A DNA stretch of 56,445 nucleotides from assembly GCA_029240245.1 (NCBI GenBank), contig JARBTJ010000024.1, positions 1-56,445 of the forward strand, written 5' to 3'. This document shows, piece by piece, positions 1 through 56,445 of this stretch (position 1 is its first letter; the number at the start of each line of letters is the position of its first letter). A program made the position numbers and the translations under genes. The notes below the pieces were generated by a model. The model was given only the letters and a program-made list of their open reading frames with translations. It made no database searches and was not told where the DNA came from. The stretch is from Herbinix sp. Lineage in GTDB: Bacteria > Bacillota > Clostridia > Lachnospirales > Lachnospiraceae.

Positions 1-17
1 GGTCGAGGGCTTGACCT
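1..17 (+). rRNA. 23S rRNA, 3' terminal fragment
   Basis: The first 16-17 bases (GGTCGAGGGCTTGACC) match the conserved 3' end of clostridial 23S rRNA that pairs with the 5' end of the molecule. The rest of the gene lies upstream of the window. No 5S rRNA is recognisable between this end and the first tRNA at 112, so the 5S is either absent from this operon or placed elsewhere. The assignment is from memory of the family consensus; the exact 3' end is uncertain by a few bases. Confidence 0.75.
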
Positions 18-111
18 AAAATGGTTTGTTAGAAGAATACGATGTATTCTTTAAAGTAAATACTTTAAATTTGGATGTTAAATCATTTTCGTGTGTAGTG
101 TACTTGATTTA

Positions 112-185
112 GGCCCAGTGGCTCAGTTGGTTAGAGCGCCGCCCTGTCACGGCGGAGGTCGAGGGTTCGAGTCCCTTCTGGGTCG
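112..185 (+). tRNA. tRNA-Asp (anticodon GTC)
   Basis: This is a full cloverleaf. The acceptor arm GGCCCAG pairs with CTGGGTC and the discriminator is G. The anticodon loop CTGTCAC gives GTC, and the T-loop TTCGAGT is standard. CCA is not encoded. It is the first tRNA after the 23S end and is probably co-transcribed with the rRNA operon. Confidence 0.97.
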
Positions 186-280
186 TTACAACAATAAAGT
201 TGTAAAATAAGCCTTTATTTAAACTATATAACATAATTTACATAGAATGAAATAAAGGACTTGGTTAATAATAATCCCAT

Positions 281-353
281 GGGATCTTAGCTCAGCTGGG
301 AGAGCATCTGCCTTACAAGCAGAGGGTCATAGGTTCGAGCCCTATAGGTCCCA
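281..353 (+). tRNA. tRNA-Val (anticodon TAC)
   Basis: The acceptor arm GGGATCT pairs with AGGTCCC with one wobble pair, and the discriminator is A. The anticodon loop CTTACAA gives TAC, reading GUN valine codons. CCA is not encoded. It is the second gene of the tRNA run. Confidence 0.97.
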
Positions 354-396
354 CTTAATACCACAAGGTATTAAACATTATATTAAAACTGTATAT

Positions 397-470
397 GCCG
401 ATGTGGCTCAATTCTAGATTATATTTGTGTAACAAATATAATAGGCAGAGCAATCGGGCAGAGCATGAGC
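397..470 (+). pseudogene. Broken 5'-half copy of tRNA-Thr
   Basis: Positions 397-413 repeat exactly the first 17 bases of the intact tRNA-Thr at 493. The upstream flank TTAAAACTG is also repeated (383-391 and 479-487). After base 17 the copy is interrupted by about 30 bases containing a perfect 11-base inverted repeat (418-428 / 432-442). It then resumes with GGCAGAGCA, which matches the next part of the tRNA, and degenerates. No anticodon arm or T-arm is present, so it cannot make a functional tRNA. It looks like a tandem duplication of tRNA-Thr that has been damaged. Confidence 0.75.
418..442. repeat. Perfect 11-bp inverted repeat inside the broken tRNA-Thr copy
   Basis: ATTATATTTGT (418-428) and ACAAATATAAT (432-442) are exact reverse complements separated by GTA. 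The palindrome lies exactly where the D-arm of the duplicated tRNA-Thr would continue. It could be a small inserted hairpin element or a by-product of the rearrangement; neither can be shown from one copy. Confidence 0.85.
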
Positions 471-492
471 TCTGTATTTTAAAACTGAATAT

Positions 493-565
493 GCCGATGT
501 GGCTCAATTGGCAGAGCAGCTGACTTGTAATCAGCAGGTTATCGGTTCGAGTCCGATCATCGGCT
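493..565 (+). tRNA. tRNA-Thr (anticodon TGT)
   Basis: The acceptor arm GCCGATG pairs with CATCGGC and the discriminator is T. The anticodon loop CTTGTAA gives TGT. D-arm, anticodon arm and T-arm are all intact, unlike the partial copy directly upstream. Confidence 0.97.
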
Positions 566-598
566 TTTCAACAAAATAATGTTGAGCATATCAAATTT

Positions 599-680
599 GG
601 ATGGGTTCCCGAGTGGCCAAAGGGGGCAGACTGTAAATCTGTTAGCGACGCTTTCGAAGGTTCGAATCCTTCTCCATCCA
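599..680 (+). tRNA. tRNA-Tyr (anticodon GTA)
   Basis: This is a class II tRNA of 82 bases with a long variable arm. The acceptor arm GGATGGG pairs with TCCATCC with one wobble pair. The anticodon loop CTGTAAA gives GTA. CCA is not encoded. Confidence 0.96.
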
Positions 681-727
681 CTGGCGTAAGCCAAAGAAAA
701 GAATATTGTATAATTATTAGTTAATGG

Positions 728-801
728 CGCGGGGTGGAGCAGTCTGGAAGCTCGTCGGGCTCATAACCCGAAGGTCATAGGTTCAAATCCTATCCCCGCA
801 A
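728..801 (+). tRNA. Initiator tRNA-fMet (anticodon CAT)
   Basis: The anticodon loop CTCATAA gives CAT. Two hallmarks mark it as the initiator rather than the elongator. The first acceptor pair is a C-A mismatch (728 and 800), and the anticodon stem has three G-C pairs (GGG 737-739 region facing CCC). Confidence 0.95.
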
Positions 802-897
802 TTTATCTTAAAAGAATCTTAAAAGATAATATCATAGTTTCGTTAACCCAAGAAGAGCAGGTTAAAACCATCTTCCGAGGACAACGAAGTTGACCTT

Positions 898-970
<73 letters not shown>

Positions 971-1016
971 TTTTGTCTTGAAAATGATAGAGTTATTCTT
1001 TCATTAAAAGCAAAAT

Positions 1017-1089
1017 GGGATATTAGCTCAGTTGGTAGAGCACATGACTTTTAATCATGGTGTCCCGGGTTCGAGTCCCGGATGTCTCA
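1017..1089 (+). tRNA. tRNA-Lys (anticodon TTT)
   Basis: The acceptor arm GGGATAT pairs with ATGTCTC with wobble pairs. The anticodon loop CTTTTAA gives TTT. It is the last tRNA of the run and is followed directly by a terminator. Confidence 0.97.
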
Positions 1090-1098
1090 TTCATTCAT

Positions 1099-1128
1099 AA
1101 GATCTCATAATATATGGGATCTTTTTTT
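1099..1128 (+). terminator. Terminator of the rRNA-tRNA transcript
   Basis: The arms AAGATCTCATA and TATGGGATCTT form a hairpin with one G-T wobble and run into seven T residues. It sits 10 bases after tRNA-Lys and closes the stable-RNA operon. Confidence 0.85.
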
Positions 1129-1280
1129 ATGTTAAAAATTAATTTAATAGGTAATTGATTAGGCACTTTAAGTTACATAATAATTAAGAATTAGTAATAT
1201 AAAGAGGTACATTTCGCAAAATATTCAAACTTTCATAACAAAGTCATAACATAAAATGTAGATAATTAGTACGAATTGAG

Positions 1281-1308
1281 TTGACATAAAGTGAAAATGT
1301 TATATCAT
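1281..1308 (+). promoter_or_regulatory. Candidate sigma-A promoter for the aldo/keto reductase
   Basis: TTGACA (1281-1286) and TATCAT (1303-1308) are 16 bases apart, about 210 bases upstream of the preferred start codon. The 390-base interval between the tRNA terminator and the gene is otherwise very AT-rich and shows no other feature I can support. Confidence 0.45.
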
Positions 1309-1519
1309 ATTAATAGGATTAAAAAACATTTGTTTGGAGACAATTGGTAATGCAAAAGTAGCAAAAATACTATAATATTATTATATATTATTAAATAAGA
1401 ATTAACAAAATAATTTAAAAATTAGATATTTATCTACATGGAGAATTAAGTTATATTAAGATATAATGGCTCTGTTAGGACTTTATAAATCAGAATTATA
1501 TATAGAAAGGATAACAGGT

Positions 1520-2644
1520 ATGATTTACAGAAAATTTGGTACCACAGGAAAAGAAATATCATCACTGGGATTTGGATGTATGCGTCTTCCTGAATATGAA
1601 AAGGATGGACAATGGTTTGTTGATGAGGAAAAGGCTATTCCAATGATACATCATGCATATCAAAATGGTGTTAACTATTTTGATACAGCACCATATTATC
1701 TACATAGTAATAGTGAAGAAGTTGTTGGCAAAGCGGTAAAGAGCTTTCGTGATAAGGTAATGTTATCAACGAAACTTCCTTTAGACGGGATAAAGGCTCC
1801 GGAGGATTATCGTAAAATGCTCGAGAAGAGCCTTAAAAAGATGGATACGGAATATATTGATTTTTATCATTTCTGGGGCATCAATAAAGGTGTATTTGAT
1901 GATAAAATCATGGGACTTGGATTATTAAAGGAGGCGCTTAAGGCAAAGGAAGAGGGATTAATCCGACATATTTCCTTTTCATTTCATGATAAAGCGGAGC
2001 ATATTAAATACATCATTGATACGGCAGAGGTTATGGAGACGATGCTGGTTCAGTATAACCTATTAGACCGCAGTAATGAAGAAATGATCGAATATGCAGC
2101 GTCCAAGGGCTTAGGTGTTGTTATTATGGGACCGGTTGGCGGTGGAAGACTTGCAGCACCAAGTGACTTATATGCAAAACTTACTGGAAAAGAGTCGATT
2201 GCAACCTATGAACTGGCTTTTAAATTTGTTCTGGGTAATCCCGGTGTAAGTTGTGCTTTATCCGGTATGGGAAGTATGGACATGGTTGAAAAAAACCTGT
2301 TAATTACAAGTAATGAAAATCCAATGAGCGAAGAGGAATGGAAGCAGCTGGGTACCGCTGTTGATCAGTTAAAGAAATTCAGTGATTTATATTGTACTGG
2401 ATGTGATTACTGTCAGCCCTGTCCGAAGGAAATAAAGATACCTCGTATTTTCAATATGTTTACCTATCATAATGTTTATGGATTAACCGATCATGCAAAA
2501 CATGAATTAAATAGATATCTTGAAGATGGCGGAAAGACAATAAAGGATTGCAGTGACTGTGGTCGTTGTGAGAAAAAGTGCCCTCAGAAACTAGAAATAA
2601 GGAAGCAGTTAAAAAGGGTAGAAGAGGTTTTAACTAGTATTTAG
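1520..2644 (+). CDS. Aldo/keto reductase with C-terminal 4Fe-4S ferredoxin motifs
   Basis: The 374-residue product is a predicted cytoplasmic oxidoreductase. The N-terminal part is an aldo/keto reductase barrel (FGTTGKEISSLGFGCMRLP, then FDTAPYY with the catalytic Asp/Tyr region, STKLP with the Lys, and FYHFWG). The last 70 residues carry two clusters, CTGCDYCQPCP and CSDCGRCEKKCP, typical of the ferredoxin-like aldo/keto reductase subfamily. I start at 1520 because AGAAAGG lies 9 bases upstream and the protein then begins MIYRKFGTTG, as relatives do; an in-frame ATG at 1466 has no ribosome binding site. The substrate is unknown. The gene stands alone between a tRNA operon and a signalling gene. 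Confidence 0.9.
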   Translation: MIYRKFGTTGKEISSLGFGCMRLPEYEKDGQWFVDEEKAIPMIHHAYQNGVNYFDTAPYYLHSNSEEVVGKAVKSFRDKVMLSTKLPLDGIKAPEDYRKMLEKSLKKMDTEYIDFYHFWGINKGVFDDKIMGLGLLKEALKAKEEGLIRHISFSFHDKAEHIKYIIDTAEVMETMLVQYNLLDRSNEEMIEYAASKGLGVVIMGPVGGGRLAAPSDLYAKLTGKESIATYELAFKFVLGNPGVSCALSGMGSMDMVEKNLLITSNENPMSEEEWKQLGTAVDQLKKFSDLYCTGCDYCQPCPKEIKIPRIFNMFTYHNVYGLTDHAKHELNRYLEDGGKTIKDCSDCGRCEKKCPQKLEIRKQLKRVEEVLTSI

Positions 2645-2674
2645 TATGAAGATATGTCAACGAAAGAACATAAA

Positions 2675-2704
2675 ACTGGGCTATTCCACTCAGAATAGCC
2701 CAGT
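2675..2704. terminator. Hairpin after the aldo/keto reductase gene
   Basis: ACTGGGCTATT and AATAGCCCAGT form a perfect 11-bp stem with an 8-base loop, 31 bases after the stop codon. There is no T-run on the plus strand, so it may act as a weak or factor-assisted terminator, or mainly stabilise the 3' end. The remaining interval to 2966 shows no further feature. Confidence 0.5.
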
Positions 2705-2965
2705 AAGGAAAGAATTGTGGATAGATCATCAAAGTTTTTGATTCTTTGTGGAAAGATGTCATCCGAAACAACAAATTAACCAATTTGACTCGTATTATCT
2801 GGTAATGTTATATACCGGATAGTTACGATAAATAGCAACTGGATTAATTATAAACAAGAAGTACAAAAAGAGATATGTTTATCCACAAAACTGAGGTTTG
2901 ACAACAAAAGGATGAATAAAATACTATTACGATAAATGACTAATTTACTTGCAAGGGGGAACATC

Positions 2966-5206
2966 ATGAAGTTTACTTTACCGAAGAGCAGAATCATTCC
3001 TTTAGTTTTTTTGGCTATTATAGGAACGTTGTTATCCTTGATGTTAGGCTTATATTATATGGGACGGATGGCGCAATTTAGCTATAAAACTACGCTGGAT
3101 TCCTATGAAAGTTTAACGGATAATACAGCTATGATACTTAAAAAAAACATAGAGAGTGATTTCCAGTCCTTGCAGGTCTCTGCGAACTTAGTCGGTCAGA
3201 TTGATAACTTAGGTAAAGAACAGATTATGACAATGTTACCGTTGCTTGCAGATAATAAATCCTATATTGATCTTGCAATTGTATTAACTGATGGTAAAGG
3301 GTATAATATAGACGGTAACGAAGTGGATGTTTCCGACGAAGTGTATTTTGATGCGGCTATTCATGGTTTGAAAAGTGTATCGGATCATTTGGTTAACTCA
3401 AAGGACAATGAACCGGCAGTAATCTACACAGTTCCAATATACAATAACGGAAGCAGTATCGGTGTATTACTGGCTACCATCAGTGCATGTATCAATCCAG
3501 AAGCATATATGGATAACGCAAATTTAGACGACACCACGGTATATATATTAAATCAAAACAAGGATTTGGTTTTCTTTTTCGATGAAAATAAAACAACGAA
3601 TATATCTCATATAACAAATTTTAATTATGAACAGGTAATATCGAAAGGTTATATGCATGAAGTCTATGAAAATCAGATTTCAAACTTAGATATGATCAAT
3701 TTCTTATTAAAATATTTAAATAATGAAAAGGAATACATCTGGCATCAGAGTGATCTTGGTATGAATGGGTGGACTTTATTGGTCGGTAATTATGATGTAT
3801 TAGATCCTATCGCTCAGCAAATCTTAAAAATATCCAGCATTATGTGGACATTTCTTATTATTGGTATTTTTCTGTTATTTATGTTACTTATCATCTTTCA
3901 AAGAAAATCCAACCGTAAGGTTATACAGACATTGTATTTGGATCCGGTAACCGGAGGCGGCAACTGGTATAAGTTCCGCCTGGAAGTGAATAAGATACTA
4001 AACAGTAGGCAATTTTCAAAAAAAAGGTATGCTTTAATTAACTTTGATATTAATCGTTTTAAAATAATAAATGATGCTTATGGTTACCAAAAAGGGGATG
4101 AAGTTCTTAAAGATATCTATATGGTCCTGAAAAAATGGGTAAAACCGGGCGAACCGTTTACAAGATATGCGGCTGACCAATTTTACATTTTAATGTCCTT
4201 CCATCAGGAGCAGGAGGTCACAAGCCGGTTAAATGAATTAAATGATCGCTTACGGCAACTGCGCTATACGAAAACAGTGAAAATATTTTTCGGTGTATTT
4301 TATATTACAGAACGAAAAGATTCGATTGACCGCATGGGCGATTTTGCTGGAATCGCTAAAAACCGAAGTAAAGAGAGTAATGAAGGCATGATTTCCTTCT
4401 TCGATGATAAAGCCAGAGGGCGACTCTTAGAAGAGGAAGAAATCGAGAAAAATATGTATGAAGCATTGAGAAATGATGAATTCATCATGTATCTTCAGCC
4501 CAAATATAAAGCAAAAGAAGAAACGGTATCCGGAGCAGAGGCATTGGTTCGCTGGCGTAATAATAAAGGGAACCTTATTACACCGGGATATTTTATTCCG
4601 GTATTCGAGAAAAATGGTTTTATAATTGAACTTGATCTTTATATGCTGAGAAAGGTATGCAGACAGCTTCGGGATTGGTTAAACAGGGGATATCATCCAT
4701 TGCCGATATCTGTTAATATCTCGCGTATTCATTTTGTAAATCCTGCATTGGCAGAAAATATAAAGAATATTGTGGATGAATATGGAATACCGCATGAATT
4801 GATTGAGCTTGAGTTAACGGAGAGTGCATTTTTACAGAGTAAAAGTACATTAATTAAAACAGTAATCGAGCTCAAAAAGTTCGGATTTTTGGTATCTATG
4901 GATGACTTTGGAGCTGGATATTCTTCTCTAAATTCCTTAAAGGATCTTCCGCTAGACATTGTTAAACTGGATGGAGAACTATTCCGAATTACAGAGGAAG
5001 TGGAAAGAGGCTTTACCGTTATCCGAAACACGATATCAATGGCAAAGGATTTACATATGAAGGTCGTAGCGGAGTGCATCGAAACCAGAGAACAGGTGGA
5101 GTTTTTATGTACCGTAGGCTGTGACATCATTCAAGGTTATTATTTTGCAAAACCGATGCCAACCGATCAGTTTGAACAGGAGTACTTAAGGGGACATAAT
5201 AATTAA
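2966..5206 (+). CDS. Membrane c-di-GMP phosphodiesterase: sensor, degenerate GGDEF, EAL
   Basis: The 746-residue membrane signalling protein has a first membrane helix near residues 8-30, an extracytoplasmic sensor of the double-CACHE type to about 285, and a second helix near 292-312. A GGDEF-like domain follows, with the active-site signature replaced by YAADQF (about 401-406), so cyclase activity is unlikely. The EAL domain looks catalytically complete: EALVRW, SVNIS, ELTES, MDDFGAGYSSL, VKLDG, AECIE and DIIQGYYF supply the usual metal and substrate residues. It therefore probably hydrolyses c-di-GMP, with the GGDEF-like part as a regulatory (perhaps GTP-binding) module. Start 2966 is preferred because AAGGGGGA lies 5 bases upstream; an ATG at 2936 lacks this. 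Confidence 0.9.
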   Translation: MKFTLPKSRIIPLVFLAIIGTLLSLMLGLYYMGRMAQFSYKTTLDSYESLTDNTAMILKKNIESDFQSLQVSANLVGQIDNLGKEQIMTMLPLLADNKSYIDLAIVLTDGKGYNIDGNEVDVSDEVYFDAAIHGLKSVSDHLVNSKDNEPAVIYTVPIYNNGSSIGVLLATISACINPEAYMDNANLDDTTVYILNQNKDLVFFFDENKTTNISHITNFNYEQVISKGYMHEVYENQISNLDMINFLLKYLNNEKEYIWHQSDLGMNGWTLLVGNYDVLDPIAQQILKISSIMWTFLIIGIFLLFMLLIIFQRKSNRKVIQTLYLDPVTGGGNWYKFRLEVNKILNSRQFSKKRYALINFDINRFKIINDAYGYQKGDEVLKDIYMVLKKWVKPGEPFTRYAADQFYILMSFHQEQEVTSRLNELNDRLRQLRYTKTVKIFFGVFYITERKDSIDRMGDFAGIAKNRSKESNEGMISFFDDKARGRLLEEEEIEKNMYEALRNDEFIMYLQPKYKAKEETVSGAEALVRWRNNKGNLITPGYFIPVFEKNGFIIELDLYMLRKVCRQLRDWLNRGYHPLPISVNISRIHFVNPALAENIKNIVDEYGIPHELIELELTESAFLQSKSTLIKTVIELKKFGFLVSMDDFGAGYSSLNSLKDLPLDIVKLDGELFRITEEVERGFTVIRNTISMAKDLHMKVVAECIETREQVEFLCTVGCDIIQGYYFAKPMPTDQFEQEYLRGHNN

Positions 5207-5389
5207 TAAAAATCCGATTAAAATCGTACAAAATGTGTGCAATTTTGATGATTGTATTAAGAAGCAGCATATTGTATATTTAGTAATAGATGCGCAACAA
5301 TAGGATTAACAGATTAATAAACACCGGATTCAATTTAGCCATAAATTAATGGCATAGTAATAATTAACGTTTTTTAAGGAGGAACTTAG

Positions 5390-7372
5390 ATGAGCAACAT
5401 TGATACAATGTCAGTAAATGCGATTAGGGTGCTATCAGCGGATGGAGTCCAGAAAGCGAATTCCGGACATCCCGGATTACCATTGGGATCTGCAGCTATG
5501 GCTTATGAAGTATGGGCAAAACATATGAAGCATAATCCAAAGAATCCAAAATGGGCAAACAGAGACAGATTTATTTTATCCGGCGGTCATGGGTCCATGC
5601 TATTATATTCCTTATTACATTTATTTGGTTACGGTCTTACCACAGAGGATTTACAACAGTTTCGTCAGGATAATTCATTAACTCCGGGTCACCCTGAATT
5701 TGGTCATACGATTGGTGTTGAAGCAACCACAGGACCGTTAGGCGCAGGTATGGCGATGGCGGTAGGTATGGCAATGGCAGAAGCACACCTTGGTGCAAAA
5801 TTTAATAAAGAGGGATATTCAGTAGTAGACCACTTTACGTATGTTCTCGGCGGTGACGGATGTATGATGGAAGGTATTACATCAGAAGCCATGTCATTAG
5901 CAGGTACTCTGGGATTAGGTAAATTAATAGTTTTATATGATTCCAATAAAATTTCGATTGAAGGAAATACAGATATCGCATTTGGTGAGGATGTTAAAAA
6001 ACGCTTTGAAGCCTATGGGTTCCAAACTTTGGTCGTTGAAGATGGTAATGATTTGAATGAAATCGGTGCTGCAATCAAAGCCGCAAAGTCTGATTTATCC
6101 AGACCGACCATGATCACCGTGAAAACTAAAATCGGACATGGAAGCCCAAGAGAAGGATTGGCAAGTGCTCATGGTGAACCTCTTGGTGCAGATAATGTAA
6201 GAGCTTTAAAAGAAAAATTAGGATGGCCAAGCCAGGATGCTTTTTATGTTCCTGAGGAAGTATATGATAATTATAAAGCAATCGCTGAGGCGAATGCAAA
6301 GGATGAGGTGGAATGGAACGAAGTATTTGATAAATACTGCAAAGAATTCCCCGAAATGAAAGAATTGTGGGATACCTACCATGATGTTGATATTGCAAAG
6401 AATTTGATCAATAACGAAGAATTTTGGGCATTTGCTGACAAGCCGGAAGCAACCAGAAATCTTTCCGGAATTGCGATCAATAAAATTAAGAAGATTTTAC
6501 CCAACCTGATCGGTGGTGCCGCAGATCTTGCACCGTCAACCAAAACCTATATGAACGATATGGGAGACTTCTCAAAAGAGGATTATTCCGGACGTAATCT
6601 TCATTTTGGTGTTAGAGAACTTGCTATGGCAGGTATCGGTAACGGCTTGGCACTTCACGGAGGATTACGAGCATATGTTTCAACTTTCTTTGTGTTCAGT
6701 GACTATGTTAAGCCTATGGCAAGATTATCTTCATTAATGGGACTTCCGTTAACCTTTGTACTAACTCATGACAGTATTGGTGTTGGTGAAGATGGACCTA
6801 CACATGAACCGATTGAACAGTTGGCAATGCTGCGCGCAATGCCGAACTTTACGGTATTTAGACCTGCTGATGCAACGGAATGCAATGCTGCATGGTATTA
6901 TGCGGTTACTTCCACAAAAACACCGACAGCGCTAGTATTATCACGACAGAATTTACCTCAGCTTCCGGGATCAAGCAAGGATGCGCTTCGAGGTGGTTAC
7001 ATTGTATCAAATTCCAACAAGGCTGTTCCGGATGCAATCATTATGGCCAGCGGTTCTGAAGTTGAACTTGGTATCAATGCGCAGGCTGAGCTAGCAAAAG
7101 AAGGCGTAGACGTAAGAGTAGTGAGTATGCCTTCTATGGATTTATTCGAAGCTCAATCAACAGATTATAAAGAGTCTATTTTACCGAAGAAGGTCAGAGC
7201 TAGAGTAGCTGTAGAAGCAGCAGCTGATTTTGGCTGGGGCAAATATGTTGGTCTGGATGGTACTACAGTAACGATGAAGGGTTTTGGTGCTTCTGCTCCT
7301 GCCACTATATTATTTAAAAAGTTTGGCTTTACAACTGAAAATGTCGTTAATGCGGTTAAAAGCATACTATAA
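5390..7372 (+). CDS. tkt: Transketolase
   Basis: The 660-residue full-length enzyme transfers two-carbon units in the non-oxidative pentose phosphate pathway, using thiamine diphosphate. Visible motifs are GHPGLPLG near the start, the TPP signature GGDGCMMEG with a following Asn (YDSNKISIEG), the pyrimidine-domain GVGEDGPTHEP, and FRPADATE. The start is clear, with AAGGAGG 7 bases upstream. The gene is monocistronic, with a strong terminator 56 bases after the stop. The upstream gap (5207-5389) shows no convincing promoter. Confidence 0.97.
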   Translation: MSNIDTMSVNAIRVLSADGVQKANSGHPGLPLGSAAMAYEVWAKHMKHNPKNPKWANRDRFILSGGHGSMLLYSLLHLFGYGLTTEDLQQFRQDNSLTPGHPEFGHTIGVEATTGPLGAGMAMAVGMAMAEAHLGAKFNKEGYSVVDHFTYVLGGDGCMMEGITSEAMSLAGTLGLGKLIVLYDSNKISIEGNTDIAFGEDVKKRFEAYGFQTLVVEDGNDLNEIGAAIKAAKSDLSRPTMITVKTKIGHGSPREGLASAHGEPLGADNVRALKEKLGWPSQDAFYVPEEVYDNYKAIAEANAKDEVEWNEVFDKYCKEFPEMKELWDTYHDVDIAKNLINNEEFWAFADKPEATRNLSGIAINKIKKILPNLIGGAADLAPSTKTYMNDMGDFSKEDYSGRNLHFGVRELAMAGIGNGLALHGGLRAYVSTFFVFSDYVKPMARLSSLMGLPLTFVLTHDSIGVGEDGPTHEPIEQLAMLRAMPNFTVFRPADATECNAAWYYAVTSTKTPTALVLSRQNLPQLPGSSKDALRGGYIVSNSNKAVPDAIIMASGSEVELGINAQAELAKEGVDVRVVSMPSMDLFEAQSTDYKESILPKKVRARVAVEAAADFGWGKYVGLDGTTVTMKGFGASAPATILFKKFGFTTENVVNAVKSIL

Positions 7373-7427
7373 AATCTTAATAACTTAACGGTAATTTTGT
7401 TAGGGTAAAATGAAAAGCATAATCACG

Positions 7428-7459
7428 AACCGGAGTTGATATCCTAACTCCGGTTTTTT
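7428..7459 (+). terminator. tkt: Terminator of tkt
   Basis: AACCGGAGTT (7428-7437) pairs perfectly with AACTCCGGTT (7446-7455) across an 8-base loop and runs into six T residues. This is a textbook intrinsic terminator. Confidence 0.95.
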
Positions 7460-7649
7460 GTCATATAAAAAAGTAGTGGATAAGGAAAGGACTAAGATTA
7501 GAATTGAATAAGAAATCTTTGTATACGATTGCCATAATTTATATGTTGTGTTATATTAAGCAAACCAAAAAGATAAAATACCGAAGCGGTAAGCATATAT
7601 CACAAGGAAACGTTGGCCTGTCACAAAAATATGAAAGATGGAACATATA

Positions 7650-7677
7650 TTGTCTTAACCGTGTATAGTATTATAAT
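7650..7677 (+). promoter_or_regulatory. Candidate promoter of the small membrane protein gene
   Basis: TTGTCT (7650-7655) and TATAAT (7672-7677) are 16 bases apart, placing transcription start just ahead of the AAGGGAAG ribosome binding site of the gene at 7705. The rest of the 330-base gap after tkt shows only its terminator. Confidence 0.5.
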
Positions 7678-7704
7678 GGAATTATATTACCAAAGGGAAG
7701 AAAT

Positions 7705-8301
7705 ATGAAGAAATTTTTATTCAAAATGATTATGACAGTGTTTATAATATTATGGTTAATCGTCACAATCGCTCATTATATAGGTGTTTACCCTAAGGTA
7801 AAAACTGATCCTATGAGCGCTTTCTTATATAGCCTTATTTTATTTTCGGGTTATGTGTTAATTTTATATGGGTGTTTACGGTTTCTATCAACGTTGTACT
7901 ACCTAGTAAAATATCGTAAAATTAAAGTAAAATACATGGACAATCCCACATTTTTTAAACAGCTGATTTATCTTTTCATGGCTGTTTTCCTAATCTATGG
8001 GTTATGCAGTATGGAGTACTATTTTATTGGGTTGATTCCGATACTGTTATTCTTTTACAAAAAATTCATATCCACTGGCAAATTATATATTTATTATAAG
8101 GATGAGTTACTATATATGGACGAAAACGCGAAAGAATATATCGTAAAGAGTATTAATTCGAGTGAAAATAAAGTCGTAATACAACATAAGAAGAAATCAA
8201 GTCTAAAAACCATCGCACTCAAGCAAAAAAAGAACAATAAGGAGGAGGAGTTTTTATACTCCATAAATCTTTTTACAAGTGAGAATAAGGAAGTGGCTTA
8301 A
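7705..8301 (+). CDS. Unknown small membrane protein
   Basis: I do not recognise this 198-residue protein. The first 125 residues are strongly hydrophobic and suggest three or four membrane helices (about 5-27, 38-65, 85-105, 108-122). The last 75 residues are a basic, lysine-rich cytoplasmic tail (runs such as HKKKSS and KQKKNNKEEE) with a strand-rich segment, KLYIYYKDELLYM. The start is supported by AAGGGAAG. It lies 133 bases upstream of a two-component system on the same strand, but a separate promoter precedes the regulator, so a functional link is only suggested by position. Confidence 0.75.
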   Translation: MKKFLFKMIMTVFIILWLIVTIAHYIGVYPKVKTDPMSAFLYSLILFSGYVLILYGCLRFLSTLYYLVKYRKIKVKYMDNPTFFKQLIYLFMAVFLIYGLCSMEYYFIGLIPILLFFYKKFISTGKLYIYYKDELLYMDENAKEYIVKSINSSENKVVIQHKKKSSLKTIALKQKKNNKEEEFLYSINLFTSENKEVA

Positions 8302-8363
8302 GAAGGTCAATGGAAATTAATTGTGCCAATACATAATTCTAATAGAATTTTAATTTACACATA

Positions 8364-8392
8364 TTGAAAATAATTACTGTAACCGATACAAT
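8364..8392 (+). promoter_or_regulatory. Promoter of the two-component system
   Basis: TTGAAA (8364-8369), a 17-base spacer and TACAAT (8387-8392) form a good sigma-A promoter, 42 bases upstream of the GTG start of the response regulator. Confidence 0.65.
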
Positions 8393-8434
8393 GGAAGAAG
8401 ACATTGTTAAGTTAGGTAAGGAGGGAAGTATTTA

Positions 8435-9112
8435 GTGGCAAGAATATTAATTGTTGAGGATGAAGCTAAGATAGCAAGATTTTTAGAACTTGAGTTAAAG
8501 CATGAAGGTTATGAGGTACTGCTTGCAGGAGATGGAAGACTTGGGCTTGAGAAAGCTTTAAAAGATAACATTGATTTGGTGGTTTTAGATATCATGCTCC
8601 CCGGATTAAGTGGGATTGAAGTTTGCAGAAGAATTCGCTTAGAATCCCAGATGCCGATCATCATGCTGACAGCCAAGGATGATGTAACCGATAAAGTAGC
8701 AGGGCTTGATATGGGAGCGGACGATTATATGACAAAACCGTTTGCGATTGAAGAGTTACTCGCAAGGATCAGGGTTGCCTTAAACCGTAAAAGTAAAAGT
8801 TCTGAACCAAAGGTGGATTTACTTCAAATAGGGGATGTAAAATTAAATTTAACCAGCCACAGTGCTTATTTCAAAGAAGAGGAACTAATATTAACAAAAA
8901 AAGAATACGAACTTTTAGAATATATGATTCGTAATAAGAATATGGTTCTCACCAGAGAGCAGCTTTTGAATAATGTTTGGGATTATGAATATTTCGGCGA
9001 CACCAATGTGGTGGACGTTTATATTCGCTATTTAAGACAGAAAATAGATGAGAAATATGGACTCCACCTCATATCAACCGTAAGAGGCGTTGGATATATT
9101 ATAAAAGGGTAA
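8435..9112 (+). CDS. OmpR-family response regulator
   Basis: The 225-residue protein has an N-terminal receiver domain (acidic pair in VEDEAK, phospho-acceptor Asp in VVLDIMLPG near residue 52, Lys in MTKPF) and a C-terminal winged helix (ending VYIRYLRQKID and ISTVRGVGYIIK). It should bind DNA when phosphorylated by the adjacent kinase. The start is GTG at 8435 with AAGGAGGGAAG upstream. The stop codon is immediately followed by the ATG of the kinase gene, so the two are translationally coupled. The target genes are not known. Confidence 0.95.
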   Translation: MARILIVEDEAKIARFLELELKHEGYEVLLAGDGRLGLEKALKDNIDLVVLDIMLPGLSGIEVCRRIRLESQMPIIMLTAKDDVTDKVAGLDMGADDYMTKPFAIEELLARIRVALNRKSKSSEPKVDLLQIGDVKLNLTSHSAYFKEEELILTKKEYELLEYMIRNKNMVLTREQLLNNVWDYEYFGDTNVVDVYIRYLRQKIDEKYGLHLISTVRGVGYIIKG

Positions 9113-10531
9113 ATGCAAGTTCGTATGACAGAAGGGAGGAAGCGGATTATCCTCCCAATCCGTAGAAAAAAAGAGGAGTGGCTCAGTAATTTCAGACTAT
9201 CTATCGCGTTTCGGATATCACTTGCGTATTTAAGGCTTTTATTAACTTATGGTATCTTATTTATGGCCGGATTAGCTCTTCTCTATATGTATAATCAGAA
9301 AACAGAATTTGACCGCATGGCGGATAATATCATTGCGTCTATTGTAGATAAGGAAGGGGAATATTATGAAAATCCCTATTGTTTGATTGGTCTGTCCATG
9401 AAAATTGAAAATAAGCAGATGGGTAAAGAGGCATATAATGATATTGCATATTTGCCCAAATCGGAGCGGGAATTCTATCATGGAATTCATTTTGATACGA
9501 AAAGCGAAAATAACATATTAGTTATTAATGAATATAAAACATTTACGATAAATGGAGTAAAATATAATGCTCAATTTCAATATGATTTGACGGAAGGTTA
9601 TCATAATTTTCTGTCACTGTTATGGAAAGCGGTTATCCTATATTTAATGATTGTATTTTTTATTATTCGTAAGGGAAAAAAGAGCGATGTGAAGCTTCTA
9701 GAACCAATCCGTATCATGTCAGCTACGGCAAACAGATTGACGGTTAATAATCTCCACAGTGAACGGCTGAATGTGGAGGGAACCAAAAATGAACTTAAGG
9801 ACTTAGCAACGGTTATCAATGCAATGCTTAATCGTATTGAGACCTCGTATGAGAGCCAGAAACAATTTGTCTCCGATGCGTCCCATGAACTTAGAACACC
9901 GATTGCAGTTATACAGGGCTATGCAAATCTGCTGAACCGATGGGGAAGTTCTAATGAGGAGGTCCTTGAGGAATCCATAGATGCAATTCAGAACGAGGCC
10001 AGATCTATGCAGGATTTGGTGGAAAAACTATTATTTCTATCAAGACATGATAAGAAAACATTAAAGTTAACGAAGAAAAGGTTTAATATGAAGCCTTTGG
10101 TTGAAGATATGGTAAAGGAAACCAGACTGACGGCGGTAAACCGTGTAATACTAAATCCCATAATGGAGGATGTGATTGTATACGGGGACAAGCAATCCTT
10201 AAAACAGGCTATCCGTATTTTTATTGATAATGCTGTAAAATATACCCGGGATGGAGATGAGATTACTATTCTTTGCCAAAAGGTTCATGAGGACTGCGTT
10301 ATAACGATACAGGATACCGGCATTGGCATGACAAAGAAGGATGTTGACCATATTTTTGACCGTTTTTACCGTTCGGACTATGTTAGAAATCAGAATATCA
10401 GCGGTCATGGACTCGGCTTATCCTTAGCAAAGCTGATAATCCTTGCACATACAGGAAGAATAAAAGTGCGATCCCAGTTTAAAAAAGGAACCAGCTTTAT
10501 TATTACTCTGCCAAAGAGAAAATTTTATTAA
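9113..10531 (+). CDS. Membrane sensor histidine kinase
   Basis: The 472-residue partner of the response regulator has two membrane helices (about 30-65 and 165-185) flanking a short extracytoplasmic sensor of about 100 residues. A HAMP-like linker and a HisKA domain follow, with the phospho-acceptor His in SDASHELRTP. The HATPase domain has an N-box (IFIDNAVKYT), DTGIGM, DRFYRSD and GHGLGLSLAK. All catalytic boxes are present. It begins directly after the regulator stop codon (zero spacing). The architecture resembles ArlS/CssS-type kinases of Firmicutes, but the stimulus cannot be read from sequence. Confidence 0.95.
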   Translation: MQVRMTEGRKRIILPIRRKKEEWLSNFRLSIAFRISLAYLRLLLTYGILFMAGLALLYMYNQKTEFDRMADNIIASIVDKEGEYYENPYCLIGLSMKIENKQMGKEAYNDIAYLPKSEREFYHGIHFDTKSENNILVINEYKTFTINGVKYNAQFQYDLTEGYHNFLSLLWKAVILYLMIVFFIIRKGKKSDVKLLEPIRIMSATANRLTVNNLHSERLNVEGTKNELKDLATVINAMLNRIETSYESQKQFVSDASHELRTPIAVIQGYANLLNRWGSSNEEVLEESIDAIQNEARSMQDLVEKLLFLSRHDKKTLKLTKKRFNMKPLVEDMVKETRLTAVNRVILNPIMEDVIVYGDKQSLKQAIRIFIDNAVKYTRDGDEITILCQKVHEDCVITIQDTGIGMTKKDVDHIFDRFYRSDYVRNQNISGHGLGLSLAKLIILAHTGRIKVRSQFKKGTSFIITLPKRKFY

Positions 10532-10715
10532 TCGTTTTTATAAAGAAGGCAGACTAATATTTATGTGATTACTATGTAAGTTATATTAATCATTTATCCG
10601 ACAATCTGAATTAAATTAAAGCCATGTATCGTATTATAAAGTTATATATAGCAGGAAAAATAATAAGGTTATTTAGTTCAAATTACGAATATAAGATATA
10701 AGTTATCATTCATTA

Positions 10716-10755
10716 TAGGGCATGCTGCTTAATAGTTCAATTGCAGCATGCCCTA
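10716..10755. terminator. Long perfect hairpin between convergent operons
   Basis: TAGGGCATGCTGC (10716-10728) and GCAGCATGCCCTA (10743-10755) form a perfect 13-bp stem with a 14-base loop. It lies between the end of the histidine kinase (10531) and the end of the convergent ABC operon (10877). Neither strand shows a T-run, so it is probably a shared, imperfect bidirectional terminator. Nothing else is seen in this 345-base gap. Confidence 0.6.
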
Positions 10756-10876
10756 TGTGAATATGGTGATTTATGTTATTATGATTTATGCTATTATCTA
10801 TAGTGAGTCAAACGGTAAGAAGCTTATAATACCTAATACAGAAAAGTTGATTCTCCATAACGAACAAAAACGGTTT

Positions 10877-12652
10877 TTACAGGTTTTTAAACTGAGCCAT
10901 ATAAAGGTTATAATAGAACCCTTTCTTAGCCAGTAATTCATCGGAGTTTCCTTCTTCTTTGATCTGACCATCATCAATGACGAAAATCCGGTCAGCTTTC
11001 CGTATGGTAGATAGGCGATGAGCAATAACAAAGGAGGTTCTTCCCTTAAGAAGTGCCTCAATACCCTGCTGAACGAGAAGCTCTGTATGGGTATCTATGC
11101 TGGAGGTAGCTTCATCTAAGATTAATATCTTCGGCATGGATACCATGGTTCTTGCAAAGGCTAAGAGCTGACGCTGCCCAATGGAGAGACCGTTACCACG
11201 TTCCTGAAGTTCCGTATCATAACCCTTTTCCAGCTTCATGATAAAATCATGAGCATTTACTGCCTTGGCAGCAGCAGTGATTTCATCATCCGTAGCATCG
11301 AGTTTTCCGTAACGAATATTATCCTTAATTGTACCGGAAAACAAGAAATTATCTTGTGTCATAATGCCCATTTGCATTCGTAAGCTTTCGATGGAAACAT
11401 CCTTAATATTATATCCGTCAATCAATATATTACCTTCCTGAACATCATAAAAACGGCTGATTAAGTTTACGATGGTTGTTTTACCCGCACCGGTAGGACC
11501 GACAAGTGCAATCGTTTCTCCGGGTTTTATATGAAAGCTGACATCATTTAGTACCTTAGTATCGGCATCGTAGGCAAAGGATACTTGTTCAAAGCGTACC
11601 GAGCCTTTAATTTCCGGTAATTGCATTACTTTTTCATCATCTAAGATATCCGGCTTCGTATCAAGGATTTCGAAAATACGTTCAGCTCCGGTTACATTAG
11701 TGATCAATTGGTTATAAAAATTACTCAGATTCATGATCGGACGCCAGAACATGGAAATAAAATATGCAAAAGCGATTAAGGTACCTACATTTCTCACATT
11801 TACACCAAGGAGTGTAATTGCTACATAATACATGGAAAATACGCCGATACCCCAACTGATATCAATTACAGGGCCGAAGGCGTCATTTAATTTGACGGCG
11901 GATACAAAGGAATCCCTGTGTTCCTTCAGTAAAACATCAAAGCTTTCTCCGGTTTCCTCCTCAGCCGTATAACTCTGGATAATGCGCATGCCGGATAAAT
12001 CTTCGTGAATAAACGCATTTAAATTTGAACTTTTTTTCCTGTGGTTTCGCCATCTGATATGAGATCGTGTCTGAATAAACCATAAACCGAACATCATAAT
12101 GGGGAGGCTGATTAAAGAAGCGAGCGCAAGTCTCCAATTCTTAGCCATCATAATAATTACAACAGCACAAATAGTAACAAAGTCAGGTATTAAAGTGGTA
12201 ACACTGTTTGACAGAACATCCTTTAGGGAATTGACATCACCAATAATTCGTGCCAGTATTTTACCCGTAGGTCGGCTGTCAAAGAAGCTGAAGCTTAATT
12301 TCTGTATATGGGTATACAGCTCCTGACGGATGGTTAAAAGAACCTTGTTAGATATTTTAGCCATCAGATACATTCTTAATTTAACCAATAAAACAAAGAT
12401 AATATTAATACCTATGGCAAAACCGCCCAAGATCAATAAGCTATCATAGTCACGTTCAGTTATGTGAACATCAATCGCACGCTCTATAATCAGCGGATTA
12501 GCAATGGAGATCGAAACCGTAATAATCATAATAACGATAACCGCCAATATTGGATATTTATATGCAAGCAGATATTTAAAAAGCCTTAGTAATGTATATT
12601 TTTTGTTGACAGAACTAAGAAATTCATCGTCTTTTACGGAATTTACTGACAT
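10877..12652 (-). CDS. ABC exporter half-transporter, catalytic-site subunit
   Basis: The 591-residue protein has six predicted membrane helices in the first 330 residues and a nucleotide-binding domain. The domain has Walker A GPTGAGKTT, Q-loop MTQDNF, signature LSIGQRQLLAFAR, Walker B ILILDEATSSID and H-loop IAHRLST. The catalytic Glu is present, but the signature deviates (LSIGQ instead of LSGGQ). The upstream gene has the reverse pattern, so the pair fits heterodimeric exporters such as BmrCD, LmrCD and TM287/288, with one consensus and one degenerate ATP site. Its start overlaps the end of the upstream partner by 10 bases. Multidrug export is likely by family; the substrate is unknown. 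Confidence 0.93.
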   Translation of the reverse strand: MSVNSVKDDEFLSSVNKKYTLLRLFKYLLAYKYPILAVIVIMIITVSISIANPLIIERAIDVHITERDYDSLLILGGFAIGINIIFVLLVKLRMYLMAKISNKVLLTIRQELYTHIQKLSFSFFDSRPTGKILARIIGDVNSLKDVLSNSVTTLIPDFVTICAVVIIMMAKNWRLALASLISLPIMMFGLWFIQTRSHIRWRNHRKKSSNLNAFIHEDLSGMRIIQSYTAEEETGESFDVLLKEHRDSFVSAVKLNDAFGPVIDISWGIGVFSMYYVAITLLGVNVRNVGTLIAFAYFISMFWRPIMNLSNFYNQLITNVTGAERIFEILDTKPDILDDEKVMQLPEIKGSVRFEQVSFAYDADTKVLNDVSFHIKPGETIALVGPTGAGKTTIVNLISRFYDVQEGNILIDGYNIKDVSIESLRMQMGIMTQDNFLFSGTIKDNIRYGKLDATDDEITAAAKAVNAHDFIMKLEKGYDTELQERGNGLSIGQRQLLAFARTMVSMPKILILDEATSSIDTHTELLVQQGIEALLKGRTSFVIAHRLSTIRKADRIFVIDDGQIKEEGNSDELLAKKGFYYNLYMAQFKNL

Positions 12653-14412
12653 GCTGCCACCTCTCTTTCTTCTAGCCGCTCGGAAATACGGTCGATCTCT
12701 TCAAGATAATCCCCGTATTGAGCTATAAATGTTTTATAATAATAACCCTTTGCCTGCATTAAGGAATCATGGTCGCCACGTTCCACGATTTTACCCTCCT
12801 CCAGGATAATGATTTCATCTGCATTTTTAACCGCAGAGATTCTGTGGGCTATAATGATTTTAGTTGAATTTAATTCAGCAAGTGCCTTTTGTATTAAATG
12901 TTCCGTCTCCATATCAAGAGCGGAGGTAGAATCATCCAGAACCAGAATAGGAGTTTTCTTTGCCAGGGCTCTTGCTATACTGATTCTTTGCTTCTGCCCG
13001 CCGGATAATCCCACACCACGTTCTCCGATAATGGTCTCATACTGTTCCTCCATTCGTTCGATAAAATCCTTTGCCTGCGCATTGGAAACGGCCGCTACAA
13101 TCTCTTCCTGTTGAATTAGATATTTCTTTCCCATTTTTACGTTTTCTGTGATGGTATCAGAAAACAGGAATACATCCTGCATTACCAGCGAAATATTACT
13201 CCGTAACTGCTTAATCGTTAAATCCTTAATATTAACGCCGTCTAATTTTATTTCTCCTTCTGTTACATCATAAAAACGCTGTAAAAGGTTGATAATAGAG
13301 CTTTTGCCCGTACCGGTAGCGCCCATAATGCCAATCGTTTTTCCGGCAGCCAGATCGAAGGAAATATCCGTAAGAATATTTTTATCGCTCAAGTTAAAGG
13401 ATACCTTATCAAAGGTGATGGCACCGGCTACTTCCTCTAGAATAACGGGCTGCTCAATCTCTTTTATTACAGGCTGTTCCTTATAAATTTTATTGACTCG
13501 TTTGATAGAAGCTACCGCAGAAGCAAAGCTGTTGGATAACCAACCAAGCATTTCCATAGGCCACACAATATTCATGGAGTATTCCGTGAAAGCACCTAAG
13601 GTACCCAAGGAAATATCACCTTCAATTACCTGATATCCTCCAATGATAATTGCGAGTAGAGGCAATAGCTTTGTAACCAGTTGAAAGTATGGGTAAAGCT
13701 TAATAAATACCGATGACTGCTTCATATTAAGGTCATAATAGCGATTATTATGAGATAAAAATTTCTGTATCTCGTGCTTTTCCCGTGCAAAAGCCTTAAC
13801 CGTTCTTACACCGGATAAGTTTTCCTGCGCTACGGTATTTAATGCTGCATTTTCTTCACTGATTTGCTCATAGATCTTACCAAGCTTTTTCTCCATAAGT
13901 ACAGCCAAGCCTCCCATCATCGGCATAGCTATGATTGGGAGGATGGTAAGTCCGGGATTTAACCGGAACATACAAAACAATACCATGGAAGTATGAATGA
14001 TAACCTCAATGATTAACATACTGATAAAACCTAAGGCTGCCCAGATTTTGTCAATATCATCTTTTACCATGGACATCAGTTCACCGGTATTATTCTTATC
14101 GAAGAAACTGAGGGAAAGACCTTGAATATGATTGAACAAATCCTTTCTCATTTTCATTGTAATCTTGGAACTTATCACATCATAAGTGTATTCCTTGAGG
14201 TATTGGAAGATACATCTTCCGATACCAATGGATAAAATCAGGATGAGAAGCCTTGTTAGAAGATTTAAATTTCCTCCTACAATGACATCATCGATTATGC
14301 GTTTTGTTACCTGCGGTGATAACATATCCAAGGATACTGCTATCACGGTGCAAAATATGGCAAATCCATACACATACCAATATTTTACTATATAACTAGA
14401 TATTTTTTTCAT
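12643..14412 (-). CDS. ABC exporter half-transporter, degenerate-site subunit
   Basis: The 589-residue first gene of the exporter operon has six membrane helices and then a nucleotide-binding domain. Walker A is GATGTGKSS, the signature is canonical LSGGQKQRISIAR, Walker B is ILVLDDSTSALD and the H-loop is IAHRISAV. The catalytic Glu after Walker B is Asp, which in LmrC/BmrC-type subunits marks the non-hydrolytic site. Together with the altered signature of the partner this gives the expected asymmetric heterodimer. GGAGAG lies 8 bases upstream of the ATG. The gene follows a leader with a 26-codon ORF and a terminator, suggesting attenuation. Confidence 0.93.
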   Translation of the reverse strand: MKKISSYIVKYWYVYGFAIFCTVIAVSLDMLSPQVTKRIIDDVIVGGNLNLLTRLLILILSIGIGRCIFQYLKEYTYDVISSKITMKMRKDLFNHIQGLSLSFFDKNNTGELMSMVKDDIDKIWAALGFISMLIIEVIIHTSMVLFCMFRLNPGLTILPIIAMPMMGGLAVLMEKKLGKIYEQISEENAALNTVAQENLSGVRTVKAFAREKHEIQKFLSHNNRYYDLNMKQSSVFIKLYPYFQLVTKLLPLLAIIIGGYQVIEGDISLGTLGAFTEYSMNIVWPMEMLGWLSNSFASAVASIKRVNKIYKEQPVIKEIEQPVILEEVAGAITFDKVSFNLSDKNILTDISFDLAAGKTIGIMGATGTGKSSIINLLQRFYDVTEGEIKLDGVNIKDLTIKQLRSNISLVMQDVFLFSDTITENVKMGKKYLIQQEEIVAAVSNAQAKDFIERMEEQYETIIGERGVGLSGGQKQRISIARALAKKTPILVLDDSTSALDMETEHLIQKALAELNSTKIIIAHRISAVKNADEIIILEEGKIVERGDHDSLMQAKGYYYKTFIAQYGDYLEEIDRISERLEEREVAACQ

Positions 14413-14492
14413 ATACTACTCTCCATTCCACATCCCCTGATGTTAATTCATAATCGTTTACCTAGTTGGACGACTAATTCATAAAGTCAGAC

Positions 14493-14526
14493 ATAAAAAA
14501 TAAGCCGCAGTAAGATATACCGCGGC
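14493..14526 (-). terminator. Attenuator hairpin ahead of the ABC exporter operon
   Basis: Read on the minus strand, GCCGCGGTA and TACTGCGGC form a 9-bp stem (one G-T) with a 5-base loop, followed by TTATTTTTT. It lies inside the leader, 70 bases after the leader ORF stop and 80 bases before the transporter start, so it would end transcription early unless read through. A second hairpin, CTCTTG/CAAGAG (14563-14581), lies between the leader ORF and this terminator. Confidence 0.8.
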
Positions 14527-14596
14527 ATTGATTTTGAAAAAATGTTGTTGCAGTCGTTCCTTCTCTTGGTGGCGACAAGAGTGGAGGGATACAAAG

Positions 14597-14677
14597 TTAA
14601 TTTTTCCGAATCCATGAGGTAATCTCACATAAAGTTTTGCTTATTAAGTTATTCATTCCTAGATCTCTTAACTTCAT
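14597..14677 (-). CDS. Leader peptide of the ABC exporter operon
   Basis: This 26-codon ORF (starting MKLRDLGMNNLISK and ending SWIRKN) lies 29 bases downstream of the probable transcription start and upstream of the attenuator. GTGAGG is placed 8 bases before its ATG. Its location between a strong promoter and an intrinsic terminator is the arrangement of ribosome-mediated attenuation. BmrB, the leader ORF of the B. subtilis bmrCD multidrug exporter, is the known parallel. I infer that ribosome stalling here, for example by a translation inhibitor, would prevent terminator formation. Confidence 0.65.
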   Translation of the reverse strand: MKLRDLGMNNLISKTLCEITSWIRKN

Positions 14678-14712
14678 CTGTTTTACCTCACTTTCTGTAA
14701 TAGTCTTCCAAC

Positions 14713-14741
14713 ATTATATCCATAACACACCATATTGTCAA
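14713..14741 (-). promoter_or_regulatory. Sigma-A promoter of the ABC exporter leader
   Basis: On the minus strand TTGACA (14741-14736) and TATAAT (14718-14713) are separated by exactly 17 bases. Both hexamers are perfect consensus. Transcription should start near 14706 and produce a leader of about 290 bases before the first transporter gene. Confidence 0.9.
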
Positions 14742-15059
14742 TCCTTATTTTTTATGATTTTATTTTCATTTTTTATGTTTATTTTAATTTCATTTAACTC
14801 CCTTGACAACCGGGACATTAACCTGTTAGTATAATACGGATTTGCATTTGACGGTGTGAATACAGGATAAAGGTTTACCTTGACTAAAAAAATATATTAA
14901 TTATTGAGTGTATATAAAGAAAACATTAATTTTTAATTAAGTTTTAAAATCTTCAAGGATTATTCATAATTTCATGATATAATGAAAATAGTGAACAAAA
15001 TGTTAACAAGATAATTATTTATTTTATGCAAACTATACAATAACAAAGGTTGGGATGAA

Positions 15060-15875
15060 ATGGAATTACCAATGTTTTATGATCAGGCAGAGGAATGGAG
15101 TAATGCTCTTCTGCTGTATGATGCAGCCCTGAAGGAAATTAATACGAAACTGGAAATATTAAATAATGAATTTAAGCTGGCACATCAATATAATCCAATC
15201 GAGCATATTACCTCGAGGATAAAGTCTCCGCAGAGTATAGCGAAGAAATTAAGACATAACCAAAAGGAATTGACCGTTGAAAATATAGTGAAATATGTGA
15301 ATGACGTTGCCGGAATTCGTATTATTTGTTCCTTCACTTCCGATATTTATCGTATCGCTGACTTAATAGCCAATCAAAACGATGTTAAAGTATTAAAAAT
15401 CAAGGATTATATCATGTGTCCGAAGGATAATGGCTATACCAGTTACCATATGATAATATCCATCCCGATTTATTTATCTAATCAGACAGTCGAAACCAAG
15501 GTAGAAATCCAAATTCGTACCATCGCTATGGATTTCTGGGCGAGCTTGGAGCATAAAATCTATTATAAGTTTGAAGGAAATGCACCGGAACATATCCGTA
15601 AGGAATTAAAGGAATGTTCTGAGATTGTATCCTATTTGGACCAGAAGATGCTTTCCCTGAATGAGGAAATTAAAAGCTGCGGGGAAAATCAGAATGGAGC
15701 ACTGCAGCAGGAATTATCCGAACCATATAGAACCGTTGTGGTGGAATCCTTCGGAACGATTATCGAAGAGGAGAGCGAAGTAAGTAAAAATATTGGGAAG
15801 AGCGAAGAAGTGCAAAAGAGTGCAGATAGCAAAAAAGGCGGTAAAAAAAGAGTATTTTTTGGACTGGGGCTATGA
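15060..15875 (+). CDS. Small RelA/SpoT-type (p)ppGpp synthetase, RelQ-like
   Basis: The 271-residue protein carries only the synthetase domain. Visible parts include RIKSPQSIAKKLRH, DVAGIRIICSF, DNGYTSYHMII and VEIQIRTIAMDFWASLEHKIYYK, all features of the small alarmone synthetases (YjbM/RelQ group). No hydrolase, TGS or ACT domain is present. It should make (p)ppGpp from ATP and GDP/GTP. The C-terminal 60 residues are acidic then lysine-rich and not conserved in the family as I know it. The ribosome binding site is modest (AAAGG). A 180-base upstream region is AT-rich without a convincing promoter. Confidence 0.88.
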   Translation: MELPMFYDQAEEWSNALLLYDAALKEINTKLEILNNEFKLAHQYNPIEHITSRIKSPQSIAKKLRHNQKELTVENIVKYVNDVAGIRIICSFTSDIYRIADLIANQNDVKVLKIKDYIMCPKDNGYTSYHMIISIPIYLSNQTVETKVEIQIRTIAMDFWASLEHKIYYKFEGNAPEHIRKELKECSEIVSYLDQKMLSLNEEIKSCGENQNGALQQELSEPYRTVVVESFGTIIEEESEVSKNIGKSEEVQKSADSKKGGKKRVFFGLGL

Positions 15876-16020
15876 GAAATCCTTATATTAAGTCTTAACC
15901 TGACAGACTCCTGTACTACAGGAGGAAGCAGCTTATAGGATAAAAATACACGTCCTTCTGTTAGTTCAAATTATCATAATACTTGTGGAATCTAAGAAAT
16001 CCACATTTTATATCGGTAGA

Positions 16021-16070
16021 AAAGAGGATACAGCGTTATAGTCTTATAGACATATTGCTGCATCCTCTTT
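16021..16070. terminator. Bidirectional terminator between relQ-like and S1 genes
   Basis: AAAGAGGATACAGC (16021-16034) and GCTGCATCCTCTTT (16057-16070) form a 14-bp stem with one wobble. On the minus strand it ends in TTTTCTA, 20 bases after the S1 gene stop. On the plus strand it can also serve the synthetase gene. A smaller hairpin (CTCCTGT/ACAGGAG near 15909-15925) lies just upstream. Confidence 0.8.
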
Positions 16071-16091
16071 CTGATATATTGTGAATATGGT

Positions 16092-17111
16092 TTAAGATAG
16101 CTTAAAATTTTTTAATAATGCGGCAAGACCAGTGGTAGCTTCTTCTCCGGTACTATAGGTGGTTGGGGTCTGGGCAACATCCTCAACGACCTCTTCTTTC
16201 TCCTCAACTTCTTTCATGCTTAAGCTGATTTTTCCGTCCTTAATATCAATCACTTTAACCGTAACTTCTTCCCCTTCTTTGATCACCTCAGAGGGGGATT
16301 TAATTCTCTTGCCACAGATTTGTGAAATATGCACCAGTCCGGTTAATCCCTCACCGATCGTTACAAATGCACCGTAAGGAGCAATTTTTTCTACGGTACC
16401 CTTAGTGACGATACCCTTTTGAAGGCGGCTTATCTTATTTTTCTTATCCTTTTGGGCAGCATCCTTTTCTACTTCCTTAGCAGATAGCACTAATTTTTTA
16501 TCTTCTTCGGATGCTGTAATAACGATTACATCGAGTTCCTTACCAACCCAGGCTTCTAAATCCTCTACATAGGAGAGAGAGAGTTGAGAAGCAGGTATAA
16601 ATGCCCGTACACCATAAAGATAAGTAACGACGCCGGCATTGACGGCTTGTGCAATCTTAACCTTAGCAATCCGTCTTTCTTTCATCGCTTCTTTTAGCTG
16701 TTCCCAGGCAAGAATATCATCTGCACGTTTCCTGGATAATAGGATATGTCCGTGGCCGTCATCTTCCTCGAGAATGGTGGCATGGATTTCTTCTCCGATG
16801 GAAACATCGGCTTTTATGGAAAAGCGAGGATCATTGCTTAATTCCTCCAGCTTTATGATGCCTTCGGTATAATAGCCCAAATCTAAAGTGACCTCGGTTT
16901 CGGATATACCAATAACGGTTCCTTTCAGGATATCTCCTTCTTTTAATTTACGGAAGGAACGTTCCAATTGCTCTTTGAATTCATCCATGGAAGGAATAAT
17001 CTCCGGTTCTGCAGCCTTTACTTCCTCCGGTGAAGTGTTAACCGGTGCTATTTGCTGGGCAGATGTATCAACCGGCTGATTTTCATTTACATTCGCTTGT
17101 TCTAGACTCAT
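16092..17111 (-). CDS. S1 RNA-binding-domain protein (ribosomal protein S1-like)
   Basis: The 339-residue protein has three S1 (OB-fold) repeats. One starts near residue 58 (LKEGDILKGTVIGI), a second, more divergent one near 145, and a third, best conserved, near 230 (KGTVEKIAPYGAFVTIGEGLTGLVHISQI). N- and C-termini are low-complexity and acidic. This matches the short S1 homologues of Firmicutes (YpfD type), likely RNA-binding with a role in translation or RNA metabolism. A strong AAAGGAGG lies about 45 bases upstream of the ATG with no in-frame start nearer to it, which is unusual. Confidence 0.9.
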   Translation of the reverse strand: MSLEQANVNENQPVDTSAQQIAPVNTSPEEVKAAEPEIIPSMDEFKEQLERSFRKLKEGDILKGTVIGISETEVTLDLGYYTEGIIKLEELSNDPRFSIKADVSIGEEIHATILEEDDGHGHILLSRKRADDILAWEQLKEAMKERRIAKVKIAQAVNAGVVTYLYGVRAFIPASQLSLSYVEDLEAWVGKELDVIVITASEEDKKLVLSAKEVEKDAAQKDKKNKISRLQKGIVTKGTVEKIAPYGAFVTIGEGLTGLVHISQICGKRIKSPSEVIKEGEEVTVKVIDIKDGKISLSMKEVEEKEEVVEDVAQTPTTYSTGEEATTGLAALLKNFKLS

Positions 17112-17252
17112 AATTTTTACGAAAGGGCAATTTAAGTAGTTGTCCTCTCTACCTCCTTTTATGTTTATGTATTGGTGAATAGTTCAATTACGTTCAGTAT
17201 ACCACAGAATGGCTTAAAAATATAAGGATGGAATCATAAAAATATGGAATCC

Positions 17253-18017
17253 TTAGAGAATCATTTTTTCATATAAAAAGGAATTGCCCTTTTTCCCGGT
17301 ACGGTCAACCGCTCCTACATAATATAGTATATTTAAGGCTGTTTGTGAGGCAGAAAGGGACAGACCGGAAGCTTTTTTAAAATCCTTCGAACTAAATTGT
17401 CCGGTTAAAATATCCGGAATGAGTAAACCATAATCCATATGATTTGATATGTTAAATTCCTCTACCAATTCTGTCGGGATGCGGTCACACCGGGTGGAAC
17501 CTTTCTTTTTATCATGGCTCCAGCCGTCTAAGTATTTATATTCTTCTATATTCATCATAACGATACGAATCGACAGGTTAGGGTGATCAAGAAAATTCTT
17601 GATTTTGTACAATTCCGGAAATATGCTATAGGGGGTACCTTTACGCGGGGATTTACGCGGTGGACTAATTTCGCCGGTTTGTGGATTAACCCAGCGAATC
17701 CATTTGACATAGGGGATAGGATAGACGATGGTAACCGGCGCTACAGCCAGAAATGCCAGCAGCTTTCGACGCAGCTTATCAAAGCTCCTGGTCTGTATTT
17801 CAATAATCTCATGGCCGGTGCAGATGTCCGCAACAAATCCCCCGACTTTAATCTCATGATTGATACTGTCGGGGGAAAGGTATGATTTTAATACGGAATG
17901 AACCGTTTTTTCACTTAGAGTTCCAATACCATTGGTACCCAGACGACGTCCGATTACATCATCACAGGCATTTTGAAATAATTTCTTATCCATGTTAATC
18001 ATCGCACTTTCTTTCAT
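17253..18017 (-). CDS. Conserved unknown protein, nuclease-like core plus winged helix
   Basis: I do not recognise a named family for this 254-residue protein. Residues 55-85 read EIKVGGFVADICTGHEIIEIQ followed by TRSF, an Asp-X8-Glu-X-Gln pattern preceded by a Glu, which resembles the PD-(D/E)XK nuclease core with Gln in place of Lys. The last 70 residues (SSKDFKKASGLSLSASQTALNILYYVGAVDR) look like a winged helix. A nuclease or DNA-linked role is inference. Starts at codons 1, 6 and 9 are all possible; none has a strong ribosome binding site. The gene is unlinked to its neighbours by function. Confidence 0.75.
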   Translation of the reverse strand: MKESAMINMDKKLFQNACDDVIGRRLGTNGIGTLSEKTVHSVLKSYLSPDSINHEIKVGGFVADICTGHEIIEIQTRSFDKLRRKLLAFLAVAPVTIVYPIPYVKWIRWVNPQTGEISPPRKSPRKGTPYSIFPELYKIKNFLDHPNLSIRIVMMNIEEYKYLDGWSHDKKKGSTRCDRIPTELVEEFNISNHMDYGLLIPDILTGQFSSKDFKKASGLSLSASQTALNILYYVGAVDRTGKKGNSFLYEKMIL

Positions 18018-18147
18018 ACAATCTTACTTAAAAGAATAAATGATTTTACATGTATTATCAAGTATAAGGTAAATTTTTGTTAAATGGATAGCATAAATGT
18101 CTTCAGAATATATTACATGGAATAGTTATATAAACAAGAGAGATATG

Positions 18148-19203
18148 CTATCTATAATAGTTCTGGGTGATATATGTTTTATAGTTACTTTCTTTATTAA
18201 ATTCAAAACCGACACCCAGATAACGAAAATTCTTACTGAGCATGTTTTTTCTATGATCCTTTGAAATAAACCAGCCATGATTTGATAAAATGGCGGTACC
18301 GTACCCCCCGATTAAGTTTTCGCCGACCGTATTACATAGAACTCCTTCGTCCATCAATCGGTCGCTGGGTGTCTCCCAAGACTGATTCATATGATCAAAG
18401 AACCCTTTTGCTGCCATATCCGTACTGTGCCTTCTGGCGGCAACTGCAACAGAGGAGGACCAGGAAAGGACCGGGGCTCCACTGCGAACTCTAGCCGAGT
18501 TCGTCAAGTCATATACCATAAGCTCCACATTTCTTTTCACAGAATCAGTATAGGCATCCTCCTTTACATGATGGGACAGTACATAAATACCGACAGTTGT
18601 TTTTGTTTCTAACGTATCCAGTAATATTTTTAAGGTATAAGAATCTGTTTCATAGATAAGTACACTGTTTAAGGAGTAATTCTTTGTTAGTTCATCGTTA
18701 ATGGTATCCAGTGTAGTTCCTGAGGAAATACCATGAAAATAAAAATCTAAGGAATCGGTATAAAAGCCCATGACTTTACCCGATTTGATGGCGATATAGA
18801 CCAGTTTGTTATAATCGTTGTTATAGACATAATAGTCAAAATCATATTCGGTTTCATCGATACGACCAGGATGACCTAATTGCTTTATTACACTTTTCTT
18901 GCTGTCACCCAAGGATATTAATGCACCACGAACATTCAGGGTATCGGCAGGTAGGTTAGGAGGAATGGTGGGAGTGGGAGTCAGAGTGTTTTCCGGCTCT
19001 GTATGTAAGTCTGTGGAAGTATCTGAGTCCGGGTCGGAGGGTTTTTCGTCACCGGATAAATCTTCGTCATTTTGACTTGTATTCCCGTCGGCATTATTGG
19101 CAAAACCGGGTATAGTATCTGATTTTAATAGTAATAAATATAGAATGCTGCTTAGTAATACAACACAGAATAAAATAAGGCGGTAGGTTAAAAATTTCTT
19201 CAT
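18148..19203 (-). CDS. Membrane-anchored CAP/SCP-domain protein
   Basis: The 351-residue extracytoplasmic protein has an N-terminal membrane anchor (residues 6-27) and a Ser/Asp/Pro/Thr-rich linker (30-85). A CAP-associated N-terminal domain follows (about 90-195, with RGALISLGDSKKSVIKQLG). The C-terminal CAP domain (about 220-351) includes MVYDLTNSARVRSG, HSTDMAAKGFFDHMN, VGENLIGGYG and HGWFISKDHRKNML. This layout is known from YlbC-like and YkwD-like Firmicute proteins of unclear role. The conserved His and Glu cavity residues appear present. Confidence 0.88.
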   Translation of the reverse strand: MKKFLTYRLILFCVVLLSSILYLLLLKSDTIPGFANNADGNTSQNDEDLSGDEKPSDPDSDTSTDLHTEPENTLTPTPTIPPNLPADTLNVRGALISLGDSKKSVIKQLGHPGRIDETEYDFDYYVYNNDYNKLVYIAIKSGKVMGFYTDSLDFYFHGISSGTTLDTINDELTKNYSLNSVLIYETDSYTLKILLDTLETKTTVGIYVLSHHVKEDAYTDSVKRNVELMVYDLTNSARVRSGAPVLSWSSSVAVAARRHSTDMAAKGFFDHMNQSWETPSDRLMDEGVLCNTVGENLIGGYGTAILSNHGWFISKDHRKNMLSKNFRYLGVGFEFNKESNYKTYITQNYYR

Positions 19204-19439
19204 TTATGCTCCTCGAAACAGGTTACAGGCTGTGGTCAATTGTAGATAGGAATTATCTAAGGTGAGAGGGGTATAAAGATAAGTTTAGCATAGGACAGGT
19301 AAAGATAAACGCATGAATTAATGGTAATATTGGAAGAAAGTGGTCGAATATAAAATTTGTTATTTTCAAATGAAATAACATAAGATAAAATAGAAGAATA
19401 GAATGAAATGAGTTAGTATTTCATAAGAAAGGCGGTAAC

Positions 19440-20450
19440 ATGATGAAAATATTAGTTACAGGTGGAGCAGGATACATAGCAAGTCATACAAATATTGAGC
19501 TTTTGAATTCCGGCTATGAGGTGGTTGCAGTTGATAATCTTAGTAATTCCTGTATGGAATCTATTATGAGAGTGGAAAAGCTGAAGGGGAAAAAGATTCA
19601 TTTTTATCGGGCAGACATCTTAGATAAACAAGCAATGCAAAGCATTTTTGATCAGGAGAAGATAGACGCAGTAATCCATTTTGCTGGTTTGAAAGCAGTA
19701 GGGGAATCCTGCAGTATCCCTTTAACCTATTTTCGCAATAATCTGAGCGGAACGATAAATTTACTTGAAGTAATGCAGGAATTTGGCGTAAATAATTTTG
19801 TATTTTCTTCCTCGGCAACAGTATATGGTGAACCCGAACGTGTGCCTGTAACGGAGGATTTTCCCCTATCTGCGACGAACCCTTACGGTAGGACAAAGCT
19901 TATGATTGAAGAGATGTTGGGTGACCTGTATCAGTCGGATTCTTCCTGGAACATAGCAATCTTAAGATATTTCAACCCGATAGGTGCACATGAAAGCGGC
20001 GAAATCGGGGAGGACCCGAACGGTATTCCAAATAATCTGGTACCCTATGTTGCTAAGGTGGCAGCAGGAGTATTGGAAAAAATAAACGTGTTTGGTAATG
20101 ATTATGATACCCCGGACGGAACCGGCATCAGAGATTATATCCACGTTGTTGATCTTGCGGTCGGACATATAAAAGCGATTGAAAAGCTGTCAGACAATCC
20201 GGGACTGGTAGTCTATAACCTGGGAACCGGAGTTGGATACAGCGTAATGGAAATAATTAATAATTATGAAAAAGCTTGCCACAAGAAACTGCCCTATGTG
20301 GTGACCGCCAGAAGACCGGGTGATATCGCAATCTCCTACGCAGATCCTTCAAAAGCTCTCCGCGAACTCCATTGGAAAGCAGAAAAAGGCATTGAGCAAA
20401 TGTGTGAGGATTCGTACCGCTGGCAAAGTAAGAATCCAAACGGCTATTAA
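19440..20450 (+). CDS. galE: UDP-glucose 4-epimerase
   Basis: The 336-residue extended short-chain dehydrogenase interconverts UDP-glucose and UDP-galactose. Motifs are the NAD-binding GGAGYIASH near the N-terminus (third glycine of the usual GAGYIGSH is Ala), HFAGLKAVGES, SSSATVYG with the catalytic Ser/Thr, YGRTK with Tyr and Lys, RYFNPIGAH and GTGVGYSVMEI. Two adjacent ATG codons (19440, 19443) follow GAAAGGCGG. The gene is single, convergent with capA. The Gly-to-Ala change is probably tolerated but worth noting. Confidence 0.93.
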   Translation: MMKILVTGGAGYIASHTNIELLNSGYEVVAVDNLSNSCMESIMRVEKLKGKKIHFYRADILDKQAMQSIFDQEKIDAVIHFAGLKAVGESCSIPLTYFRNNLSGTINLLEVMQEFGVNNFVFSSSATVYGEPERVPVTEDFPLSATNPYGRTKLMIEEMLGDLYQSDSSWNIAILRYFNPIGAHESGEIGEDPNGIPNNLVPYVAKVAAGVLEKINVFGNDYDTPDGTGIRDYIHVVDLAVGHIKAIEKLSDNPGLVVYNLGTGVGYSVMEIINNYEKACHKKLPYVVTARRPGDIAISYADPSKALRELHWKAEKGIEQMCEDSYRWQSKNPNGY

Positions 20451-20527
20451 AAATAGGAAAATATGGAAATAAAAGATATGGTTTTTATGCATTATGACAT
20501 AATTTTTAATAAAAATGGGAAATACTA

Positions 20528-20556
20528 TTGACAAAATGACTAAAATTTGTTAATCT
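20528..20556 (+). promoter_or_regulatory. Promoter of an orphan transcription unit
   Basis: TTGACA (20528-20533), exactly 17 bases, then TAATCT (20551-20556) form a good sigma-A promoter. It reads into the space between the convergent galE and capA genes, where no protein gene lies on the plus strand. Confidence 0.65.
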
Positions 20557-20562
20557 TGATGA

Positions 20563-20690
20563 GGTTGGTACTAGAGAAGGTATTTACCAGAGGATCGAAG
20601 CAGGGGAAGCGAGAGGGTAGTGATTTTATAATAAGGTTGACTAAAACGTATATCCATTGGGATGTACCTTTTTGGTCAACCTTATTTGTA
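20563..20690 (+). ncRNA. Candidate small RNA between galE and capA
   Basis: A promoter at 20528-20556 and an extended hairpin at 20633-20683 define a transcript of about 125 bases with no plausible ORF. The body (about 20563-20630) is purine-rich, with GAGGTTGGTACTAGAGAAGG and GGATCGAAGCAGGGGAAGCG-like segments suggestive of structured RNA. I compared it from memory with T-box, lysine, SAM, THF, c-di-GMP and guanidine riboswitches and SRP RNA, and it matches none. No gene follows on the same strand, so a cis riboswitch is unlikely. Confidence 0.45.
20633..20683. terminator. Long hairpin terminator shared by the small RNA and capA
   Basis: AAGGTTGAC (20633-20641) pairs with GTCAACCTT (20675-20683), extended by TAAAA/TTTTT and by GTATATCC/GGATGTAC with an ATTG loop, giving a stem of over 20 pairs. 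It ends in ATTTGTAG on plus and ATTATAAAAT on minus. It overlaps the last two bases of capA, so it serves both directions. Confidence 0.8.
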
Positions 20691-22178
20691 GTCTATGGGA
20701 AGTGAAGCGTCGGAATGGTTAATTTTATTAATAATGAGGTAGGGATTTGTATATTTATCGGCAGATGCGGTAAACCAGGAGCCAAGAATCTGACTGGCTA
20801 AGTCAAAGGTTCCTTGGTAGGTTAATGGTCCCTGTTTTCCCAGCTCTGATACACCATGGACAAGAGCAAGATTTTCAGTGTAGTCGGTTAATTTATAGAT
20901 ACCGTAATTGTAATCGGAAGGACCGTTCTCATAATGAGTGACAACGGGTGTAATTCCCGCATCACTGATATAAGTACCATTTTTATCTTTTGTAAGAGTG
21001 ATATTTGCAATACCGCCGAGCATTCGCGGAGCCTCTCGCTGGTAGGAGACAAAATTGCCGAGGGAATAGTATACCAACATACGGTGTTCGCCGTCAGTTT
21101 CTATCCACTCTACCGGTTCCAGCACATGCGGATGGGTTCCGATGATTAAGTCAACGCCTAGTTCATAAAAGAATTCGGTCAAGTCTTTTTGGGCAGAGTT
21201 GGCTTCGTATACATATTCAATTCCCCAGTGTGGGAATACGATAACAAAGTCTGCCAGATCTTTTGCACGTTCGATATCTTTTTTCATCGCATTTTTATCC
21301 AGCTTATTCACAAGATAAGGTCTGTCCTTAGGGATAGGGTGTCCGTTTAAACCATAGGTATAGTTTAACATTGCTATTTTGATACCGTTTTTTTCTATGA
21401 TGGGTATCTCGTCTCTCTTTTCTTTGGTTTCATTAATACCCAGAACCGTGATTTCCGGGTGGAGCTTCCAGAAAGCAAAGTTATTTTCAACACCGATAGA
21501 GCCCTTGTCCAGGGTATGGTTGGTAGCCTGGAGTACTACATCAAATCCTGCATTTATTACCGCTTCACCGATCTCGGCTGGCGAATTAAAATTGGGGTAA
21601 CCGGAATATTTAAATTCTTTGCCGCCAAGAATGGTTTCCTGATTGATAACAGCAATATCCGCTGCTGAGATATCCTTCTTCAGATTTGCATATATATGAT
21701 CATAATTGTAGGTACCGTCTTTCTTCTTACCGCTGAGTATGACCTCGGTATGAATGAGGTTGTCCCCCACCGCTAGTAATGTAACCTGGGATTTAGTTAA
21801 ATCCGTAGCAACCTGTAGTTCATCTGACATGGCGGGCATTGAATCAGAGTCACCGGAAGAATTTGAGGAGTCGGTTGGCGGTATAACAGTAATATCGTTA
21901 TCGTTATCGGATTCCTTTTGAATAAATGGGGTGGGAGTGAGGTCCGAGGGTGATCCTATCTGCTCCTCAAAAGATTCCCCGGGGGGTGCTTGAGTGGAAG
22001 AAGACGGTTCTTCATTGGCATCACTTATCTCATGAAAATCGTTGTTGTCAGAGTTATCAGGTGACGGCTTTGTATCATAAGAACAACCACCCATGATAAG
22101 ACTGAGGGTTGTTATGAAAACAAAAATGATAAGGATAAATAAATTTTTATTTAGATACTTTCGTTGAAACGTATTCAT
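20682..22178 (-). CDS. CapA-family lipoprotein
   Basis: The 498-residue protein has a lipoprotein signal (FILIIFVFITTLSLIMGGC, lipobox before Cys32) and a Ser/Asp/Pro-rich linker to about residue 128. A CapA/PgsA metallophosphatase-like domain follows, with LLAVGDNLIHTEVI, VINQETILGG, QATNHTLDKG, VFPHWGIEY and IIGTHPHVLEPVEW. These carry the Asp, Asn and His residues of the fold. In Bacillus CapA acts in poly-gamma-glutamate export, but no capB or capC lies nearby, so the role here is open (cell-envelope linked). Confidence 0.9.
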   Translation of the reverse strand: MNTFQRKYLNKNLFILIIFVFITTLSLIMGGCSYDTKPSPDNSDNNDFHEISDANEEPSSSTQAPPGESFEEQIGSPSDLTPTPFIQKESDNDNDITVIPPTDSSNSSGDSDSMPAMSDELQVATDLTKSQVTLLAVGDNLIHTEVILSGKKKDGTYNYDHIYANLKKDISAADIAVINQETILGGKEFKYSGYPNFNSPAEIGEAVINAGFDVVLQATNHTLDKGSIGVENNFAFWKLHPEITVLGINETKEKRDEIPIIEKNGIKIAMLNYTYGLNGHPIPKDRPYLVNKLDKNAMKKDIERAKDLADFVIVFPHWGIEYVYEANSAQKDLTEFFYELGVDLIIGTHPHVLEPVEWIETDGEHRMLVYYSLGNFVSYQREAPRMLGGIANITLTKDKNGTYISDAGITPVVTHYENGPSDYNYGIYKLTDYTENLALVHGVSELGKQGPLTYQGTFDLASQILGSWFTASADKYTNPYLIINKINHSDASLPIDYK

Positions 22179-22478
22179 AGGGCTACTCCATTGGGATTAA
22201 AGATGGTTACTTGATAATTACCGTCACTCGATAGGTACGATGGGCTAACTGATGTGATGGTATTTACTATTTATGTATATTATAGCACAGTCAAATAGTA
22301 TTTTCTACATGCAACTGCATACGGCCGATCGTATTAAAAACCAAAAACTGATTTTTTGTACCCAAAATTAAATATAAGTATGATTTTAGGAATTTTAAAC
22401 ATAATATACCTATATAGATGAATAACTTTAGATATAGATAAGGATGGAAATATATTACAACAAATAAACAGAAAATCT

Positions 22479-22507
22479 TTGACAAAAAAAATAAGGCATG
22501 GTATACT
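22479..22507 (+). promoter_or_regulatory. metG: Promoter of the metG T-box leader
   Basis: TTGACA (22479-22484), 17 bases and TATACT (22502-22507) form a near-consensus sigma-A promoter. Transcription should begin near 22514, giving a leader of about 375 bases. The interval 22179-22478 shows nothing else that I can support. Confidence 0.88.
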
Positions 22508-22513
22508 TTGTCA

Positions 22514-22853
22514 TAAATATAAGAAAAGGCAAGGAAAAGAAGAGTAGGCAGTGGAGCGGTTAACAGAGAACCCCGGTTAGCTGAGAAGGGGGATTGGGTA
22601 TTACCCGGTTTTTTCCTAATGGGAGAGACTCGCAAAAGCTGTTGAAGATGGTCTTGGAGCTGCGCACCGAGGAATTCGTTCTTAGGCTGCGACGGGAGCA
22701 ACCGTTATATTAGCTAGCTGTAAAACAAAGTAGGCAGGAAACCGCAGACGGCAATTTTGCAGTGACAGAGGCCTTTGCTGTAAAGTGAGGGTAAATTAAA
22801 GTGGTATCACGGGAGCGGCTCTCGTCTTTAAATAATAAAGACGGGATTTTTTT
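22514..22853 (+). promoter_or_regulatory. metG: T-box riboswitch, methionine specifier
   Basis: Stem I begins with AAGAAGAGTAGGCAG and shows the conserved AACAGAGAAC / GCTGAGAAG pair of segments. The specifier region GAAGATGGTCTTGGAGCTG places ATG (Met) at 22648-22650. The T-box sequence AAAGTGGTATCACGGGAGC is at 22798-22816. The terminator CTCGTCTTTA / TAAAGACGGG with seven T residues is at 22821-22853. Uncharged tRNA-Met should favour antitermination and turn on metG. The leader's antisense and in-frame extensions give spurious ORFs. Confidence 0.95.
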
Positions 22854-22890
22854 ATGCACAAAATTTAATATCAGGAAAGGATTGATGAGA

Positions 22891-24933
22891 ATGAGTAAAC
22901 AACCATATTACATTACCACAGCAATTGCTTATACCTCTGGAAAACCTCATATCGGAAATAGTTATGAAATAGTATTGGCGGATAGTATTGCCAGATTCAA
23001 GCGTATGGAAGGCTATGATGTATTTTTCCAGACAGGAACGGATGAACACGGACAAAAAATAGAGCTTAAGGCTGCGGATGCTAATGTTACACCAAAGGAA
23101 TTTGTAGACAGGATTGCAGGACAGATTAAGGATATCTGGGATTTAATGAATACCTCCTATGATAAATTTATTCGAACTACGGATGATGATCATGAAAGAC
23201 AGATACAGAAGATTTTTAAGAAGCTGTATGACAAAGGTGATATTTATAAGGGAACCTACGAGGGAATGTACTGTACACCCTGTGAATCCTTTTTTACACC
23301 GTCCCAGTTGGTAAACGGAAAATGTCCCGACTGCGGCAGAGAGGTTCAACCGGCAAAGGAAGAGGCGTATTTCTTAAGGCTTAGTAAATATGCGGACCGT
23401 TTAATTGAGCATATTAATACCCACCCGGAATTCATTCAACCGGAATCCCGAAAAAATGAAATGATGAACAATTTCCTGCTTCCGGGCCTCCAGGATCTGT
23501 GTGTATCCAGAACCTCCTTTAAGTGGGGGATTCCGGTCGATTTTGATAACAGACATGTGGTATATGTATGGCTGGATGCGCTTAGTAATTATATTACCGG
23601 CATTGGTTATGATGCAGACGGTAATCATACAGAGCAGTTTCAGAAATTCTGGCCGGCAGATCTGCATTTGATCGGTAAGGATATTATACGTTTTCATACC
23701 ATTTACTGGCCGATTATATTAATGGCGCTTGAAGTAAAGCTTCCGAAGCAGGTATTTGGTCATCCCTGGCTACTGCAGGGAAGTGCCGGCGATAAGATGA
23801 GCAAATCCAGAGGGAATGTTCTTTATGCGGATGATTTGGTTAAGCTGTTTGGTGTAGATGCAGTAAGATATTTTGTTCTGCATGAGATGCCGTTTGAAAA
23901 TGACGGAATTATCTCCTGGGAGCTGTTAGTGGAAAGAATTAATTCCGATCTTGCCAATACCTTAGGAAATCTAGTAAACCGCACCATTTCCATGTCAAAT
24001 AAGTACTTTCAGGGTGTTGTTCATGACGGTAATGTGACGGAACCGGTGGATGAAGAATTAATTGCACTCGCAAAGGAGACACCTCAGAAGGTAATTGCTA
24101 AGATGGATAAGCTGCGTGTAGCAGATGCTATCAGCGAAATATTTACTTTATTTAAACGATGTAATAAATATATCGATGAGACCATGCCTTGGGTACTTGC
24201 CAAGGAGGAGGAGAAGAAGACCCGTCTGGAGACGGTTTTATATAATCTGACAGAGAGTATCTGTATCGGAGCAAGCCTACTTCATTCTTTTATGCCCGAA
24301 ACCGCAGAAAAGATATTAAAGCAGCTGAATGCAAAGGCGAGAACAATGGAGGAATTGGAGCAGTACGGGTTATATGTATCGGGAACCAAGGTTACCGATA
24401 CACCGGAAATATTATTTGCAAGACTTGATCTTAAGGAGGTACTTGAAAAAGTGGATGCATCAAAAGAACAACAGGAAAATGGAAACGGCGGTACAAATCC
24501 TCAGACGTCCGGAAAGGATGTAGTTGATACCAATAAGGCAGCAGACTCCACTAATAAGGAAAATATGCAGGCACCGTCATCAGATGTAATAGATATCGAG
24601 GCTAAGCCGGAAATCACTTATGAAGACTTTGCTAAATTACAGTTCCAGATCGGTGAGATTATTGCCTGTGAGGAAGTGAAAAAATCCAAGAAATTATTAT
24701 GCTCTCAGGTGAAGATTGGTTCCCAGGTGAAGCAGATTGTCTCGGGAATTAAAGCTCATTATACACCGGAGCAAATGATCGGCAAGAAGGTTATGGTTGT
24801 GGTTAACTTAAAGCCGGCAACCTTAGCAGGTATGTTGTCAGAGGGCATGTTACTATGTGCTGAGGATGCGGAAGGAAACTTATCTTTAATGGTTCCCGAA
24901 AAACCGATGCCCTCCGGAGCAGAGATCCAATAA
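22891..24933 (+). CDS. metG: Methionyl-tRNA synthetase with C-terminal tRNA-binding domain
   Basis: The 680-residue cytoplasmic enzyme charges tRNA-Met. It has the class I HIGH-like motif HIGN (AYTSGKPHIGNSYEIV), a zinc-binding knuckle (CTPCESF...CPDCG), the KMSKS loop as KMSKSRG, and a C-terminal EMAP/Trbp111-like domain (DFAKLQFQIGEI to PSGAEIQ). A Ser/Thr/Asn-rich linker of about 55 residues precedes that domain. I choose ATG 22891 (MSKQPYY); ATG 22885, two codons earlier, is equally possible given AGGAAAGG at 22873-22880. An in-frame GTG at 22801 lies inside the T-box and is rejected. Regulation is by the T-box. Confidence 0.95.
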   Translation: MSKQPYYITTAIAYTSGKPHIGNSYEIVLADSIARFKRMEGYDVFFQTGTDEHGQKIELKAADANVTPKEFVDRIAGQIKDIWDLMNTSYDKFIRTTDDDHERQIQKIFKKLYDKGDIYKGTYEGMYCTPCESFFTPSQLVNGKCPDCGREVQPAKEEAYFLRLSKYADRLIEHINTHPEFIQPESRKNEMMNNFLLPGLQDLCVSRTSFKWGIPVDFDNRHVVYVWLDALSNYITGIGYDADGNHTEQFQKFWPADLHLIGKDIIRFHTIYWPIILMALEVKLPKQVFGHPWLLQGSAGDKMSKSRGNVLYADDLVKLFGVDAVRYFVLHEMPFENDGIISWELLVERINSDLANTLGNLVNRTISMSNKYFQGVVHDGNVTEPVDEELIALAKETPQKVIAKMDKLRVADAISEIFTLFKRCNKYIDETMPWVLAKEEEKKTRLETVLYNLTESICIGASLLHSFMPETAEKILKQLNAKARTMEELEQYGLYVSGTKVTDTPEILFARLDLKEVLEKVDASKEQQENGNGGTNPQTSGKDVVDTNKAADSTNKENMQAPSSDVIDIEAKPEITYEDFAKLQFQIGEIIACEEVKKSKKLLCSQVKIGSQVKQIVSGIKAHYTPEQMIGKKVMVVVNLKPATLAGMLSEGMLLCAEDAEGNLSLMVPEKPMPSGAEIQ

Positions 24934-24954
24934 ATAATATAAAGATTTGTAGCG

Positions 24955-24992
24955 CATATGGCAGAAAACCTTGATCAGTTTTCTGCCATATG
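24955..24992 (+). terminator. Hairpin downstream of metG
   Basis: CATATGGCAGAAAAC and GTTTTCTGCCATATG form a perfect 15-bp stem with an 8-base loop, 21 bases after the metG stop. There is no T-run after it. The remaining 210 bases to the next gene are AT-rich; a TATAAT near 25163 is the only promoter-like element and has a poor -35. Confidence 0.7.
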
Positions 24993-25203
24993 AATATACG
25001 TAAAATAAAGTGAAGCATCAACAAGCATATTACAAAAATGAGTTTTATCAGACCGGGGAAGCTCGTTTGACAGGTATTTATTATTTTGTGCGAAACAATT
25101 ATTTTATGGATAGGGTATTTTTGAGGATTATAGAAAAATTTTTATAGCATTGGGGAGAATCGAGGTATAATTTAGAAAGAAAATAAGACTTGGGGGATAT
25201 GTT

Positions 25204-25689
25204 ATGTCACTGCCGATAAAGGATTATTTAAAGAAAGATCCCAGGAAAAATCTGATACACATTTTAATAATATTATTGATCGCCACCTCCGTCATGCTCT
25301 TTATCGTAAAATCAGAAAAAGAAGTTTTACAAAAGAATATGGATTTGGCGTTTACAAATGCAATTTCCGATACGATGCATGGTTTGGGAATGGATTTTGA
25401 CAAAATGGAAGTCAATAACAGAATACAATATTACTATCTGGCAATAACAAATTTAAAGGATGCCTTAGATTTATTTCATAATACGTCTTATAAGGAATAT
25501 GATAACCTGTTCCAGGCATTACTTCAATTATATAGTTACTGGCTTCCAAGTGATAATGGAGATTATATAATAGAAGATAAATTATACATTTTTGAATTTC
25601 TCGGTAAAGCACTGGTTTACCCGGAGGATGAGAAGCTAATTACGGAATTTTATAATTTCATCGAACAAAAGGATCATCTGGTTAACTGA
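25204..25689 (+). CDS. Unknown single-pass membrane protein
   Basis: I do not recognise this 161-residue protein. Residues 18-37 (HILIILLIATSVMLFIV) form one membrane helix after a short charged N-terminus. The rest is predicted helical and acidic, with a Tyr-rich stretch (IQYYYLAITNLKDALDLF). The ribosome binding site is GGGGGATATGTT just before the ATG. It is followed by a terminator and appears monocistronic. Confidence 0.7.
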   Translation: MSLPIKDYLKKDPRKNLIHILIILLIATSVMLFIVKSEKEVLQKNMDLAFTNAISDTMHGLGMDFDKMEVNNRIQYYYLAITNLKDALDLFHNTSYKEYDNLFQALLQLYSYWLPSDNGDYIIEDKLYIFEFLGKALVYPEDEKLITEFYNFIEQKDHLVN

Positions 25690-25724
25690 TTGACAAGGAA
25701 CATTTAATAATTTACAACGAAAGA

Positions 25725-25757
25725 AAACCGCACTCAGACAGTTCCTGAATGCGGTTT
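25725..25757. terminator. Terminator between the unknown gene and pckA
   Basis: AAACCGCACTCAG and CTGAATGCGGTTT form a 13-bp stem with one wobble, followed by TTATTATT on plus; the minus strand has TTTTCTTTCG. It probably works for both convergent genes. Confidence 0.8.
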
Positions 25758-25820
25758 ATTATTAATAGTATAATACAACAAATACGAAAATTGATTTTAT
25801 ATAATCTTTTGAATCATTTA

Positions 25821-27476
25821 TTATGCTAATTCGGAAACTACCTTCTTAAGAGCTGCTAAAGCTTCCTCAGGTAATTTATCGAATCCGCCCTTAAACTCAT
25901 CTCTGGACTCAACGAATCTAATTCTGTCATTCATTCTTGCGGTTAACTGAGCTTTGTACTCTGCATCTTCTAAATTAGGAACAAAGCCTTCCCACTCAAA
26001 GATCTCAATGTCTTCAAAAGGTCCCCACTGTTTAAACTGAGCGGTTCCTTCAACAACTGCTTCAATTACACCCAAGGTATCAACCGGTTTCACCTTTTTA
26101 CCCATGAAATCACCGGTATTAATTATGTAACAGTCAACGTTTCTTTCTGCAACCAGTTTTTTGAACTTCTCATAGTCATTTACCAGAGGATAGGTTCTGA
26201 AGGGGTTAGCATAGGGCTCAACAACCAATGCGTTAGGATCTACTCCAGGAGCAAGTCTTTCTGCGGAGGATCTCTTCGTAGCAAGTGTTGCACCCATAAC
26301 AGAAGCAAGTGCGGCTCCCTTTAATTTAACAATCGGAGGGATGGTAGGATCCTTCATAATCCAGAAAATAGCGTTAACAGGTTCATCGATTTTATCGACA
26401 CGATTCGGTGACCATAATTTTGACTTAATAGCGCGGCCGTTACCGTTACGGATATCTTCTGTTACAAGAACTACCTTACCGTCTTCATCAACCGTAGCGG
26501 AGCAGTTCTGAGCTGTTAATAAGTATTTATTATCCTCACAGTAGGTAGGATAATCCTGAGTTTTATCAAAATAAGTAGGTTCCATAGCAATGGAGGAACC
26601 GGTATCCGTATTAATAATAAATGCATCGTCATGAAGAACAGTTACATCATATTTTCCACCATGTTTTGCATGAGTAATTGTGGACTTACCGGAACCGGAA
26701 AGACCGAATACGGATGCAACATAGGATTTGCCTGCACCGAGATTATATCTCTTTTGTCCGCCGTGGCAGGATGCATAACCGTTACGATTAGCAACTGCCC
26801 ATCCAATGGTAAGAGTACCCTTCTTGTGCTCACCGAAGTATCTCATGCCAAGTAATGCTGCACAGTTTGTCATAGTATTGAAATAGGTTAATCCAAGTGA
26901 ATGCTCGCTGTGTTTCCACTGAGGATTGGAAATAATATAGATATCAGATTCAGTACCGATCGGCTTGGAGGATTTATACATTTTTACGTAATCATCGGTC
27001 ATGTATTGGAAGTTAAGCATCCAGGAATATAAGATGTTCTCTTCGTTCTCAGGGATAAGTAAATGAGCTTTTACCATGAATTCAGGATCTAAACCTATGT
27101 AAACTTCAGCATGATATAGTTTTTTATATCTAAGATCATAAATAGCATCCATAACCTTATTATCTAGATCATCGCAATCAACACCGGGTTCTCCGGCAAT
27201 CTTTCTTGCAGCAGCACAGCGTCCTGTAACGAAACCATCGTTGAATAATAATACCTTAGCATCTGCTTCCAGACCAAATTCTTCACCACGATAAACAGGC
27301 ATATCTGTTACCACGGTACCCGGTGAATTCTTTGCAAGCTGATAAGCTTCCTTCAAGGTATTTACTTTAACTACGTTATTACCATAGAAAGCAGCTTCGA
27401 TTATGGAACGAGTTTTAGAAAAGCCGGGTTTTTTAGCACCGATTTCGTCATGCTTATAATACGCTTTTGTTGACAT
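25821..27476 (-). CDS. pckA: Phosphoenolpyruvate carboxykinase (ATP)
   Basis: The 551-residue enzyme interconverts oxaloacetate plus ATP with PEP, CO2 and ADP. In fermentative Clostridia it often runs in the anaplerotic direction. Motifs are the P-loop VFGLSGSGKST near residue 255, the metal-binding VLHDDAF, a MEPTYFDK segment and a C-terminal FRTYPLVNDY. It is somewhat longer and diverged from the E. coli type, but the family is clear. AGGAGG lies 8 bases upstream of the ATG, and a consensus promoter lies about 100 bases upstream. Confidence 0.92.
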   Translation of the reverse strand: MSTKAYYKHDEIGAKKPGFSKTRSIIEAAFYGNNVVKVNTLKEAYQLAKNSPGTVVTDMPVYRGEEFGLEADAKVLLFNDGFVTGRCAAARKIAGEPGVDCDDLDNKVMDAIYDLRYKKLYHAEVYIGLDPEFMVKAHLLIPENEENILYSWMLNFQYMTDDYVKMYKSSKPIGTESDIYIISNPQWKHSEHSLGLTYFNTMTNCAALLGMRYFGEHKKGTLTIGWAVANRNGYASCHGGQKRYNLGAGKSYVASVFGLSGSGKSTITHAKHGGKYDVTVLHDDAFIINTDTGSSIAMEPTYFDKTQDYPTYCEDNKYLLTAQNCSATVDEDGKVVLVTEDIRNGNGRAIKSKLWSPNRVDKIDEPVNAIFWIMKDPTIPPIVKLKGAALASVMGATLATKRSSAERLAPGVDPNALVVEPYANPFRTYPLVNDYEKFKKLVAERNVDCYIINTGDFMGKKVKPVDTLGVIEAVVEGTAQFKQWGPFEDIEIFEWEGFVPNLEDAEYKAQLTARMNDRIRFVESRDEFKGGFDKLPEEALAALKKVVSELA

Positions 27477-27577
27477 ATAAAATCCTCCTATTTTGTTTAA
27501 ATTGATCGTTTGTTTTTAAATATTGAAACAATAAACCGACCTTGTATTAAATTATAAAAAAATTGTACTCCACCTTA

Positions 27578-27606
27578 AGTATAATTCTCTGATATGTAAA
27601 TGTCAA
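27578..27606 (-). promoter_or_regulatory. pckA: Promoter of pckA
   Basis: On the minus strand TTGACA (27606-27601) and TATACT (27583-27578) are separated by 17 bases. The predicted start gives a leader of about 95 bases. I see no operator-like palindrome in it. Confidence 0.85.
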
Positions 27607-27658
27607 CAAAAAATGAAAATTTAACCAAATTTAATTTTGCCTTTTATGGAAAGACAAA

Positions 27659-29416
27659 TTATTGTTGATATTGATTAATCCATTCCTGAAGGTATTCGTC
27701 AATAACACTAAACTGAGCAGGACCAATATCGAGCAGGAATTTGTGGAAATCTTTGATCTTAAAATGTTCACCAAGCTCTTTTTCGGCTTTTTCCCGTAAT
27801 TCCATAATTTCAAGATAGCCTACGGCATACGGGAGATAAATGGCAGGTTCTTCCAGAAGTGTACGATAGATAATCTCAGCAGTTTTGGTATCTCCGATTA
27901 GGTCAGAGATGTAATTAACCGTATCATTTTCTGTCCAGCCTTCATAATGAATACCAATATCAGCACGGGCATACATACATAAGATAACTACAGTATTGGT
28001 TTTCAAAAAAGCGGCGAGATTTTCATCAATCCCGGCAAGTTTGTAGGAGTACATCTCCACATACGTCGCCCAGCCCTCATCATACCCAAGAAAATTCATG
28101 ACATTACGGATGGGTGACGGATTTTGATTGCGGAAATAAACACATTGGTATAGATGTCCGGGATATCCCTCATGAGCGACAGTGGTATAAATCATGGATA
28201 ATGTTTTTGGGTCATTACCATTGATATAAATGTGGTTATTTTTATAATTATCAATCGGCGGAACCAGGTACATGGCCGGACTTAGGTAATCAGCGAGAGA
28301 TTCATGAACATACTTAATATCGCAGTTAACCTTTACTGTTTCGGGAAAATCCTTGGTGATATCCTTCTTTAAATCATTTATAATGTCTACCGGATCGGTA
28401 AGTGGAAAGGAAGTAAAGGACATATATTTATCCAAAAGTAATTTATCCGATATCGATAGCTTAGTGATATCAAAAATGCCGTCATTAATGGCATCATCCA
28501 GCATAGTGGCTATTTCCTCCATACTTCGGTCCGAACCTGTTTTGTAATTTGCCAGGCATTCATAATAAGCCTGACCTTCCGGATAATAGTAAAGCCCTGA
28601 GGAATTGGTACCGGTTCCTTTTAACTCAAGCAACACGTCAACTAACATTTCGTAAGCGGGAATTATTTTGTTAAGTACGGCTTCCTTATTAGCTTTTTTA
28701 TAATATTTGATTTCCTTATCGGATAAGCCGTCAAACTTAGATATTTTTTCATTAAAATATTCGATTAGGAAATTATCCTCCGGTGTCTTAATAAATGCTT
28801 CCATCTGATCCATAATGCGTTCTGCAACATCATCACTCATAAATAAACCCATTTTTGATTTCTCGCGCTCATACTGTATTATATCTTCAAAATAGTCATA
28901 GACACAGGAAAGCAGCTCAATATATTGGTCAATATCTTTTTTTTCATAAAAAGAGTATTCTGCCAACAAAATAGGTAATTGTGCCTGAATTCCTGTCGTT
29001 GGCCCGAGGCATTCATTATAATAAAGATAATTTCCGAAATTAATATCCCTCTCAAGATATTTCTTTAATATATGGTAGGTTAGCTGCTGTTTTGGGGTAA
29101 GCAGATCATAGTCATAGGTAATTAGCCTTTGCAAATAATTTTCCGATAGGGAAAGTCCTTCGTTCATACGTGCGACACTGTATTCACCCAGTGTGGTTTC
29201 CGTATACTCAATACCATAATCTTCGGGGCTTTCCAGAGAATAATTTAAGGATAAGGTATCCGATCGAACCTCACTTACAAATAGATCGTTCAAAAAGGAA
29301 TCAAAATTAGTCTGTTCCTGTTCCGATATGGGTATTTTTGTACATCCGGTATGAAATAACGCGATAAACAAGAACATGAGAGCGAAAAAAACAGATAGAT
29401 ACTTCTTTTTTGTCAT
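27659..29416 (-). CDS. DUF885-family lipoprotein, putative metallopeptidase
   Basis: The 585-residue protein has a lipoprotein signal (about 5-25, lipobox ALFHTGC) and a long helical body. The motif TVAHEGYPGHLYQ near residue 410 is the HEXXXGH-like signature of DUF885 proteins, thought to be zinc peptidases. The conserved EGWATYVE segment follows. It should be attached outside the membrane. Substrate is unknown. AGGAGGTTTTT precedes the ATG. Confidence 0.85.
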   Translation of the reverse strand: MTKKKYLSVFFALMFLFIALFHTGCTKIPISEQEQTNFDSFLNDLFVSEVRSDTLSLNYSLESPEDYGIEYTETTLGEYSVARMNEGLSLSENYLQRLITYDYDLLTPKQQLTYHILKKYLERDINFGNYLYYNECLGPTTGIQAQLPILLAEYSFYEKKDIDQYIELLSCVYDYFEDIIQYEREKSKMGLFMSDDVAERIMDQMEAFIKTPEDNFLIEYFNEKISKFDGLSDKEIKYYKKANKEAVLNKIIPAYEMLVDVLLELKGTGTNSSGLYYYPEGQAYYECLANYKTGSDRSMEEIATMLDDAINDGIFDITKLSISDKLLLDKYMSFTSFPLTDPVDIINDLKKDITKDFPETVKVNCDIKYVHESLADYLSPAMYLVPPIDNYKNNHIYINGNDPKTLSMIYTTVAHEGYPGHLYQCVYFRNQNPSPIRNVMNFLGYDEGWATYVEMYSYKLAGIDENLAAFLKTNTVVILCMYARADIGIHYEGWTENDTVNYISDLIGDTKTAEIIYRTLLEEPAIYLPYAVGYLEIMELREKAEKELGEHFKIKDFHKFLLDIGPAQFSVIDEYLQEWINQYQQ

Positions 29417-29720
29417 AAAAACCTCCTATAAAATAGTCACACACTTTTGTATGTCAAAGGTTTATTTTGGACTTGTTAAATTCTTTTAGTTAATTTATGT
29501 GTATTCGACAGGTCGTTAAGTAAGAAGTAGTAAGATGATTTATTATGGAATATAAATAAAAATCTTTTGTGATTCATTTCCAGACTCATTAAGCAGACAA
29601 ATGGTTAAGTTTTTCATTAAAACATCCGAAATAGTTAACATAAACTAAGGGCATCGAAGGAAGCTAAATTAACGGTATTTCTGCTTTATAACAGGTCACA
29701 CTACATGGACAGGGGTCGCT
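29417..29720. other. Divergent intergenic region without a firm feature
   Basis: This 304-base stretch separates the divergent DUF885 and DUF6240-like genes. It is AT-rich. TCCGAAAT near 29626 loosely resembles a sigma-D -10 element but lacks a properly spaced TAAA. I see no terminator, riboswitch or small ORF that I can support. Confidence 0.5.
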
Positions 29721-32700
29721 ATGGAATACGATATTTCGTTAAAACTGAATAAAGGAAAAGCCGCAGATTCACTACAGGAAAGTAATCAGAACTTCGAAGC
29801 GAATGATCAGGGCTTACATTCCCTAAAGACGGGACAGCAAATCAGTGGGCAGGTAGTTTCCGCGGAAGACGAGGTTATTATTAACTTTAGCGGATATACC
29901 ATTACTGCACCAAAGAGTAGTATTAAGGACGCAAAAGCGGGAGAGGAAAGACAGTTCGAAGTATTAAAGGTAACCAATAAAGAAATTGAACTAAAGGTAT
30001 TGCCAAAAGACGCGGGTACCATAGGACAATCAGAGGATACCTACATCACAGACCTGGAACAGAAAGAGTATAATCCATCCTTTCAGATTATGAAAAATCA
30101 GGAAAACCTATTGGGACAGAAGCAAACCGGGAAACAGGCACGAAAGGATAGGGAACTGTCGGAGATTAAAAATCATCTCGAACAGATCACCTTAAGATTT
30201 ACCGGGTCGGACTGTTATCTTTTGGAACAAGGGGGTTTCCCGGTGGAAAGCCTTACGATAGAAGAACTTGATTCAGCTTTAAACCGGATAAAACAAGCAG
30301 ATCCCAAAGGAGTAAAGAGTGGCATCGCGGGACCGAAGGCATTGACAGAGGAGAGCTTTTTGATACGGTTAAAATCTGAGAATTTGCCACCCACGACAGA
30401 AAATCTGCAAAAGATAACATCAGCACTTAAGCTTAGTTCTGTTACCACTGAAATGAATGACAGGACGATGAAATATTTGATCGCTAATGATATGGAACCG
30501 ACCATTGAAAATATATATAAAGCCTTTTACAGCGGAAATACGGGTAAACAGGAGGAAGTTTTCAGGCTTCCCAAGGAGGAATGGATAGAATTAAAGCAGC
30601 AGGCGGAGGGAGTACTACAAGCGTCCGGCTATGAGGTTAATGAAGAGAACTTAGAGACGGCCAGATGGCTGATCGAGAATAAGCTTCCATTAACAACAGA
30701 GACCCTGCGTGAGAAAAAAGAACTGGAGGAGTTAAAAGTTAAATCGAATCCGGACACGATCCTGGACCAGATTATAATGGGTATGAAAAGAGGCATTTCA
30801 CCGATGGATGTACCACTCACAGCACGGTCTGAAAAATCCTATGATAAATTAATCACAGACATTCACTCCGTTACCGAGGATACAGTGATCCAGGCGGCAA
30901 AGAATAATCCCGATATCACACTTCGGGATCTGATTCAATTGCAATCCGCGCAGCCGGCCCAAAGTCAAAGAGATAAGGCTAACGGGACCTCTGTTTTAGC
31001 GCAGAATCACAAGCCGGTTGACGAACTCTTCTATGAAGAAGCAGCCGCAACCGAGATGTCGGAAGTTGAGATACCTGCTTCTGACATTAATAAGGACGAA
31101 TATGAAACAATAAAGGCAAAAAGACAGCTGGAGGAAATAAGGCTTAAAATGACCACCGAGGCAGCCGCAAGACTAGAAAAAAAGGGCATTTCCGTAGAAA
31201 CAGAGCGACTTCAGAGGGTGGTGGAGGCCTTAAGGGAGCAGGAGAAAAGCTATTATCAGGGGCTTTTTCAGGAAGCCGGAGTAAAAGCGGACGGGCAGCA
31301 GCTTAAGCTTCTTACGGAAACCGTAGAAAGTATAAAGGAGTTAAAACTTGTTCCGAGTTATGTTCTGGGGGCTACACTGCAGGAGCGAAAGCTTCAGACC
31401 ATACCGGAGCTTGTCAAAGTAGGCAGCAGGCTTCAGACTGAGCTTATAAGAGCAGGGGAGGCCTATGAAACTTTAATGACAATTCCGAACAGAGAGTACG
31501 GTGATACCATACAGAAAGCATTTAAACATATGGATTCCTTATTAAATGAATTAGGAATCGATAACACAGAGCTTAATCAGAGGGCAGTCAGAATCTTAGG
31601 ATACAACAACATGGAAATTACTGAGGAAGCGATCAGCAGGGTGAAAGCCTACGACCTGGAAGTAACGGATTTGATTAGGAACATGCAACCTGCGGTTGTG
31701 GTCAGAATGATTAAGGAAGGCATTAATCCTCTTAATATGCCGATTGGAGAATTAAATAAAACCGTTGATCAAAAAAAGGATGAAATGGGCATTACCGCCG
31801 AGGAAAAATTCAGTACCTACTTAAGGAAGCTGGAAAAAACAGAAAACATTTCCGAGGAGGAGCGAAAAGCCTACATTGGGATTTACCGCCTTCTTTATAA
31901 TATTGAAAAATCCGATGGAGCTGCGCTGGGAGCAGTGGTAAAGGCCGGCAGGACAGTTACACTTGATTCACTGCTTACCGCGGTACGTACCGGAAAAAAG
32001 GGAAGGTTTCATTCGGTTGTTGATGATGAATTCGGAGCCTTAGAACAGCTCTCCCGTAAAGGCGAAACCATTACTGACCAGATTAATGCGGGATTTGCGT
32101 TATCGGGAGAAGCGGGTGCTGAAAACGTGCCGTCGAAGAAGGAAATGCTTTTTGAACAGACCGAATATGTAAGCCGATTATTAAAGCTTATGAAGGAGGA
32201 AATTACGCCGGACAAGCTAAATAGTGTAAACGAAAGCGTACAATCCGGGGCATTACCGGTGGGTCATCAGGAATCCGTTTTTGCACCACAATTATCTTCA
32301 AAAAAGGGCATATGGGATGCGCTTTCTGGTATACCGGTGGAGGAAATTTACGATAGGCTGAAACAGGTGGAGGAGGCAACCGCAGCAGAAGGTCAATTTT
32401 ATGAGGAAAAGGTAAGAGAAATAAGAGACTTGTTTAAGAACTGCGACCAGGCGGTTCGATTTTTGAATGAGTATAAAGTACCGGGAACTGCAGTGAATAT
32501 CATGATGGCTAACCACTTATTAACAAATGGGGAATCTCCGTTAAAAAGACTGATAAAGCAGCAAAGTGAAAAAGCCGTCGAAAATTCAGAAAACAGTGTT
32601 AAGGAAATCGAAAAACTTACCGATACATTAATCGACAGGAATTCCATCAACGAAACCTATGAGAATTTGGAAAAGGAAGCCAAGACTGCCATTGAACGTG

Positions 32701-33215
32701 CCTGTTCGGAGGAAATCATCGATTCGAAAAGACTTGCGGAGCTTAAAAGTATCGGAATGCAGATGACATTTTTAAGGACGCTTGCCAGCAGAGAATTTTA
32801 TCAGATACCGGTGGAGACCAAGGATGGCTTTACGAATATGAACCTTACGATTATCCGGGGATCAGAAAGTACAGGAAAGCTAGGCGCTACCATAATATCA
32901 AATCATTTGGGTAATGTCAGAGCAGAGATTTCTTTAAAAGACAAAACCATCAAAGGCTTCGTCAGCTGTGATAACAAGAATACGGTAGGGCAACTGCAGA
33001 AGCATTTCGGTGAAATTGAGCTTGTGGCAAAAGAGGAAGGTCTGGCGATAAAGCAGCTGGATTTTGGAATTCAAAAAAAGGGTAACGAAAGTTATAGTTA
33101 TCAAAGTACGGAGCATGGAGCAAATTCGATAAATCAGGATACGGAAAGAATTTTATATCGGATCGCGAAAGCACTGGTGGTAACAGTACGGTCTGCAGAA
33201 CTGGAGGCAGAATAG
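29721..33215 (+). CDS. Large DUF6240-like protein, FliK-like C-terminus
   Basis: The 1164-residue protein lies directly upstream of flagellin. Residues 30-95 form a small beta domain (GQQISGQVVSAEDEVIINFSG). The middle is almost entirely helical with recurring units of the type LP-T-ENL-A-L (for example LPPTTENLQKITSALKL, MEPTIENIYKAFYSG, LPLTTETLREKKELEEL, ISVETERLQRVVEAL). The last 130 residues (VETKDGFTNMNLTII to GNVRAEISLKDKTIKGF) resemble the C-terminal domain of FliK hook-length proteins. I recall such proteins as DUF6240 in Lachnospiraceae. A hook-length or export-control role is inference from position and fold-like similarity. The ribosome binding site is weak (CAGGGG). Confidence 0.8.
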   Translation: MEYDISLKLNKGKAADSLQESNQNFEANDQGLHSLKTGQQISGQVVSAEDEVIINFSGYTITAPKSSIKDAKAGEERQFEVLKVTNKEIELKVLPKDAGTIGQSEDTYITDLEQKEYNPSFQIMKNQENLLGQKQTGKQARKDRELSEIKNHLEQITLRFTGSDCYLLEQGGFPVESLTIEELDSALNRIKQADPKGVKSGIAGPKALTEESFLIRLKSENLPPTTENLQKITSALKLSSVTTEMNDRTMKYLIANDMEPTIENIYKAFYSGNTGKQEEVFRLPKEEWIELKQQAEGVLQASGYEVNEENLETARWLIENKLPLTTETLREKKELEELKVKSNPDTILDQIIMGMKRGISPMDVPLTARSEKSYDKLITDIHSVTEDTVIQAAKNNPDITLRDLIQLQSAQPAQSQRDKANGTSVLAQNHKPVDELFYEEAAATEMSEVEIPASDINKDEYETIKAKRQLEEIRLKMTTEAAARLEKKGISVETERLQRVVEALREQEKSYYQGLFQEAGVKADGQQLKLLTETVESIKELKLVPSYVLGATLQERKLQTIPELVKVGSRLQTELIRAGEAYETLMTIPNREYGDTIQKAFKHMDSLLNELGIDNTELNQRAVRILGYNNMEITEEAISRVKAYDLEVTDLIRNMQPAVVVRMIKEGINPLNMPIGELNKTVDQKKDEMGITAEEKFSTYLRKLEKTENISEEERKAYIGIYRLLYNIEKSDGAALGAVVKAGRTVTLDSLLTAVRTGKKGRFHSVVDDEFGALEQLSRKGETITDQINAGFALSGEAGAENVPSKKEMLFEQTEYVSRLLKLMKEEITPDKLNSVNESVQSGALPVGHQESVFAPQLSSKKGIWDALSGIPVEEIYDRLKQVEEATAAEGQFYEEKVREIRDLFKNCDQAVRFLNEYKVPGTAVNIMMANHLLTNGESPLKRLIKQQSEKAVENSENSVKEIEKLTDTLIDRNSINETYENLEKEAKTAIERACSEEIIDSKRLAELKSIGMQMTFLRTLASREFYQIPVETKDGFTNMNLTIIRGSESTGKLGATIISNHLGNVRAEISLKDKTIKGFVSCDNKNTVGQLQKHFGEIELVAKEEGLAIKQLDFGIQKKGNESYSYQSTEHGANSINQDTERILYRIAKALVVTVRSAELEAE

Positions 33216-33242
33216 TAAATGCTGTACAATAAAATAATTCGG

Positions 33243-33254
33243 CTACATGGATGT
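33243..33254 (+). promoter_or_regulatory. CsrA-site-like element in the flagellin leader
   Basis: CTACATGGATGT lies 94 bases upstream of the flagellin start and matches 10 of 12 positions of the published CsrA SELEX consensus RUACARGGAUGU. Two further GGA motifs (near 33305-33317) and the AAAGGA ribosome binding site follow. In B. subtilis CsrA represses hag through leader GGA motifs. No csrA gene is in the window, so the role here is inferred. A near-match to a sigma-D -10 (GCTGATAT, 33256-33263) directly follows but lacks a TAAA at the right distance. Confidence 0.4.
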
Positions 33255-33347
33255 TGCTGATATGAATTAAATTAAATAGATAACCTGGCGAACCATCAGT
33301 TCATGGAGGGAGATGGATGCAAGACAGAAAGGAAACGGTGAAATGTA

Positions 33348-34898
33348 ATGAGAATTAACCATAATATTTCGGCTTTAAAAGCCAACAACCAATTATCCAG
33401 AACGAACAATTTATTAGACTCAAGTTTAGAGAAATTATCTTCCGGTTTTCGAATTAACAGTGCTGCAGATGATTCTGCAGGCCTTGCAATTTCAGAAAAA
33501 ATGAGAACACAGATTTCCGGTCTGGACCAAGCAACAAGAAATGCTTCTGACGGTATTTCCGTAATTCAGACAGCGGAAGGAGCCTTGGTTGAAGTTGAAT
33601 CTATGCTTCAGAGAATGAGGGAGCTGGCAGTTCAATCCGCTAACGGTACCTATACTACCGAGGACCGTGTGGCAATTCAGGCTGAAATTGATCAGTTAAA
33701 TGAAGAGATAACAAGAATTTCCGAGACAACCGAATTCAATACCATGACTCTGCTCGATGGTAATATCGATAGAAAATCCTATTCCAGTAACAATAAGGTA
33801 GGCCTGGTATCTTTATCCGATACGGTTGCGGTAGGCAGCTACAGCCTGACCGTGAATCAGGATGCAAGACAGGCTGTTGTTGTAGGCCTTGGAACTTCAT
33901 TTGCAACTACCCCTCAGCAAAGAAAGATTGATGGGACTGAGACCGGAACCGTGAATGTTAACGGTGAAGAGGTTACCGTAAATAAGAATGATACTGTAGA
34001 TGAGGTTTTCCAGAAAATCAGAGATGCCTGCGATAATGTAGATGTTAATGTATTTGCAGTGGCAGCAGCTGGAGCACCCTCCACTACAGCTAATCTTGAT
34101 TTGGGTGGTTACACCAGCAAGCAATTAGCAAACGGAGACAAGCTGGTATTCGTATCCAGGGATTATGGTTCCAAAGAAAAGATTGATATCTATTGCGATA
34201 ATCCGAAATTATGTACCATACTGGGATTAACGATAAATGGAGCGAATGCGACCGGTATCGATGCAAAGGCTACCTTAGCCATTAATACACCGACTTCTAA
34301 ATTTAACAATACAGCGACTGTTTCAGTTTCCGGTAATCAGGTATCCGTAACAGACCGCAATGATTTTAAAATGGTATTTGAAATAAGTCCGGGTACTGTA
34401 CAGACGGCATTTGATGATTTAACCGTCGGTCAGACAATGGCTGATTTGACCGCACCGGGCGGTGGTACGCCACAACCGGTAACGATGACCGTCCTGGACG
34501 CAGGTCCGATGGATTTACAGATCGGAGCCAATGAAGGTCAGACGATGGCGGTTCGCATTCCTAAGGTTACTCCGCAGACCTTGGGTGTTGATAAAATTAA
34601 TATCGGTACAGCAGCCGGAGCACAGGAAGCTATCGGCTTATTGGATACGGCTATTAACACGGTTTCCGCCATCCGTTCCAAACTGGGTGCATATCAGAAC
34701 CGTTTAGAGCATTCCATTTCCAACCTGGATGTAACCTCCGAGAACATGACCGAATCCTTATCCCGTATTGAAGATGTGGATATGGCGGAGGAGATGGCAG
34801 AATATACTCAGAAAAACGTACTTGCTCAGGCCGGCACTTCCATGCTTGCCCAAGCAAATCAAAGGCCTCAGACAATTTTATCCCTACTCCAGCAGTAA
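33348..34898 (+). CDS. hag: Flagellin
   Basis: The 516-residue filament subunit has conserved D0/D1 helices at the N-terminus ([38 protein letters not shown], about 1-140) and the C-terminus ([15 protein letters not shown] to [15 protein letters not shown], about 440-516). The middle 300 residues are variable and carry beta-rich surface domains. AAAGGAAACGGTGAA precedes the ATG. The gene is followed by a FliS-like chaperone gene, the usual partner for export of flagellin. No other flagellar structural genes are in the window. Confidence 0.97.
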
Positions 34899-34976
34899 AT
34901 AAAAATTGGAGCGATTTACTCAATTAATTTGATACGATGAAGGAAGATAGGATTGTCCCATTGGAGGTAATATTAT

Positions 34977-35456
34977 ATGAATAAAGAATCGATTCAGACC
35001 TTTACTGCAAGGATTACTCAGGCCTCGAAAAGTGAACTGATTGTAATCCTGTATGAAATGATTTTATCCGAGTTGCAGGAAGCAAGAAGAGCATATGAGA
35101 CAGGCGATTTCATTATTTTTGATAAAGAGCTTAAGAAAGCACATAAATTCGTAAACGAATTGATTGTACCTCTGGATTATAAATATGCGGTATCATATGA
35201 TCTGTTAACCCTTTATCTTTATGTGAATAAAAGGATTATTACAGCAATCATCAAGAAAAATCCGATTTCTTTAGATAGTGCGGAGTCGGTTTTACATAAA
35301 CTTCTGAACGGGTTTGTGGGTGTCAGCAAAGCTGATACCAGCGGTCCGGTAATGCGTAACACGCAGCAGCTCTACGCGGGCTTAACCTACGGTAAGGGAA
35401 AACTCAATGAAACTTACATCAATCCTGACAACAGGAACCGCGGGTTTATTGCATAA
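34977..35456 (+). CDS. fliS: FliS-like flagellin export chaperone
   Basis: The 159-residue helical protein opens like FliS (QASKSELIVILYEMILSELQEARRAYETGDF). It continues with the expected helices, including AHKFVNELIVPLDYKYAVSYDLLTLYLYVNKR. About 30 residues at the C-terminus extend beyond the usual FliS length. FliS binds the flagellin C-terminus and keeps it export-competent. GGAGGTAATATT precedes the ATG, 78 bases after the flagellin stop, so it is probably co-transcribed. Confidence 0.85.
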   Translation: MNKESIQTFTARITQASKSELIVILYEMILSELQEARRAYETGDFIIFDKELKKAHKFVNELIVPLDYKYAVSYDLLTLYLYVNKRIITAIIKKNPISLDSAESVLHKLLNGFVGVSKADTSGPVMRNTQQLYAGLTYGKGKLNETYINPDNRNRGFIA

Positions 35457-35494
35457 AAGCCACATCTACGAAAGATAAGGCATGAAAGTGCGTA

Positions 35495-35918
35495 AAAGTT
35501 CAAAGGAATTGTAATATACTAAGGATTTGGAAAGTACTAAGGATTTGTAAGGCACAAAGGAATTAGAAAGTACGAAGGATTTGGAAAAACAAAGGATTCG
35601 TAAAGTACGAAGGATTTGGAAAGAACGTAGGATTTGTAAGGTACAAAGGAATTAGAAAGTACTAAGGATTTGGAAAAAACAAAGGATTAGTAAAGTACGA
35701 AGGATTTGTAAGGTACAAAGGATTTGGGAAGTACGAAGGATTTGTAAAGTACATAGGAATTGGAAAGTACAAAGGATATGTAAAGTACAATTTGGATATC
35801 ACTAGGATATGCAAAGTACAAAGGAATTGTAATGTACAAGAACTTGGATATCACAAAGGATATGTAAAGTACAATAGAAGTGTAATGTACATAGGAACCG
35901 TACAGTACGAAAGATAAT
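35495..35918 (+). repeat. Array of about 22 degenerate 18-bp GGA repeats downstream of fliS
   Basis: The unit is AAAGTACRAAGGATTTGK (18 bases), repeated head to tail with small changes. It includes two units lengthened by an inserted TTGGATATCAC-type segment (near 35789-35799 and 35843-35853). A 76-base block at about 35541 recurs nearly intact at about 35631, so groups of five units were also duplicated. Almost every unit keeps GGA, about 22 GGA motifs in 424 bases. The array starts 38 bases after the fliS stop and ends 49 bases before a terminator, so it is probably the 3' untranslated part of the flagellin-fliS transcript. It has stops in all plus frames. The minus-strand 91-codon ORF across it is only the repeat read in register. 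Confidence 0.92.
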
Positions 35919-35966
35919 CCAAGAAATACCAAAGAGATAGTACCAAGGAAGTAAAGTAACATAATC

Positions 35967-36040
35967 AGGCTGTCCTATATACCTTTATAACTCATCGGCG
36001 AAGCCGATGCTTATTGAAGGAAATGGGACAGCCTTTATTT
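35967..36040. terminator. Composite terminator of the flagellin-fliS-repeat transcript
   Basis: AGGCTGTCC (35967-35975) pairs with GGACAGCCT (36026-36034) and is followed by TTATTTATA. Inside the loop a second perfect hairpin, CATCGGC-GAA-GCCGATG (35993-36009), is present. It lies between the repeat array and the convergent yaaL gene and can serve both. Confidence 0.85.
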
Positions 36041-36093
36041 ATAGGTTCGTAATAAGGTTGTTTATAAGGTGATCTTTACCGAGTTTAAAAATA

Positions 36094-36309
36094 TTAGCAA
36101 TAATTTTTCTCAGAAGCCTTTGCTTGTTTTAAAAGGAATCTGTATCTGTTCTGTACGGCGTTCATCTCATAGATGCAGCTGTCAATTAGATCCGGGTCAA
36201 CGACATTTTCAAAGTTAGAATATGCTGCTTCCATAGCAATTTTCGTTTTATTTATCTCTTTTAATAACATATCATCCTGTGGATGCTTCTTTTTCGCAAA
36301 CAAACGCAT
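36094..36309 (-). CDS. yaaL: YaaL-like DUF2508 protein
   Basis: The 71-residue, mostly helical protein has the DUF2508 pattern DPDLIDSCIYEMNAVQNRYRFLLKQAK. AAGGAGG precedes its ATG. In Bacillus and many Clostridia yaaL lies beside bofA. Here the two are divergent, separated by 140 bases, which supports both assignments. Function is unknown. Confidence 0.85.
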   Translation of the reverse strand: MRLFAKKKHPQDDMLLKEINKTKIAMEAAYSNFENVVDPDLIDSCIYEMNAVQNRYRFLLKQAKASEKNYC

Positions 36310-36448
36310 GTCTTAATGAATCCTCCTTACTTTATCTCAATTTTACTATAGTATAGTCAAACTTTTATCCTATTATTCTATAATTTAGAATAAAATGGAT
36401 AATACGGTATATATATGTAATAGGTTGTATCAAAAATAGGAGGATAAT

Positions 36449-36724
36449 ATGGATCCGATCAATATAATTTTAATAGCAATTATTGTAATCTGCATCATTT
36501 TTATAGGAGTATGTCTTATCAAGCGCAGGCCGGATCTGATTGTTGACTTTTTACTGCGCTCTGTTATTGGAACAGCAGGAATTTACCTACTGGATTTAAT
36601 TCTAAAAAGCAGGGGGTATAATATCAATGTTGGAATTAACGGGGCGACCGTACTGGCGAACGGACTTTTAGGACTGCCAGGATTTATTCTGCTTTATGGC
36701 TTAGCCTTTTATTATTCATTCTAG
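36449..36724 (+). CDS. bofA: BofA-family pro-sigma-K processing inhibitor
   Basis: The 91-residue membrane protein has two or three helices (about 4-24, 36-50, 68-88). The BofA signature VGINGATVLANGLLGLPGFILLYG is at the C-terminus. BofA inhibits SpoIVFB-dependent pro-sigma-K cleavage in Bacillus spores; homologues persist in Clostridia where the pathway differs. Its presence suggests a spore-forming lineage. AGGAGG lies just upstream of the ATG. Confidence 0.9.
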   Translation: MDPINIILIAIIVICIIFIGVCLIKRRPDLIVDFLLRSVIGTAGIYLLDLILKSRGYNINVGINGATVLANGLLGLPGFILLYGLAFYYSF

Positions 36725-36804
36725 ATTTTTTTATGCAAAGCGACAAATTACTACATAATAATTGTTAAAAAGTACCAAATATCATTAAATTTCGAGCAAT
36801 TTGA

Positions 36805-36833
36805 TTGACAGACAAATTCATCTATTGTATTAT
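36805..36833 (+). promoter_or_regulatory. Promoter upstream of the Tad pilus operon
   Basis: TTGACA (36805-36810), 17 bases, TATTAT (36828-36833). Transcription from here would give a leader of about 260 bases before the TadZ-like gene. The leader is AT-rich and shows no riboswitch that I recognise; a GTG mini-ORF at 36929 lacks ribosome-binding-site spacing. Confidence 0.75.
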
Positions 36834-37103
36834 TAGTGCATGTAAATAATTACTAATAATTACTATTAACTAACATAAATATTTACATAATTGTAGTGGA
36901 CAAGTCTTAATATCATTTTCATTAAGGAGTGAAGAAAAGGAGCAACCGAAAATATACATGGTACCATATCATGATATTTTCTATGTGGAAATCATGTTTT
37001 GATCTATTATAAAATCACTTCTGTATTATCTAAGTAATTCAATTTTCTATCTTTCATTCTGAATATATTCCCCAATATAATTCAAATTCAGGAGGTACAG
37101 CAA

Positions 37104-38111
37104 GTGGAAAAAGTTTTGGCAGTCTATGATGTGGATTCAATGTATGCCACGCGTTTCATGGAGTTCTTCCAGAAAAGAAAAGATTGTGATTTCGAAATCA
37201 TTGCATTTACAAAGAAGGAAAGCCTCATAGATTTTCTAAAACAAAAGAAAATCGAGATTCTTTTATATGAGGAAAGTAGTTTGCCGGAGGAAATACCAAA
37301 AGAGAATATCAAATATTTTTATAAGCTGTCAGAGCGACCCGGAGCTGCAAAAGAAATGGAGATACCAGAAATCTATAAATATCAGGCCGCTCCCAGGATA
37401 ATGACGGAGATAATCTCGGACTATAACAAAAGAGAGAACATTACATCGTATAGTTACAGAGCCGGTAATGTAGAGATTCTAACGGCTTTTGCACCGGTTC
37501 CGTCCGGAACAAAAATGATTTTTACCTGGTCTATGGCGGTAAACCTGTCTGAAACGAAGAAGGTGCTGTTTATTCCACTCGATTCTATACCCGTATCTGT
37601 GTTATTAAGTGAGGACGACTCAAACCATGGGTTATCGGAATTTATCTATTATCTGAAAGAAAACAATCCTAATATCATAAGTAAATTGAAGACGCTGGTA
37701 CAATATCTTGGCAACCTGTCTTATTTATCCGGAATCACCCATGGAATGGATTTGTTCTCCTTAAGCAGGGAGGAGGTCTCTATCTGGTGTGATGAATTAA
37801 GAAATAATTCCGGATATCATACGGTAATCTTTTATTCCAATCATTATTCTGAAGCAATGCTAGAGGTATTAAATAAAAGTGATCAAATCGTTATCCTAAT
37901 GAAAGATTCATCTTACGAGAAAGCTGTATATAGGGAATGGGAGAGGCAAATTAATTTTATTGGGTTAAAAGATAAGCTCCCCCAAGTACATAAAGTAATC
38001 CTAACCAAGGAAGATTGGGAGGGAAATCAATATTTGTCCCTGCATGAACTTAAATCAAATCCATGTTGGGAAGGAGCATCGCAGTTAATAAAACAGATAA
38101 CTAGTAGTTAA
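37104..38111 (+). CDS. TadZ/CpaE-like pilus localisation protein
   Basis: The 335-residue protein has an atypical receiver-like N-terminal domain (about 1-110) followed by a ParA/MinD-like fold (from about 125) in which the P-loop is degenerate (FAPVPSGTKMIFTW). This is the pattern of TadZ/CpaE proteins, which place the Tad/Flp pilus machine at the pole. The start is GTG with AGGAGG upstream. It is directly followed by cpaF on the same strand, the usual operon order. Confidence 0.75.
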   Translation: MEKVLAVYDVDSMYATRFMEFFQKRKDCDFEIIAFTKKESLIDFLKQKKIEILLYEESSLPEEIPKENIKYFYKLSERPGAAKEMEIPEIYKYQAAPRIMTEIISDYNKRENITSYSYRAGNVEILTAFAPVPSGTKMIFTWSMAVNLSETKKVLFIPLDSIPVSVLLSEDDSNHGLSEFIYYLKENNPNIISKLKTLVQYLGNLSYLSGITHGMDLFSLSREEVSIWCDELRNNSGYHTVIFYSNHYSEAMLEVLNKSDQIVILMKDSSYEKAVYREWERQINFIGLKDKLPQVHKVILTKEDWEGNQYLSLHELKSNPCWEGASQLIKQITSS

Positions 38112-38169
38112 CATAGCACGATATGAATTTATCAGAGGCGCGTTCATCTAGGGAGGTACAGTCGAACCA

Positions 38170-39048
38170 ATGAAGGATCAATTACAAAAGGCCGTATTAG
38201 AAAGCATTGATTTGGGAAAAGAGATTACCGACGAGGAAATTCTAGAGACCATTGATCAGATTTTGATCAGAAAAAGTAAGGAATGCTATATCAGTATGCA
38301 GGAAAAGCAGAGATTAAAAAAAGAAATATTTAACTCAATCCGCAGACTGGATATCCTGCAAGGGTTGATAGAGGATTCTTCAATTACCGAGATTATGATT
38401 AATGGCTACCAGAAAATATTCATTGAACAGAATGGTTGTATATTCCCATATGATAAATGTTTCGATTCGGAACAAAAGTTAGAGGACGTTGTCCAGCAAA
38501 TCGTCGCCCAGGCAAACCGAATTATTAATGAATCCAGTCCGATTGTAGATTCAAGATTATCGGACGGTTCACGAGTCAATATAGTGTTACCACCGGTAGC
38601 TATTAACGGACCTATTATAACGATACGTAAATTTCCCAATCAACCCATCACCATGGAACAGCTATTATCGTATGAATCTATCACCCAGGAAGCAGTCATT
38701 TTCTTAAAAAAGCTGGTTATCGCCGGCTATAATATCTTTATCAGTGGTGGAACCGGGTCAGGTAAAACCACATTCTTAAATGTTTTATCTAATTATATCC
38801 CAAACACAGAGAGAATTATAACAATTGAAGATTCCGCCGAGCTGCAAATTCGTAATATACCAAACCTGGTACGGTTGGAGGCTCGAAATGCAAATACGGA
38901 GGGCAACAATGAGATAACAATACGTAATCTTATTAAAACATCCCTTCGTATGAGACCTAACCGAATTATCGTTGGTGAAGTCAGAGATGCTGCAGCAATC
39001 GATATGCTTCAGGCCCTTAATACAGGGCATACGTTATTAGCACTATAG
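38170..39048 (+). pseudogene. cpaF: CpaF/TadA pilus ATPase, truncated by prophage insertion
   Basis: The 292-residue product contains the N-terminal region of secretion ATPases, Walker A (ISGGTGSGKTTF, about 191-202), the Asp box (ITIEDSAEL) and Walker B (RIIVGEVRDAAA, about 265-276). It then stops at QALNTGH followed by five codons, TLLAL, that belong to the inserted DNA. Intact relatives continue with the His box and about 130 more residues. The junction coincides with the left end of a prophage whose integrase gene begins 6 bases on. The Tad pilus is presumably non-functional while the phage is present. The start is ATG, with AGGGAGGT 12 bases upstream. Confidence 0.9.
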
Positions 39049-39055
39049 CAATAAC
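39022..39055. other. Left attachment junction (attL) of the prophage in cpaF
   Basis: Reading frame and family comparison place the host-phage border in or next to ACAGGGCAT (39022-39030). After it the sequence departs from the expected Asp-Gly-Ser codons. On the phage side an imperfect inverted repeat, GTTATTAGC (39033-39041) and GCAATAAC (39048-39055), could be the half-site bound by the integrase. The exact crossover bases cannot be fixed without attR or the empty site. Confidence 0.7.
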
Positions 39056-40443
39056 TACATAAAAATAAGCTTGATGGAACGATCAGAAAAGAAACGTATT
39101 TCTTGTAATATAGACCGCCAGAAGCGTACCTTTTCATTAAAATTGAAGGTTGAATAAATGTCTTCAAAATTGCTGTTTAGCAATTCCTTTACTTTAGATA
39201 AGTCTCTCTTAGGATATTCCTGCTGTGGGATTGCGCTTAAGTGATCGAGCAATTTTGCCCGGTCAATTTTAAATTCATCCATGGAAATCAGCTCATTTAA
39301 GTAGAGATCTTTTAGCCTTTCAATTTTATCTTCAATCTGTTTTCTCTTTGCATTAGTGCTAATAATTGGTGCGGAGGCTATTTCATATTCACCGACATAT
39401 CCTTCGAGGTCCTCGCGCAAATGAGAAATTAAATATTTCTCAAGAGTACTCTCAAAGAGTATCTTTTTGTTATCACACAGTTTTAGATCGAAATGTCTTT
39501 TACAACGATATCCGTTACGTTTATATTTTTTCCTGGTACCATCTAAACGAGGATGGCCAATCCCGTGCACTTGATGAGCTGCCATGGCAGATCCGCAATC
39601 TCCACAGCGTACCATTCCGGAAAACAGATAATCATTAACTTTATTAGCCTTTATATTATGAGATAACAAATGCTGGACTAAATCAAAGGTTTCTCGGTCT
39701 ACAATTGATTCACAGTAATTTAGATTTCCCCGGAACTCACCTATATACTTCCTGTTTTTTAAAATGCTTCTACGATATGTAGGAGCTGTTCTGTCAATAC
39801 CATAATTTTCGCGCATATATTTCATAACTTCAATCAAGTTTGAAGTTTTTTTATAATGCTCAAATATTTCAACAACAAACTTTGCGTTTTCATCCGGTAC
39901 AAGTCTCTTGTTTTCTATTCGATAACCAAAAGGAGCCGTTCCAGAGATTACTTCCCCAAATTTAACTTTACTATCAAATACCGCCAATATACGCTCGGAG
40001 TCGTTCTGTGCTTCTAATTCGGCCCACGTCATGGATTGCGCTACAAACGCCCTGCCGTGGGCTGTTGTTGTATCAAAAAATGGTTGAGAGACTGCAGTCC
40101 ATGTAATCCCATGTTCTTCCAGTAGGGCTTGTGTGTTGAGATAATGCCGAAGCGAACGAAACCACCGGTCTAACTTAGTAAACAATATAATATCTATCTT
40201 TCCAGATTTAACATCATCCATGAGACGCGTAAAATCATCACGATTTATCTTCTGGCCGGAAATACCATCATCGATATAAGTATCATAAACAACCATATCC
40301 TCATGTTTATTAGCATAGTTCTGCAAGGTTTCAAGTTGTTCTCGGAGACTATCTCCTGTTTTGGCTTGCTTATCGGAGCTAACACGTAAGTATAAAGCTA
40401 CGTGATGTAAAGTTGTTTCTTTTCTCTTTTTAATATCAATCAC
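39055..40443 (-). CDS. Large serine integrase
   Basis: The 462-residue site-specific recombinase has a resolvase catalytic domain at residues 12-150, with Ser in YLRVSSDKQ near 22 and DGISGQKINRDDF, plus ILFTKLDRWFRS with conserved Arg residues. The recombinase domain (APFGYRIENKRL) covers about 175-290, a zinc ribbon has CGDCG and the later CKRH...C, and a coiled-coil segment lies near 360-410. It should integrate and excise the prophage at cpaF. It ends 6 bases from the truncated cpaF stop, the usual place beside attL. The apparent start is GTG with a weak ribosome binding site. Confidence 0.95.
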   Translation of the reverse strand: MIDIKKRKETTLHHVALYLRVSSDKQAKTGDSLREQLETLQNYANKHEDMVVYDTYIDDGISGQKINRDDFTRLMDDVKSGKIDIILFTKLDRWFRSLRHYLNTQALLEEHGITWTAVSQPFFDTTTAHGRAFVAQSMTWAELEAQNDSERILAVFDSKVKFGEVISGTAPFGYRIENKRLVPDENAKFVVEIFEHYKKTSNLIEVMKYMRENYGIDRTAPTYRRSILKNRKYIGEFRGNLNYCESIVDRETFDLVQHLLSHNIKANKVNDYLFSGMVRCGDCGSAMAAHQVHGIGHPRLDGTRKKYKRNGYRCKRHFDLKLCDNKKILFESTLEKYLISHLREDLEGYVGEYEIASAPIISTNAKRKQIEDKIERLKDLYLNELISMDEFKIDRAKLLDHLSAIPQQEYPKRDLSKVKELLNSNFEDIYSTFNFNEKVRFWRSILQEIRFFSDRSIKLIFM

Positions 40444-40469
40444 CTACTTTTCTAATGGTACAGTTATTT

Positions 40470-41165
40470 TCATAATCCTCCGTAAAGCCAATTGTTCTCT
40501 CCGATTATAAAGTCATCTTCGGGTAACGGTTGCCACATATATGATCTACTAGGTGTGTTGCATTTTTTGCATACAATACTTATTGAATTATAGATAACAG
40601 TGTCGCAGCAAGCACATTTTTTAATCTTATAGACAAAGCACTTTGCATTATCATTGTAAAAATGGGTATACATAACTTTATCGAACAGGCTCATTTTATG
40701 ATAAACGGTCCATCTATACCAACGACGATAATCATCAAAAGCATATTGCGCGGCCTCGTTAGATATATTAAATAGCTTAGCAACATCGTTTTGATTTTTG
40801 CATATTGAGTAATGTATTGCCATTCTAGGAGCAAGTAAATAGCTTGCGAAACAGTCAGCTTCTTTTTCCTGTTCTTCAGTTCTATGTACCGTATGTTCTA
40901 AAGCAATATGTCCTATTTCATGTGCTAAGGAAAATCTAATTCTTCCAATAGGTTTATTGTCGTTGTAATATACAGTTTTTTTTAATATAAACGCATCTTC
41001 ACTGTATGTAAGGCATCGGCTTAATTTTGCAGGTTTTTGCGAATAATAGGTTTCAACTTTCATCCCGTACTTAGTTAATATTTCAATACAATCGATCGGG
41101 AATGATTTTATATCGCATTTTTGAAAGACCTTTAATGTTGTGTTCTTGACTTTGTCGTAATCCAT
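40470..41165 (-). CDS. ImmA/IrrE metallopeptidase with C-terminal zinc ribbon
   Basis: The 231-residue protein has the zinc peptidase motif LAHEIGHIALEH and EADCFASYLLAP of the ImmA/IrrE family. A four-Cys zinc ribbon (CACCDTVI...CKKCN) is near the C-terminus. In ICEBs1 and related phages ImmA cleaves the repressor during SOS-type induction, and it lies next to the repressor here too. AAAGGATGATTTA precedes the ATG. The ribbon is an addition to the minimal family architecture. Confidence 0.92.
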   Translation of the reverse strand: MDYDKVKNTTLKVFQKCDIKSFPIDCIEILTKYGMKVETYYSQKPAKLSRCLTYSEDAFILKKTVYYNDNKPIGRIRFSLAHEIGHIALEHTVHRTEEQEKEADCFASYLLAPRMAIHYSICKNQNDVAKLFNISNEAAQYAFDDYRRWYRWTVYHKMSLFDKVMYTHFYNDNAKCFVYKIKKCACCDTVIYNSISIVCKKCNTPSRSYMWQPLPEDDFIIGENNWLYGGL

Positions 41166-41186
41166 TAAATCATCCTTTATAAATTA

Positions 41187-41759
41187 TTATTCATCTTCAT
41201 CATCATCGGAATACATAGCAGAAATAAACTCTATAGCTTCCTCTCTTGTCATTTTCTTACCATTGCGGGCAACAAGGGAATGGAGATCTTCTTCAGTGGG
41301 TGTATATTTTTTCTTCTTAGGTGTTGTAGTGTTATCAACATATTTCGGGATATAGGTGAGTTCGGTTACTCGATTAACGGCTTCGTCCTTACCTAACTCA
41401 TTAAGTTTTCTAAACGCAATTAATAATCGGTTTTCACTGGATCTGAAATGATAATTCATACTCTCTTCCATCATATAATCCACTTTTTGTTGCACAGAAT
41501 TATAATTGACTCTCGTATCCATCGGTACGTCATATCCCATAAGCCATGCTTCATTTACATTCAATGCTTCACCTAATACAGCCAACTTGTCCTGACCAGG
41601 TACCACTAAACCAGAAACATATTGACTTAAATCCGATTTGCTTAATTTAACACCATGCAGCTGACAAAACGGTTGAGCTTTATTCAAAATATCTATTTGC
41701 CTTAAATTTTGACTTTCCATTAATTGATTTAGACGTTCAGCCGTTGTTACTTTTTCCAT
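41187..41759 (-). CDS. CI-like phage repressor
   Basis: The 190-residue protein has an N-terminal helix-turn-helix (RLNQLMESQNLRQIDIL...LSKSDLSQYVSGLVVPGQDKLAVLGEALNV). The remaining 120 residues are charged and contain no visible LexA-type Ser/Lys protease motif, consistent with inactivation through the neighbouring ImmA rather than self-cleavage. I start at 41759 because AAAGGGAT lies 9 bases upstream; an upstream in-frame ATG at 41807 would overlap the promoter. The operator at 41800-41815 covers its own -35. Confidence 0.88.
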   Translation of the reverse strand: MEKVTTAERLNQLMESQNLRQIDILNKAQPFCQLHGVKLSKSDLSQYVSGLVVPGQDKLAVLGEALNVNEAWLMGYDVPMDTRVNYNSVQQKVDYMMEESMNYHFRSSENRLLIAFRKLNELGKDEAVNRVTELTYIPKYVDNTTTPKKKKYTPTEEDLHSLVARNGKKMTREEAIEFISAMYSDDDEDE

Positions 41760-41786
41760 ATGATTATTATCCCTTTCGTTTTTTCC

Positions 41787-41815
41787 AATATAACACATAT
41801 TGAACAAAAGTTCAA
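41787..41815 (-). promoter_or_regulatory. Repressor promoter overlapped by operator O1
   Basis: On the minus strand TTGAAC (41815-41810), 17 bases and TATATT (41792-41787) form the repressor promoter. The perfect palindrome TTGAACAAAAGTTCAA (41800-41815) covers the -35. This should allow the repressor to control its own synthesis. Confidence 0.75.
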
Positions 41816-41842
41816 TAAAAAGTTTTTAAAAGTACAAATAAA

Positions 41843-41909
41843 TTGAACAATGGTATTGACTAGGCTTTTTGCTCGTGATATATTTGTATCAAGTTCAAGC
41901 ACATTGAAC
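41843..41909 (+). promoter_or_regulatory. Early lytic promoter with operators O2 and O3
   Basis: TTGACT (41856-41861), 17 bases and TATATT (41879-41884) drive the Cro-side genes. A half-site TTGAAC lies at 41843-41848, just upstream of the -35. The inverted pair GTTCAA...TTGAAC (41893-41898 and 41904-41909, 5-base spacer) covers the start site. The two full operators use the same hexamers in opposite relative order. Confidence 0.75.
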
Positions 41910-41927
41910 AAATAAAGGAGGGATTAA

Positions 41928-42152
41928 ATGGCTTTTAATTATAGCAAATTAAAAGGACGTATTGTTGAAAAATTTGGCAAACAATCATTGTTTGCCAAAG
42001 CAATGAAAGTATCAGAACGTACAATTTCATTAAAATTGAATAATAAGATTTATTTTTCTCAAGATGAAATTGTATTAGCGGCAAAGTTACTTGATATACC
42101 GGAGAATGAAATTCAAGTATATTTTTTTACACAGAAAGTTCAAAGCGATTGA
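41928..42152 (+). CDS. Cro-like regulator
   Basis: The 74-residue helix-turn-helix protein (LKGRIVEKFGKQSLFAKAMKVSERTISLKLNNK) is of the DUF739/Cro-like type common in phages of Firmicutes. It is the first gene of the early plus-strand operon. AAAGGAGGG lies 7 bases upstream. It is expected to compete with the repressor at the operators between them. Confidence 0.88.
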   Translation: MAFNYSKLKGRIVEKFGKQSLFAKAMKVSERTISLKLNNKIYFSQDEIVLAAKLLDIPENEIQVYFFTQKVQSD

Positions 42153-42182
42153 ACACAGACTATTATCAGAAAAGGTGGTTAG

Positions 42183-42317
42183 ATGCTAGAACGAGATTGC
42201 TCTAAACCCGATCCATCTAAGGTATTTAGAGTTATTGCTGATATCTTAGCAGACAGGGACGGGATAAAGGTGACTTTGAAATCAGTTAAAAAGAAAGATG
42301 TGCAAGTAACTGCCTAG
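42183..42317 (+). CDS. Small phage protein, 44 residues
   Basis: The ATG is preceded by AAAAGGTGG. The product (MLERDCSKPDPSKVFRVIAD to VQVTA) is a compact charged protein with no recognised domain. It resembles in size and position the small early proteins of many clostridial phages. Its stop lies in GCCTAGGCGGTAG, which recurs at the end of the 53-residue gene at 42835. Confidence 0.65.
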   Translation: MLERDCSKPDPSKVFRVIADILADRDGIKVTLKSVKKKDVQVTA

Positions 42318-42501
42318 GCGGTAGCCTGCAGGACAGGCCAGACTTATAGACAAGGTGAATAAAAATACTTGGGACATAATCTTATAATGTTGGACAATTA
42401 AGTAAGGAGGGACAACATATTCAAAATTAATACTTATGCCATGTTGGTTAGATTCGCTTTTCATTGTACAAAATAATGGATTATTAAGGAGGCGAAACAT
42501 C

Positions 42502-42705
42502 ATGTCAGTAGTAAAGGATTTTTATGACGGTCATACTCACATTATTATCAGAGATGATAATTGTTGTTCTCCAGAAGAAGTTGAAGCGATATTAAAGCGT
42601 ATAAGTGAACGCGCTACCAGAGCTTTGCTTGCATTTGAACGGAATAAGGTAAGTGATCCAGAGATAAAAGGAAAGGATGGACAAGACGGTGAAAGGAGTA
42701 AGTAG
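42502..42705 (+). CDS. Small phage protein, 67 residues
   Basis: The start at 42502 has AAGGAGG 8 bases upstream; an earlier in-frame ATG at 42436 has none. The product begins MSVVKDFYDGHTHIIIRDDN, is acidic and helical in the middle (SPEEVEAILKRISERATRALLAF), and is not recognised further. The 180 bases between this and the previous gene include a second good AAGGAGG (near 42402) without a standard start codon after it. Confidence 0.7.
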   Translation: MSVVKDFYDGHTHIIIRDDNCCSPEEVEAILKRISERATRALLAFERNKVSDPEIKGKDGQDGERSK

Positions 42706-42767
42706 TGAAGATCTCAACGCTCAGATGGTTATGCCACAACTATATAGAATGGATCTTTAATGGATGA
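42705..42767 (+). CDS. Possible 20-residue peptide ORF
   Basis: A GTG start shares one base with the upstream stop (TAGTG). AAAGGAG is placed 6 bases before it. The peptide would be MKISTLRWLCHNYIEWIFNG, amphipathic and aromatic. Good spacing and coupling favour translation, but the tiny size makes this uncertain. Confidence 0.3.
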   Translation: MKISTLRWLCHNYIEWIFNG

Positions 42768-42834
42768 TGGAATGAATATTTTTATATAATTTCAAGAATG
42801 TTATACGTATCAATCATCAGGAGGTATGTATTGT

Positions 42835-42996
42835 ATGAAAAGAAAAGAGCTAACATACACAATTTTCGTGAGTATTAACGGAGAGGATGTTCCATGGGAC
42901 AGCTTATCCAAGGAGAGGAAGAAAGAAATATCAATAGCATTAACTGACAGAGCAATGCAAGCAATTGGTTACAGACGAGTTGATAAAACCGCCTAG
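42835..42996 (+). CDS. Small phage protein, 53 residues
   Basis: AGGAGGT lies 9 bases upstream of the ATG. The product (MKRKELTYTIFVSINGEDVP, then KERKKEISIALTDRAMQAIGY) fits a group of short early phage proteins I have seen without a named function. It ends in the palindrome ACCGCCTAGGCGGT (42988-43001), which contains its stop codon. Confidence 0.7.
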   Translation: MKRKELTYTIFVSINGEDVPWDSLSKERKKEISIALTDRAMQAIGYRRVDKTA

Positions 42997-43019
42997 GCGG
43001 TAGAAAGGAGGGACAAGTC

Positions 43020-43199
43020 TTGAAACACGTAGGAAGTTTTAACAATTTGGTAATCAACAAGACAGGCAATAAAGCTAAACTTTTAGTAGATGGAATAGAA
43101 TTGAAATTCGTTACTGATTACAAAATAAAAAGCTCCACGCATGGCCGCGCAGAGCTTAATGTAACTATGATTGTGAATTTCCCAGTGCTCCCTGAATAA
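43020..43199 (+). CDS. Small phage protein, 59 residues, TTG start
   Basis: AAGGAGGG lies 7 bases upstream of TTG 43020. The product has a beta-rich pattern (KLLVDGIELKFVTDYKIKSS...AELNVTMIVNFPV) typical of small phage proteins of unknown role. Its last 35 bases overlap the end of the convergent DUF2513 gene, so both cannot be transcribed freely at once. Confidence 0.7.
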   Translation: MKHVGSFNNLVINKTGNKAKLLVDGIELKFVTDYKIKSSTHGRAELNVTMIVNFPVLPE

Positions 43200-43557
43200 G
43201 GGCAGCGGTTACACTTGTAGCAATTTGTTTTAGCGCATCCAGTGAAAAAGTTCCGATACCCTTTGCAATTTCTTTAGTTTTATTCCATGCATTGTCGGAT
43301 CTTATATCTGCTAAAAATTGATGTGCAAGGGGAGAGAGATCATCAATGTAGTATTCATCCGTAATTGTTAATTTGCACCCGATGAAAAAACCAGTTTCGT
43401 CGCACTGCCTTATATGATACATAACAACATCTGACGGATACTTCTTTAAACGTTCCGATGTTTGACCTTCATAACCATAGTAAAAATCATCATCGAACGT
43501 TGTTGTTTCTTCTACTGCAAATAATATATCACGGATACAATCTGGATTAAGTTTCAT
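43165..43557 (-). CDS. DUF2513 protein on the opposite strand
   Basis: The 130-residue product opens MKLNPDCIRDILFAVEE and has YHIRQCDETGFFIGC and LSPLAHQFLADIRSDNAWNKTK, the pattern of DUF2513 proteins, frequent in prophages and accessory regions. It has its own ribosome binding site (AAAGGAGAAG) and promoter and runs against the early operon, so it may be expressed in the lysogen like a moron gene. Function is unknown; some similar cargo genes act in defence or host fitness, but nothing in this sequence proves that. Confidence 0.85.
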   Translation of the reverse strand: MKLNPDCIRDILFAVEETTTFDDDFYYGYEGQTSERLKKYPSDVVMYHIRQCDETGFFIGCKLTITDEYYIDDLSPLAHQFLADIRSDNAWNKTKEIAKGIGTFSLDALKQIATSVTAALIQGALGNSQS

Positions 43558-43605
43558 AAAACTTCTCCTTTCATATGTATTTCAGTCCGTCAAACTGATA
43601 AAGAG

Positions 43606-43635
43606 ATTATACCACAAAATACCAATATTCTACAA
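43606..43635 (-). promoter_or_regulatory. Own promoter of the DUF2513 gene
   Basis: On the minus strand TTGTAG (43635-43630), 18 bases and TATAAT (43611-43606), with an extended -10 (TGG before TATAAT). It supports expression independent of the early operon. Confidence 0.65.
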
Positions 43636-43651
43636 GTAAGGAGGAAAAGCC

Positions 43652-43933
43652 TTGAAACATAAAATAGCAGAGTTTATAGCATTTAACTTTTTCATCGGAC
43701 CTATCATTGTTATTTTCGGCACCGCCGGTGCATCGGATCTTAACCAGATATCGTTAGGACAAGCAGTAATCCGGGTAAGCATTTGCTTGGTAGTACTCGG
43801 GGTTGATGGTTTGTTATTAAAATTTTTAGGGAAGGAGGGATTTAGTTATGGCAAATCAAATATTAACAACGGTACCGGTAGAAGCTTTAGCAGCTCAAAA
43901 GAGGCGTATGAACAAGTACCTCGGCGAGGCTAA
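43652..43933 (+). CDS. Small phage membrane protein
   Basis: The 93-residue product starts with TTG after AAGGAGG and has two membrane helices (about 8-30 and 38-60). The reading frame continues 28 codons past the ribosome binding site of the next gene and overlaps it by 86 bases. That tail is Ser/Gly/Asn-rich and unlike the rest, so an ancestral stop may have been lost. No function is recognised. Confidence 0.6.
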   Translation: MKHKIAEFIAFNFFIGPIIVIFGTAGASDLNQISLGQAVIRVSICLVVLGVDGLLLKFLGKEGFSYGKSNINNGTGRSFSSSKEAYEQVPRRG

Positions 43934-44141
43934 CGAAGTTAATAACTATAGTACATATCAGGCACTAACGAACGCTCGTATTGCACTGGCACATGGCAGG
44001 GGATTTTATGGCTGTCTAAAAGGTTTGGGAGTACTTACAAATCCAGATTTTACAGCTGATACCATCGATATGATCGAGAAAAAGATTGAAAGTATCCTGG
44101 ATGAAAAGCGCAGGAGTGATTTACCGAGAAGAAAGCATTAA
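43848..44141 (+). CDS. Small phage protein, 97 residues
   Basis: GAAGGAGGG precedes the ATG. The helical, basic product (LAAQKRRMNKYLGEANEVNNYSTYQALTNARIAL) is not recognised. It overlaps the upstream membrane protein ORF by 86 bases in another frame; of the two, this one has the better start signal. Confidence 0.7.
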   Translation: MANQILTTVPVEALAAQKRRMNKYLGEANEVNNYSTYQALTNARIALAHGRGFYGCLKGLGVLTNPDFTADTIDMIEKKIESILDEKRRSDLPRRKH

Positions 44142-44145
44142 AAAA

Positions 44146-44176
44146 GGCCCATAGGAAGCGGCAACTTCCACCGGGC
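44146..44176 (+). terminator. Intergenic hairpin before the AbrB-like gene
   Basis: GCCC/GGGC and GGAAG/CTTCC stack into an interrupted stem with loop CGGCAA. There is no T-run, so it may be a processing or pausing element rather than a terminator. It lies 5 bases after a stop codon and about 60 bases before the next start. Confidence 0.4.
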
Positions 44177-44235
44177 GCATAACAATTAATTCTAAGCTTA
44201 TTATAAGCGAAATTTTGAAGGAGGTCAAATTAATT

Positions 44236-44642
44236 ATGGCAAGAGGTATTGTTAGAAAGATCGATGAACTTGGGAGAATCACGATCCATACAGAAAGACT
44301 TTCGGTATTGAACCGAATGCTCCCATCGGTATGTTTATAGAAAACGGAGTTCTTCACTTGGTAAAGGCTGATGATAAGTTCCGAGGTATTGCGAGGGAAC
44401 TGGATGGCCTCGGTAGATTATGTCTTCCGATCGAAGCTAGACGGTCACTTGCATTTAATGATCGTCAGGAGGTGGACATGTATATTGAGGGCGAAAAAAT
44501 CTGCATCCGGAAGGAAGGCAAAGTATGCGCGGTCTGCGGTCGCACCGGAGAGCTGTTTGATTTATATCCGGTAAAAGAAGTACATATCTGCAAGAGTTGT
44601 GCTCTGGCCGTAACGGACATGGTTATGGAGAAAGGATTATAA
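44236..44642 (+). pseudogene. AbrB-like double-hairpin protein with zinc motif, frameshifted
   Basis: A gene starting at ATG 44236 after GAAGGAGG encodes MARGIVRKIDELGRITI, the start of an AbrB-type swapped-hairpin domain. The frame then runs to a stop at 44338. From about 44286 the next frame continues the family pattern (GIEPNAPIGMFIENG, then a second copy GIARELDGLGRLCLPIEARRSL) and ends with CAVCGRTGE...CKSC. A single missing base near 44284-44286 explains this. It may be a mutation or a sequence error; no slippery heptamer is present. If translated whole it would be a DNA-binding regulator of about 135 residues. Confidence 0.8.
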
Positions 44643-44658
44643 GAAGGGGAGGAATAGT

Positions 44659-45960
44659 ATGAGCATTAAAATTAACAAACTAGAAATCGAAAACGTAAAG
44701 CGTATCAAAGCTGTAAAGATTGAACCGACAGCGAACGGTCTGACAGTTATCGGAGGTAAAAACAGCCAGGGTAAAACGTCTGTTTTAGACAGTATCGCTT
44801 GGGCTTTGGGTGGTGAAAAATACCGCCCTTCGTCAGCCCAGCGTGATGGATCAGTAATCCCACCAACGTTACATATTGTCATGTCAAACGGACTTATCGT
44901 GGAGCGTAAAGGTAAAAACAGTGATCTTAAGGTAATCGATCCTGAAGGTCAGAAAGGAGGTCAGCAGCTCCTGAATGAGTTCGTGGAACAACTTGCACTG
45001 GATCTTCCAAAGTTCATGCAGGCTACCAATAAGGAAAAAGCCCAAATACTGCTTCAGATCATTGGTGTGGGCAAGCAGCTTGTCGAATTGGAACGATCGG
45101 AAACGGAGCTCTATAACCAAAGATTAGCGATAGGACAAATTGCAGATCAAAAGAAGAAGTTTGCCAAGGAACAACCTTATTATCCGGATGCTCCAAAGGA
45201 ACCAGTGTCTGCTTCTGAGTTGATTAGGCAACAACAGGATATTTTAGCCCGTAATGGAGAAAACCAGAGAAAGCGACAAAACATAGTCAATTTAAAAAAT
45301 GATTATAATCGCCTGAGTGGGCAAATTGAAGATTTAAAAAACAGGCTTGAACAATTAACGAATGAGATTAATAAAGTAAATAGCGATTTGTTGATAGCGC
45401 AGAAGGATGCGCTTGAATTACACGATGAATCTACCGTTGAATTAGAGATGAATATTTCTAATATAGAGGCAATTAACCGCAAGGTTCGCGCTAACCTGGA
45501 TAAGGACAAGGCAGAAGAAGATGCAATGAATTATGAAGCACATTATAACCGATTAACTAGCGAAATTAATTCTGTTCGACAGGCGAAGATGGATCTTCTT
45601 GCCGGTGCAGATCTCCCTCTTCCTGAATTGTCTGTTGCAGAGGGTGAATTAGTTTATAAGGGGCGTAAATGGGATGGAATGAGTGGATCTGATCAGCTTA
45701 AGGTTTCCACGGCTATAGTTCGTAAGCTTAATCCCAAATGTGGCTTTGTCCTTCTGGACAAGTTAGAGCAGATGGATCTTGATTCACTAAAGGAATTTGG
45801 AGAGTGGCTGGAACTGGAAGAATTACAGGCAATAGCAACCAGGGTAAGTACCGGAGATGAATGTAGCATTATCATTGAAGATGGGTATGCTGCCGGCCAG
45901 GAATATTTACATGAGCAGGTACCCGAAGTAAAAACCACATGGAAGGCGGGGGAATTTTAA
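44659..45960 (+). CDS. SbcC/RecF-like AAA ATPase of the phage recombination module
   Basis: The 433-residue protein has an N-terminal Walker A (VIGGKNSQGKTSVLDSIAWALGG, about 33-53) and a central coiled coil (about 195-320). A C-terminal segment has an altered signature (MSGSDQLKVS) and Walker B-like FVLLDKLEQMD. The lay-out is that of SMC/SbcC ATPases with shortened coils. In clostridial phages such proteins precede the Sak4-like gene and are thought to act in recombination. AGGGGAGG precedes the ATG. Its stop overlaps the next start (TAATG). Confidence 0.85.
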   Translation: MSIKINKLEIENVKRIKAVKIEPTANGLTVIGGKNSQGKTSVLDSIAWALGGEKYRPSSAQRDGSVIPPTLHIVMSNGLIVERKGKNSDLKVIDPEGQKGGQQLLNEFVEQLALDLPKFMQATNKEKAQILLQIIGVGKQLVELERSETELYNQRLAIGQIADQKKKFAKEQPYYPDAPKEPVSASELIRQQQDILARNGENQRKRQNIVNLKNDYNRLSGQIEDLKNRLEQLTNEINKVNSDLLIAQKDALELHDESTVELEMNISNIEAINRKVRANLDKDKAEEDAMNYEAHYNRLTSEINSVRQAKMDLLAGADLPLPELSVAEGELVYKGRKWDGMSGSDQLKVSTAIVRKLNPKCGFVLLDKLEQMDLDSLKEFGEWLELEELQAIATRVSTGDECSIIIEDGYAAGQEYLHEQVPEVKTTWKAGEF

Positions 45961-46145
45961 TGAATGATAAATTGATTATAAAGAAAGAACCTTTTGCCAG
46001 TGATGATTGTTTCAGAACTTTAAAAGTATCTAATGATATTCATTCTAAGGTAAAAGTTATCGCAGACAAATCAAATATGCAGATAAATAAGCTTGCATGT
46101 ATGCTCGTGGAGTTTGCATTGGATCGAGTTGAAATAACAGAATAA
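45960..46145 (+). CDS. Small phage protein, 61 residues
   Basis: The start overlaps the previous stop by one base (TAATG), implying translational coupling. The C-terminal half (SNDIHSKVKVIADKSNMQINKLACMLVEFALDRV) resembles a ribbon-helix-helix or similar short DNA-binding fold. Its role in the recombination operon is unknown. Confidence 0.7.
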   Translation: MNDKLIIKKEPFASDDCFRTLKVSNDIHSKVKVIADKSNMQINKLACMLVEFALDRVEITE

Positions 46146-46161
46146 GGAAGGTGAATTTTAA

Positions 46162-47289
46162 ATGCAGATAATTACAGGAAAAATAAAGAAAGCGCAAAAG
46201 GTTGTTATTTACGGACCTGAAGGAATTGGTAAGTCTACGTTTGCTTCACGATTTCCTAACCCATTATTCTTAGACACTGAGGGCAGTACAGCAGGTATGG
46301 ATGTTCCGAGAGCCCCCAAGGCTACTAGTTGGACAATGTTAAGGCAACAGATTGATGAAGTAAAAAAAGATATGCTTTGTACAACTTTGATTATTGATAC
46401 AATCGACTGGGCAGAGCAGATGTGTGTTGAACATATACTTGCCAAATACCAAAAAACAGGAATTGAGGATTTTGGATATGGAAATGGTTATGTGTATGTA
46501 AAAGAGGAATTTGGACGTTTCCTTAATCAACTGCAAGATGTAATTGATAAAGGTATTAATGTTGTCCTTACAGCACATGCCCAAATGCGAAAATTTGAGC
46601 AACCAGATGAGTTGGGGCAATATGACCGGTATGAGCTAAAGCTGGGAAAGAAAACAAGTTCACAGACCTCCCCGTTAGTAAAGGAATGGGCTGACATTGT
46701 CCTATTTGCCAATTACAAGACTTATGTGATTAATGTAGATAACCAAGGAGCTCAGAAAGGTAAGAATAAAGCTCAGGGTGGTAAACGTATCATGTATACC
46801 ACTCATCACCCCTGCTGGGATGCTAAGAATCGTCATGAGCTACCGGAGGAATTACCATTCGAATATCTGTCTATTGCTCACTGTATCCCTTCAGGAGTAA
46901 ATAGCATGACCTCGCATCAGCCACAGCACCAGCTGACACCTGAACCAGAGAAAACGGTACCCACAGATCCTCCAAAAGCAGAAAAGACTAATCAGAATAC
47001 GGTACAGGAAGATTTTAAGGTTAATAAATCCGAACCATCCACAGAGAACATACCAAAGTCTTTGGCCGATTTAATGACTGCTAACGGTGTAACAGTGGAG
47101 GAAATCCAAAAGGCTGTAGCAAGTAGAGGATATTACCCTGAAGATACTCCAATTACGAATTATGATCCGAGTTTTATTTCCGGAGTGTTAGTCGCAGCAT
47201 GGACAGCAGTATTCGGAATGATTAAAGATAACAGAATGAAGAATGGTCGGTTTGTCAGTGCTGAGCCGGACGAGATACCATTTAACTAA
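46162..47289 (+). CDS. Sak4-like phage ATP-binding protein (AAA_24)
   Basis: The 375-residue protein has Walker A VVIYGPEGIGKSTFASRFP at residues 10-28 followed by FLDTEGS. Walker B-like TLIIDTIDW is near 75, and the sensor-like VVLTAHAQMR is near 135. This is the AAA_24/Sak4 group of RecA-related phage proteins that pair with an SSB-like partner in recombination. Residues 250-310 form a Pro/Glu/Thr linker before a short C-terminal domain. AAGGTGAATTTTAA precedes the ATG. Confidence 0.85.
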   Translation: MQIITGKIKKAQKVVIYGPEGIGKSTFASRFPNPLFLDTEGSTAGMDVPRAPKATSWTMLRQQIDEVKKDMLCTTLIIDTIDWAEQMCVEHILAKYQKTGIEDFGYGNGYVYVKEEFGRFLNQLQDVIDKGINVVLTAHAQMRKFEQPDELGQYDRYELKLGKKTSSQTSPLVKEWADIVLFANYKTYVINVDNQGAQKGKNKAQGGKRIMYTTHHPCWDAKNRHELPEELPFEYLSIAHCIPSGVNSMTSHQPQHQLTPEPEKTVPTDPPKAEKTNQNTVQEDFKVNKSEPSTENIPKSLADLMTANGVTVEEIQKAVASRGYYPEDTPITNYDPSFISGVLVAAWTAVFGMIKDNRMKNGRFVSAEPDEIPFN

Positions 47290-47312
47290 TCATAAAAAAG
47301 GAGAAATTAATT

Positions 47313-47768
47313 ATGAATATTGAAAGAGAATTAGATTGGAACGATCAAATAGAAAACGAGGGACCAGAGTTCGTAACGCTTCCGGAAGGCGATTATGATT
47401 TTGAAGTAATCAATTTTGAACGTGGACGGCACAATGGGAGCGATAAACTCCCTCCATGTAATAAGGCTACCGTACATATCAGGGTAAAAGGGGATGAAGG
47501 GGAAACTATCATTAAACATAATCTGTTTCTTCACTCCAAGACAGAGGGAATGCTGTGTGCATTCTTTACAGCGATAGGACAGCGAAAAAAAGGTGAAAAA
47601 GTATCTATGAACTGGAATGCTGTTTCTGGATCTATCGGAAGATGTAAAGTCGGTATTAGAAGATGGACCAATGATGAAGGCAGGGAATTGACTTCCAATG
47701 AAATTAAAAAATTCTATGAGCCTGCGGAAGGAGCACCAACGAAGAAATTTGAAGCTGGGAGGTTTTAG
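47313..47768 (+). CDS. DUF669 single-strand-binding-like phage protein
   Basis: The 151-residue protein has the DUF669 pattern LPEGDYDFEVINFERGRHNGSDKLPPCNKATVHIRV and a C-terminal acidic/Gly segment ending KKFEAGRF. DUF669 genes regularly follow Sak4-like genes and are considered SSB-like partners. AAAGGAG precedes the ATG and the next gene starts 2 bases after its stop. Confidence 0.85.
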   Translation: MNIERELDWNDQIENEGPEFVTLPEGDYDFEVINFERGRHNGSDKLPPCNKATVHIRVKGDEGETIIKHNLFLHSKTEGMLCAFFTAIGQRKKGEKVSMNWNAVSGSIGRCKVGIRRWTNDEGRELTSNEIKKFYEPAEGAPTKKFEAGRF

Positions 47769-47770
47769 AG

Positions 47771-49378
47771 ATGAATTTAAGACCGTACCAGGAAGAAGCG
47801 AAACAGGCCATTTTTTCGGAATGGGATAAAGGGAATCTGAAGACTCTTCTGGTGCTACCAACAGGCACAGGCAAAACGATTGTGTTTTCTGGAGTAACGG
47901 CTGATTGTGTTCGTAATGGTGAGCGGGTTTTAATCCTTGCTCACCGGAGCGAATTGCTTGATCAGGCAGCGGACAAACTGAGTAAATCAACCGGCTTGGT
48001 TTGTGCAACGGAAAAGGCTGAGGAAACTTGTCTCGGTAGTTGGTTTCGAGTAGTAGTCGGATCCGTTCAATCTTTGATGAGGGATAAGCGCTTAGGGCAA
48101 TTTCCTACCGATTATTTTAACAGCATTATTGTAGATGAGGCTCACCATTGTATATCAGACAGTTACCAGAAGGTACTTAATTATTTCAACAATGCTAAGG
48201 TTCTTGGTGTAACAGCTACTCCTGACCGAGGCGATATGAAAAATCTCGGTTCTTATTTTCAATCACTTGCATATGAGTACTCATTGCCTAAGGCAATCAA
48301 AGAGGGGTTTTTATCGCCAATCAAGGCCGTAACCATACCACTTAAGTTGGATCTGACCGGTGTCGGACAGCAGGCGGGTGATTTTAAATCCAGCGATCTT
48401 GGAACAGCATTGGATCCATATCTATATCAGATAGCGGATGAAATGGTGAAATACTGTATGGACCGTAAGACCGTTGTATTCCTTCCTTTAATCAAGACAA
48501 GCCAGAAGTTCCGAGATATCTTGTTAAGCAGAGGATTTGCAGCTGCTGAGGTTAACGGTGACAGCGGAGACCGTGCGCAGGTATTGGCTGATTTTGATGC
48601 CGGTAGATACAATGTATTATGCAATTCCATGCTCTTAACAGAAGGATGGGACTGTCCATCAGTAGACTGTATTGTAGTATTAAGACCAACAAAAGTACGA
48701 GCTCTGTATAGTCAGATGGTGGGACGAGGCACAAGGCTAAATCCTGGAAAAGATCACTTATTACTATTGGACTTCCTGTGGCATACAGAAAAGCATGAAC
48801 TATGTCATCCTGCTCACCTTATCTGTGAAAATGAAGAGGTGGCTCAGAAGATGACCGAAAATATAGAAGCGGCCGGATGTCCGGTTGATATTGAAGTGGC
48901 AGAGAAACAAGCAGCTGAGGATGTGGTTGCCCAGAGAGAGGAAGCTTTGGCAAAAAAACTGCAGGAAATGAAGCACCGGAAACGTAAACTGGTGGACCCG
49001 CTCCAATTTGAAATGAGTATCCAAGCTGAAGATCTGGCTAACTATGTACCGGCATTCGGATGGGAAGCGGGACCACCTTCCGAAAAACAGATCCTGACTC
49101 TTGAAAAGCACGGTATTTTCCCTGATGAGATCGATAATGCTGGTAAAGCAGCGAAACTTCTTGATCGATTGGATAAGCGCAGGACTGAGGGACTAACGAC
49201 TCCAAAGCAGATCCGATTCCTTGAGAGCAGAGGGTTTGAACATGTAGGTACCTGGCAGTTCGAAGGAGCAAAAAGATTAATTGATCGTATCGCGGGGAAC
49301 GGATGGCAGATACCGAGGGATATTACACCGTCAGAATATAAGCCAGAAATAATTCAAAATGGGGTATTTGAATGGTAG
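47771..49378 (+). CDS. Phage superfamily 2 helicase (DEAD/DEAH)
   Basis: The 535-residue protein has Walker A LPTGTGKTIVFSG (about 29-41), DEAH box IVDEAHH, VTATPDR and C-terminal motif VI MVGRGTRL. A 130-residue C-terminal extension contains two copies of a short motif (PSEKQILTLEKHGI and TPKQIRFLESRGF). It should unwind DNA in phage replication together with the primase that follows. GGGAGG precedes the ATG; its end overlaps the primase gene by 7 bases. Confidence 0.92.
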   Translation: MNLRPYQEEAKQAIFSEWDKGNLKTLLVLPTGTGKTIVFSGVTADCVRNGERVLILAHRSELLDQAADKLSKSTGLVCATEKAEETCLGSWFRVVVGSVQSLMRDKRLGQFPTDYFNSIIVDEAHHCISDSYQKVLNYFNNAKVLGVTATPDRGDMKNLGSYFQSLAYEYSLPKAIKEGFLSPIKAVTIPLKLDLTGVGQQAGDFKSSDLGTALDPYLYQIADEMVKYCMDRKTVVFLPLIKTSQKFRDILLSRGFAAAEVNGDSGDRAQVLADFDAGRYNVLCNSMLLTEGWDCPSVDCIVVLRPTKVRALYSQMVGRGTRLNPGKDHLLLLDFLWHTEKHELCHPAHLICENEEVAQKMTENIEAAGCPVDIEVAEKQAAEDVVAQREEALAKKLQEMKHRKRKLVDPLQFEMSIQAEDLANYVPAFGWEAGPPSEKQILTLEKHGIFPDEIDNAGKAAKLLDRLDKRRTEGLTTPKQIRFLESRGFEHVGTWQFEGAKRLIDRIAGNGWQIPRDITPSEYKPEIIQNGVFEW

Positions 49379-51588
49379 ATAAGCAGCAATATGAGTTAAC
49401 TGAATTATTGAATTATGTGGATCCTTCCGTTCTTGATTATCAGGAGTGGGTCAATGTGGGCATGGCTCTAAAGGAAGCCGGCTATACCGCATCTGATTGG
49501 GATGCCTGGAGCCGCAGAGACACAAAGCGTTACCATTCAGGAGAGTGCTTCCGGAAGTGGGACAGCTTCCGGGGGGCATCTACCCCTGTAACTGGCGGTA
49601 CTATTGTGCAGATGGCGCGGGATAACGGATGGGAACCATATTACACCGATGACAGCCACGAAATAGGATGGGATGACATCATCGGACCCAGGGATGGAGT
49701 AGTAATAGACCGGAGCTGGATCGAAGGAAAAGAAATTGTGGGACCAGGAGATGAATGGGATCCCGTTGGACAACTGGTTAAATACCTTGAGACACTTTTT
49801 GAGGCTTCGGAGAACGTAGGCTATGTAACATCAGCATGGTATGACGAAGCAAAAGAAAAATGGCTTCCAACAAAGGGTAATTGGGACAGGACTGCAGGTG
49901 AGCTTATCCAGCAGCTTAATAAATGTAACGGAGATATTGGTGCTGTTTTAGGAGATTACAAACCAGAAGTAGGAGCATGGATACGATTTAATCCTCTGGA
50001 TGGAAAAGGGGTTAAAAACGAGAATGTGACAGAATTCAAGTATGCTCTTGTCGAATCGGATGATACAGATATCGATAAGCAGAATGCAATCCTCCGTGAG
50101 CTTGAGCTGCCGATAGCTTGTCTGGTACATTCCGGAAAGAAAAGCATACATGCCATAGTTAAGGTCGAAGCAGCCAATTATGACGAATACCGGAAACGTG
50201 TCGATTATCTGTATGAAGTTTGTAAAAGGAACGGTTTAAAGGTAGACACTCAGAACAAGAATCCTTCCCGATTATCAAGGATGCCAGGTGTTATGCGTAG
50301 CGGACAGAAGCAATTCCTGATCGATACTAACATAGGTATGGAGAATTGGAATGATTGGAAGGAATGGATTGAGGGTGTTAATGATGATCTTCCGGAGCCT
50401 GAAAGTATGTCAGCAGTATGGGATAACCTTCCGGAGTTATCTCCTTCTCTTATTGACGGACTGTTGAGACAGGGACATAAGATGCTGTTAGCCGGTCCAT
50501 CTAAGGCAGGTAAGTCATACGCGTTGATAGAATTATGCTGTGCGATTGCTGAAGGACATAAATGGATTAATTGGCATTGTACGAAAGGTAAAATATTGTA
50601 CGTTAATCTGGAGCTAGATAGAGCAAGTTGTTTGCATCGTTTTAAAGATGTATATGAGGCGCTAGGATGGTCTCCGGATAACCTTAATAATATCGATATA
50701 TGGAACTTACGTGGTAAATCAGTACCAATGGATAAATTAGCTCCCAAACTAATCAGAAGGGCAGCAAAAAAGAATTATATAGCCATTATCATAGATCCAA
50801 TCTACAAGGTCATTACCGGTGATGAAAACAGTGCAGATCAGATGGCACACTTCTGTAATCAGTTCGACAAGGTATGTACTGAATTAGGATGCGCGGTTAT
50901 TTACTGTCATCATCACTCAAAGGGCGGTCAAGGAGGTAAGAAGAGTATGGATCGTGCCTCCGGTTCGGGAGTTTTTGCTCGGGATCCTGATGCTCTATTA
51001 GATCTTATAGAGCTCGAAGTGACAGATGCTCTTCTTACACAGGAGATTAATAAGGCAGTCTGCCAGGTGTATATTGACTGGATGGATAAAAATAAACCAG
51101 ATTACGAACCATCCCAAGATGATATGTGTAGTCAGAGCGTCATGGCAAAACTATGTGAGAAGTATTTAAAACCGGATGTATACAAATCAATGCAGAAGGA
51201 TCTTTTTGCTGCTGAAAAGACCGTAAGGCAACGTACTGCGTGGCGGATCGAGGGCACATTAAGAGAATTTCCTAAGTTTGATCCTGTGAATCTATGGTTT
51301 GATTATCCAGTGCATCATGTGGACCGCATCGGCAGCTTGAAGGATGTGGAAGCTGAGGGTGAAAAACAACCTTGGAAACGAAACTTCAGTAAGAAAAAAT
51401 CTCCGGAAGACACGAAAAAGGAGCGAAAAATTTCACTCGAAACTGCCTTCGAGGCATGTGGATTTAATGGTAGTGTCACAGTGCAAAATCTTTCTGAGTA
51501 CATGGGTATCTCTGATAAAACTGTTAGAAATAGGATAAAAGAACACGGCGGTTATTGGATTGATGAAGGGACAGTTGGGAAAAAGTAG
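49372..51588 (+). CDS. Phage primase-helicase, PriCT and RepA-like ATPase domains
   Basis: The 738-residue protein has a PriCT-type domain at residues 15-90 (EWVNVGMALKEAGY, TIVQMARDNGW) and a primase-like region to about 340. A RecA-fold ATPase follows, with GPSKAGKSYALIEL near 373, IIIDPIYKVITGDENSADQ, VIYCHHHSKGG and the DRASGSGVFARDPDALLDL motif. The C-terminus is a helix-turn-helix (LSEYMGISDKTVRNRI). It combines priming and hexameric helicase functions, and the terminal helix-turn-helix could recognise the repeat-rich DNA that follows directly. Start overlap with the helicase implies coupling. Confidence 0.9.
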   Translation: MVDKQQYELTELLNYVDPSVLDYQEWVNVGMALKEAGYTASDWDAWSRRDTKRYHSGECFRKWDSFRGASTPVTGGTIVQMARDNGWEPYYTDDSHEIGWDDIIGPRDGVVIDRSWIEGKEIVGPGDEWDPVGQLVKYLETLFEASENVGYVTSAWYDEAKEKWLPTKGNWDRTAGELIQQLNKCNGDIGAVLGDYKPEVGAWIRFNPLDGKGVKNENVTEFKYALVESDDTDIDKQNAILRELELPIACLVHSGKKSIHAIVKVEAANYDEYRKRVDYLYEVCKRNGLKVDTQNKNPSRLSRMPGVMRSGQKQFLIDTNIGMENWNDWKEWIEGVNDDLPEPESMSAVWDNLPELSPSLIDGLLRQGHKMLLAGPSKAGKSYALIELCCAIAEGHKWINWHCTKGKILYVNLELDRASCLHRFKDVYEALGWSPDNLNNIDIWNLRGKSVPMDKLAPKLIRRAAKKNYIAIIIDPIYKVITGDENSADQMAHFCNQFDKVCTELGCAVIYCHHHSKGGQGGKKSMDRASGSGVFARDPDALLDLIELEVTDALLTQEINKAVCQVYIDWMDKNKPDYEPSQDDMCSQSVMAKLCEKYLKPDVYKSMQKDLFAAEKTVRQRTAWRIEGTLREFPKFDPVNLWFDYPVHHVDRIGSLKDVEAEGEKQPWKRNFSKKKSPEDTKKERKISLETAFEACGFNGSVTVQNLSEYMGISDKTVRNRIKEHGGYWIDEGTVGKK

Positions 51589-51603
51589 AGGGTAATTCTC
51601 GGA

Positions 51604-51911
51604 GGGAAATACTTTCCCTATAATTTTCCCTGACAGGGAAAAAGTCGATAAATTCTCGAGAATTTCCCTAAAGTAAAAAAATGTCACGGATGGAAAAACT
51701 CGATGATTTTCCCTCTTTCCCTCAATGGGAAAAAGTCGGTGATTCTCGAGAATTTCCCTTTGAGGGAAAAACTCGGTAAATATCGAGAATTTCCCTAGGG
51801 AAGAAAATACTATATATATAAATATATATTCCGTTTCGCTTTCCCTACGGTCAAGGGGAAAAGAAGTTGTGCGAATGCTGACGCACAACAACTACTTTCC
51901 CTTTCCTTGAC
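51604..51911. repeat. Putative phage replication origin: palindromic iterons, AT-rich tract, long hairpin
   Basis: Four related units occur at 51636-51669, 51692-51714 (short), 51727-51759 and 51764-51796. Each runs from GGGAAAAA through GTCG or CTCG and a central ATTCTCGAGAAT-type palindrome to TTTCCCT. A mini-hairpin GGGAAA-TAC-TTTCCC lies at 51604-51618. After the units comes an AT-only tract (51810-51829). Then a long hairpin follows: GTCAAGG (51850) pairs with CCTTGAC (51905-51911) and inside it GTTGTGCG/CGCACAAC (51866-51873 / 51882-51889). Position directly after the primase-helicase gene supports an origin; this is inference. Confidence 0.65.
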
Positions 51912-51935
51912 AAAGAATCTCAAAATCAAAATAAT
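51907..51935 (+). promoter_or_regulatory. Promoter downstream of the putative origin
   Basis: TTGACA (51907-51912), 17 bases and AATAAT (51930-51935). The -35 is part of the last arm of the long hairpin, so folding or protein binding there could affect transcription of the genes from 51961 on. Confidence 0.6.
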
Positions 51936-51960
51936 TTTACACGCTAAAGGAGTAAAGCGC

Positions 51961-52179
51961 ATGGGAATGTATCCAGAACATTTACAAGAAATGATAAATG
52001 AAGATGTTCAAGAATTTAATTTTTATGACAGGAGTTTGGAAAATATTAAGGAAGAGGATTTTGAAAAAAATCTATGTATCTCTTGTTCGTATTCAGAAGA
52101 CTGCACTGATGATGAAAAGGAAATATGCGCATCTCATGATTATGAATATTACGACGAGGAATGTGATTATGAAAATTGA
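51961..52179 (+). CDS. Small acidic phage protein with Cys motif
   Basis: The 72-residue, very acidic product (MGMYPEHLQEMINEDVQEFN) has CISCSYSEDC and a later Cys-His pair that might bind metal; it ends in DYEYYDEECDYEN. AAAGGAG is 8 bases upstream. An earlier in-frame TTG at 51907 is rejected. The end overlaps rusA by 11 bases. Confidence 0.7.
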   Translation: MGMYPEHLQEMINEDVQEFNFYDRSLENIKEEDFEKNLCISCSYSEDCTDDEKEICASHDYEYYDEECDYEN

Positions 52180-52567
52180 ATTCTTCTTACCGATGAAGCC
52201 GCCGACCGTCACTCACCAGGAGAAACAGGTTCATGTAGTGAATGGAAAGCCGGTATTCTATGAACCACCAGAACTAAAGGCAGCTAGGGTAAAGCTTGCA
52301 GCACACCTGTCAGGTCATGTGCCAGCGCATAAATACAAAGGCCCGGTAAGGCTGGTAGTAAAGTGGTGTTTTTCCAGAGGTAAGCATCGGGATGGTGAGT
52401 ACAAGACTACCAAACCCGATACAGATAACCTTCAAAAGCTTCTTAAGGATGTCATGACGGGACTGAAGTTCTGGGCGGATGACGCTTTAGTCGCATCGGA
52501 GATCATTGAGAAGTTTTGGGCAGAAATCCCCGGAATATACATATCGATTTCAGAATTGGAGGTTTGA
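52169..52567 (+). CDS. rusA: RusA-family Holliday junction resolvase
   Basis: The 132-residue protein has the RusA pattern: KPPTVTHQEKQVHVVNGKPV at the N-terminus and KPDTDNLQKLLKDVMTGLKF followed by WADDALV with the catalytic Asp residues. It should cut four-way junctions made in phage recombination. The true start is ATG 52169 after GAGGAATG; a longer in-frame extension to 51998 is the other frame of the preceding gene. Confidence 0.9.
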   Translation: MKIEFFLPMKPPTVTHQEKQVHVVNGKPVFYEPPELKAARVKLAAHLSGHVPAHKYKGPVRLVVKWCFSRGKHRDGEYKTTKPDTDNLQKLLKDVMTGLKFWADDALVASEIIEKFWAEIPGIYISISELEV

Positions 52568-52569
52568 GC

Positions 52570-52782
52570 ATGATACCGGATCATGAAACAGTTAAACAGA
52601 TAATGAACGAAGTTTATAACAAATTTTATCTTAAGTGGCGCAATACACTTACTCAAGAGAATGCCAGTGAAATGATGCAGGATGTCAGAGATATCGAGAA
52701 GTTTTACCCATATGACTTATGCAGTTCAAATTTATTGAGTTTGGTGGAATGTATCGAAGAAGAGTATAGGAGGAGGTTGTAG
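52570..52782 (+). CDS. Small phage protein, 70 residues
   Basis: GGAGG precedes ATG 52570 at 8 bases, two bases after the rusA stop. The product is helical and acidic (MIPDHETVKQIMNEVYNKFY, SLVECIEEEYRRRL) and not recognised. Confidence 0.7.
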   Translation: MIPDHETVKQIMNEVYNKFYLKWRNTLTQENASEMMQDVRDIEKFYPYDLCSSNLLSLVECIEEEYRRRL

Positions 52783-52786
52783 CTTA

Positions 52787-52957
52787 ATGGCAAAAAGAAG
52801 CAGTAATAGCCGCCGTAGTAAAGGCGAACAGCGATTAGACAATCATCGTCACCTTGGAGTTATTGAGAGAGATGCGGTAAAGGGACCGAAGTACAGTAGT
52901 GTTTTCACGGAACGTCCGCATTATGGGATACCGGAACCAGTGAAGGAGGCACCATGA
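52787..52957 (+). CDS. Small basic phage protein, 56 residues
   Basis: AGGAGG precedes the ATG at 52787. The product starts MAKRSSNSRRSKGEQRLDNH, highly basic, and is not recognised. The stop overlaps the start of the methylase gene (ATGA), indicating coupling. Confidence 0.7.
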   Translation: MAKRSSNSRRSKGEQRLDNHRHLGVIERDAVKGPKYSSVFTERPHYGIPEPVKEAP

Positions 52958-53724
52958 GAACACTGTTAAGATACCCCGGGAGTAAACAGCGTATAGCATC
53001 TTGGATTATAAGTCAGATGCCAAAGCATCACAGCTACTTGGAACCATACTTTGGTGGAGGAACAATCCTGTTCAACAAGGAGCCATCTCGGATAGAAACC
53101 ATAAATGATCTGGATGATGATGTAGTTAATCTTTTCCAGGTAATTCGGGAGAAAAAGGACGAGCTTATAGAAACGATTGTATTTACTCCATATGCCAGGC
53201 AGGAATATGACAATGCCTTTCCGGAAAATCCTGAAGATCTATCGGATGTTGAGAGGGCTAAGAACTTCCTGATCCGGTCCGGAATGGGACACGGTTTCCG
53301 GTTATGTGAAAAATGTGGATGGAAGAAAGATGTGTATGCTAGAGAGGCTGCATATGCGGTTCGATATTGGAATGACCTTCCGGAAGTAATCACGAATGTA
53401 GCTCACCGATTAAAGATGGTCCAGATTGAACATAAGCCAGCAGTGGAACTAATAAAAGCATTTAACCATGATAACGTTCTGATCTATGCGGATCCACCTT
53501 ATGTACTTAGCACCCGGACCAGAAAGCAATATCGGCATGAAATGACTGATCAGGATCATGTTGAATTACTCGAGGCACTTTTATTACATAGCGGTCCGGT
53601 GATGCTTTCCGGATACGACAATGAGATTTACAAAGAGTACCTGCTGGAATGGCGAAAAATAAGCACTCCGGCCAGAGCTGAGAATAGTCTTCCTAGGACC
53701 GAAGTGTTATGGATGAATTATTGA
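52954..53724 (+). CDS. Dam-type DNA adenine methylase (D12 class)
   Basis: The 256-residue protein has the D12-class layout: YPGSKQRI near residue 7, EPYFGGGTILFNK (AdoMet motif) near 30, NDLDDDVVN, and catalytic DPPY near 180. It should methylate the N6 of adenine, perhaps GATC or a similar site, protecting phage DNA from restriction or marking it for regulation. AAGGAGG precedes the ATG. No cognate nuclease is next to it. Confidence 0.93.
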   Translation: MRTLLRYPGSKQRIASWIISQMPKHHSYLEPYFGGGTILFNKEPSRIETINDLDDDVVNLFQVIREKKDELIETIVFTPYARQEYDNAFPENPEDLSDVERAKNFLIRSGMGHGFRLCEKCGWKKDVYAREAAYAVRYWNDLPEVITNVAHRLKMVQIEHKPAVELIKAFNHDNVLIYADPPYVLSTRTRKQYRHEMTDQDHVELLEALLLHSGPVMLSGYDNEIYKEYLLEWRKISTPARAENSLPRTEVLWMNY

Positions 53725-53742
53725 TGTTTTCATGCAGCTAAG

Positions 53743-53961
53743 TCAGTTTATTAAAGCGGTGATTATAGTTGAGGCTAAGACAATAATTCCCCATATGCTC
53801 CCAGCAATCTTTTCGCTGAATCCACGAGAAGTAAGAAACCAATAAAAAATAAATCCAATGATGGCTGAAATGATAGCACTGCGGAGTTCTGGAAAATTCC
53901 ATATTAATTCGAATAAGTACCTGAATCCACCGTCTATTCCGTTGTAATTAGTTAAAAACAT
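53743..53961 (-). CDS. Small two-helix membrane protein on the opposite strand
   Basis: The 72-residue product has two membrane helices (about 28-45 and 52-70) separated by a short charged turn. GAGGGG precedes its ATG on the minus strand. It runs against the early operon and may be expressed in the lysogen. Size and topology would allow a superinfection or toxin-like role, but nothing specific is seen. Confidence 0.65.
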   Translation of the reverse strand: MFLTNYNGIDGGFRYLFELIWNFPELRSAIISAIIGFIFYWFLTSRGFSEKIAGSIWGIIVLASTIITALIN

Positions 53962-54044
53962 TGTATTACCCCTCCATATTCAAATAATATCATATTATGG
54001 GTGAAAATGGAAGTTAAGAAATGATTAGAAATCAAGGAGGACCC

Positions 54045-54419
54045 ATGAAAGTATCAGACCTAATGACCGGCCGTAATGAGGGCATGGCCATGGCGCTAAA
54101 AATAGTTAAATCAGGAGGCATAGAAGCACTGGAAAAGGAAATTCGATACCGGAATATTACCGGCATATCGTTGAACCTTACCCGGAAGGAAATAAAAAAA
54201 GCTTCTTTTACTGCGAACCTTAGAGCTACAGAAGTAGCAATCACTATCAGCCTGCTAACACTTATGGATGAGTTCTGCTTCAGCAAGTTCCAGGCGAATA
54301 AATTCAAGGATAGCTTTGACCGGAAGGTGGAGGATGTCCTGAATAATGATTCGAGTCTGGAAGAATACCTGACCCGGATTCGGAATGAGTTGAATATTGA
54401 GTTGGTGGTTAAGGATTAA
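54045..54419 (+). CDS. Unknown phage protein, 124 residues
   Basis: AAGGAGG lies 4 bases upstream of ATG 54045; an in-frame ATG at 54021 lacks a site. The product (MKVSDLMTGRNEGMAMALKI...SKFQANKFKDSFDRKVEDVL) is helical and charged. I do not recognise it. Its stop overlaps by 3 bases the stop of the convergent gene. Confidence 0.75.
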   Translation: MKVSDLMTGRNEGMAMALKIVKSGGIEALEKEIRYRNITGISLNLTRKEIKKASFTANLRATEVAITISLLTLMDEFCFSKFQANKFKDSFDRKVEDVLNNDSSLEEYLTRIRNELNIELVVKD

Positions 54420-54697
54420 CCGATTACCCAAAGGTGTTTCGTAATATCAAAACAAAGTAAAACATCATTCCGCTTCCCATTGCTGTCAAAGGAGCAGTAA
54501 AACTGTCTAACCTTATGGAGATCTTTAATATATTTAACAGCCTGGATCTGAAACTTAAAGATTTCACAGTTATCATCCTCAACACAGAAGTATCTGGGGA
54601 TGAGATCACCAACAGTATTAAATGCAGCTATTACGGCTACAGGATGGCCTTGGGGATGCCGGATTACCGGACTATGATCTGGTTTAAGAAAGGGCAT
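54416..54697 (-). CDS. Unknown phage protein, 93 residues, opposite strand
   Basis: TGAGGTG is 6 bases upstream of ATG 54697 on the minus strand. The product (MPFLKPDHSPVIRHPQGHPVA...GDLIPRYFCVEDD...DVLLCFDITKHLWVIG) has a protein-like composition with a small beta-rich fold of the kind seen in other phage hypothetical proteins. The plus-strand ORF across it lacks a ribosome binding site. It is convergent with the gene before it. Confidence 0.6.
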   Translation of the reverse strand: MPFLKPDHSPVIRHPQGHPVAVIAAFNTVGDLIPRYFCVEDDNCEIFKFQIQAVKYIKDLHKVRQFYCSFDSNGKRNDVLLCFDITKHLWVIG

Positions 54698-54801
54698 TAT
54701 AATCACCTCAATAAATTATATTAACAACAAAATAATTATAGAACGTTTGTTCTGATTTTACAATGGTAAGAATCTGTAAATTAAGAAGGGAGAAATGGAA
54801 A

Positions 54802-55443
54802 ATGAATAATCTATTAGAGCAGTGGAACGAACATATTATCAGAGGTAACCAGTTAAGTAGGGAGTTGGAGGATATCGAGGATTTATTAGCTAAGTCATAT
54901 ACATCAGATATTTGCTTCACTGCTTCAGATACAGAAAAACTTTTCATCAGGGTATTATCACCGGAGAAGATGAAAGAGTTAAAAGACAAAACTGTTACGG
55001 CCATCGTGCAGGCAAAGAATGAAAAGACCATTGAATTGGAGAAGCTCATGGGTATCCGGAAACCGGCATATGTCAATCCGGAATTCGAAGCAGCTGTTCA
55101 GGATATGGAGAAGCATATCAAGAAGAAACCGAATCCGGATCCAGTCGAAGAGAAGCTGACTGAAATCCTGGACAAGCAGGCAGAGGAAATTAAGAAGGCA
55201 CCGGCTATACCTAAATATTCTGAAATGACCATAGAAGATGTCCGCAGGATGTACCAAGATGAAAATATGTCCCAGGGAAGTATAGCGGCTTATTATGGAG
55301 TTAAGAAAGTTGTGGTTAATACCTTCCTTCAGAAGCATAAATTATTCAGGAAGAGCAGCAAAAAAGATGATATCTTCTTGGATGAAAAGGTCGAATCGAG
55401 ACAGAAGCAGAAAAAGCCGGCCGATGATAAGGAGCGTCCCTGA
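54802..55443 (+). CDS. Phage protein with C-terminal helix-turn-helix
   Basis: The 213-residue protein is charged and helical for the first 130 residues. A homeodomain-like helix-turn-helix follows (MTIEDVRRMYQDENMSQGSIAAYYGVKKVVVNTFLQKHKL, about 145-185) and a Lys-rich tail. It is probably DNA-binding. ATG 54802 is preceded by AAGGGAG at 11 bases; an ATG at 54763 is possible but less likely. Confidence 0.7.
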   Translation: MNNLLEQWNEHIIRGNQLSRELEDIEDLLAKSYTSDICFTASDTEKLFIRVLSPEKMKELKDKTVTAIVQAKNEKTIELEKLMGIRKPAYVNPEFEAAVQDMEKHIKKKPNPDPVEEKLTEILDKQAEEIKKAPAIPKYSEMTIEDVRRMYQDENMSQGSIAAYYGVKKVVVNTFLQKHKLFRKSSKKDDIFLDEKVESRQKQKKPADDKERP

Positions 55444-55459
55444 ACCGCTTCCGTTGAGG

Positions 55460-55621
55460 ATGCAGGATAAGGATTCCGAGATCTGTCCGATATGCGGTAA
55501 GCAGATAATATTCACGGTATTTATGAAACGTGTGAATTACACATACAAATATGCGGATAAGAGTGGAAAATTGAAATACTGCTGTGGATGGAGCCACTTA
55601 CAAAAGGCGAGAGGACGGTGA
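55460..55621 (+). CDS. Small phage zinc-finger-like protein
   Basis: The 53-residue product has CPICGKQI and a second CC...H group (KYCCGWSH) that could bind one zinc ion. The start is uncertain: ATG 55460 is preceded directly by GAGG, ATG 55424 has none. The reading frame extends far upstream inside the previous gene without a better start. Confidence 0.55.
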   Translation: MQDKDSEICPICGKQIIFTVFMKRVNYTYKYADKSGKLKYCCGWSHLQKARGR

Positions 55622-55625
55622 GACA

Positions 55626-56039
55626 TTGACAGAAAACGAGCAGAAAAAAGAATACTTGAATAGTTATAAAAACCTGTGCAGGAAACTTAAGTCACTAGAA
55701 GAGCAGCTGCAGTCACTCCGGGAAGTGGAGCAATCAGCAAAGATACAGACTCTTTCAGATATGCCGCATGGAAGTAAGCAGAAAGATTTATCTGACTACA
55801 TGGTAAAGATCGATGTGGTATTCACGAAGATCATAAGAGCAAGAGCTGATTGCATCCAGAGGAAGATTGATATTGAAACCAGTATAGCTGATATGCTGGA
55901 CGGAATAGAAAGCGGTATCCTTCATAAGCGATATATCGAGTTTAAGACTTGGGAGCAGATCTGTGTTGAGATTGATTACTGTTGGAAACAAACACATAGG
56001 TTACATAGCAGCGCACTTAGCAATTTTAACATGACATAG
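55626..56039 (+). CDS. DUF1492/ArpU-like late transcription regulator
   Basis: The 137-residue protein is helical and ends with a sigma-region-4-like helix-turn-helix (LHKRYIEFKTWEQICVEIDYCWKQTHRLHSSAL). This is the pattern of DUF1492/RinA/ArpU-type phage regulators that turn on late genes. Its position as the last early gene before the packaging region fits. The preferred start is TTG 55626, 4 bases after the previous stop, with GGACGGTGAG upstream; a GTG at 55584 is an alternative. Confidence 0.8.
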   Translation: MTENEQKKEYLNSYKNLCRKLKSLEEQLQSLREVEQSAKIQTLSDMPHGSKQKDLSDYMVKIDVVFTKIIRARADCIQRKIDIETSIADMLDGIESGILHKRYIEFKTWEQICVEIDYCWKQTHRLHSSALSNFNMT

Positions 56040-56104
56040 AATGACACACTATAGATGTGTTAATGTGTATACAGGAAGGTTGCCACAAAGGTGACCTCAT
56101 GTAG

Positions 56105-56130
56105 GCTGCCAGGTGTCAAAACCTGGTGGC
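56105..56130 (+). other. Stable hairpin in the space before the late genes
   Basis: GCTGCCAGGT and ACCTGGTGGC pair across a 6-base loop. Further short hairpins (for example CCCTCA/TGAGGG at about 56137-56154) lie nearby. The segment could be the leader of late transcription, a packaging-site neighbour or a small RNA; none of these can be shown here. Confidence 0.45.
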
Positions 56131-56181
56131 TGCTTTCCCTCACTCCCCTGAGGGATCCCCCTCATTTGTACCACTCATATG

Positions 56182-56213
56182 AAAGGCACTATGTACATCC
56201 AGAGTGCCTTTTT
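56182..56213 (+). terminator. Terminator at the end of the early operon
   Basis: AAAGGCACT (56182-56190) pairs with AGTGCCTTT (56203-56211) and continues into a T-run of five. It lies about 140 bases after the DUF1492 gene. Confidence 0.85.
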
Positions 56214-56216
56214 AGA

Positions 56217-56246
56217 CAAGAAAAGAGCCGGTTCATGACGCCGGCT
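56217..56246 (-). terminator. Terminator of the minus-strand gene entering from the right
   Basis: On the minus strand AGCCGG and CCGGCT pair across a 9-base loop and run into CTTTTCTTG. It lies 16 bases after the stop of the partial gene at 56262, which supports that gene being real. Confidence 0.7.
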
Positions 56247-56261
56247 ACTATTTCTTTTGGA

Positions 56262-56445
56262 TTAATGCCTATGCTTGGTTTCATTTATTATCCTGATCGC
56301 TAAAATAACTATATAGGTGAACGCGAACCCAACCATACAGAAAATCATAGTGTCACAAGATGCAATAAATGCTTGTATCTTCGTGTAAATTGGAACCACA
56401 AAGGTACTAAGAAAAAGCGGGCAGAAATCCCATAGAGCAGTAGTC
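56262..56445 (-). CDS. Partial membrane protein, C-terminus only
   Basis: An open frame of 60 codons enters from the window edge and stops at 56262. The visible part contains two hydrophobic stretches (LFLSTFVVPIY and MIFCMVGFAFTYIVILAIRI) and ends NETKHRH, like a small membrane protein. Its start is outside the window. A minus-strand terminator follows it. The family is not recognised. Confidence 0.5.
   Translation of the reverse strand, partial: TTALWDFCPLFLSTFVVPIYTKIQAFIASCDTMIFCMVGFAFTYIVILAIRIINETKHRH

Follow-up and report, generated by a model that had tools for sequence, protein, structure and literature searches.

Introduction

The CrcZ-type decoy RNAs of Hfq/Crc carry A-rich, repeated, single-stranded sites. 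The sites of CsrB/CsrC and RsmY/Z have a GGA core and lie largely in hairpin loops, and the SELEX consensus of CsrA is RUACARGGAUGU with fully conserved ACA and GGA, as described in PMC7652899. Titration of CsrA by a flagellin mRNA has already been published for Campylobacter: according to PMC4894983, the flaA mRNA of Campylobacter jejuni does so via two GGA hexaloops in its 5' leader. We report here an array of short repeated motifs in the flagellin-fliS 3' UTR of Herbinix sp., which an earlier note had proposed to be a CsrA sponge. Our literature search, with most subscription journals outside its coverage, found no description of such an array.

Results

Layout of the flagellin-fliS locus

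The window is the whole stretch of DNA that was analysed, 56,445 nucleotides of contig JARBTJ010000024.1. The features of the locus are:

33240..33259, + strand: flagellin-leader hairpin of the CsrA type, CGGCTACATGGATGTTGCTG, whose loop contains GGA (clade comparison)
33293..33316, + strand: second GGA-rich segment of the flagellin leader, CCATC..CATGGAGGGAGATGG, with a weak fold that is inconsistent between species
33348..34898, + strand: flagellin gene (PF00669, PF00700)
34977..35456, + strand: fliS-type gene (PF02561), directly 5' of the array, stop at 35454-35456
35468..35949, + strand: array of 22 copies of AC-N-[A/T]-A-N-GA, mostly in 18-nt steps, 19 of the 22 of GGA type (TRF and pattern count)
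35967..36034, + strand: terminator-like hairpin with a T-rich tail, TTTATTTA, which closes the 3' UTR (-36.6 kcal/mol)
36094..36309, - strand: DUF2508 gene, a conserved neighbour serving as locus marker (27 of 30 fetched fliS loci)

The hairpin at 35967-36034 also faces the convergent DUF2508 gene; it was missing from a simple terminator scan because its loop is too long for the rule of that scan.

About 22 copies of an 18-base unit between the fliS stop and a terminator had been described in the earlier note, and TRF gave indeed a period of 18 with 21.5 copies, 70% matches and a score of 326 at 35495-35874. The array was rightly placed at 35495-35918, but the motif copies span more than this, the 22 matches to the pattern AC.[AT]A.GA starting from 35468 to 35942 with a spacing of about 18 nt and reading mostly UACNAAGGA. 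Dinucleotide shuffles of the array contained on average 0.9 copies (50 shuffles) compared to 22 in the real sequence. With the same motif and limits, no comparable cluster was found in the whole window, sense or antisense, the runner-up having 3 copies. An Rfam scan of the window at gathering score returned seven tRNAs alone, and the array matched no family.

Elsewhere in the window, the region 38170-40443 holds two adjoining genes, one for a type II/IV secretion ATPase, which stops at 39048 and whose match to PF00437 reaches profile position 240 of 370, and one for a serine recombinase on the minus strand (39055-40443, PF00239); an integrated element probably entered the ATPase gene. A 37-base direct repeat of 2.1 copies with 78% matches lies at 51729-51807.

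GGA units of the window

The region 35457-35950 contained 29 GGA compared to 12.4 in mononucleotide shuffles, several of them as extra GGAs in the spacer (TTTGGAAAG). The earlier note had taken GGA for the selected core of drifting units and had pointed to two insertion units that each gained another GGA. Within the array, GTAC was kept in 18 copies and AAGGA in 17, so that GGA is not outstanding there, and both insertion units are covered by a 53-nt period of 2.5 copies (TRF, 35764-35891), which makes one copied event more probable than two gains. The GGA units of the window look like one unit type multiplied by duplication. The array of the window folded more strongly than its shuffles (z of -5.2 and -5.6), whereas the other 22 UTRs had z values of -2.1 to +2.3 and the RNA structure is not common to the species.

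Conservation of the motif in congeners

The fliS protein was searched for in 99 relatives including the genome of the window, of which 34 form the genus (G000-G033); Mobilitalea sibirica and Herbinix are among the named relatives at these same levels of fliS identity. Among the 30 fliS loci fetched, the DUF2508 neighbour was present in 27, those of the window and of 26 congeners, and in these the stretch from the fliS stop to the hairpin was compared. Between 2 and 20 motif copies were present in 20 of the 26 congeners, and counted copies were absent from this stretch in the other 6, the single copy of locus L039 being cut by the hairpin bound. In the 23 pooled congener UTRs longer than 40 nt, with that of the window and three of 1, 17 and 21 nt left out, we found 176 forward and 2 reverse copies, the shuffles giving a mean of 11.5 and a maximum of 20 (100 shuffles). 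The uniform orientation could partly stem from local duplication. Expectation maximization from random starts, with the window excluded, gave the motif AARR-U-A98-C99-N-A70/T23-A96-A69/T15/G13-G99-A88. The steps from copy to copy measured 16-22 nt in 104 of 173 cases with a peak at 18 (21 loci including that of the window), and of the 20 named loci that had two or more copies, 18 had their first copy start no more than about 16 nt from the fliS stop. The locus of Mobilitalea sibirica DSM 26468 had 18 copies. The fliS loci labelled Anaerocolumna (8) and Mobilisporobacter (1) lacked an array; they contained at most one copy over 700 nt (218 nt in L070).

A neutral minisatellite would account for the whole units, spacers included, that stand in tandem in the window and in genome G031, whose 18-nt array is as regular as that of the window, has different spacers and is cut by the contig end. 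In most congeners, however, the motif is kept while the spacers are unrelated, which argues against one drifting minisatellite; the motif positions are conserved over the spacers across the species, and the same motif occurs at unrelated loci of other families. We therefore give this explanation hardly any weight. A fixed short motif repeated along a transcript could also be the pairing target of a small or structural RNA. Yet changes at position 4 of the motif favour T (23%) over G (6%), and G is the base with which a G-U pair would be retained. This makes a single fixed RNA partner less likely, and we regard such pairing as very improbable.

The GGA core and CsrA

The presence of csrA and fliW, for which the earlier note had advised to search the genome, was confirmed: the two genes are direct neighbours on a different contig (C21) and make the CsrA idea a reasonable one. 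Csr-type titration by the abundant flagellin mRNA would moreover suit the 19 GGA-type units of the window, the strong fold of its array and the 18-nt step, which is near the optimum published for dual-site CsrA binding in PMC7652899 and PMC4894983. We found csrA in 29 of the 34 congeners and in 5 of the 7 array-bearing genomes outside the genus, with two csrA matches each on contigs G656:C1 and G561:C1. No csrA match was obtained in the two others, G185 (98% complete) and G508 (97% complete), which are drafts, and to that extent the arrays are not restricted to genomes where csrA occurs. Two array-bearing congeners lacking csrA, G030 and G017, were dropped as an argument, since in both the contig breaks off within flgL or shortly behind it, short of the fliW-csrA position.

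A loss of GGA in the homologous arrays, which the earlier note had named as an outcome that would refute its idea, was observed. Position 6 of the 176 congener copies gave AGA 116, UGA 30, GGA 24 and CGA 6; GGA-type copies were absent from 12 of the 20 array-bearing congeners, and G031 had 1 in 14. In ten further arrays, G015 and G031 included, the 76 copies had A 62, T 7, G 6 and C 1 at this position. The motif and its non-GGA core are thus well supported across the clade, and since GGA is not kept in the repeated sites outside the window, the array was not placed in the CsrB family.

The flagellin leader served as a control. A hairpin of the form CGGC-CACAYGGAKGUU-GCUG was found in 17 of 25 leaders (2 of the 25 from outside the genus). 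A pattern with the first G of GGA left open retrieved 16 hairpins, which fold with GGA in the loop; this base was G in 16 of 16 compared to 24 of 176 in the arrays (Fisher p 7e-13, the rows being related and not independent). As far as these sequences tell, GGA is evidently still recognised by the CsrA of the clade, and the array is a different thing. The leader hairpin was missed in six congeners, L054 (with a visible variant), L057, L060, L073, L087 and L092, and the array was kept in four of the last five; this is weak evidence against CsrA, which could act on other targets as well. The idea of another hairpin in the leader (site 2) was rejected, its fold being weak and different between species.

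CsrA is accordingly not supported as the clade-wide reader of the array. A repeated, sponge-like element in the flagellin-fliS 3' UTR, as the earlier note proposed, still fits the evidence; CsrA as its reader and GGA as its selected core are not supported, and the unshared fold argues in the same direction. We consider a CsrA sponge improbable, although the 19 GGA-type units of this single species could be secondary sites for CsrA.

Arrays at other places and in other genera

A sequence-only model of three units (R1) was built from seven congener loci without the sequence of the window. Against the 34 congeners it gave 22 matches at E<0.01, all at the fliS-DUF2508 locus, and these included six genomes absent from the model (G000, G002, G003, G019, G029, G031). 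Off-locus matches at E 0.01-1 in congeners were inspected for 6 of many, and one, on contig G015:C90, was an array: this second array of G015 (E 0.02) lies in the 3' UTR of a chemoreceptor (MCP) gene (PF00015), before a terminator. In locus L138, the two MCP genes at 3971-5701 and 6611-8344 both end in codons for EFGKY and a stop, and at one of these ends GAGTTTGGAAAGTACTAAGGA, which resembles the window unit TTTGGAAAGTACTAAGGA, runs into the second array. At E<0.01 the genome of the window had no further array, two weak matches inspected, on contigs C31 and C28, lying in open coding frames.

Among 299 genomes of the family, R1 at E<=0.001 matched three others. G215 has four copies directly behind 6S RNA (RF00013, 78.4 bits), before a terminator. 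G185 has four copies in 17-nt steps before a terminator, in a probably non-coding stretch with no evident gene on that strand. The match in G314 was rejected as a coding chance match. Among 392 genomes of the order, a second model (R2), R1 plus G215, G185 and G031, matched nine others at E<=0.003, five of them with arrays outside evident genes. The array of G656 again lies behind 6S RNA (65.4 bits), with a T-tailed hairpin following it. Three others lie before a terminator and upstream of fliE (PF02049) in G084 (family f25); behind a gene without Pfam match in G508 (family f17; 11 copies, with 2 at another place); and between a GH3-type and a HAD-type gene in G561. The fifth, in G564 (family f5), has 20 copies mostly in 17-nt steps. 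The loci rejected as coding, low complexity or another repeat were L157 in the R1 search and L164, L167, L168 and L169 in the R2 search, these four being the remaining matches of R2. In the 6S RNA genes of two genera (L156 1327-1561; L160 1455-1765, minus strand), the motif array forms part of a 3' tail that precedes the terminator. Two small ORFs that are rich in Gly/Tyr and contain a CCC motif, bacteriocin-precursor-like by eye, were observed upstream of the G564 array (L165 2131-2713, minus strand); the one searched had no Pfam match.

Arrays outside the genus are therefore rare, in 2 of 298 other genomes of the family and 5 of 391 others of the order (7 genomes), in searches so strictly filtered that weak arrays were missed, such as the 5 copies of congener G004 by both models. 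The E-values are rough, chance matches making up 1 of 3 non-own genomes in the R1 family search and 4 of 9 in the R2 order search, and one array per genome is what the search thresholds show, no more.

These positions bear on the main and serious rival, in which the same non-CsrA sites would act in cis at their own 3' end, in RNA stability, in termination or 3' processing, or in localisation of the flagellin mRNA. The array ends near the terminator in 27 of 27 aligned loci, although by construction of the bounds; a terminator stands near the array end independently in G215, G656, G185, G084 and G015, and the closeness of the first copy to the fliS stop is also in line with such a role. However, the host genes vary by lineage, congeners of identical gene order have 0 to 20 copies, and no terminator was seen after the arrays of G561 and G564 and an unclear one in G508. 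We judge a cis role to be rather unlikely, though well worth keeping in view.

Discussion

The array recurs with its motif, orientation and spacing at the 3' ends of the congeners' flagellin-fliS loci and at other 3' ends, and its conserved core is not GGA. The invariant C and GA, the degenerate middle, the free spacers, the fixed orientation and the near-constant step point to a single-strand RNA-binding factor as the selector. Each unit, AARR-U-A-C-N-W-A-D-G-A, would be one putative site, about one per 18 nt, occupied by a sequence-specific single-strand RNA-binding factor other than CsrA, probably a protein and present in several families of the order. Flagellin mRNA and 6S RNA are abundant transcripts. 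The host transcripts differ by lineage (flagellin-fliS, 6S RNA, a chemoreceptor gene and others), which suggests that an array matters through how many sites it adds to the cell and not for one gene, and which makes a role in trans the likeliest. If transcribed, the array would then titrate its factor in trans as a sponge on an abundant transcript, as CsrB does for CsrA. We thus propose, with a probability of about 0.5, that the flagellin-fliS 3' UTR carries a platform of many binding sites for a single-strand RNA-binding factor which is sequence-specific and is not CsrA, with titration in trans as the likeliest role of the platform. More tentatively, Lachnospirales may have an undescribed RNA-binding regulator set by decoy arrays (AC-N-W-A-D-GA every 17-18 nt) on lineage-specific, highly expressed transcripts, namely flagellin-fliS mRNA, 6S RNA tails, chemoreceptor mRNA and stand-alone RNAs.

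If this proposal is true, an order common in gut and digester uses a multi-site RNA platform for a factor that nobody has named, and the two arrays behind 6S RNA would connect this factor with an RNA whose target is RNA polymerase. With 10 to 20 natural sites per RNA, the arrays offer themselves as baits and should pull out the binder directly. The comparison also corrects the attractive CsrA reading and reveals a CsrA-type hairpin in the flagellin leader of the clade.

With CsrB/CsrC and RsmY/Z the array shares many short sites on one RNA; these RNAs titrate a regulator, while binding and titration by the array are putative, and the array differs from them by its conserved core AC-N-W-A-D-GA, mostly without GGA, and by having no conserved fold. 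The array and the C. jejuni flaA sites both lie on an abundant flagellin mRNA and both are proposed sponges, but the array offers up to about 20 putative sites with another core in the 3' UTR, whereas those of flaA are in the 5' leader. Compared to 6S RNA (RF00013), directly behind which it stands in G215 and G656, the array lies outside the 6S model and, in the clade of the window, on a different transcript. It resembles the CrcZ-type decoys in its A-rich repeated sites, to which it adds the invariant C and GA, the regular step and other hosts.
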